Virus record (IMG/VR): IMGVR_UViG_3300046323_000140
Location: 1 to 30,469 of that record
Length of the DNA stretch: 30,469 nt
DNA from: a virus
Reading direction: 5' to 3' (one strand)
Shown here: positions 1 to 30,469 of the stretch, in pieces
Layout: every line of letters starts with the position of its first letter
Numbering within the stretch: position 1 is the first letter of the stretch
The notes under the pieces: model-generated
What the model was told of the DNA's origin: nothing
Databases searched by the model: none
The model's input: only the letters and a program-made list of their open reading frames with translations
Position numbers and translations under genes: made by a program

Positions 1-343
1 CGCCGCCACGATATAGCCAACCGTCATTCGTTCCTGCCTTGTTGCCCATGCGGTCGCCGTAGACTGAATTGGCCAACTCTTGGGGCTTCTTGGCAAACTG
101 CACGGCCTCTGGACGTGTGCGCCATGTGTTCTTGATGCCTTGCGCGGTGTAGTTCATATTCTCGCGGCATGGCGTGAATTTAGCCTCGCCCCAAGCTGTT
201 GCAAGGATATATGCAAGGCTTGCGTTGGATAGCTGTTTTTCGTCTGCTTGATCAAGGATTGCGTCGATGACTTTGAATTGCACGCCGCTAATTCCGTTTG
301 GAAAAATGGGCCTGATTGCGTCATAAAAAGCTGTCTTATTCAT
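1..343 (-). CDS. GH19-type endolysin, C-terminus off the left edge
   Basis: The visible 114 residues resemble the N-terminal half of phage glycoside hydrolase family 19 (chitinase-like) endolysins, which cut peptidoglycan glycan strands at lysis. The family pattern is visible: a helical N-terminus, then AWGEAKFTPCREN (Glu53 is the likely general acid and Glu61 follows an Arg), an N-Y pair, and the segment VYGDRMGN followed by DGWLYRGG, where GH19 enzymes have their conserved substrate cleft. No signal peptide is seen, so export would need a holin. The ATG overlaps the stop of the upstream membrane-protein gene as ATGA, which suggests coupled translation. It is the last gene of the tail-lysis operon inside this window. 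The rest of the catalytic domain lies outside, so completeness cannot be judged. Confidence 0.8.
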   Translation of the reverse strand, partial: MNKTAFYDAIRPIFPNGISGVQFKVIDAILDQADEKQLSNASLAYILATAWGEAKFTPCRENMNYTAQGIKNTWRTRPEAVQFAKKPQELANSVYGDRMGNKAGTNDGWLYRGG

Positions 344-558
344 TTCAAACCTTCGATCTTTGTTTCAACAATGGCAAGCCTGACTGGCACATCCTCTAGC
401 TTGTCCACTTTCTTTTCTATAGCGTCTAGCTTGCTAATGATTACACCTGATGGTTTTTCCTCTATTTTTGCTTTCTGTTTTTCAAGATATAAAAACAGCG
501 CAATCGCAGTTGGAAAACCGTAGGTAGATGCAATTTTAATCAGGTCCTCGATAGTCAA
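340..558 (-). CDS. small membrane protein with coiled-coil tail, lysis cassette
   Basis: A 72-residue protein with one hydrophobic segment near the N-terminus (about residues 12-24, YGFPTAIALFLYL) followed by a charged heptad-like region (about 25-72) that probably forms a coiled coil. There is no ATG. The TTG at 558 overlaps the stop of the upstream gene as TTGA and has GAGG about 10 bases upstream, so it is preferred over a longer TTG start at 585. It sits between two multi-pass membrane proteins and the endolysin, so a lysis role such as holin accessory, antiholin or inner-membrane spanin is likely. It recalls XhlA-type haemolysin proteins, but here the membrane segment is N-terminal. The function is inferred from position and topology only. 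Confidence 0.6.
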   Translation of the reverse strand: MTIEDLIKIASTYGFPTAIALFLYLEKQKAKIEEKPSGVIISKLDAIEKKVDKLEDVPVRLAIVETKIEGLK

Positions 559-974
559 TCTAACATCGCCTCGACTGCAAGCCAAATATGGGGGGTCATG
601 AATATAATACTTGCAAAAACGGCAATGACGAATTCCCCACCAGTAAACGCGGCGGAATAGCTTAGTGCGGCGAATTGTAAGGCGTTAATCAATGATCCTG
701 TGATAATTGTCTTGTGACGGATTGGCTTTATTAGGCCCAGCCATGTAATTGCGGATCCTGCCATCATGATTGCGGCCCACATTTCGGCAGGGAATTGTAG
801 GGCGAATGTGCCGTATATTTCTGCGCTGAAACCTTGATCGTATGTCTTGGCGTTGATCCAGAATAGAGAACCGACGATCAACAGGCCGATTTGAAACATC
901 ATAAATACGGGGCGATAGCGTTGGATTGAATGTCGCTTGTCTGATAGACGCCAATCGATTTCTGTATCGGTCAT
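555..974 (-). CDS. four-helix membrane protein, holin candidate
   Basis: A 139-residue protein. After about 20 polar residues it has four hydrophobic stretches, near residues 24-42, 63-82, 90-110 and 113-135, with short loops. ATG at 974 is chosen because it overlaps the previous stop as ATGA. A longer in-frame start nine codons upstream would run far into the previous gene. No enzyme motif is seen. Its place directly before the coiled-coil membrane protein and the endolysin makes it a candidate holin, although four transmembrane helices are more than most class I holins have. I do not recognise the family with confidence. Confidence 0.72.
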   Translation of the reverse strand: MTDTEIDWRLSDKRHSIQRYRPVFMMFQIGLLIVGSLFWINAKTYDQGFSAEIYGTFALQFPAEMWAAIMMAGSAITWLGLIKPIRHKTIITGSLINALQFAALSYSAAFTGGEFVIAVFASIIFMTPHIWLAVEAMLD

Positions 975-1294
975 TTTAGAGCGCCCATGTAGATCATCCA
1001 TGCGCCGCCTGCGATTGCGATAAATGGCAAGAATGGATTGAATGAAAAGCCAAATACGCCAATGGCCCAGAATAATAGATCGCCCCAGTAATCAGACTTT
1101 AGCCCGGCCATGCGCTTGAGTTGATAGGCTTCCCAAGCGATGATGCCCAGCCCGACAAGGATTGTTGCGGGGATTAGTGGCATGAATAGGGACGCAATGA
1201 CCATGAAAGCGCCACCTAGCACGGCATGGCCTATTTGATTGAGGCCAGCGACGTATGGGCGGTCTTTGAAGTCATCGGGGCTTAGTAGCGTCAT
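971..1294 (-). CDS. small three-helix membrane protein
   Basis: A 107-residue protein starting MTLLSPDDFKDR, with hydrophobic stretches near residues 17-50 (possibly two helices with a His-Ala-Val-Leu-Gly entry) and 68-105. ATG at 1294 overlaps the upstream stop as ATGA and is preferred over a start 37 codons earlier. The translation of that longer stretch is polar and unlike the rest. Gene order (tail fibre region, this gene, a second membrane protein, a coiled-coil membrane protein, the lysin) suggests a lysis or superinfection role. The family is not recognised. It could be the holin instead of its downstream neighbour. Confidence 0.7.
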   Translation of the reverse strand: MTLLSPDDFKDRPYVAGLNQIGHAVLGGAFMVIASLFMPLIPATILVGLGIIAWEAYQLKRMAGLKSDYWGDLLFWAIGVFGFSFNPFLPFIAIAGGAWMIYMGALK

Positions 1295-1605
1295 GTTGCC
1301 ATTGCCGCTATGAATAGATCGTCGATTTGCTTGGGGGTAAATGATGCCGACCCCAGCGCATCGATAAATGGGGAGTTGCGAATAATGGTTGTTGCGTATT
1401 CCCACAGGATTTTAGCTTCTGGGTCACTGTCTGCGATTGCTTGCACGGTTGCGAGTAGCCCCGCGCGATGTAGTGTCAGCCGCATTTGCGCTGGTGTGCA
1501 TTGTAGGGTTGTCCTCCACGCTATGATATCAAATGGGGGGTCAGTGTATTCCCGCGTTGTGACTTCGCCCGTTGTGGCGTTGATGATGATTTCCGTTCCC
1601 ATCAT
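1291..1605 (-). CDS. small phage tail-region protein (XkdW / fibre-assembly-like)
   Basis: A 104-residue soluble protein. The N-terminus MMGTEIIINATTGEVTTREY resembles the short beta N-termini of phage tail-end and fibre-assembly proteins. The C-terminal half is a helical region containing QMRLTLHRAGLL, a run ending WEYATTIIR and a final TPKQIDDLF. This layout recurs in small proteins between tail tip and lysis genes of many siphoviruses. ATG at 1605 is used because it overlaps the stop of the previous gene (ATGA). A second ATG follows immediately. The exact role is unknown. Confidence 0.68.
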   Translation of the reverse strand: MMGTEIIINATTGEVTTREYTDPPFDIIAWRTTLQCTPAQMRLTLHRAGLLATVQAIADSDPEAKILWEYATTIIRNSPFIDALGSASFTPKQIDDLFIAAMAT

Positions 1606-2123
1606 TGCACCCCATATACGCGGATTGATCCGGCGTCGAAAGCGTTGGCGCATGAAACGCTTACGGAAGTCGATGCAGTGGACAGTGAGGTTCTAATAGC
1701 TTGCCCAGAGTATGTAGCATTTCCGGGGAATGTCGTAACATTTCCGGCGCTAGAATATCCAATGCCGTTGGACAAATCAATCATAACATGCCCGTAAAAA
1801 GTATCTCCACTACCGACAGTGGCAATTACCGTAGCGCCTGCAAAAAGTATATTAGGGTTTCCAGCGCCAGAGTATGAAACGCCGTTAAACGTAGCCCTCA
1901 AAAACCGATAAGGCGTCAACACCAGCCCCGACAGCGTAACAGTCGTGCCGCTTGTGGTTGTCATGGTTCCAAGTAGCCTATGGCCGATCTGATACGCGGC
2001 AGGCACAGTCGTGTCACTTTCCGCCACAGCCAGCAGATTATCCCGCAACTGATACATAAGCTGCGAGGTTAGCGGCGCATCCGGGTCTAATTGCGTGTCA
2101 AGGATTGGAACATAAGTCGCCAT
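1602..2123 (-). CDS. putative tail-tip appendage or short fibre protein
   Basis: A 173-residue protein rich in Gly, Ser, Thr and Val with alternating beta-type sequence from about residue 50 onward, as in phage appendage or carbohydrate-binding proteins. The first 35 residues contain QLMYQLRDNLLAV, a helix commonly seen at the N-terminus of small tail proteins of this type. Its start codon overlaps the stop of the tail-tip gene by one base (TAATG). Position after the tip protein and before the lysis genes fits a receptor-binding or structural appendage. No catalytic motif is seen. Confidence 0.65.
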   Translation of the reverse strand: MATYVPILDTQLDPDAPLTSQLMYQLRDNLLAVAESDTTVPAAYQIGHRLLGTMTTTSGTTVTLSGLVLTPYRFLRATFNGVSYSGAGNPNILFAGATVIATVGSGDTFYGHVMIDLSNGIGYSSAGNVTTFPGNATYSGQAIRTSLSTASTSVSVSCANAFDAGSIRVYGVQ

Positions 2124-3886
2124 TAGATAAACCTATACGCGCCGAGAAAGTCACCAAATACTAAGCTAGGTCCAACCATGTAAGCACCTCTGTTTTTTTG
2201 CGCCGCGCTACTTGCGGAATATGTAGGGCGCGCGTTGTCTGTAATATACCCGTAACGCTGATTAAACGCAAATGACTGCGCTGTCAGTTTAACGCTATGG
2301 CCGTTTATAACTTCCTCGCGCTTAATAATCTGCATAAGCTGCGACCGACCGCCGCCGTCGTCATCCGTTATGACCGTTGACGTGGCGCTAATAACCTCAG
2401 TGAGTTCGGTGTCGTCCTCAATATCAACAGTTATTTCATATTGCACGGGCTGCTTGTTAAATCTATTCAATAACCGCTTAGACATGATTTTTACCAACGC
2501 GTCATCGCCGTGATTTAACCAGCGGCAATGAATTGTCTTTATCTTAGTATCGCCGTAACTGTTTGGAGACTTAGCGTTGACATCAATGAGCTTTGAGCCC
2601 GCATAGTAATTCTTTTCATCCGTTGTTGATTGCGTTGGATTGATAACGCGGGTGTAAAATACAACCTCGGTCAATCGATCCTCGTCGCGGTCCTCTTGCG
2701 ATATTGATAAGATATTGTTGCGGTCTGAAATTGATTTCACAACGTCGGTATCTGGTGGCCTGTTGATCTTTAGCCCAATCTTTTGGGTGACATCATCCCA
2801 CCAGATACTAATACCCAACACCGCCAATTCACCGATGAGCCTGCTAACCCCTTCCGGCTTTAGAATGTCGGTTGTGACGGTCAATGTGGGTGCCCATCGT
2901 GACACCTCAGCCGCCCATACCGCCGTTGATATAAACGCCGGATTGATCCCCGCATAGTTGATTAGCAGATCCGCAATCGCAATATCAATGCGAACTCTGC
3001 GCGGGGAATACGACTGCTGGAAAGCGTCATTGATACCGTGCGCCGCCGCCACAGTGCCGTTGACGCCGCGTTCCGTTAGCGTGACCACATCGCCCGACCG
3101 AGTGAACGCTACCAACTCGGAACCTATAGTGCCAAACCCGCTAGCCGCATATTCCGAACCGATGCCCGCCGGATTAAGAGTGAACGCCTGCCCGACCGCA
3201 GCAGTTACCGCCGATAGCAATATCCCTTGGCTTGTCTTTGGCGCGACAGCTTTATCGTTATCAGCCAAGAACAAAATATCCTTGCCTTTAATCTCGACGC
3301 TACCATCATCACCCGGACCGATGATTTCGCTGATGACAAAATGCCGCGTGGATAAAATAGTGACGACGCCGTTTAGAATATAGCCCGACACCCTACGCAT
3401 AGGACGGCCCGCATAGTTAGGGTTGCGCGCCTTAAACTTGGTCCAGAAAGTGCCTTTATCGACTGGCTTATATCCTACACCGCCCAGCACCGCCGCCCCT
3501 GTAACGCGCTCGTTTGCGTATTTATCCATAAAACGATCATGATACGGATGGTCAGTGAACCTAGCAGAAACCGTGCCACGTGTTCCTAGCGCATCCATCC
3601 GATCATCGCTGCCAGCTATGTTGACCGTAGCACTCGCGCCCGACACTGACACCAGATAAGGAAACACCGTGCCGCTCTTGGGATAGCTAGGCGTGGGCGT
3701 GAAAAACTTATAGGTGATGAATGTTTTGTTAAAATTAGGGATATCTTTACACGTCGCGAAGGTGTTGAAACATTTGCGCGTAACGACGCCACCTAAAGCC
3801 GCCGTGCATGGCGCAACACCAAACGTCCTGCTGCAATAATCAATGTCTATTTCTATCTGATCAAACGGCTCGATATTACCCGGCAT
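2123..3886 (-). CDS. tail tip / baseplate hub protein with N-terminal four-cysteine motif
   Basis: A 587-residue protein at the place where siphoviruses encode the tail tip hub. The first 50 residues hold four cysteines (Cys18, Cys27, Cys39, Cys46) around FGVAPC and RKCFNTFATC. Lambda minor tail protein gpL binds an iron-sulfur cluster through cysteines, and many tail-tip proteins have a comparable Cys-rich part, so metal or Fe-S binding here is a reasonable inference. The rest is long mixed beta sequence without enzyme motifs and includes a region near residues 315-390 rich in Trp. The C-terminus (GPSLVFGDFLGAYRFI) probably packs in the tip. The start overlaps the previous gene by 11 bases. 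Which hub homologue it is remains uncertain. Confidence 0.72.
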   Translation of the reverse strand: MPGNIEPFDQIEIDIDYCSRTFGVAPCTAALGGVVTRKCFNTFATCKDIPNFNKTFITYKFFTPTPSYPKSGTVFPYLVSVSGASATVNIAGSDDRMDALGTRGTVSARFTDHPYHDRFMDKYANERVTGAAVLGGVGYKPVDKGTFWTKFKARNPNYAGRPMRRVSGYILNGVVTILSTRHFVISEIIGPGDDGSVEIKGKDILFLADNDKAVAPKTSQGILLSAVTAAVGQAFTLNPAGIGSEYAASGFGTIGSELVAFTRSGDVVTLTERGVNGTVAAAHGINDAFQQSYSPRRVRIDIAIADLLINYAGINPAFISTAVWAAEVSRWAPTLTVTTDILKPEGVSRLIGELAVLGISIWWDDVTQKIGLKINRPPDTDVVKSISDRNNILSISQEDRDEDRLTEVVFYTRVINPTQSTTDEKNYYAGSKLIDVNAKSPNSYGDTKIKTIHCRWLNHGDDALVKIMSKRLLNRFNKQPVQYEITVDIEDDTELTEVISATSTVITDDDGGGRSQLMQIIKREEVINGHSVKLTAQSFAFNQRYGYITDNARPTYSASSAAQKNRGAYMVGPSLVFGDFLGAYRFI

Positions 3887-4676
3887 AAGCTACAATACCC
3901 ATGGATACTTCGGACAATTCACCGCCTTCAACGTATGTCGGGTTAATGTCGCCTGCGCTTTCTGGACGCCAACAGAACCCCATATCCTTGGGCCATTCTT
4001 GGGGTGATCCGCAGTAGAAAAACGCCCCGCCGCTGTTGTAATGGTCGCGAAATGCCACGAAGTCTGCACCATCTACAATAGAAGTTGCGACCAAGCCGAA
4101 GTTGACACTTGTTTCAATGCCCATTCGTTTAACGCGGTTTTTGCGCTTTTGACCTGATACTGTTTGCGAGTTCATCAGCGTTGTTTTTCTGGCGTTATTA
4201 ATTGCGGTATGTCCCGACAATGGCGCGTTTGGCATAGCAAGTTTTTTACCAAGATACGCAATTCCGACAGTGACCGGAACAGCGCCACCGCTAAAGGATA
4301 TCAACCACCATCTAGCGGTTGTATTAGGAAACGTGATGAATAAACCATCGTTATCGGATGCCACTACAATCGCAATATTTGTAAACGTCACGTTGTCATT
4401 GCTGTATTGCACTTGAACAGTTTTACCAGTCAAGTTTGCTGTCGCGGTTAATGCCGCACAATTACACATAACCGATGATGACATATCAACACCGATCACC
4501 GAGGGAAGGACGCTAGGTTGCCAAAAGTCCCAAGTTTCCTCGTCCGCCACGTTTTCAACAGGGCCAACCAATGGCGACGAATTGGCATAAATAGCCCCGC
4601 GCGCAAGGATATTATCCCACAGGATATTGACGCCAGTTACGTCTGTTGATCCACTCATGATTGCAACTTGCGTCAT
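3876..4676 (-). CDS. minor tail protein (distal tail / tip component)
   Basis: A 266-residue protein between tape measure and tip hub, the place of the distal tail or first tip protein. The N-terminal half (about residues 15-150) looks like a beta-sandwich: VQVQYSNDNVTFTNI reads like a discoidin or carbohydrate-binding fold strand pattern, followed by ARWWLISFSGG. The C-terminal half (about 155-266) contains a basic segment and an Asp-Phe-Val-Ala-Phe element, and ends in beta strands. The start overlaps the tape-measure stop as ATGA. The function is assigned mainly from gene order. Confidence 0.7.
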   Translation of the reverse strand: MTQVAIMSGSTDVTGVNILWDNILARGAIYANSSPLVGPVENVADEETWDFWQPSVLPSVIGVDMSSSVMCNCAALTATANLTGKTVQVQYSNDNVTFTNIAIVVASDNDGLFITFPNTTARWWLISFSGGAVPVTVGIAYLGKKLAMPNAPLSGHTAINNARKTTLMNSQTVSGQKRKNRVKRMGIETSVNFGLVATSIVDGADFVAFRDHYNSGGAFFYCGSPQEWPKDMGFCWRPESAGDINPTYVEGGELSEVSMGIVAYAG

Positions 4677-6622
4677 TGTTTAATCAACACCCTACCATTG
4701 CCGCTTGCCTCATACATTTGCGACGTTACGCTTTTGGCGATTGCCACCATAAACGGATCGCCTTGGAAATTCACAACAGTTGTGCGGATAGGCTCTACAG
4801 GTGCCTGCGCCGCAGCCCCCGGCCCGCTTGCACCACCCCCGCCGCCCGATGCACTGCCACCACTCTTGATCGCCTTAACAAACCCCATGCCCGTTGCGAT
4901 GACTTTGGCAACTGCCGAGAATTTCTGCCAAGGTGTTGCCGTGGGTCGCGCTAATTCGTCCGCAGCGCCTTTATACGTGCTGATCAATGCCGATGCCGCA
5001 GCGAATGATCGTTGCGCGGTTAGCAGTCCAGAATATCCACCGCCCGCCAATGAATTAAGATTACCGAACAAGCTGGCTGTGCTGTCGAGGCTGAATTGAT
5101 CGCTTGCATCTTTAATCCCGCGCAATTTGTCATGATACTGGCGCTCAAGATCAAGCATTGCGTCTTTGTGACCAGCCTCGCCCAGCAGTTCCATAGCGCG
5201 ACGGTCGTTTAGAATGACCTCATTGTCAGCATACCATTTTTCAACGGTTTCGCGCTCCGTCATTAGCGACGACATCAACCGATCAAGGTTAGCTTGGTAA
5301 GGGTCGGACCCGCCACCAGAAGCGCCGGAGGAGCTTGTAGAGCCTGTGCCACTGACGCCTGACAGTGTGCCCATCAAGTTAGGCATAGCGCCCATAGCGC
5401 CACGCTGTGCAGCGTCAGGTCCACTTTCGCCCCGGTTTTGTATCTTGCCGTATTCAAGCGAACCTGCGCTTGTTGCCGATCTGATTTGATCTGTAATGTT
5501 TTTAGCGGCCATAAGCCTACCGATCAACATGTTTGTTTCGCTTGTTGCCGACGCCATCCAGCCAGAACCCGGCGCTGCGTTACTTAGATCAATGGCTGCG
5601 TTTTCGGCTTTTCGTGTGGATTGTTCGACTTCCATTATTAATGCATTTGCTTTGACTAGGGAATTAAACATTGCCGACTGTTCACCAGTCATCTTGCTAA
5701 ATCCGTTAGTCGCAATCGATAGCTGGTCCGTTAGGTTTTGAATGACAAACTTTTGTTTTTCTAAGCTATCTAGTTCTCCGATGCCTTCAATTACCCCATA
5801 AAGGATTTGGGCATCTTTCCATGAAGTTTCAAAGACGCGGCCTATCTCGCCATAAGAGGTATTCAGCATGCCATCGCCAAGCTCTGACCCGATAGACGCC
5901 AACGTGGCTTGCAGCTTTCGAGCCGACTCATCTAGTGCAAGTATTTTCTGATTTTCGATTAATTCAAGCACTTGGGCGTTTAGTGATCCGTATTTCTCTT
6001 TTAGCTTGGCAAGACCATCATCTGAATACATGTTAGTTACATCATTCAAATTATTGATGGCGGTTTCTAATTCGTCCAAGTTTTCCTTGAACGTCTTTAC
6101 ACCTGCCCCCGCACCAGTGAAATACTGATACAAAGCAGCACCGCCAGCAATTACGCCAATGGTCACTAGGTTCAACGGATTAAGCAACTGCATAAACGCG
6201 CCCTTAATCAGCGAACCGACCATGCCAACCTTGCCGCCCATCTGCCCCCATACTTGGTTTAGCTGGGTGCCTTGCTGCATGGCTAACATCATAGGCGATT
6301 GACCCGATGCCATCATCATAAAGATATCGTTTAACTGCGCAAACACGTTGGCCGTGTGCATGCCTGATATTTTCATTTCATTGCCAAAAGCCGCAGTTGG
6401 CGCGCGGGCATTTCTGATAGCATTGGAATAATTCACCACAGGCACGTGCGCGCCTTGCCAAGACTTCATGTTAGATTGTGACGCGGCAATACTAGCGGCG
6501 CTAAACCGACCAATAGCGCCCTCTGTCTTCATAGCTGTTTCGCCAAGAACCTTTAACGCCCGGTCAGTTTCCACAACTCCGCGCATTTCAGCAGCAACAC
6601 CTAATAGAGCAACGTCAATCAT
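4673..6622 (-). CDS. tail tape measure protein
   Basis: A 649-residue protein with tape-measure features: largely helical, an Ala/Met-rich early region (about residues 88-130, including FAQLNDIFMMMASGQSP and AMQQGTQLNQVWGQMGG, typical of prophage tail length tape measure proteins), one hydrophobic helix at about 145-170, a long coiled-coil middle, and a flexible Gly/Ser/Pro-rich stretch near 615-635. It directly follows the frameshifted chaperone pair, as in most siphoviruses. If the usual value of about 0.15 nm of tail per residue holds, the tail would be close to 100 nm, a short siphovirus tail. The start overlaps the upstream chaperone frame by eight bases. Confidence 0.9.
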   Translation of the reverse strand: MIDVALLGVAAEMRGVVETDRALKVLGETAMKTEGAIGRFSAASIAASQSNMKSWQGAHVPVVNYSNAIRNARAPTAAFGNEMKISGMHTANVFAQLNDIFMMMASGQSPMMLAMQQGTQLNQVWGQMGGKVGMVGSLIKGAFMQLLNPLNLVTIGVIAGGAALYQYFTGAGAGVKTFKENLDELETAINNLNDVTNMYSDDGLAKLKEKYGSLNAQVLELIENQKILALDESARKLQATLASIGSELGDGMLNTSYGEIGRVFETSWKDAQILYGVIEGIGELDSLEKQKFVIQNLTDQLSIATNGFSKMTGEQSAMFNSLVKANALIMEVEQSTRKAENAAIDLSNAAPGSGWMASATSETNMLIGRLMAAKNITDQIRSATSAGSLEYGKIQNRGESGPDAAQRGAMGAMPNLMGTLSGVSGTGSTSSSGASGGGSDPYQANLDRLMSSLMTERETVEKWYADNEVILNDRRAMELLGEAGHKDAMLDLERQYHDKLRGIKDASDQFSLDSTASLFGNLNSLAGGGYSGLLTAQRSFAAASALISTYKGAADELARPTATPWQKFSAVAKVIATGMGFVKAIKSGGSASGGGGGASGPGAAAQAPVEPIRTTVVNFQGDPFMVAIAKSVTSQMYEASGNGRVLIKQ

Positions 6623-6992
6623 TCTTTTTATTCCGTTTGCTGATTGCCGTAGTTATGGCGTTACGATAGGCGCTATCCATTGACAACAGAATAGCACAAT
6701 CATCTGTCGAAGGTAATTCGCCCAGTAGTTTTACCCAATCCAAGATTAAACTCGGAGTAATTGCGCTAGTTGTATCTGTTAGATAATTGCGCAATTCCCA
6801 AAACCAATTCACCAGATAGTTAAACTCGATATCAGGCTCTTTTTTGGGTATTTGATCCGTGCGCCTTGCCCGTGTGTATATCTCTCGACCCGTCATATCG
6901 TCCGGGCAATTTGCAAGCCCGGACATGCCGTAAGTGTCGAATTTTAAGTGAACATTAACGTAGTTTATGCACTGTTCGTTTGCTCTTGAATA
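6615..6992 (-). CDS. tail assembly chaperone, T-like frame reached by -1 frameshift
   Basis: Minus-strand reading frame just before the tape measure, in the position of lambda gene T. Read alone from ATG 6926 it gives 103 residues, but that ATG has no ribosome binding site. Upstream of it the frame stays open back through the end of the G-like gene to a slippery heptamer. A -1 slip there would add 125 residues to the first 135 residues of the G-like protein, giving a 260-residue fusion. The part after ATG 6926 is helical, with YLVNWFWELRNYL followed by a Trp-Val-Lys-Leu-Leu-Gly segment, common in T-like chaperone domains that hold the tape measure during assembly. Independent translation from 6926 is possible but less likely. 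Confidence 0.75.
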   Translation of the reverse strand, partial: YSRANEQCINYVNVHLKFDTYGMSGLANCPDDMTGREIYTRARRTDQIPKKEPDIEFNYLVNWFWELRNYLTDTTSAITPSLILDWVKLLGELPSTDDCAILLSMDSAYRNAITTAISKRNKKND

Positions 6993-7396
6993 AAATTTGC
7001 AATGCCACCCGCGCCCGCGTATAGATCAGCCAAGAACCAATCCGCAGCGGCATGATCAAGAACGTATGCCTTGTTTTCATATGTGCATTCTGGATTTTTG
7101 CCCAAATCGCCAAACGAATGATCGCCCCAATCCCAACGCTTGATAGCAGCGATTAGTTTTTCGCGCTCAGTCTTTTCGCCAACATCAAGCGCCTCTGGAC
7201 TAATACCAAATACACCATCATTGGCTTTCTTATTTGCGACTAGCATTTCGTTACGACCAAGACGATCAATTTTCTTGATATCCTTTGCCGCCATTGATCG
7301 CAGATAGAAAGTCACCCCAACAGGCTTGCGCGTTTTGGGGTGTAGAATTTGAACCGGAAATTCGGCCTCGTAGTCAACGATTTTAGACAAGTCCAT
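6965..7396 (-). CDS. tail assembly chaperone, G-like
   Basis: A 143-residue protein between the tail tube gene and the tape measure, the position of lambda gpG. It has a beta-type N-terminus (FPVQILHPKTRKPVGVTFYL), a Lys-rich middle, and a Trp-rich segment near residues 88-95 (KRWDWGDHSF), as in other G-like chaperones. ATG at 7396 is preceded by GGAGGG eight bases upstream. Like lambda G, it should be made in excess over the frameshifted G-T fusion, and both products would coat the tape measure and recruit tube subunits. Assignment rests on gene order, size and the slippery site rather than on a specific motif. Confidence 0.8.
   Translation of the reverse strand: MDLSKIVDYEAEFPVQILHPKTRKPVGVTFYLRSMAAKDIKKIDRLGRNEMLVANKKANDGVFGISPEALDVGEKTEREKLIAAIKRWDWGDHSFGDLGKNPECTYENKAYVLDHAAADWFLADLYAGAGGIANFIQEQTNSA
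6992..6998 (-). other. -1 ribosomal slippery heptamer A AAT TTT in the tail chaperone gene
   Basis: On the minus strand the G-like frame reads GCA AAT TTT ATT, which contains A AAT TTT in the phase X XXY YYZ required for tandem -1 slippage. After slippage the next codons (TAT, TCA, AGA, GCA) continue without a stop into the T-like frame. The 0 frame ends eight codons later at 6965. No strong downstream stem-loop was seen by eye. Confidence 0.75.
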
Positions 7397-7417
7397 AGTA
7401 TAGCCCTCCAGCTATTA

Positions 7418-7888
7418 TTAAGCGCGCGTGTAGATCGGGATTTGGTTAAACGCCATTTTGTAGGTCGCAAGGATAACGTCATCAACGCCGCCGCCCTCGT
7501 CGCCTTGGGAAGTCACAACTCCGCGCGTGTAACCTGTTTCGACCTGCACAGCGCCAGCAGAGTTAGTGGTGTTGCGGACAAGCCGGAAAGCGCGGTTTTG
7601 CGATGTGTTGATCAAAGCGTTTAGGATAACTTGGCCCGGATCGTCTGGAATGTTGCCGCAAACCAAACTGCCAGACTTGATCTTGCGCGACCCGACTGCG
7701 GTCTGCTCAATGGCTGGAAATACATATATCTGGGTAACGGCCGTGCGCTCGAAACCCAATCCGGGAAGCGTTACGACTGGACTAACCTCGACGTATGTTA
7801 GGGCTTGGAACGCTGCCAAGTTTAGATCAGCGCCTTGGACGGTTGTGGAAACATAGAACCTTGCGTCTGCATAGCTATCGTGTGCCAT
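7418..7888 (-). CDS. major tail tube protein
   Basis: A 156-residue, mostly beta protein of the size and position expected of the tail tube subunit: after the tail terminator gene and before the chaperone pair. It contains a central region (TLPGLGFERTAVTQIYVF) and ends in a strand-rich tail (DDVILATYKMAFNQIPIY) of the kind that closes the tube beta-barrel. It has its own promoter just upstream, fitting a highly expressed structural gene. ATG at 7888 follows an AAGG element. No extra Ig-like domain is fused to the C-terminus. Confidence 0.82.
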   Translation of the reverse strand: MAHDSYADARFYVSTTVQGADLNLAAFQALTYVEVSPVVTLPGLGFERTAVTQIYVFPAIEQTAVGSRKIKSGSLVCGNIPDDPGQVILNALINTSQNRAFRLVRNTTNSAGAVQVETGYTRGVVTSQGDEGGGVDDVILATYKMAFNQIPIYTRA

Positions 7889-7938
7889 ATTGCTTGCCTT
7901 TGGTTAGCCCGCAACGGGGCGTGAGATTAACTGTTGAC

Positions 7939-7967
7939 AGTATAGCGTTTATAGGGTATGGACGCAA
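7939..7967 (-). promoter_or_regulatory. promoter of the tail tube operon
   Basis: TTGCGT and TATACT on the minus strand separated by exactly 17 bases, in the 80-base gap before the tail tube gene. The predicted transcript starts about 45 bases upstream of the ATG. The -35 box abuts the stop codon of the tail terminator gene. Confidence 0.65.
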
Positions 7968-7968
7968 A

Positions 7969-8370
7969 TTAACCCACAGCCCGCCAGCTAATACTAACTG
8001 GCAATCTAACAAACGCGCCGTCAAGATATGATGACATAATCATTGCGGACTTATCAATGCGCAAAACATCAAGTCGTAAGTCCTTCGGGAAATGCGACTT
8101 TATCAACATTCCAATGCCAATTAACTGCATATGTGTCCAAGACGTGGGAACCATGACCGCGCATTCCAAGCTGCCCATGTGCAAATCATCCGCCGTTGAC
8201 GCCGCGTAAACACGATCAACTGGCCTGCGAAAATCTACAACATTTATAAACGCCGTGTTTGCCGCCGTGGGGTATTTCTGCCCCGGCTCTACAACTTCAT
8301 AACCGCCCGACATTGTTTTGAGTCGGTCAATCAATGCCTTGTAAATACGCGCTTCGATGTTTGGTGTCAT
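7969..8370 (-). CDS. tail terminator protein (gpU-like)
   Basis: A 133-residue protein starting MTPNIEARIYKALIDRLKTM, the typical opening helix of phage tail terminators (DUF4128-like). It is followed by a region giving the N-terminal strand, an acid-rich loop, and beta strands ending RLPVSISWRAVG. Such proteins cap the tail tube once length is set and form the interface to the head connector. The gene follows the HK97 gp10-like gene with an ATGA overlap, the usual neighbour. Identification is from the pattern and place. Confidence 0.72.
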   Translation of the reverse strand: MTPNIEARIYKALIDRLKTMSGGYEVVEPGQKYPTAANTAFINVVDFRRPVDRVYAASTADDLHMGSLECAVMVPTSWTHMQLIGIGMLIKSHFPKDLRLDVLRIDKSAMIMSSYLDGAFVRLPVSISWRAVG

Positions 8371-8825
8371 TTGTTTTTCATCCTAGTTGCCGCCGCCCGC
8401 ATGATTGAAACAAACCTTGCGCTTGTATGTTTGATCCAAAACCTGCCCGCCTGATTGTAGTTTCGCCCTAAGCTATCAATGCCAGTAAAACCGTATTCCA
8501 ACCGCCGCGCGTATGGCGCGCGATATACGAACGTCACACGACTGCCCTTGACCGATGCGTCAATCACTGCGTTACTGGCCGCGATATTGTAATCCGATCC
8601 GTATTCTTTATACGGTCCCGCAGTTATACCGCCAGCCGGGGCGGTCTGTAATGATGCGCGCAAGTTACCCGTGTCAATCGGCGTGTTAATCAACAATTCA
8701 TCGCGGAAGTCTTTTAACCCCTCGCGATAAACCAAATCCATCTTTTCGCTTGTTTCCTTGGCCCATTTATTGACCGCGTTACTAAACCCGCGAGTTGTGC
8801 CTACGGAGCCGTTTACCCTCGCCAT
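8367..8825 (-). CDS. HK97 gp10-like neck / tail completion protein
   Basis: A 152-residue protein with the hallmark of the HK97 gp10 family: a basic helical N-terminus, then NTPIDTGNLRASL at about residues 50-62, followed by a beta region with YAPYARRLEYG-like sequence (APYARRLEYGFTG near 105-117) and a basic C-terminal helix. These proteins sit at the head-tail junction. ATG at 8825 is preceded by a GGGG-rich stretch and overlaps the previous gene by 13 bases. The assignment is firm at family level. Confidence 0.85.
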   Translation of the reverse strand: MARVNGSVGTTRGFSNAVNKWAKETSEKMDLVYREGLKDFRDELLINTPIDTGNLRASLQTAPAGGITAGPYKEYGSDYNIAASNAVIDASVKGSRVTFVYRAPYARRLEYGFTGIDSLGRNYNQAGRFWIKHTSARFVSIMRAAATRMKNK

Positions 8826-9844
8826 GAAGCAATCCCCTTCCGATCAATCGAGTAATCCGCCACGCAATCGCAGTTGATAACATGATTTGGCCCCGCACCG
8901 TAAGTCGTATCGTGCGGGGTCAACATCGCAGTGCCGTCATTCAACACAAATGGAAACGTCAATCCCCGAACGCTCCTGCCATTCATTGCCACGTGAGACG
9001 GCCTGTCCTTAACGCCGCGCCCCCTATGGTTCCACGTGCGGATGACGAATTGTTCAGGAATGCCCGTTTTTTCCAACGCCTGTTTCCATGCCTCGTATTT
9101 ACCTTCTTCGACTGCCCGCGCCGCCTCAGTTCTGGCAATCGTTAGCCCGCGTGATTTTAACAGCTTGTCAGAATACTGTGCTGTTATCCGATCAATCTGC
9201 GCCAATGACAGTGGCTTTCCCGTTGCAACACTGGACTTGATTAGCTTATCAAAACGGCGGTCGCGTTTGGTGTATTCTAGCGCGCGTTTAGGATCATTAC
9301 GTAAGTGTTGGCGCATACCGTCGCGCCATATCAGAACGCCATCTGCGTCTTTTACGAACCCGCCGTTAACCCAAACACGCTGCTGATCACTAATACCAAT
9401 CACGCCGCCAATCCGCTTGCTGTCCTGCAGTCGACCGATTAAATCCGTTGCAATTCGATTGCGACTTCGCCCCAATGCGTAACCGTCCGCTATGGTATTG
9501 CGCACGTTGCCGATGGTTTCCTCAGTGATATTCTGGATTAGCCCGCCAATACGTTCCCGCGCGTAGGTTTCAACGCGTGGCGATAATGTATTCCACCGGA
9601 CAACTGCCCGCGCGCCGTTTGGATATCGCCACGTTTGACCCGCGATTGTGTCAATTCCGCTATTGCCATAAACCTGCAATAATTCCGCGCGAAACTCGTT
9701 GAAAGCATTAACGTCGATATTCATGATGCGAATGACTTCTTCCGGCCCGATCTGCATGGCACGTTCTATTTCGGCCAGCCGCGCGTTATCTGATATGTCC
9801 GACGTGCCGTTTAGAAATGACTTGACTAGCTTTTTCAGGTCCAT
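8813..9844 (-). CDS. Mu gpF / SPP1 gp7-like minor head protein
   Basis: A 343-residue protein with the C-terminal phage Mu F domain: IARTEAARAVEEGKYEAW at about residues 233-250, then RTWNHRGRG and HVAMNGRSV, and the closing NCDCVADY with two cysteines. In SPP1 and Mu, members bind the portal and aid DNA ejection or head morphogenesis. ATG at 9844 is chosen, since translation from a start 46 codons upstream gives a basic, low-similarity stretch that overlaps the neighbouring gene. No strong ribosome binding site is visible. The gene is normally beside the portal gene. Here it sits between connector and neck genes, more than 11 kb from the portal. Confidence 0.82.
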   Translation of the reverse strand: MDLKKLVKSFLNGTSDISDNARLAEIERAMQIGPEEVIRIMNIDVNAFNEFRAELLQVYGNSGIDTIAGQTWRYPNGARAVVRWNTLSPRVETYARERIGGLIQNITEETIGNVRNTIADGYALGRSRNRIATDLIGRLQDSKRIGGVIGISDQQRVWVNGGFVKDADGVLIWRDGMRQHLRNDPKRALEYTKRDRRFDKLIKSSVATGKPLSLAQIDRITAQYSDKLLKSRGLTIARTEAARAVEEGKYEAWKQALEKTGIPEQFVIRTWNHRGRGVKDRPSHVAMNGRSVRGLTFPFVLNDGTAMLTPHDTTYGAGPNHVINCDCVADYSIDRKGIASWRG

Positions 9845-9845
9845 A

Positions 9846-10205
9846 CTAGGCCCTGACAATAAATCGCCAAGCTGCGATAATACCAGCGCCGGGGATCTTC
9901 TCTTGACTGATAATAGCAACCGCCTTGCCGTCAATCCGCATGATGTCTCCCGGCAATGGAGCGTAGTCCGCGATATACGCAATTACTTGCAAGTCAGTCG
10001 CCATAACCGTTTCACCATCAACAAACTTGGCCGCAACACCACTGACAACGCCTTTGACGGTTGTGTAGGTTGTGGTGATTGTTGGAGCATCCCAAGGTTG
10101 CGCGCCGGGCGTTGATACCGAACGGCCTATATCAATGGTGCCTTGCGCGTTATCTGTGATCAATCGCTTGGCGGTATCTGCAAGCCGCTGATAGTTTATC
10201 GCCAT
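9846..10205 (-). CDS. putative head closure / head-tail joining protein
   Basis: A 119-residue protein beginning MAINYQRLADTAKRLITDN. The N-terminal helix is followed by beta strands with a loop PWDAPTITTTY and a later GDIMRIDGKAVAI turn, as in small SH3-like head closure proteins that plug the connector. ATG at 10205 overlaps the upstream stop as TAATG. A start 18 codons earlier would extend into the previous gene. It lies between a DnaT-like connector gene and the Mu F-like gene. The fold is inferred from pattern and place. Confidence 0.68.
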   Translation of the reverse strand: MAINYQRLADTAKRLITDNAQGTIDIGRSVSTPGAQPWDAPTITTTYTTVKGVVSGVAAKFVDGETVMATDLQVIAYIADYAPLPGDIMRIDGKAVAIISQEKIPGAGIIAAWRFIVRA

Positions 10206-10735
10206 TAGACGACAACCGCGACAATGCGAGTTGCGCCAACGGGTGACGATAGATAACACTTGATCTTATCCATCGCGGCGGTGACGATGATGCGCGCGTC
10301 CTCGATTGATCCTGTGAGGTTGTCGGTGTCGTATGTGATCTGGATCACGTCCACTTTCTCGCTGGATACTGTGGCGGTCGCTTTGGATAGTGAAGGGGTT
10401 AGCGCGCCGGGTGTTAGAAATTCAGCGCGGGCAAGTTCGTGTTGCGCATTGATTAGATCAGTCGGGATTTCGTTTGCGCCGATGGATAGGCTTTCGCAAT
10501 CGGTAACGCCAGAGCGCGGCCATGCGAGCGATTGAGCGCGCCCGAGTGTGCGGGTGCCTTTCCATGCGAGGCCGTTTAGATAGGCTGTGGCGCGCCTGAT
10601 AGCGGCTTCCTTGTCAGCGGTTGATCCGTTCAGTGACGCCCCATAGAACGCCGTAGAATAGGCCGCGCAGGCTGTTACGTCTGCATAGCATTCCGCGTTA
10701 GCAACGCCTGCCCCTGTTTCAACGATAAGTGCCAT
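10205..10735 (-). CDS. head-tail connector (DnaT-like family)
   Basis: A 176-residue protein starting MALIVETGAGVANAECYADV, the characteristic opening of phage proteins labelled putative DnaT-like ssDNA-binding or head-tail connector. The helical middle contains KEAAIRRATAYLNG, SLAWPRSGVTD and IPTDLINAQHELARAEFLTPG, all typical of the connector family. The DnaT name in databases is probably misleading, because the gene order places it at the head-tail adaptor. AAGGGG precedes the ATG at a good distance. It is the first gene of an operon driven by a promoter about 30 bases upstream. Confidence 0.8.
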   Translation of the reverse strand: MALIVETGAGVANAECYADVTACAAYSTAFYGASLNGSTADKEAAIRRATAYLNGLAWKGTRTLGRAQSLAWPRSGVTDCESLSIGANEIPTDLINAQHELARAEFLTPGALTPSLSKATATVSSEKVDVIQITYDTDNLTGSIEDARIIVTAAMDKIKCYLSSPVGATRIVAVVV

Positions 10736-10751
10736 GCGTTACCCCTTATAT

Positions 10752-10769
10752 TTGATAGTATCGTATCAA
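10752..10769. promoter_or_regulatory. operator-like palindrome
   Basis: TTGATAGTATCGTATCAA is an inverted repeat with 6-base arms TTGATA and TATCAA around a 6-base centre. It overlaps the -10 box of the leftward connector promoter and lies just upstream of the -35 of the rightward promoter. A bound protein could therefore block the first and influence the second. Confidence 0.5.
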
Positions 10770-10788
10770 AAAAAGCATTGACAGGCAA
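10760..10788 (-). promoter_or_regulatory. leftward promoter of the connector operon
   Basis: TTGCCT, 17 bases, TACGAT on the minus strand, about 25 bases before the connector start codon. Its -35 shares one base with the -35 of the rightward promoter at 10778-10806. Confidence 0.5.
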
Positions 10789-10806
10789 TTTGGGGCGGTG
10801 TAGATG
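10778..10806 (+). promoter_or_regulatory. rightward promoter of the first plus-strand island
   Basis: TTGACA, 17 bases, TAGATG, with a G-rich spacer end (GGGGCGGTG) directly before the -10. It resembles the promoters at 23372, 26723 and 29014. Confidence 0.6.
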
Positions 10807-10841
10807 TGTGGGCAAGACGTAACGCATATGGAGATATAATA

Positions 10842-11147
10842 ATGCTAACAATGTTCAAACGCCCGCAGCCATCACAAGACAAGCTACCAGCGCCGCGCCA
10901 ATACACCGAAAATGAATACGCCGACGCATTGCGCCGCCAAGCCATCCTAGACGGTCAACGCACCAGCACCATTGCACTTGATTGTGAATACATCGACGCA
11001 ATCCGCGACGGTTGTGACACAACGGCATCAATCGCAAACTATGTCGAGTGCAATTCTATGTCAGCGTTTTATCGGTTGAAAAACCTAGAAAAACTGGGAA
11101 TGATTAAATCTATCAGAGGCGAGATTACACATTGGAGACTAACATGA
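10842..11147 (+). CDS. small winged-helix-like DNA-binding protein
   Basis: A 101-residue protein on the strand opposite to the structural genes. The first 40 residues are polar and probably flexible. The C-terminal part (about residues 55-101) reads as a winged helix-turn-helix: TTASIANYVECN, then a recognition-like helix MSAFYRLKNLEKLGM and a wing IKSIRGEITHWRL. ATG at 10842 is chosen because GGAG lies about eight bases upstream. The longer frame from 10806 begins inside the promoter -10. It faces the connector operon across a palindrome and could regulate both. It forms a unit with the small membrane protein that follows by ATGA overlap. The target is unknown. Confidence 0.7.
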   Translation: MLTMFKRPQPSQDKLPAPRQYTENEYADALRRQAILDGQRTSTIALDCEYIDAIRDGCDTTASIANYVECNSMSAFYRLKNLEKLGMIKSIRGEITHWRLT

Positions 11148-11278
11148 CAGACCTAGAAGATCTGATTAATGACCTGAGATCATTGCCGCGCAAGATCATT
11201 ATTATCAACGTCATTGCAACGGTTTTGTTTTTTGCAATGTGGCCCGTGTTGGCGGTCATCGTTATGGTGATGATGTAA
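11144..11278 (+). CDS. 44-residue single-pass membrane protein
   Basis: A short gene whose ATG overlaps the previous stop as ATGA. The protein has a polar, acidic N-terminus (MTDLEDLINDLRSLPRK) followed by a hydrophobic helix that fills the rest (about residues 18-44), with a Trp-Pro in the middle. The stop runs into the terminator of the opposite-strand capsid operon. The overlap with a recognisable gene and the clean polar-then-hydrophobic layout support it as real. It may be a superinfection or lysis-timing protein, but no function can be read. Confidence 0.6.
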   Translation: MTDLEDLINDLRSLPRKIIIINVIATVLFFAMWPVLAVIVMVMM

Positions 11279-11302
11279 AAAAGCCGCCCCCGAAGGGACG
11301 GC
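11277..11302 (-). terminator. terminator of the capsid operon
   Basis: On the minus strand the stem GCCGTCCC-TTCG-GGGGCGGC (8 pairs, one G-T) with a UUCG tetraloop is followed by six T residues. It lies about 30 bases after the major capsid stop and separates head transcripts from the connector operon. Confidence 0.85.
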
Positions 11303-11331
11303 CATGCTAGCGACGTATCGTTTCGCGGGGA

Positions 11332-12258
11332 TTAAATGTTATCGCGGTATTTAACTTCGGCAGGGCGGCGAATATCCAAGCCGCCAAGCCGGAACACACC
11401 CGGAACCTCCCAACGCAAAGGCCCCTTTTGAAATACTGGCATAAATTGATGCGGCATAGGAATATGCAGCTTCAAAACGCCGGGGTCTTTACGGTAAGCA
11501 ATCATACGCTGCGTCGAACCAGCGCCAGCAGTTTCAAGACCACGAACACCAAAGATGCTAAGTGGCTTACCGGTCATGGCAGTGTATGTGTTGTTTTCGC
11601 GCAGGAAGCTCAGGATAGTTTGGGTAGTGTCGCCCACCCGGCGCGTTGCCAAGGTGTTGATTTTACCAAACGACAAAAGCAAGGTGTCGGAAATAGAGGT
11701 AAACAGCGTGGAAGTTGCGTTTGCCAAAATAGCATTGTTAATGTCTGCAAGGATTTCATCGGCGGTTGTGTTTACCAAGTCATCCCAAGCGCCATTGGCA
11801 ACGTTAGCAGTTCCAACGCCCGTATAGTTCATGATGCCTTGGAAACCCTTGGCGGTATCACCCGACAAAGCCACGCGGTCAACCATTTCTTCGTATGCCC
11901 GACGTGCGGCTTTGGCATCATCAGCTTGTAGGTTAATGCCCAAGGCTTGCGCTTGCTGGACAGCTTCCCATCCCCACCCGTAGCCGATAGCTGCGGTGTA
12001 AACGGGTGTTTGGAATTGCGACATTTCAGTCCCGGCCAGCGGAATGTCATCAGAGTTTCCGTTGATCCATTCAGCTCGACCGAATTTATCCGAAGAATAA
12101 TAAGTGACGGTTTGCGCCATTGCGCCAGCGGAAGTATCCACTGGAATAAGTTTGGGGTATTGAATATCTGGATAAACGGTTTCGTTCACCAGCTTTTCAA
12201 CATAGGACGTTTGGCTTTCGACAAACCCCAGTGCAGTTTGATCGTTAAAGATTGGCAT
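11332..12258 (-). CDS. major capsid protein (DUF2184-like, HK97 fold)
   Basis: A 308-residue protein, the largest gene of the head cluster, last before a strong terminator. Sequence features match DUF2184-type major capsid proteins: an N-terminal VESQTSYVEKLVNETVYPDI region, then PKLIPVDTSAGAMAQTVTYY, a Gly-Trp-Gly-Trp-Glu motif near residue 95, and the C-terminal MPHQFMPVFQKGPLRWEVPG and RLGGLDIRRPAEVKY. AAGGA precedes the ATG. No separate N-terminal delta domain is seen, consistent with the scaffold being fused to the protease gene upstream. High expression is expected. Confidence 0.9.
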   Translation of the reverse strand: MPIFNDQTALGFVESQTSYVEKLVNETVYPDIQYPKLIPVDTSAGAMAQTVTYYSSDKFGRAEWINGNSDDIPLAGTEMSQFQTPVYTAAIGYGWGWEAVQQAQALGINLQADDAKAARRAYEEMVDRVALSGDTAKGFQGIMNYTGVGTANVANGAWDDLVNTTADEILADINNAILANATSTLFTSISDTLLLSFGKINTLATRRVGDTTQTILSFLRENNTYTAMTGKPLSIFGVRGLETAGAGSTQRMIAYRKDPGVLKLHIPMPHQFMPVFQKGPLRWEVPGVFRLGGLDIRRPAEVKYRDNI

Positions 12259-12269
12259 TTAGTTAATCC

Positions 12270-12725
12270 TTAGTTCAAGCGAAGACGAACGAGAGTGCCG
12301 ACAGTGCCGGAGCTTTCGAAGATCGCGTTAGGAATGATTAGGTTTGAAGCAGCGGACGACGTGAAGTTGCCAGCTTGGCCAGTGCCGACGACCATGTATG
12401 CTTGCGCACCAGCGGCCACAGTAGCGCCAGCAGTCACCCAGATGACGCCCTTAGTCATGACGCGGCAAGTATCATTGACTGCCCAGCCCTCTGGTGTCGC
12501 AGGGTTTACGGAACGATCACGCACGGTAATGCCGCGATAAACGTCGCTTGCGGCGGTTGCGGCCACGACTTGCCGATCAGCGGTTCCTTGACGAACCACT
12601 TTACCGAAAGTAATTGCGGCGGTCTGGACTTCGCGAGAAATAAGCGTCGATGGTTCCTCATTGACGATCTGGCCAACACGGCCTGCGGTCATGTTTTCGG
12701 TGTAAGATAGTTGAACGTTAGGCAT
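12270..12725 (-). CDS. capsid decoration / cement protein (gp24-like)
   Basis: A 151-residue, beta-rich protein between protease-scaffold and major capsid. The order and the pattern (AGRVGQIVNEEPSTLISRE near the N-terminus, FGKVVRQGT, a GITVRDRSVNP turn, and AAGAQAYMVVGTG) match the gp24-like structural cement proteins that bind the outside of HK97-type capsids. The ATG overlaps the preceding stop by one base (TAATG), with AAGGG upstream. It ends 11 bases before the capsid start, so both are probably made from one message in large amounts. Confidence 0.8.
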   Translation of the reverse strand: MPNVQLSYTENMTAGRVGQIVNEEPSTLISREVQTAAITFGKVVRQGTADRQVVAATAASDVYRGITVRDRSVNPATPEGWAVNDTCRVMTKGVIWVTAGATVAAGAQAYMVVGTGQAGNFTSSAASNLIIPNAIFESSGTVGTLVRLRLN

Positions 12726-13732
12726 TATTCACCCTTCCAAGCGTTTTCCAAGCGGGCGCGGTATGCGGCTTGCCCGTTGTCAGTTACAATCGTTTTCGCC
12801 TTCATATCGGCAATGGTTTTCCGCGCGGTGTCGTCTTTGGCGGCGGATGCGGTGTCAGCCAGACGCTGCACTGTTTTGTGCATCGTGATGATTTCAACCG
12901 AGGACGCATTGCTAATAGCTTCATCACCAAACAAGGGATTGGCTTTTAGCGCGGCAGTTGCTACAGCCAACTCTTCCGCAATAGCGGCGGCGGCAGCGTC
13001 CTTAAACGACTTTAATTCCGCATCTTTGATTGCCAACTCGGCTTTCAACGATCCGACTTCCGTATCTTTATCGGCAATATATGCCGTGAGTTTATCGGCA
13101 TCGGTGACGGCCACGTTAATGGCTTTATCCCCGAACACCAGCGACTTAAAGTCCATTTCTGGCCCCTTCGTGGTTACAGGGCTCGCGCCCCAGTTAATCG
13201 CACTGTCACCAATGCGGGCTTTATCCCCGGCGCGGCCTTTTGGAACCAATGCCAAGTGGTTGTAGTTGAATTCAGTCATGATCGCGTCGTATTGCTCGCC
13301 TCGATCCGTCACACCGTCCTGCATCGTGATGTGAGCGGTGTATCCTAGACTGATTTCCCTATGTGTTGTCTTTGCCGACGTTGTGGCGTCAGTGTCTTTA
13401 ATGATCAGGGACGCGGCGAGGTAGTCACCATCGCGAAGAATGTCGGTTGATACCTCGCCTTTTGCTAGTTGCGCCCAGTTATCCGATGTAACCAACTCTT
13501 TAGGATGGTTCAGAGTGACAGGCGCGTGTTGCAACGATGCAAGTGCGTCCTTGCTGAATACTTCGCTTTCGGGGCGGTAAACACGCACAGAACCGGAACC
13601 CATTAGGCCGACTTCATCCGCGCGGTAGATTTGAATACCAGTGCGGGCCACTTTTGACGTGGCAATAAGATACCCGTCTTGGGTGTCCTTAGTCGCGCCG
13701 ATTGTTGCCCGATCTTGGAATTTAATCATCAT
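12725..13732 (-). CDS. DUF2213 prohead protease fused to scaffold
   Basis: A 335-residue protein with two parts. Residues 1-190 are a DUF2213-type capsid maturation protease: VTLNHP with His76, REISLGY with Ser128 and NHLALVPKG with His159 are the likely catalytic or conserved positions. Residues about 195-335 are helical and rich in Ala, Lys, Asp and Glu, with a coiled-coil middle, as in internal scaffolds. The protease would cleave the scaffold and itself after head assembly. ATG at 13732 shares one base with the preceding stop (TGATG). A second ATG is next to it. The neighbours are head proteins. Confidence 0.88.
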   Translation of the reverse strand: MMIKFQDRATIGATKDTQDGYLIATSKVARTGIQIYRADEVGLMGSGSVRVYRPESEVFSKDALASLQHAPVTLNHPKELVTSDNWAQLAKGEVSTDILRDGDYLAASLIIKDTDATTSAKTTHREISLGYTAHITMQDGVTDRGEQYDAIMTEFNYNHLALVPKGRAGDKARIGDSAINWGASPVTTKGPEMDFKSLVFGDKAINVAVTDADKLTAYIADKDTEVGSLKAELAIKDAELKSFKDAAAAAIAEELAVATAALKANPLFGDEAISNASSVEIITMHKTVQRLADTASAAKDDTARKTIADMKAKTIVTDNGQAAYRARLENAWKGE

Positions 13733-14085
13733 CAAAACTCATAAATTGTTGCGATAAGACCCGTGCCGCCCGTGACGGTGATTGTGCCGTTTAGCCATTG
13801 CGCAATTGACGCAAGTTCAATGCAAACCCGGCCAGTCGTGGCAGGAATACCGCCGATGCCAGTGTATCCGCCCGCTACAGGCGCTAGGCCATAACCAGAC
13901 ACTGGGACGGCGACGTTAGTTGAACCCACGATGACGGGCGATAACACGCCGCCAGTTGGGTTGCGGAGTTCGAGGAATGCGCGCTTTGATGGGTCATAAA
14001 CAAAAGTATCACTTGCGGTCATTGTGGTCGAAACCACGTTGACAGCGGCGGTAGAGTTCATGTTCGTTTTAACAATAAGTGCCAT
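13732..14085 (-). CDS. small head-cluster structural protein
   Basis: A 117-residue beta-rich protein, first of the head operon. Its N-terminus MALIVKTNMNSTAAVNVVST and Gly/Ala/Val-rich middle (VPVSGYGLAPVAGGYTGIGG) resemble small minor structural or head-fibre proteins. It lies about 60 bases after the spike gene with a promoter in the gap, and overlaps the protease gene at its stop. Function unknown. Decoration or head fibre is the most natural guess. Confidence 0.65.
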   Translation of the reverse strand: MALIVKTNMNSTAAVNVVSTTMTASDTFVYDPSKRAFLELRNPTGGVLSPVIVGSTNVAVPVSGYGLAPVAGGYTGIGGIPATTGRVCIELASIAQWLNGTITVTGGTGLIATIYEF

Positions 14086-14113
14086 TTGTCAAGCCCTAAA
14101 TTCAGTTGCTGTC

Positions 14114-14142
14114 ATTATGCTAGTTTTGCGGTGCGTTTGCAA
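14114..14142 (-). promoter_or_regulatory. promoter of the head operon
   Basis: TTGCAA, 17 bases, CATAAT on the minus strand, in the 58-base gap between the spike gene and the head operon. It would allow capsid genes to be transcribed independently of the fibre genes. Confidence 0.6.
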
Positions 14143-14143
14143 A

Positions 14144-17100
14144 TTAGGTGAATGTTCCTGATCGAGTCCAGCCTGTATTAGGTCCAGTCCCCGTGTTAAA
14201 CGCGCCAGTTGAGTTCCAGTTTGCTAGTGTAGTTTGATCGCCGATTACAACTTGGGCGCGACCGTTGTAAGCAGTTGTTCCGCCGTCGCGCATTTTCTTA
14301 GAAAGAGTTTGAATGTCGACTTGTTCGTTAACGCCTCCCAAATCAACAATAGACGCACCGTTGGCCACGTCAGTATCCGATGCAATGACATTTTCCACAG
14401 CAATAACAATCTGCCCTACGCTAGTTGCCGCTAGTGACCTGTTAAATGCGGACGAGTTAAAGAGTCTAACTTGCCCAGCGTTAAAACTGTAGATTGCAGA
14501 TGTCCAAGCCGTTGTAACCAGAGTTGGTGTTAAAGGAACGACAGAACCTAAAACCTCGTTGCCATCGAGTTCGTATGCCTTAACTGTTCGAGTTGTCGCG
14601 TCAACTGTGACAATGTGATTTTTAACAGCCGCTTTATTCAATGGGTAAGTCGCTTGGAACAAAACTGTTGATCCGTTTCTCACTCTTACTTGCAATGTGT
14701 TGGACGCGCCATTCACATAGATATCGCAAGGGTTCAGGCCAGCTAGCTCTATAAACCTTGATGCATCAATGGAAGATATGGAATTAAACCTACCAGCGAT
14801 AACCATTTTAGTTCCTTCGGCAGGTGTAATGCTTGAAGCAGTATACGATCCGTCACTGGCTGATTGATTGCGTAAAATAGGCAATGGGGCAATAAGGTTA
14901 TTTGCCATAAGAGTTATTGACGTCGATGTCAGGTCAATTGGTATTGCATCAAGAGTTGTTCCCCCAGTTGGGACAATATGCGGAAACGCTTTCCAATATT
15001 GGTTAAGAACGTCTTCGTCAGGAACCCCCCTAGCAGACATGTTTTTATTATTAGTGTCGATTGAAAAATAATCCAACCCATTAAATGGAACACCCGGCGC
15101 TGAATATACTCTTAGCTTTCCACCAACATAGTCTGCATCATAAGGGATTGATCCGTTCACAGAGACGCCAATTGCTTTCCGCATTGCGGCGGGTCGCGTT
15201 TCGCCACGGATATCCCATAGATTGCGAAGCGTGTAGCCTGTAACACCCAATTCCGCGTATGCGCCAGCAGGATCAACAACCCAGTTATTAGGAACAGGCT
15301 GAATTTGTGTAATCAGCCCTTGAGTTCTTAGACATGCATCAAGCAATGATCTATGCACCCTAATGCCACCGTCTAGCCCTGCAAACCCCTGCGGAGACGG
15401 GTGCAGTTGGTCGCCAGCAACCCCACCACCCTCATTGCGCCCTCTAGAATGAGGGGCTAACATAAAGAATGAATTGTTATCTGTTATTGCAGCAAAGTGA
15501 GGCATATCTGCCCTAGCTTTTATCCAAGCCTGCATAAGGAGAATGTAGTTTGAATAATAGCTATGGGGCGGGGCGAGTGTTCCGTTTACAAGTTTACTAT
15601 CTGACCAATCTCCAAATTGCTCTGCATATGTATGATCTAAATTGACAGTTACCCCACTTGATTTAGTGGCTTCAGCTACATTAGGCAATGTAAATGAAGT
15701 TCCATTCATTCTTTTCTGTGTCATAATTTCAGAAAAGAATTTTCCGTAATTGTTGCCAAAGCTAGTTGGGTTTCCAGTCCAGAGCAAGCATAGTATCGAA
15801 GGTTTGACCGCGCCATTTCGAGTAATTGCGTTAAAAATACGCATATTGTCGGCCCATAAGCGTCCCGGAAGACTGTCATCGACAACTTGATCTGGGCCAG
15901 TTCCGGCCCGTGCAGGATACCCAATTGCTGATTTTATGTTAGGGTATGTGGAATGCATATGATTGGATATGTGCGCGGGTAGCCCGCTTTCAAAACCATA
16001 TGCCAATTCATCCACCCACTCACCATCTTGCTTATCGCCATGCGTAGCGATGAAGCAATCGCCGGGAGCAGCAACAGTAGGACGCGAAGCAAGTGCGGTA
16101 TAAAAGTCAGAGAACCCAGTAGATAACTCTGATTGTCCGTCGGTCAAGAATATCAAGCCAACCGCAAACCTAACATTACCACGTTGAATTGTGCCATCAA
16201 GTCCTGTTACCCGAACCTCGACAAATCCCCAGAATGGCGTCATAGGGCATTGCCATTGGGCTGACCAAGTGCCACCTGCTCCAACAGTCGCAACTGTCTG
16301 CCAATCTGTTGTGTTAGCCCCTGCAAACTGTTGATCATAAGCGCGGGCTTGAATAATAGCCCCAACAGTTCCATTCCCACTAATAGGCACAATCCCATAG
16401 GCGCGGCCAGTAGACCCCAAGTGAGGCGCGATGAACCGATCCGTAAAAGTAGGGGCGCTAAGTGTTACGGTTTGAACAACAGGCGCGCTAGACAAACTTA
16501 GTGTGCCGCTATGAACGTCCCAGAAGTTCTTTACATATTGCCCGTGTCCAGATTGATAGCCGTTTTCAGTGCTGTCCGTAGTGACAACAGGAAATGGCGA
16601 GAACATTGGAATAGTTCCGCCCTTCCCTATCATCGCTGTAGGCAACTGGTCATAAGCCATGCGCTTAACCAAGCCCTCAAACGCAGAAAATTGCGTGGAG
16701 TATAGCCCAAGACCTCTTATCAGCATTGCGTCAGCAGCCCAGCAGTTAGGTGCCCAATAGGTTGACTTGGTAGATGGGTTCCAGTTCCTAAACGATCCGC
16801 CGATCACGTCACCTGTAATGACCCAACCTTGCGAGTTTAACGGATACCAAGATGACGGGGCAGGAAAGTAAACAAGTTCAGAAGTGGTAAGGCCGACAAC
16901 TGTTCTATCTAGTTGAACAACAAGAGAGTTCCCAGATGTATTCGCTCCAGTAGACACAATGCCAATTAGAGTGTTGTCAGATACCTTACGACACTCCAGC
17001 CCATAAAAACCTACCCAAGTGGGGTCACCTGATTGGTTTGTTGCCACCGTAATCGTTGTTGAACCAATAGCAGACACAGCCCGTTGACGATATGTAAACG

Positions 17101-18478
17101 GGAATGTTGTGTTGTTGTGCAACACCATCTGCGCCAAATGGGCAGACGTGATTGTAAATGATTGAGATAGTTGGTTTTGAGGGCTGACTGTTGCAATGTC
17201 ATTTACACGAGACGCGCGACCAGTTGCCAGAAGTCCAAAAATCATATGGTTGAAATGAAATTGCCAATGCCCACCGTCGCCATCTCGCGGGGAACCTTTG
17301 CCCTCTTCTTGGTCAAACCACCAAGAACCTATTGCAACAAACCTGCGAATTGCAGGCTCAATTGTAGATCGTGGAGTGTCGCCAAGGAAGGCAAGAGATA
17401 CAATCCGAATAGCCTCTGACAAGGAAGGACCGTAGTTGCCGCCAGTCGGTGATCCGTAGTTGTTTAAGCAGTGACCTTCATAACCGCTTTCAGTTGTTGA
17501 AATTGTGGCGTTTAACCCGATATTAAAACGGTTAAATCGCGTTACTATGGTAGAAATATCGGGCATTCCAGCAACACTTGCAAGAGACAAGTTTGGGCGA
17601 AGCGCAAACAAACCGTCCATATTTACGTAACGCCAAACTTTAGTAGTGCGGGATGCCCAGCTAAACGGCGCGGGAGACAACATCTCCGACATGGGGTGCC
17701 CCATTGCCGCAAATTGCGTTTCATTAATAATGTGACAAACAGCGTATTGATTTATCACGCCGTCTCTGCGGTCCGCTTGCGGCAAAGTAGGATTGCTAAT
17801 TGCCTTGACTACAATATCGCCTGCATAAAGTGTGCGCGGAAATGTAGCTAGGTTGGCAGCGTTGTAAGCTATTCTCTGATCAAATGGATGGATATACCCT
17901 GACACGTTACCAATGCCGGGGTTAACTGAAACGCCATTCGTAGCGTATGTGACAGAAGATAGAGTTACAGATGAAACGGCGGGGGTTGGATCAATCATAG
18001 ACACGCTGCCGCCGTCAGGGATGACGATGTAAGCCGCGCCATCAAACGAATTGCCGACAATGCGCGGGCTACCAGTGAATGCAAACGTCACGCCGCCTTG
18101 AGTGATTGAGTTAGCAGCTAAAGTCGCTCCTGTTACAGTTAGGCTAAAACTTGCAGTTACAAAGCCTCCCGCGTTCGATGCTTGGACTGTTATTGTGTAG
18201 CTACCCGCAACGGATGTTGCCCTGTCGATTGAGACTGTTCCCGTAATACCGTCAACTGATACTCCCGTCGCCGTCGCGGTTAGCGTGTAGATAATGTTTG
18301 CACCAGTAAAAGCCGGGCTGGCCTCGACTGTTATTACCCCTATTCCTGTTGATACTGTTTGATCGGCAATTGTTCCTGAAACAATAGGCGCGGCTGGCGG
18401 CGCAGGTGGCGCGCCAAATCCGCCTTTAATTGCCTTTTTGGACAATAACCTGTTGTTCGCCCCCTTAGATACAATCAT
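14144..18478 (-). CDS. large tailspike-like protein with SGNH esterase domain
   Basis: A 1444-residue protein, the largest here. Likely parts in order: a short tail (1-32, Pro/Ala-rich near the end), an Ig- or cadherin-like domain (about 33-115), a long unknown part (about 190-520) with many Trp and His residues (GSWWFDQEEGKGS, GHWQFHFNHM) that may be a helical polysaccharide-active domain, an Ig-like domain, an SGNH/GDSL-type hydrolase (Ser783 in DGQSE, Gly902-Asn903 in WTGN, Asp1023 and His1026 in GDQLHPS), and a concanavalin or LamG-like C-terminal part (about 1200-1380). SGNH domains on phage fibres usually remove acetyl groups from surface polysaccharides. It shares ATGA with the small gene upstream. 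Which face of the virion carries it is unclear. Confidence 0.8.
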   Translation of the reverse strand: MIVSKGANNRLLSKKAIKGGFGAPPAPPAAPIVSGTIADQTVSTGIGVITVEASPAFTGANIIYTLTATATGVSVDGITGTVSIDRATSVAGSYTITVQASNAGGFVTASFSLTVTGATLAANSITQGGVTFAFTGSPRIVGNSFDGAAYIVIPDGGSVSMIDPTPAVSSVTLSSVTYATNGVSVNPGIGNVSGYIHPFDQRIAYNAANLATFPRTLYAGDIVVKAISNPTLPQADRRDGVINQYAVCHIINETQFAAMGHPMSEMLSPAPFSWASRTTKVWRYVNMDGLFALRPNLSLASVAGMPDISTIVTRFNRFNIGLNATISTTESGYEGHCLNNYGSPTGGNYGPSLSEAIRIVSLAFLGDTPRSTIEPAIRRFVAIGSWWFDQEEGKGSPRDGDGGHWQFHFNHMIFGLLATGRASRVNDIATVSPQNQLSQSFTITSAHLAQMVLHNNTTFPFTYRQRAVSAIGSTTITVATNQSGDPTWVGFYGLECRKVSDNTLIGIVSTGANTSGNSLVVQLDRTVVGLTTSELVYFPAPSSWYPLNSQGWVITGDVIGGSFRNWNPSTKSTYWAPNCWAADAMLIRGLGLYSTQFSAFEGLVKRMAYDQLPTAMIGKGGTIPMFSPFPVVTTDSTENGYQSGHGQYVKNFWDVHSGTLSLSSAPVVQTVTLSAPTFTDRFIAPHLGSTGRAYGIVPISGNGTVGAIIQARAYDQQFAGANTTDWQTVATVGAGGTWSAQWQCPMTPFWGFVEVRVTGLDGTIQRGNVRFAVGLIFLTDGQSELSTGFSDFYTALASRPTVAAPGDCFIATHGDKQDGEWVDELAYGFESGLPAHISNHMHSTYPNIKSAIGYPARAGTGPDQVVDDSLPGRLWADNMRIFNAITRNGAVKPSILCLLWTGNPTSFGNNYGKFFSEIMTQKRMNGTSFTLPNVAEATKSSGVTVNLDHTYAEQFGDWSDSKLVNGTLAPPHSYYSNYILLMQAWIKARADMPHFAAITDNNSFFMLAPHSRGRNEGGGVAGDQLHPSPQGFAGLDGGIRVHRSLLDACLRTQGLITQIQPVPNNWVVDPAGAYAELGVTGYTLRNLWDIRGETRPAAMRKAIGVSVNGSIPYDADYVGGKLRVYSAPGVPFNGLDYFSIDTNNKNMSARGVPDEDVLNQYWKAFPHIVPTGGTTLDAIPIDLTSTSITLMANNLIAPLPILRNQSASDGSYTASSITPAEGTKMVIAGRFNSISSIDASRFIELAGLNPCDIYVNGASNTLQVRVRNGSTVLFQATYPLNKAAVKNHIVTVDATTRTVKAYELDGNEVLGSVVPLTPTLVTTAWTSAIYSFNAGQVRLFNSSAFNRSLAATSVGQIVIAVENVIASDTDVANGASIVDLGGVNEQVDIQTLSKKMRDGGTTAYNGRAQVVIGDQTTLANWNSTGAFNTGTGPNTGWTRSGTFT

Positions 18479-18726
18479 ACGCCGAAGCCCTCAGTGTAAA
18501 TAAATGATTGAGTTTTATTTGGTAGAGCATATAGAGTGACAATAACAGAAGGCGGGAAAACAATGTATTGACCCGCGCCAAGTGGCGCAAGATCATCAAA
18601 CACCCTTGCGCCGATTGTGCCAGTTCCGAACCGGACTGGAGTAGCGCCAACCACGACAACAGTGTTAGTCGATTGCGCGCCGTTTAGAATTTGCGTTCCC
18701 GCCGATGTTACTAAAACCTTAGCCAT
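18475..18726 (-). CDS. small beta-rich structural protein of the fibre cluster
   Basis: An 83-residue protein of alternating hydrophobic and polar sequence, with GTQILNGAQSTNTVVVVG and GAGQYIVFPPSVIVTLYAL. It is probably an all-beta capping or attachment subunit. It starts three bases before the stop of the preceding 488-residue gene region ends (short 3-base gap) and its stop overlaps the large spike start as ATGA, so it is likely co-translated with the spike and may attach or trimerise with it. Not recognised as a named family. Confidence 0.62.
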   Translation of the reverse strand: MAKVLVTSAGTQILNGAQSTNTVVVVGATPVRFGTGTIGARVFDDLAPLGAGQYIVFPPSVIVTLYALPNKTQSFIYTEGFGV

Positions 18727-18729
18727 GTG

Positions 18730-20196
18730 TTATTCCCACCCGTATAGATAAGTGATTGTGTAAGCTAACGTTCCAGCCGTTGGCGCGGTTCCGACTTTCT
18801 TTTTGACGCATTGGATAAACTCGCCGGGGTTAACTAGGATTGGAGCATCGCCGAAGTCCATCGTGATATCGCCAAGCGTGGAGTTTGCCGCGAGTGCCGC
18901 AGGTACACCGTGAATACCTAGTGCAACACGGCGAGGGGCTTTAGATGTCGCACCCTCAGCAGTTGCGAGCGATACAGCCGTATGCCCAAACGCCAGCGAC
19001 CATTGCGCGACATAACCGCCGCCAACTAGAACCGTCTGACAGAACGTTTGGATTTTAAGACCTCTAATAACCAAACGCCGCCCCATGACGTTAGCCGTGC
19101 CAACCGGAACCTGAAACGATTGAATGATCCCGTCAGTCGTGGCCGCGAGTGTGTCTGTTTCCCAAAATTGACCGCCAAGACCGGAACCAAGCGCCGCAGT
19201 CGTGTTGGTCGGTACAGCCGCAGTCGGGTTGGCAGAGTTGGGGTATAGCGCCAAGCTGCCCATAGTGCCGCCTGATTGACCCTGATAAGAGCCATACATA
19301 CGGTTGCCGACGCTTGACATCAGTTGCGTAAAGTTAGATCCGCCAAGACGTACCGAGTACGCACCAAGGAACGATTGCAGCAACCCCGAAGCAGCACCGC
19401 CAACAATCCGATGCTTGTGGAAAGCCTGCAATCCCTGCGCCATAGACATACGCGATTGCCCCGCAGGGAGGGATAGACGGCCCAGCTTGACAACGCCAGT
19501 GCCGTCGTTAACCCAGAAGTCAGCTTCCACGCCCGCGATGTAGACAATGAATTGATAACGCTTGTTATTGGTATAAGCCCAATTGCCCGCTCCGTTAGAT
19601 AGCGGGAAAATGCCCGTGCTCGTTTCGGTGCCGTTGTTCGACGCAATACCCTGCAATCCAGCCGAGTTAAGCCGGAAAAACACGCCGTCAGTTGGTGCGT
19701 TAATAGCGCCGCCCGGCAGACCTAGGCCAAACTCAATAAACGAGTTTGTTGCAGGTTGCTGCGAGAACGCGACTTCGAAATCACCGGAAAGCGTGTTTGA
19801 CCCTACATATGGAAAATATGCATAAGTCGAAAGCTGCACGCCAGTTGCAACAGTTGTAATTGCCCCGATGTTGGTTGTGAATTGCCCGGCAGTCCAAGAC
19901 CCTGACATGGTCGTCGATTGGAAGTTATGTTTGCCCGTGTTTTGCGCGGTGTAGCTGAAAGATTCCTCGTCCAGCATGGTATCTGTTGAAACACGCAATC
20001 TAAAGTCACTGTCAACCTCTGGAGACCTTAGCGATACAACTCCGGTGAGCAATCCCTGATCGTTCTCGCTAAAATTGCGAATACCGCCGATATTAGCACC
20101 GCCTGTGGTTGCGTCCGTTTCAGGTACGACTTTGATTTGGTTGGCGGCGTTGACTTCGGCGGTAATGCCTGTCAAACCCTCAAATTTAATTCCCAA
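18730..20196 (-). CDS. structural protein of the fibre cluster
   Basis: A 488-residue protein with Gly, Ser, Thr and Ala-rich beta sequence throughout, no catalytic motif and a hydrophobic C-terminus (TITYLYGWE). The N-terminal 60 residues (MGIKFEGLTGITAEVNAANQ, then a Gly-rich turn) resemble the virion-attachment region of phage fibre or head-fibre proteins. The start is TTG at 20196 with GGAG seven bases upstream, inside the end of the collagen-like gene. No in-frame ATG is close. It is placed between the collagen-like fibre and the large spike, and may be a fibre base or an adhesin. Exact role unknown. Confidence 0.7.
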   Translation of the reverse strand: MGIKFEGLTGITAEVNAANQIKVVPETDATTGGANIGGIRNFSENDQGLLTGVVSLRSPEVDSDFRLRVSTDTMLDEESFSYTAQNTGKHNFQSTTMSGSWTAGQFTTNIGAITTVATGVQLSTYAYFPYVGSNTLSGDFEVAFSQQPATNSFIEFGLGLPGGAINAPTDGVFFRLNSAGLQGIASNNGTETSTGIFPLSNGAGNWAYTNNKRYQFIVYIAGVEADFWVNDGTGVVKLGRLSLPAGQSRMSMAQGLQAFHKHRIVGGAASGLLQSFLGAYSVRLGGSNFTQLMSSVGNRMYGSYQGQSGGTMGSLALYPNSANPTAAVPTNTTAALGSGLGGQFWETDTLAATTDGIIQSFQVPVGTANVMGRRLVIRGLKIQTFCQTVLVGGGYVAQWSLAFGHTAVSLATAEGATSKAPRRVALGIHGVPAALAANSTLGDITMDFGDAPILVNPGEFIQCVKKKVGTAPTAGTLAYTITYLYGWE

Positions 20197-20199
20197 GAT

Positions 20200-21918
20200 T
20201 TAACTCCATTCCCAGCAGACCGACACATCGCCCGTCAATTGCAATTCTGTTTCGGCATAAATCGTAAATCCGACCCCTGCCACGATATTCCCGGCTGATA
20301 ATCCTACACGTGTAGGGAATATAAGCCCGTGTTCCTCGGCATTATGGTGAGCCGTTGCTACTGCCATAAACCATACCCTAATTCTTGACGAAGCGCCAAT
20401 TGCCGCTTGTCCAGTTACTGTTGCCGTCGATGTGGCCGATCCTGTGCCAGATCCGAAGTTAATCGTTGCCGTCCCACCCACAGCGCCGCCACCGCCCCCA
20501 GCAGGTGCGGACCACGTGCCATCCGCGCGCAGGAAGTTGGTCGTGCCGCCACCCGACGCCGGGGCTAGTCCAGCGTCCGCAGTTGTGACGATAGGCAACG
20601 TGGTTCCCGTGCCAGTCGATGACGCCAGCGCCCGCGTGGCCGCAGTATATGCAATGTTCGTTCCGACGTTGACCTGTGCGCCTGTCGCGATACCGTCCAG
20701 CTTAGTCTTATCCGCGCCAGTCATGAAACCAGCAGCGCCAGCAGCAACGGCTACAGCGTGTAATGTGCCACCAGCGCGCGACCCGTGCGACGTATCGTCA
20801 AACCGCGCCGCAGGTAGGATGCCCGACGATAGATCAGCCGCAGACCCCGACGTTGCCACAGATGCAAGCCCTGTGATCGTTGCCGCCGATTGTGTGCCAG
20901 TATGGTTGGCACGTGCCCGATCTGCAGCGTGGAAGTGCAGAGTTGTGTCAACTCCATCATCAAGCGTATTCAGGTTCGCCACTGTCATTGTAACATCGGT
21001 GACGGCCGCGAGCGTGTGAGTGTGCGCTGTGGGTGCATCGCCGATATACATGATGTTGCCATCAGTCACCGCCGCGTCAAACTGCGCCTTGGTGCCCGTA
21101 ATCCCGGCAATGGTTGTTTGATCGCCCGTGTTAGTGCCGCTAGATGTGCCGGAGAATGTGCCCGATTGCGTGGCAAGAGTGCCCAAGCCAAGCACAGTTC
21201 GACCTTGCGCGGGTGTTAGAGCTTCTGGAACGCCCGTGCCAGCCGTAGCTCGTCCTATCAGCGTGGCAGTGGCGATGCTTGCCATATCGGCAAGCGTAAC
21301 AGCGCCGGGGTCAATCGTCCAGACCGTTCCGCCGCCTGACACTGTAATATCGCCCTTGTCGCCGTCCGCAACACCGCTGCCCGATACTGTCTGCCAAGAC
21401 ACGTCTTGATCGGCATTGCTGGCCTTAGCCAATACCTGCCCAGTCGATCCACCAGCAGGCAATGCCGCGCCACCCGTGCTACTACCACCGCCGCCTGTAA
21501 ACCCGTTGCGGCCATCCTTGCCCGGCTTCCCGTCTTCACCCTTAACATGGCCCGCATTGATTAGCCGCGAGTTGGTTAGTTCAACGTACAAGTCACCATC
21601 ATCAGGATCAACATAAACGTCACGGATGGATACGGCAGGCGCGGGCGTGTTGCCGTCATTGCCTTTGGGGCCGATCTGACCAGCCTCGCCTTGTGGTCCA
21701 GTATCGCCTTTATCGCCCTTAGAGCCGGTAACACCTTGCGCGCCTTGTGGACCATCGCCGCCACGTTCGCCACGATCACCTTTGGGGCCTTGTGGGCCTT
21801 CCTTGCCCGTAGGTCCGATTAAACCTTGATCACCTTTTACCGCGCCGTTTTCCGTAACGCGCAATTCAACTTCGCGCTTGGCAACGGCAATAATGGCAGC
21901 GAGTTCAATTGTATTCAT
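20200..21918 (-). CDS. collagen-like tail or head fibre protein
   Basis: A 572-residue protein. After a 28-residue helical start there is a run of Gly-X-Y repeats (about residues 29-91, with many GPQGPKGDRGERG-type triplets) and a second short run (about 129-145, GEDGKPGKDGRNG). The rest has Gly/Ser/Thr-rich fibre repeats, TTLHFHAAD and GTQSAATITGL elements, GFMTGADKTKLDGIATGA and FLRADGTW, all common in phage tail fibres. Collagen repeats in phage fibres form a triple-helical rod and thus imply a trimer. ATGA overlap couples it to the portal gene upstream. It probably forms the shaft of a receptor-binding or head fibre. Confidence 0.82.
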   Translation of the reverse strand: MNTIELAAIIAVAKREVELRVTENGAVKGDQGLIGPTGKEGPQGPKGDRGERGGDGPQGAQGVTGSKGDKGDTGPQGEAGQIGPKGNDGNTPAPAVSIRDVYVDPDDGDLYVELTNSRLINAGHVKGEDGKPGKDGRNGFTGGGGSSTGGAALPAGGSTGQVLAKASNADQDVSWQTVSGSGVADGDKGDITVSGGGTVWTIDPGAVTLADMASIATATLIGRATAGTGVPEALTPAQGRTVLGLGTLATQSGTFSGTSSGTNTGDQTTIAGITGTKAQFDAAVTDGNIMYIGDAPTAHTHTLAAVTDVTMTVANLNTLDDGVDTTLHFHAADRARANHTGTQSAATITGLASVATSGSAADLSSGILPAARFDDTSHGSRAGGTLHAVAVAAGAAGFMTGADKTKLDGIATGAQVNVGTNIAYTAATRALASSTGTGTTLPIVTTADAGLAPASGGGTTNFLRADGTWSAPAGGGGGAVGGTATINFGSGTGSATSTATVTGQAAIGASSRIRVWFMAVATAHHNAEEHGLIFPTRVGLSAGNIVAGVGFTIYAETELQLTGDVSVCWEWS

Positions 21919-23330
21919 TTTGCCCCGCTTAGGTAATCAGTCAATATCTTCGCAACAGGATCAACCTCTGGCAATTCATCCTTTACAGCAGGCTTAGGCT
22001 CAACAGCAACGGGCGGCAATTCCTCGACCACAGGCTCAGGGTCAATCTCCCCGCCAGCGCCTAGGAAGTCACCTAACGATTGATCAAGGCCGGGGAATAC
22101 GCCCGCGTTAACCAATGCCAGCGTTACAGGCTCGCTTAATACCTCGGCAGGCAAGATCCCCGCATCGGCCAGCGTCTTAGCCGCGTTAGCCAGTTGCGCG
22201 CCAATGTCCGCACGTTCCTTGTCGCTGATCTGCCACAAGCTAGACCACTCATACCAGATATCATCAGGCCGTGACCCTAGCGCCGAACGAATAATGCATT
22301 CATCAAGGATGGTTAGCGCGGGTTCAAGATAGTTTGTTTGCCGCGAGTTGATGAAGTCATAATAAGTGGACAATTCCAACGTGCCGTTACTGCCAAGCCC
22401 GCCCGAAGATACGCCAAACATGCGCGACCGATTGGAATTAGCAGCGCCCGCGAGTTGCGCTTGGAAACGGTCGATAAGATCCGGCAACGTGGCGAATGAC
22501 ATTTGCTTTTGCGAGTAAACAGCGCCAACACCGTCCTTTGACGTTGCGCCCTCGAGCAATAACACGCCGTTATTGCCCTTCATCATCATTGCAAGGTTTT
22601 GCGCCTTAAGGAACGCGGCCTCCTGCTCGCCACCGTCCAAAACCTGCGACAAGCCGGGGTATTGAATAACATCAACCTTGGCTTCATAGATCAATGACGA
22701 CACGTTAGCCATAACGCTATCGTATTGCATGACCGAAGTCATAAGATATTGCAACACGCTCTCGCCGCTTTCAAATCCAAACCCCTGCGATGGTGTTTCA
22801 GTGCCGAACATGCGAATAATCCGGCTAGGGTGAATTTGCACCATGCCCTGATTGTTGCTTGATACGGTATAATATTTCGGCCTGCCGTATTCAGGCGAAA
22901 TCGGGTCAGTTTCCCAATCGCCCGCCGTTAGCTGGCTAGGCGACATCGGGATGACAAACCGCAATCCATCCTTGCCAACGGTTGCGGGGTCTAGCGGCAA
23001 TTCAGCGGCTTGGCCTACGTCGATATAGGCGTAATACTCGCCATAAAGCCGGGACATCTTATCTACCCAGTTAAGGGTTTGCTTGATCTTGAGTTTCTTC
23101 TCTAGTTTTTCCAGCGCGTTGACTTGCGGATCTTCGCCCTGCCATGTGCGCCACTTGCGAAAGCTATCGTCTGGGATTTGATCAATGGCGGCTTTAGCGG
23201 CTGGACTATCGGAATACACCGCTTCAAACTGCGCAGTGGTCCATAGTGACTTTGCATAGCTGGCGTTCATTGCCTTATCCCGAGCGGGGGAGAGGCCAGC
23301 CAATACGTTCTGGAAACCGTCAGTGATCAT
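21915..23330 (-). CDS. portal protein (DUF1073 family)
   Basis: A 471-residue protein with the DUF1073 portal pattern: an early region DKAMNASYAKSLWT, then YSDSPAAKAAIDQIPDDSFRKW, LNWVDKMSRLYGEYYAYIDV and, later, IHPSRIIRMFG, GFGFESGESVLQYL and LAGAANSNRSRMFGVSSGGL. This subunit forms the dodecameric DNA channel at the capsid vertex and binds terminase. The C-terminus (about 420-460) is a Pro/Glu/Val-rich tail. AAAGGG precedes the ATG. Some database entries label this domain with the name of the anti-CBASS enzyme Acb1, but no paired His-X-Thr motif of that enzyme is present here. Confidence 0.88.
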   Translation of the reverse strand: MITDGFQNVLAGLSPARDKAMNASYAKSLWTTAQFEAVYSDSPAAKAAIDQIPDDSFRKWRTWQGEDPQVNALEKLEKKLKIKQTLNWVDKMSRLYGEYYAYIDVGQAAELPLDPATVGKDGLRFVIPMSPSQLTAGDWETDPISPEYGRPKYYTVSSNNQGMVQIHPSRIIRMFGTETPSQGFGFESGESVLQYLMTSVMQYDSVMANVSSLIYEAKVDVIQYPGLSQVLDGGEQEAAFLKAQNLAMMMKGNNGVLLLEGATSKDGVGAVYSQKQMSFATLPDLIDRFQAQLAGAANSNRSRMFGVSSGGLGSNGTLELSTYYDFINSRQTNYLEPALTILDECIIRSALGSRPDDIWYEWSSLWQISDKERADIGAQLANAAKTLADAGILPAEVLSEPVTLALVNAGVFPGLDQSLGDFLGAGGEIDPEPVVEELPPVAVEPKPAVKDELPEVDPVAKILTDYLSGAK

Positions 23331-23353
23331 GCGCGCGCCCTTTGTTTGTTGCG

Positions 23354-23382
23354 ATTATATGCGAAAGGGGCTTGACGTGCAA
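23354..23382 (-). promoter_or_regulatory. promoter of the portal-fibre operon
   Basis: TTGCAC, 17 bases, TATAAT on the minus strand, about 24 bases before the portal ATG. It is among the best minus-strand matches to a sigma-70 type promoter here. Its -35 shares one base with the -35 of the rightward promoter at 23372-23401. Confidence 0.7.
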
Positions 23383-23401
23383 AACGGGGGCGTGGTAGGT
23401 G
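23372..23401 (+). promoter_or_regulatory. rightward promoter of the second plus-strand island
   Basis: TTGACG, 18 bases, TAGGTG, with GGGGGCGTGG before the -10. It has the same layout as the promoter at 10778 and opposes the portal promoter. Confidence 0.55.
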
Positions 23402-23428
23402 TTGGGGTGAAACGCATAGGAGTTAGTG

Positions 23429-23641
23429 ATGATCATAAAACGAACAGCTATTGGTTATGGTGCAATTACTATAACTGATCCTTGGAGTTATGAGTTTGGT
23501 ATTTTTGCAGACACGGTGCATTCCGCTGATTTGCCGACACATAGCCAATTGCTTGGACCAGACGGCAGTAATATCCAATATGAGACTAGACAGGCCATCG
23601 GTTTTGATCTATCAGTTAAGAGGAATAGGAGTGCATTATGA
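23429..23641 (+). CDS. small protein of unknown function
   Basis: A 70-residue soluble protein on the plus strand, starting MIIKRTAIGYGAITITDPW. ATG at 23429 follows AGGAG at good distance. A GTG one codon earlier is possible. Sequence is mixed beta with Trp, Tyr and Phe in the first half and a basic C-terminus. No family recognised. The stop overlaps the next gene's ATG as ATGA, so the two form a small operon inserted between large terminase and portal. Confidence 0.65.
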   Translation: MIIKRTAIGYGAITITDPWSYEFGIFADTVHSADLPTHSQLLGPDGSNIQYETRQAIGFDLSVKRNRSAL

Positions 23642-24018
23642 CAGACTGGATCGAATGGAACGGCGGCGAATGTCCGATTAAGTCGGATAAGACGCTATTG
23701 GAACTTAAACTTGCAGACGGTGAAATTATAGGGCCGGAATGTGAGGCATCTCAGTGGTGGAATATGGTAAAAGGGGTCATAGCCTATCGCATCATAGAGG
23801 ATCACGAACCAGTGACACAGACACGCGAACAGATCACGGCGCAGATTAAGGAGTTGCAGAAACAGTTGGATGCGATGCCTGTGGTGTCGCGCCGATGGTT
23901 TCACAATGGATCAATTTTTCCATTCCACGAGCCGCATTTCAAAAACTACTTCGACATCGAAACAATCAACGGCGTCCCACACATTCATGGGGTCGCGATG
24001 AAAGAGGTGGAGAAGTAG
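23638..24018 (+). CDS. phage protein with Trp-rich NGGECP domain
   Basis: A 126-residue protein. Its first half contains WIEWNGGECPI, LLELKLADGE, WWNMVKGVIAYRI: the pattern W-NGG-CP followed by a regulated-looking beta region and AYR occurs in many small phage proteins of unknown role. Residues about 60-78 (REQITAQIKELQKQLDAM) form a coiled coil that could give dimers, and the C-terminus is rich in His and Phe. The gene is translated after its neighbour via ATGA. It ends 19 bases before the terminase stop on the other strand, so the two transcripts converge. Function unknown. Confidence 0.7.
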   Translation: MTDWIEWNGGECPIKSDKTLLELKLADGEIIGPECEASQWWNMVKGVIAYRIIEDHEPVTQTREQITAQIKELQKQLDAMPVVSRRWFHNGSIFPFHEPHFKNYFDIETINGVPHIHGVAMKEVEK

Positions 24019-24037
24019 CTTCGTCTCCCGTATAGTG

Positions 24038-26230
24038 TCACGATCCTAGTGCCGCCCAGTTGATCCCGACATGCTTCATAATCGGGTTTAGAGCATACCT
24101 AAGCGCGTCACAGTTATGAACTATGACGCCCTCTGCAATAAATTCATTCTCGCCGTCTATCAAAAGGTTATAAACCTTACTTGCATACCCATGATCTGTA
24201 ACGGTTAGAACATGCCCTACTACATGTTTTTGTTTTTGAGTATTTGTTAGTTTCGAATGGATTTTCGCAAACAGGGCATTCAATCCAAACATTATCAATG
24301 CCGGATGCGCGACGGCTTGCCGACTTACACGCATTGGAGCAAAACAAGTCAAGGTTGCCAAGTTTTTTTGGCATGAATTTATTTTTGCAGTTATTACATT
24401 CTTTTTCAACTGGCACAAATGATTGATATGCCATTGCACCGACCCGCCTATGCACTTCGATGCCTTCTGGAGTTGAGTGCCAAGCCTTTGCCAGATGGTT
24501 GATTGATGCAAGGTGTTTAATTTGGTTATCGTATCTTTTGCCTTGCATTGGGTGGCGCGAAAAATGTTCTTTTCGAGTAAGGCACTCAAGGTTTTCAATT
24601 GAGTTGTTGCTTGTGTTTTCATCGACATGATGAATGTCAAAACCTTTTGGAATTGTGCCGTTAACACTTTCCCAAACGGCTCGGTGTAGATACTCGACAC
24701 CGCCTTGGATACTGCGCTGGAAATAAACTCTATCTGACCTGCGTTTTGATTGCGGCCAACGGTTATATTTCTTTCCGTTCCAGATTGTTGTTTCAGCCAT
24801 GATTTACTCCCTGTTACTTCATCACCGTAACACAGAGTGTCTGCTCTTGTAAAGGATGTATTTCGCAAGACGGGGTGATCTGGGGTGCATACCAAATCGC
24901 CAATAGTTGTGGACACTTTAACGACTGGCTTGTTATGTCCTGTTACATGCGCCGCAAGCACCTTGCGCCATCCTTTGCGCGTCATTGCCATATCGCCAAC
25001 TACTACGCTCTCAATCGGTATTTGTCCGCGTTTAGTTAAAACCCTTTGACCTTCCGAAATGCAATAATGGTTGTTTGCATCGACGGGCTTAGGTTTAATC
25101 GCGCCTGATAGTTTGTCAATTTCCCATGAATAAAGCCTAAACTCCCTCGCCGTTTGAACGCAACGGGGATGGATATACACGCGCTTGAATGATCGGATAA
25201 ACTGAATGCCGTCCTCGACGCTGCCCTTACCCTTAACGCAACCGATAGCCCGGTGAAAGCCCTTGCGCTGAATATGCGATATCATGCCAGGTTGCGCGCT
25301 ATCCCATCGACTGACATGCTTGTCATATTCTGGAATACTGGCCGATACGCGACTGACAATATCGTCAATCTCAATGCGAGTTCCGCCCGCCTCATAGTCA
25401 ATATATAGGCAGTTGTCTTTGACCCATGCCCGGACTGCGGCAGTAGGATCTTGCGAGTATCCAAAGTCACCGCCTAGATATGGACCTTGCCATCCGGGTC
25501 CGTCAACTTCAAACTCTTTAATCTCATACTTGCCCGCCATGATTTGGGCCTCTGTGAGCGTTAGGAACTGGCCTTCCCATATGTGATCGTAAGTGTCCGG
25601 GCGAAACTCCAGATCGGCCTTGCGCTCATCTTCTAGGCCTTGCGGAAACCAAGGATTGTCGGAGTAGTTACATTCGACAATGACCATGCGCTTTGGATCG
25701 TATGAAACGCGGAAACGCTTATGGGTTGCGCTTTCCTCGCTTTCCGGGTTCCACGTTAGCCATATTTCGGAATTCGGTTCGCGCATTACTGTAGCGATCA
25801 GTTTGCGCCATGCCAGCTCTGATACGTTTTCCGCCTCATCAATCCATGTTAGCAGGACTTTGGCTTTTGACTTAAGGCTGTCGAGGTTATGACGTAAGCC
25901 GACAAATAGAAACCATATATTACCAGACTTGGTGCGGATGTACTCTTTGCCGATTGAGAAGTGAGAGGCAAGCCAATCATCTTCCTGAATGACTGATTTC
26001 AATTCCTCCATTGAACTGTCTGCTAGTGACCCCATGAATTCACGACCGCATAGGATTGCGCCACGTAGTCCCATAGTTTCAAACACTAGGGCTCGTACGG
26101 CCACCATGCGGGCGAAGGTGCGGGTCTTGGCACTACCACGGCCACCATATGCGCCACGATATGCCACAGCACCAATGGCCGGGGCGAATACGGGCGCTAG
26201 GGCTTGCGGGATTTGCACGTTAACTTCCAT
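24038..26230 (-). CDS. terminase large subunit, intein-containing precursor
   Basis: A 730-residue precursor giving a 413-residue terminase after removal of the intein. N-extein (1-389): Walker A GGRGSAKT at 29-36, Walker B VLLTWIDEAE at 125-134 (Asp131, Glu132), coupling motif WLTWNPES at 157-164, nuclease aspartates Asp255 in GGDFGYSQ and Asp310 in RWDSAQP. C-extein (707-730): CDALRYALNPIM with the third nuclease aspartate. It packages DNA with ATP and cuts concatemers. ATG at 26230 is chosen, because upstream in-frame codons have only non-ATG starts and cross a promoter and terminator. There is no ribosome binding site, and the promoter lies so close that the mRNA may be leaderless. Without splicing the nuclease site would be broken. 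Confidence 0.92.
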   Translation of the reverse strand: MEVNVQIPQALAPVFAPAIGAVAYRGAYGGRGSAKTRTFARMVAVRALVFETMGLRGAILCGREFMGSLADSSMEELKSVIQEDDWLASHFSIGKEYIRTKSGNIWFLFVGLRHNLDSLKSKAKVLLTWIDEAENVSELAWRKLIATVMREPNSEIWLTWNPESEESATHKRFRVSYDPKRMVIVECNYSDNPWFPQGLEDERKADLEFRPDTYDHIWEGQFLTLTEAQIMAGKYEIKEFEVDGPGWQGPYLGGDFGYSQDPTAAVRAWVKDNCLYIDYEAGGTRIEIDDIVSRVSASIPEYDKHVSRWDSAQPGMISHIQRKGFHRAIGCVKGKGSVEDGIQFIRSFKRVYIHPRCVQTAREFRLYSWEIDKLSGAIKPKPVDANNHYCISEGQRVLTKRGQIPIESVVVGDMAMTRKGWRKVLAAHVTGHNKPVVKVSTTIGDLVCTPDHPVLRNTSFTRADTLCYGDEVTGSKSWLKQQSGTERNITVGRNQNAGQIEFISSAVSKAVSSIYTEPFGKVLTAQFQKVLTFIMSMKTQATTQLKTLSALLEKNIFRATQCKAKDTITKLNTLHQSTIWQRLGTQLQKASKCIGGSVQWHINHLCQLKKNVITAKINSCQKNLATLTCFAPMRVSRQAVAHPALIMFGLNALFAKIHSKLTNTQKQKHVVGHVLTVTDHGYASKVYNLLIDGENEFIAEGVIVHNCDALRYALNPIMKHVGINWAALGS
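24113..25063 (-). mobile_element. 317-residue intein in the large terminase
   Basis: Splicing elements are intact: Cys1 in CISEGQRVLTKRG (block A), VVVGDMAMTRKGWRKV, the TPDH of block B (Thr60 to His63), then the C-terminal KVYNLLIDGENEFIAEGVIV block and final His316-Asn317, followed by extein Cys. The N-terminal splicing half is about residues 1-86 and the C-terminal half about 296-317. The intervening 210 residues encode no endonuclease in this frame. They are Lys/Gln/Thr-rich with about six acidic residues against about twenty lysines, as expected from the overprinted frame of another gene. The insertion site is between NNHY and CDALRY, a conserved nuclease motif, as is usual for inteins. 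Confidence 0.9.
24177..24800 (-). CDS. free-standing HNH homing endonuclease overprinted on the intein
   Basis: A 207-residue protein in a -1 relative frame, wholly within the intein. Residues about 36-82 are an HNH_3-type core: YLHRAVWE (His39), GFDIHHVDEN (His57, His58), then NNSIENLECLT. The C-terminal third holds two zinc-finger-like clusters, Cys135-X2-Cys138 with Cys154-X3-Cys158, and Cys175-X2-Cys178 with Cys193-X3-Cys197, probably for DNA recognition. ATG at 24800 has AGGGAG about six bases upstream. It starts just after the N-terminal splicing half and its stop comes right before the C-terminal block F, so it fills the usual endonuclease slot without sharing the frame. It presumably cuts intein-free terminase genes. 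Expression from the terminase message by internal initiation is inferred. Confidence 0.88.
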   Translation of the reverse strand: MAETTIWNGKKYNRWPQSKRRSDRVYFQRSIQGGVEYLHRAVWESVNGTIPKGFDIHHVDENTSNNSIENLECLTRKEHFSRHPMQGKRYDNQIKHLASINHLAKAWHSTPEGIEVHRRVGAMAYQSFVPVEKECNNCKNKFMPKKLGNLDLFCSNACKSASRRASGIDNVWIECPVCENPFETNKYSKTKTCSRACSNRYRSWVCK

Positions 26231-26236
26231 GCGGGT

Positions 26237-26265
26237 GGTATAGCATGTTGGAGGTGGAAAGGCAA
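26237..26265 (-). promoter_or_regulatory. promoter of the large terminase, possible leaderless start
   Basis: TTGCCT, 17 bases, TATACC on the minus strand. The -10 ends six bases before the ATG, so transcription would start at or next to the A of the start codon. This fits the missing ribosome binding site. Confidence 0.55.
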
Positions 26266-26297
26266 AAGCCCCCTGCTTTGGAGAGCAAGAGGGCTTT
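26264..26297 (-). terminator. terminator before the large terminase
   Basis: On the minus strand AAAGCCC(T)C-TTGC pairs with GCAGGGGGCTTT around a loop and is followed by TTTTGCC. The stem also has GGGCTTT on the other strand. It lies between the small unknown gene and the terminase promoter, whose -35 begins in its T tail. Confidence 0.6.
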
Positions 26298-26387
26298 CTA
26301 GCTGATATAGTATTTATATCCGTTATGGAAGCACCAGATACAAACACCTTATCAGTGTTCTGTTAGTTGCACCCGAAGTGGGTTAGG

Positions 26388-26627
26388 TTATACCTCTACT
26401 GGGTTATTAAACAAAACCCGATAGTTTCCTTTACGGTATACGGTTTTTCCCCAGTCGTTTGTTTCTTTTTTAGTGATTGATAGACGGGCAAAACAGCCGT
26501 CAATCTCAGAGAATACGTAATGGAGTGCTTTTGTTCCTCCTTCTGTGATGCCTTTAGTCAACATCTCGGCAATATGCCGCTTGTTTGTTGCGGTTAGGTG
26601 ATTTCCCTCAAGCTTCACGATATTCAT
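26388..26627 (-). CDS. small protein of unknown function
   Basis: A 79-residue protein starting MNIVKLEGNHLTATNKRHIA, basic and mixed alpha-beta, with RKGNYRVLFNNP near the end. ATG at 26627 is used because AAGGA lies eight bases upstream. Earlier ATGs at 26633 and 26636 would leave no room for a ribosome binding site. No known family or membrane segment. It lies between small and large terminase, with its own upstream promoter candidate and a terminator before the next gene. It may be a regulator or inhibitor, but nothing in the sequence decides this. Confidence 0.65.
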   Translation of the reverse strand: MNIVKLEGNHLTATNKRHIAEMLTKGITEGGTKALHYVFSEIDGCFARLSITKKETNDWGKTVYRKGNYRVLFNNPVEV

Positions 26628-26660
26628 CGTCATCATCCTTGTTTGCGTTTCGATATATGC

Positions 26661-26688
26661 AGACTACACCATCCATCGCGCCATGCAA
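26661..26688 (-). promoter_or_regulatory. weak leftward promoter candidate
   Basis: TTGCAT, 16 bases, TAGTCT on the minus strand, about 34 bases before the start at 26627. Spacing is shorter than ideal. Confidence 0.4.
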
Positions 26689-26722
26689 TCTAAATAATCG
26701 CACCTGGCATAAATTTATTCTG

Positions 26723-26751
26723 TTGACAGGTCGCGCGACTCGGGGTAGTGT
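26723..26751 (+). promoter_or_regulatory. rightward promoter of the third plus-strand island
   Basis: TTGACA, 17 bases, TAGTGT, with CTCGGGG just before the -10. It matches the layout of the promoters at 10778, 23372 and 29014. Confidence 0.62.
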
Positions 26752-26789
26752 TTATGCATAGATACAACTCAAACAAAGGAAACAACGAA

Positions 26790-27005
26790 ATGAACACCTC
26801 ATTCCAGAGCGTCGCTACCATGTCATTGGTCTACAACTCCAAGGACGTCCTATTGTTTAAGGTAACTCTGGACGCGGACGTTGCTGAATTTATGGGAGAA
26901 ACCAGACTGACCTACGTATTTGATAGCTTTCTTAACGCTGAATGGATGTGTGATACACTGCAATCAAACTTTGACGCGCTTTATGAGCATGCTTTATTTG
27001 ATTGA
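26790..27005 (+). CDS. small protein of unknown function
   Basis: A 71-residue acidic protein starting MNTSFQSVATMSLVYNSKDV, with a beta N-terminal half (VLLFKVTLDADV, RLTYVFDSF) and a helical C-terminal half (LNAEWMCDTLQSNFDALY). ATG at 26790 has AAAGGA about nine bases upstream. A longer frame from 26748 would start inside the promoter -10. No known family. The last 25 bases overlap tail to tail with the small terminase gene on the other strand, with no terminator between. Confidence 0.65.
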   Translation: MNTSFQSVATMSLVYNSKDVLLFKVTLDADVAEFMGETRLTYVFDSFLNAEWMCDTLQSNFDALYEHALFD

Positions 27006-27337
27006 TCAGCCTTAACCCCAACAGGCACAAGATTAATCACTGTAGGCGTCATCGTGCCATCGCTGGACGTGTTGTCGATCGGTTGTGTGGCCTTGCCTAG
27101 GTGACGGTCAAGCGCATCGCCAATGATCTTGTTGATGTCGGCGCGCAACAATTCTTCCCGCGCTTCAGGCTGGACCATCTCTATCTTTGCCAGCACGCCC
27201 TCGATCAACAGGTTCTGCAATCGCGCTGCCTTTTCGGCGCTATCTTTGATTAAGCGATGCGTTTCGGAGTTGATGCCGCCGGGGTTGCCAGATTGGCCGG
27301 GTTTGAATTGCGTAGACGGGTTTGGAAACTGCGACAT
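26981..27337 (-). CDS. putative terminase small subunit (DUF5681-like)
   Basis: A 118-residue protein with FKPGQSGNPGGINSE near the N-terminus (about residues 11-25), the signature of the DUF5681 group found next to large terminases, then helices (LIKDSAEKAARLQNLLIEGV and IEMVQPEAREELLRADINKI). ATG at 27337 is preceded by AGGTG. A TTG one codon earlier is possible. It should recognise the packaging site and present DNA to the large subunit. It is separated from the large subunit by a small opposite-strand gene and a small unknown gene, about 0.75 kb, which is unusual but not rare. Confidence 0.72.
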   Translation of the reverse strand: MSQFPNPSTQFKPGQSGNPGGINSETHRLIKDSAEKAARLQNLLIEGVLAKIEMVQPEAREELLRADINKIIGDALDRHLGKATQPIDNTSSDGTMTPTVINLVPVGVKADQSNKACS

Positions 27338-27362
27338 CAAACACCTGTTCTCAGGTTTACAA

Positions 27363-27791
27363 TCAAAGTATCCCCGCTTCTTTCTGATCCTCGTAATCTT
27401 CTAGCATATTCATTCCGAGGGGTGTTGCGTTGATTGTAAAGTTTTCGCCATTAAACATGCAGGTAATATATCCTAAATCTTGGCACTTTGCAATTACGGC
27501 CTTTGCATTGCCAATTGCGCGTAGACCGATGCCACGTGTTGTTGTCAGGCATAGGTCGGTATTGTTGTCGGCCCATAACACACCCCCATGATCGGCACAT
27601 GCGGCGATAAGGCGATACTCGTCTTTGTGTAGGTCATCGGGTTCTTTTTGCCAAGGGGGTGTTTTGCCACTCTTGCGGACGGCTTTACAATCTAGGCCCC
27701 ATTGATTGAGCAATGCGCGGCGATAAATGTCTTGGTAATTATCTGGCATTGATTTGACGTATGGGGATGACACCCAGTCGAATAGGCTCAT
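27363..27791 (-). CDS. unknown phage protein upstream of small terminase
   Basis: A 142-residue protein starting MSLFDWVSSPYVKSMPDNYQ. It contains IYRRALLNQWGLDCKAVRKS, DDLHKDEYRLIAACADHGG and a later region KAVIAKCQDLGYITC, then a beta C-terminal part. The pattern suggests a small alpha-beta protein, possibly with a winged-helix-like end (NFTINATPLGMNML), but no named domain is recognised. It shares an ATGA overlap with the 59-residue gene upstream and ends about 25 bases before the small terminase, so all three are probably in one operon. Confidence 0.68.
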   Translation of the reverse strand: MSLFDWVSSPYVKSMPDNYQDIYRRALLNQWGLDCKAVRKSGKTPPWQKEPDDLHKDEYRLIAACADHGGVLWADNNTDLCLTTTRGIGLRAIGNAKAVIAKCQDLGYITCMFNGENFTINATPLGMNMLEDYEDQKEAGIL

Positions 27792-27967
27792 GGTTTGATC
27801 GCCACGGTATATCCGTCTAGTGATACGCGGTTACGCCCGAATACCACGCAGTTATCCGAGATGATGTGTTTGCTGGTTGCTGTTATACGGAACGCTGGCC
27901 GACCGAATGAATACACTAGGACGGTGCTTTTTTGGCGGTTGGTGTTGATAAATTCTGCGCGCGTCAT
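27788..27967 (-). CDS. 59-residue protein, first of the small terminase operon
   Basis: A short gene starting MTRAEFINTNRQKSTVLVYS. It is basic, beta-type, with FRITATSKHIISDNCVVFG and ending AIKP. AAGGGG lies eight bases before the ATG. The stop overlaps the ATG of the next gene as ATGA, and a good promoter lies about 22 bases upstream, which together support it as real. No family or function recognised. Confidence 0.68.
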   Translation of the reverse strand: MTRAEFINTNRQKSTVLVYSFGRPAFRITATSKHIISDNCVVFGRNRVSLDGYTVAIKP

Positions 27968-27989
27968 GATGTGCCCCTTGGTTGATGTA

Positions 27990-28019
27990 GGTATAGCATG
28001 ACGGCGCGGGGGGTGTCAA
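27990..28019 (-). promoter_or_regulatory. promoter of the small terminase operon
   Basis: TTGACA, 18 bases (C-rich), TATACC on the minus strand, about 22 bases before the ATG at 27967. Strong -35 match. Confidence 0.65.
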
Positions 28020-28023
28020 GCGG

Positions 28024-28476
28024 TTACTCGATGCGGATCACTCGGTAAGTGTCGTGACTGATTTTTTTGACTGAGAATTTAGTTTCTGTCTGCGCGCCAA
28101 AGACGTATGGATAATTTGCGGCGTTTGCTTTACCGTATTGACCTTGTGAGATGGTAACGGCATCTCCGACATTCATTGATGACATTGGCCAGTTAGGCGC
28201 TACTCCTGACTTGCGCTTGGCTAGGATATCGCAATCGGCAATGCGCCAAATTAGCAGGTTTCCCATGCGTGTTCTTGACTTAAATACGTATCTCCCTTTG
28301 GTTGCCGACTTGATGAATTTTTGCAGATGGACTGGATTTAGTTTTTTGCCGTTTTCGTCGATCAACCATTCGATAGATACTGATTGATCTATGGCAAGCG
28401 GGTTGATTGTTTTGGCAAGTGCTCTCGTGATTGTGGCTTTGCCGTCGATTAGGTGGTCGCGTAGGTCTAGGATCAT
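28024..28476 (-). CDS. unknown protein, first leftward gene next to the control region
   Basis: A 150-residue basic protein. Residues about 25-75 are alpha-beta with SIEWLIDENGKKLNP, followed by a Lys/Arg-rich patch (ATKGRYVFKSRTRMG). The C-terminal half has GDAVTISQGQYGKANAA and a strand-rich end (KKISHDTYRVIRIE). This layout suggests nucleic-acid binding, but no named domain is recognised. ATG at 28476 is chosen because GAGG lies about seven bases upstream. ATG at 28488 lacks a site. It is closest to the repeat-bearing region and its own promoter, so it is a possible early regulator. Confidence 0.65.
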   Translation of the reverse strand: MILDLRDHLIDGKATITRALAKTINPLAIDQSVSIEWLIDENGKKLNPVHLQKFIKSATKGRYVFKSRTRMGNLLIWRIADCDILAKRKSGVAPNWPMSSMNVGDAVTISQGQYGKANAANYPYVFGAQTETKFSVKKISHDTYRVIRIE

Positions 28477-28506
28477 TTGAAGCCTCATGGTTTGATTAAT
28501 GGTTTA

Positions 28507-28535
28507 TTTTTAGGCGTCAATCTATAGGATGTCAA
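28507..28535 (-). promoter_or_regulatory. leftward promoter at the control region
   Basis: TTGACA, 17 bases, TAAAAA on the minus strand, about 30 bases before the start at 28476. The -35 is perfect and the -10 is modest. Confidence 0.55.
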
Positions 28536-28549
28536 GAGGTTTTTCCTAA

Positions 28550-28606
28550 AGGTTAACACGTTAACAATATAACCTGACTATTTGGTCAGGTTAGTTCTCA
28601 GGTTAG
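28550..28606. repeat. AGGTTA repeat cluster with hairpin
   Basis: AGGTTA occurs at 28550, 28588 and 28600, and inverted at 28570. Two GTTAAC palindromes lie at 28552 and 28560. AACCTGAC (28571-28578) and GTCAGGTT (28585-28592) form perfect 8-base arms around a 6-base loop. The cluster starts 15 bases upstream of the leftward -35. Confidence 0.6.
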
Positions 28607-28674
28607 GTCTAAGTGATATTTTTTCACCAACGATTACAGCCCTTAAGCCCTTGTATTTATTTATTTTTTAAGAA

Positions 28675-28689
28675 TAGTAGTAGTAGTAG
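28675..28689 (+). repeat. TAG trinucleotide tract, five copies
   Basis: Five consecutive TAG units in the non-coding region. Such a tract can change length by slippage. No gene crosses it. Confidence 0.8.
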
Positions 28690-28711
28690 GGCCAATCATA
28701 ATTTTCTAAAA

Positions 28712-29007
28712 ATAACCGCCTAACTTAAAAAACCGTAAAAATTAGGTCTATATAGAGCCATAAGGATTGAATAACAAACCAATGTTATTCATTCCCTCTG
28801 TTCTAAGGGCCCATATACATATTTTAAAACGGTTATGGTTATGTCGTTGAAAACAAAGGCAGAAAAAATAACCGTTTTTTCAGTTTTGTTGATTTCATTG
28901 GATAATTTCGTTTTGAAAACATGCGATTTTGCAGTAAAGTTAGGTGTTTTCGGTTATCGCCGGGGTGTTTTCGGCGGGTTTCGGGCATGTTTTGCGAAAA
29001 CGGTTAT
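28712..29007. repeat. CGGTTAT iteron-like repeats before the primase
   Basis: CGGTTAT occurs five times in about 300 bases: plus strand at 28830, 28951 and 29001, minus strand at 28712 and 28868. Three copies share the longer AAAACGGTTAT (28826-28836, 28868-28878 inverted, 28997-29007). The last ends six bases before the -35 of the primase promoter. Confidence 0.7.
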
Positions 29008-29013
29008 GTGCTC

Positions 29014-29043
29014 TTGACGATTTGCCGCGTTTGGGTGTAGTGT
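29014..29043 (+). promoter_or_regulatory. rightward promoter of the primase operon
   Basis: TTGACG, 18 bases, TAGTGT, with TTTGGGTG before the -10, about 23 bases upstream of the primase ATG. It resembles the three other plus-strand promoters. Confidence 0.6.
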
Positions 29044-29066
29044 CTGTTTTGTAGCTTGGAGGCGCA

Positions 29067-30469
29067 ATGCAGGATCAGATTTCAGAGTTTCGGGCGGCAA
29101 TGCGTGATGCGGGTTTGGGTATGGCGTCGGGTGACGTTGTAGCAGATGACCGCATTCACAGGTATCGTTTAGAAGGTGACAAGGCGCGCACGACTAACGG
29201 GGCATACAAGCTAACCGTGCATCACGACGGGTTTGCGGTTGGTTGGTTTAAGTCGTGGAAAGACGGCCAGACTATCGCTTGGCATAGCAAGACCAAGCGC
29301 GGCATTAGTGCCGATGATCGGGCGATGTATAAGGCGCGCGCTATAGAGGCTAAGCGCGCGCGTGAGGCTGCTGCTGTAGACGCTCACACTAGGGCAGCTG
29401 TTAAGGCCACTGCGATGCTGTCAGGCATGGCTAAGGCGACTGGTGCCGAGGTTTACTTAAACCGCAAGAACATCGGCGCGCATGGTGCAAGGGTGTTTGG
29501 TAATGCTCTGGTGGTGCCGTTGATGCGCGACGGCAACGTTGTGGGTTTGCAGTTTATCCAACCGGACGGCACTAAGCGGTTTATGACTGACAGCGACGTT
29601 GCTGGCAGTTATTTTTCGATTGCGAAGCGCGGCGATGATCTTGGTACGATTGCGATAGTCGAGGGGTTTGCGACTGGTGCATCTGTTCGTGAGGCAATGG
29701 GCTGGCCTGTGATTGTCGCTTTCAACGCGGGCAATCTTAAGGCTGTTGCTGTTGCGATGCGCGGCAAATATCCAGACGCGCGGATTGTGATCTGTGCGGA
29801 CAATGACCAGTGGACTGTTGTAGGCGGTAAGTCTGTTAACCCCGGCATTGATGCGGCAAACGCGGCGGCTGTTGCGATTGGTGGCGCGCAGGTTGTCTGG
29901 CCTGTTGTCGATGCGGACGATACACACAAGCGGACGGATTGGAACGACATTCATTGCAGCGACGGTATTGATGCGGTTAGGGATGGATTGAACGCTGCCC
30001 CAGTCGTTGAACGTGAATATGTTGACGACTGGGAACCTGTTGCGGATGATAGGGCGCAGGACGTGCCTGATGAGGCCGATGAGCCTATGGACGTTGTAAG
30101 GCCGTTGGGTCACAGTCGCGGGCAGTATTTCTTCTTTCCTAGGGCGTCGGGGCAGATTGTTGAGTTGGGGGCATCATCGCTTGCCCGTATTCAGAACCTT
30201 TACCGACTAGCGCCTAGGCAGTTCTGGGAACGCCACTATGGCAGTGACGGTAAGACAAGCGACAGTGACATTTGCAGCTATGCGAGCGCGCAACTGATAG
30301 ACATATGCCACCGCAAGGGAGTATTCCAAGCTGACAACGTAAGGGGTGTTGGGGCGTGGCGTGACGTTTCGGGCGTGGTTGTGAATTGCGGCGACGTTGT
30401 GGTCGCGGGTGATCGCCGTTGCCACCCTAGCGACTATAAGTCGAAGTCTGTCTATGAGGCTGGCCCTAG
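29067..30469 (+). CDS. TOPRIM primase (primase-helicase type), C-terminus off the right edge
   Basis: The frame stays open to the window end for 467 codons. TTGGAGG lies about five bases before the ATG. The first 130 residues resemble the N-terminal part of phage and plasmid primases (YKLTVHHDGFAVGWFKSWKD). Residues about 195-280 form a TOPRIM domain: IVEGFATGAS with Glu199 and ICADND with Asp245 and Asp247, the metal-binding residues for primer synthesis, followed by a Trp-Asn-Asp-Ile-His motif. After an acidic linker (about 310-350), the sequence around LARIQNLYRLAPRQFWERHY resembles the DUF927-like part of phage primase-helicases, so an ATPase domain probably follows outside. It is the first gene of the rightward, presumably early, replication operon. 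Antisense frames here are shadows. Confidence 0.85.
   Translation, partial: MQDQISEFRAAMRDAGLGMASGDVVADDRIHRYRLEGDKARTTNGAYKLTVHHDGFAVGWFKSWKDGQTIAWHSKTKRGISADDRAMYKARAIEAKRAREAAAVDAHTRAAVKATAMLSGMAKATGAEVYLNRKNIGAHGARVFGNALVVPLMRDGNVVGLQFIQPDGTKRFMTDSDVAGSYFSIAKRGDDLGTIAIVEGFATGASVREAMGWPVIVAFNAGNLKAVAVAMRGKYPDARIVICADNDQWTVVGGKSVNPGIDAANAAAVAIGGAQVVWPVVDADDTHKRTDWNDIHCSDGIDAVRDGLNAAPVVEREYVDDWEPVADDRAQDVPDEADEPMDVVRPLGHSRGQYFFFPRASGQIVELGASSLARIQNLYRLAPRQFWERHYGSDGKTSDSDICSYASAQLIDICHRKGVFQADNVRGVGAWRDVSGVVVNCGDVVVAGDRRCHPSDYKSKSVYEAGP

What the first reader, a model, noticed from the sequence alone, without database searches (positions are those of the whole stretch)
24113..25063. Intein whose endonuclease is encoded out of frame as a separate, overprinted gene
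In the terminase frame the intein keeps all splicing residues, but the 210 residues between its two splicing halves carry no endonuclease. In a -1 relative frame the same DNA encodes a complete 207-residue HNH protein with two zinc-finger-like clusters and its own AGGGAG ribosome binding site. The HNH gene starts at about intein residue 88 and stops at about residue 296, just before block F, so it fills exactly the normal endonuclease slot. The intein frame has stayed open through all of it. Under equal base use, a random 207-codon stretch would lack stops with probability of about 5 in 100,000 (rough calculation). Split inteins with free-standing endonuclease genes between the halves are known. 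I know of no described case of an intact intein read through an overprinted endonuclease gene. It may be a new way of joining a homing endonuclease to an intein, or a step toward a split intein.
Basis: partly seen in the sequence, partly recalled or inferred. Interest (0 to 1): 0.92.

Follow-up and report, generated by a model that had tools for sequence, protein, structure and literature searches.

The report
Intein with overprinted homing endonuclease gene
In this virus the gene for the DNA-packaging motor carries a self-splicing protein insert whose DNA also encodes, in a second reading frame, a complete DNA-cutting enzyme; the same two-layer arrangement, always in the same frame, was found in more than 150 viral or proviral loci, so it is a widespread and little-noticed kind of mobile element.

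Summary
In detail: TerL contains a 317-residue intein (24113-25063, -) with all splicing residues, and a complete 207-residue HNH gene (24177-24800, -) lies inside it in another frame, with its own AGGGAG site. It is not a lone case. Scans found 154 such loci (127 clusters at 90% HNH identity) in TerL genes of phages and archaeal viruses or proviruses, including isolates. All have the same phase (intein frame = HNH +1). For this copy alone, openness is weak evidence (P about 0.004-0.09); for the family it is decisive: 0 stops observed against about 314 expected, while split and free-standing relatives show the expected stops. The HNH frame is under purifying selection (dN/dS 0.11-0.45); the intein-frame linker drifts (dN/dS about 1) and is predicted disordered between two confident Hint halves. 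Best reading: a cis-splicing intein read through an overprinted homing endonuclease translated from an internal start, moving as one unit. Mini-inteins with HNH scars and split relatives fit its life cycle. Nearest published case: the ShiLan insert (out-of-frame HNH, no intein, same phase). A 2025 preprint on 'non-canonical' actinophage inteins could not be read and may anticipate this. Splicing, HNH synthesis and cleavage are untested.

The parts
25064..26230 (-). TerL N-extein (Terminase_3 ATPase and RNase-H-like nuclease domains); likely ATG start at 26228-26230, ORF open to 26347
   Evidence: PF04466 E 1.5e-23, PF17288 E 2.2e-15
24113..25063 (-). Intein, 317 aa, C1...HN317, inserted in the TerL nuclease motif NNHY|CDALRYAL
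24803..25063 (-). Intein N-terminal splicing half (C1, TPDH block with T60 and H63), residues 1-87
   Evidence: pLDDT about 94-96 for residues 1-80; C1, T60, H63 invariant in 33 relatives
24239..24784 (-). Linker in the intein frame (about residues 94-275), product of the overprinted DNA, predicted disordered
   Evidence: pLDDT below 50; dN/dS about 1 in this frame
24113..24229 (-). Intein C-terminal splicing half (strand from residue 280, VYNL...GVIVHN), residues 279-317; its 5' part overlaps the HNH 3' end
   Evidence: pLDDT 93-96; V297, Y298, N317 conserved
24177..24800 (-). Overprinted HNH endonuclease gene, 207 aa, intein frame = HNH frame +1; HNH core (H39, H57-H58, N66, H79) and two CxxC...CxxxC clusters (C135,C138,C154,C158; C175,C178,C193,C197)
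   Evidence: PF13392 E 1.1e-18, phrog_15471 HNH E 8.2e-37, mean pLDDT 94.3, invariant residues, dN/dS 0.17 against L003
24807..24812 (-). AGGGAG Shine-Dalgarno-like site, 6 bases before the HNH ATG
   Evidence: enrichment across family
24804..24806 (-). TAA in the HNH frame just upstream of the HNH ATG: the HNH cannot be reached by frameshift from the intein N-half
24038..24112 (-). TerL C-extein, CDALRYALNPIMKHVGINWAALGS and stop

Best explanation
The element is a mobile intein in the nuclease motif of TerL. One transcript is read in two ways. Ribosomes starting at TerL translate straight through the intein, including about 200 residues whose main requirement is to have no stop codon; the two Hint halves fold across this disordered linker and splice TerL in cis. 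Other ribosomes start at an internal site inside the intein and make a free HNH homing endonuclease in the -1 frame. That enzyme cuts intein-less TerL alleles, and repair copies intein plus HNH as one unit. Shown here: the anatomy, conserved splicing and HNH residues, selection for an open intein frame, selection on the HNH protein, lack of constraint on the linker sequence, and younger divergence of the element than of its host gene. Inferred: actual splicing, actual HNH synthesis, target site and homing.
For: 154 loci with one open TerL-intein frame across an out-of-frame HNH, all with intein frame = HNH +1. 82 representatives below 70% HNH identity: 0 stops in +1; recoding the 74 that have enough host gene, using host TerL codon usage, predicts 314 (sum of log10 P(0 stops) about -146). 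Natural controls: free-standing HNH 149 stops observed, 148 expected; split-intein HNH 94 observed, 104 expected. ATG followed by A (an unavoidable stop) 0 of 145 ATG in overprinted, 22 of 68 in free-standing genes. All 97 loci checked have C1; the next extein residue is C (89) or S (8); TxxH in 91 of 97. Exteins match TerL families only. HNH frame dN/dS 0.11-0.45, linker frame 0.84-1.73; linker identity is close to the shuffled expectation in distant pairs. HNH starts have an SD of 4 or more bases in 41 of 82 against 17.6 expected. C-half starts have no SD enrichment in overprinted loci (35 against 39.7) but do in split loci (12 of 17 against 6.9). AlphaFold: Hint halves above 93 pLDDT for most residues, linker below 50; aligned across both halves with the Mtu RecA intein, TMt 0.81. 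Intein N-half dS lower than extein dS in four of four close pairs that could be compared (0.175 against 0.42; 0.13 against 0.66; 0.38 against 0.79; 0.42 against 1.01). Mini-inteins carry HNH scars, and L210, at the same site as the window, keeps the GGGAG site, ATG and first codons MAETIEWNG. A scan by intein N-half alone gave 57 of 77 new loci overprinted and none in frame.
Against: No expression, splicing or cleavage data. SD signals are found in only about half of loci. Some HNH frames are open further upstream (17 of 82 lack a stop within 60 nt of the HNH profile start), so frameshift fusion is not excluded everywhere. Overprinted loci are defined by openness; the controls and the intein-based scan reduce but do not remove this selection. 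Most loci are metagenomic; named records are few (Highwayman, TJE1, a Rhodobacteraceae phage, a Halobacterium plasmid). The dS comparison rests on four pairs.
Confidence: 0.85

Rival explanations
1. The intein works as a split intein: the N-half terminates or stalls, the HNH is made, and the C-half is translated separately from its own start; the open linker frame is incidental.
For: True split relatives of the same HNH family exist; L228-L230 are split inside the same intein lineage.
Against: No stop in the intein frame of 154 loci, while split relatives carry the expected number; no SD enrichment at C-half starts in overprinted loci, unlike split loci.
Confidence: 0.05
2. The open intein frame is a by-product of HNH composition: this phase is naturally poor in stops.
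For: The +1 phase has about a third of the stops of the +2 phase in free-standing genes (149 against 443); for the window alone P(0 stops) is 0.004-0.09.
Against: Free-standing and split HNH genes of the same family have a median of 6-7 stops in +1; 0 against about 314 expected in embedded ones. Composition explains which phase is used, not why it is open.
Confidence: 0.02
3. A programmed ribosomal frameshift fuses the intein N-half to the HNH, so that the endonuclease is an alternative intein domain rather than a separate protein.
For: The phase is always -1 relative to the intein frame; in a minority of loci the HNH frame is open upstream.
Against: In the window a TAA lies 6 bases before the HNH ATG; 65 of 82 representatives have an HNH-frame stop within 60 nt upstream of the HNH profile start; SD sites are enriched at HNH starts.
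Confidence: 0.05
4. The insert is an RNA intron carrying an HNH gene, removed from the mRNA before translation.
For: HNH homing enzymes are common in phage group I introns (established knowledge); the nearest solved relative by profile is I-HmuI.
Against: No Rfam match in the window; the flanks of the HNH encode both Hint halves in one open frame with all splicing residues.
Confidence: 0.01
5. The HNH frame is dead or accidental and only the intein is functional.
For: Mini-inteins without HNH exist, so the HNH is dispensable for the intein.
Against: HNH dN/dS 0.11-0.45, invariant catalytic His/Asn and eight Cys, pLDDT 94.
Confidence: 0.02

Closest known systems
[quoted passage not shown]
   Same: HNH with zinc fingers overprinted in a host frame without stops, thought to home; re-examined here, it has the same phase (host = HNH +1).
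   Different: No splicing domain, thought to stay in the protein, methylase not TerL; no Shine-Dalgarno site and a GTG start; HNH order is zinc finger-HNH-zinc finger, only distantly similar.
Canonical intein with in-frame homing endonuclease domain (LAGLIDADG or HNH)
   Same: Hint halves, endonuclease in the slot between them, TerL insertion sites, homing and decay to mini-inteins.
   Different: Endonuclease is a separate protein in another frame; no in-frame case of this HNH family was found.
Split inteins with a free-standing endonuclease gene between the halves (Dassa et al. 2009, 'Fractured genes'; known to me by title and from memory, not read)
   Same: Free endonuclease gene between IntN and IntC; related HNH genes were found in such loci here.
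   Different: Here both halves are in one unbroken frame that passes through the endonuclease gene.
[quoted passage not shown]
   Same: Cited in PMC11855218 for overlapping reading frames in actinophages, so it may report related inteins.
   Different: Not held, content unknown. Of the annotated phages with this layout found here only TJE1 infects an actinobacterium.
I-HmuI group I intron HNH endonuclease (PDB 1U3E)
   Same: HNH core, profile match E 0.0034.
   Different: Intron-encoded; weak match covering 87 residues only.

Membership tests
Intein (Hint-type, class 1) | Nucleophile at position 1 | tested here: met
   Cys1 in the window and in all 97 overprinted loci checked
Intein (Hint-type, class 1) | Block B TxxH and C-terminal (H/S)N followed by C/S/T | tested here: met
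   T60, H63, H316-N317, Cys+1 in the window; TxxH 91 of 97; +1 C 89, S 8
Intein (Hint-type, class 1) | Hint fold | tested here: met
   AlphaFold pLDDT above 93 in most of both halves, full alignment to Mtu RecA intein TMt 0.81; Pfam match only below the curated cut-off
Intein (Hint-type, class 1) | Self-excision and extein ligation | not testable with these tools
   Needs expression of the precursor
HNH homing endonuclease | HNH motif and DNA-binding zinc clusters | tested here: met
   PF13392 E 1.1e-18; invariant His/Asn/Cys; zinc binding itself not tested
HNH homing endonuclease | Cleaves the insertion-free allele | not testable with these tools
   Only indirect: element younger than host gene by dS
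Canonical intein with in-frame endonuclease domain | Endonuclease in the intein reading frame | tested here: not met
   HNH in frame -1 in 154 of 154 loci
Split intein | IntN and IntC on separate polypeptides | tested here: not met
   One open frame; no SD enrichment for C-half starts
ShiLan-type out-of-frame HNH insert | HNH overprinted in an open host frame | tested here: met
   Same phase as ShiLan
ShiLan-type out-of-frame HNH insert | No splicing domain in the host frame | tested here: not met
   Complete Hint halves flank the HNH

The most novel reading that the evidence does not exclude
Overprinting is the standard and old state of a major TerL intein lineage across tailed viruses of bacteria and archaea: the HNH homing enzyme is held together with the intein only through the shared absence of stop codons, and loss of that condition has given rise to the split inteins and free-standing terminase-side HNH genes of the same family.
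Probability: 0.45. Interest if true: 0.85.

Novelty: new variant of a known kind. Interest (0 to 1): 0.77.

Why it matters
It shows a third way, besides in-frame fusion and split genes, by which a homing endonuclease can be tied to an intein, and it does so in a large natural sample with built-in controls. It makes the origin of split inteins testable, since overprinted, split, scarred and mini forms of one lineage coexist. It also gives a clean case of overprinting in which one frame is constrained for its protein and the other almost only for lacking stop codons. Practically, gene callers annotate one frame and miss the other, so such endonucleases are hidden in annotated terminases (the Highwayman, TJE1, Rhodobacteraceae phage and Halobacterium records list no HNH gene at this place), and these inteins appear to tolerate long arbitrary inserts.

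Tried and rejected
Rfam scan for an intron: no match. Search for residue-level constraint in the linker frame: none beyond chance in distant pairs. Foldseek of the HNH model against PDB: nothing below E 0.001, so the overall zinc-cluster arrangement has no clear solved match. In-frame HNH versions: none found. Scan with a broad N-half alignment failed for lack of conserved stretches and was replaced by a narrower one. Literature: only the ShiLan work and one announcement reporting an out-of-frame HNH in a methylase were found; Gorbalenya 1998 and the Gosselin preprint were not held. The rooting of the HNH tree, and so the direction between split and overprinted states, could not be settled.

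Full report
What is in the window. On the minus strand a large terminase subunit (TerL) reading frame is open from 26347 to 24038, with Terminase_3 and Terminase_3C matches. It is interrupted at the nuclease motif NNHY|CDALRYAL by 317 residues, 25063-24113, that begin with Cys and end with His-Asn before Cys. Pfam's intein model matches only below its curated cut-off, but an alignment of 33 relatives keeps C1, T60, H63 and N317 invariant, and AlphaFold gives a Hint fold in residues 1-88 and 279-317 with pLDDT mostly above 93, aligned across both halves with the Mtu RecA intein splicing domain (TMt 0.81). Residues 94-275 are predicted disordered (pLDDT below 50).

In the -1 frame relative to the intein (the intein frame is the HNH frame +1), 24800-24177 encodes a 207-residue HNH protein (PF13392, E 1.1e-18; phrog_15471, E 8.2e-37). 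It has an AGGGAG site six bases before its ATG and an in-frame TAA between the two. The HNH core residues and eight zinc-cluster cysteines are invariant among 33 relatives, and the model has mean pLDDT 94.3. The gene starts in intein codon 88. Its end overlaps about 16 residues of the C-terminal splicing segment, so it slightly exceeds the usual endonuclease slot.

Not an artefact and not alone. A separate 6625-bp contig is identical base for base, and a relative at 92% nucleotide identity over this region has the same layout. tblastn of the HNH hit annotated terminases of Acinetobacter phage Highwayman, Tetrasphaera phage TJE1 and a Rhodobacteraceae phage, and an unannotated gut phage; in each the TerL-intein frame is open and the HNH lies in the same -1 frame. 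A complete Halobacterium plasmid that carries a portal gene next to the terminase has it too, annotated only as 'Hint domain-containing protein'. Scans of IMG/VR and GTDB contigs with an HNH alignment, classified with HMMs of the two intein halves and of the HNH, gave 97 overprinted loci, 21 with both halves but not in one frame (mostly true split inteins), 6 with one half detected and 27 with no intein. A second scan that used only the intein N-half gave 57 overprinted among 77 newly fetched loci and none in frame. In total 154 overprinted loci, 127 clusters at 90% HNH identity, all in the same phase. The host gene is TerL wherever a family matched, of both Terminase_3 and Terminase_6 types.

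More than chance. For the window alone, zero stops in the intein frame has P = 0.089 under within-gene synonymous shuffling and 0.004 under codon-order shuffling; recoding with host-gene codon usage gives 6.4 stops on average and none of 200 trials open. For 82 representatives below 70% HNH identity the observed number is 0; for the 74 with enough host gene to give a codon usage, 314 stops are expected. Relatives without the constraint show what chance gives: 149 stops against 148 expected in free-standing genes, 94 against 104 in split inteins. ATG followed by A, which makes a stop in the intein frame whatever else is chosen, is absent from embedded genes (0 of 145 ATG) and common in free-standing ones (22 of 68). 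The phase is explained by codon arithmetic: free-standing HNH genes have 443 stops in the other phase against 149 in this one, so only this phase is readily kept open. The published ShiLan insert has the same phase.

What selection acts on. Between close pairs the HNH frame has dN/dS 0.11-0.45 and the linker frame 0.84-1.73; third HNH positions vary most. In distant pairs linker identity hardly exceeds that of synonymously shuffled HNH genes, as in the controls. The linker is thus a by-product whose main requirement is to be open. The intein N-half has dN/dS 0.13-0.32 in the pairs that could be measured.

How it is read. HNH starts have a Shine-Dalgarno match of four or more bases in 41 of 82 representatives against 17.6 expected. 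In 65 of 82 a stop closes the HNH frame within 60 nt upstream of the HNH profile start, which speaks against frameshift fusion. Starts that could serve a separate C-half show no such enrichment in overprinted loci (35 against 39.7), but do in split loci (12 of 17 against 6.9). This supports read-through and cis-splicing in the overprinted class. TerL nuclease-motif residues lie on both sides of the intein, so TerL should need splicing (established function of the motif; inference for this phage).

Mobility and decay. In the four close pairs with finite values, synonymous divergence is lower in the intein N-half, which does not overlap the HNH, than in the flanking TerL: window and L003 0.175 against 0.42; L080 and L083 0.13 against 0.66; L024 and L026 0.38 against 0.79; L098 and L103 0.42 against 1.01. 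This is the expected sign of an element that moved more recently than its host gene. Five mini-inteins of 118-136 residues and four inteins of 145-157 residues with out-of-frame HNH remnants show decay with the intein frame kept. L210, a mini-intein at the window's own site, still has the GGGAG site, the ATG and codons for MAETIEWNG of the lost HNH. In an unrooted HNH tree, 14 split and 11 free-standing genes form one cluster (SH-aLRT 96), with overprinted genes making up most of the rest. Going from overprinted to split needs one stop, the reverse needs about six losses of stops, so the first direction is likelier; this is inference.

What it is and how new. It works like a homing-endonuclease intein and meets the sequence and fold criteria for an intein. 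It is not a canonical in-frame endonuclease intein, not a split intein, and not a ShiLan-type insert, since those fail on tested features. In the papers available only the ShiLan work (PMC11855218) describes an HNH hidden in a second frame of an open host gene, without an intein; a related announcement (PMC12613952) reports the same for another methylase. The ShiLan paper cites a 2025 preprint on actinophage inteins with 'non-canonical architecture' for overlapping frames; I could not read it, and it may describe related cases. I therefore rate it a new variant of a known kind.

Noticed in passing
L206 (NZ_CP070376.1, Halobacterium sp. GSL-19 plasmid pGSL19_54.9), 963-3275: A 55-kb haloarchaeal 'plasmid' encodes TerL with an overprinted HNH intein followed by a phage portal gene, so it is probably a virus genome or phage-plasmid; the terminase is annotated only as a Hint protein.
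   Followed up: partly
L286 (JN020143.1, Mycobacterium phage ShiLan), HNH frame 4510-5100, methylase 2786-5668: The ShiLan HNH has the same relative phase as the TerL inteins (host = HNH +1) but a different domain order (zinc finger, HNH, zinc finger), suggesting the same phase was reached separately.
   Followed up: yes
L010 (PQ561395.1, Escherichia phage Ec1-ASingh), about 5200-5507: A second Hint-like start (CFTAETELAPI...TPKHPVLTQYGW) lies in a gene downstream of the portal-like gene, cut by the end of the fetched stretch.
   Followed up: no
L009 (HM144386.1, Brochothrix phage BL3), 2223-2414: TerL carries intein halves with a short HNH remnant (62% identity over 50 residues of the window HNH) and a broken intein frame; gp3 probably holds the C-half, so this looks like a split derivative after HNH loss.
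   Followed up: partly
L127 (Candidatus Methanimicrococcus contig), 3488-3490; L141 (Prevotellaceae contig), about 2948: Near-overprinted loci: in L127 a single stop separates the open N-half frame from the C-half, and in L141 the N-half is in another frame; possible recent splits or sequencing errors.
   Followed up: no
L005, L011, L012, L013, L207: Free-standing relatives of this HNH sit beside terminase genes (upstream of TerS in Acinetobacter phage BP10, between TerL and portal in others), suggesting a terminase-associated HNH family that exists with and without the intein.
   Followed up: partly
window 20200-21918 (-): 572-residue protein with collagen-like Gly-X-Y repeats, probably a tail or fibre protein.
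   Followed up: no
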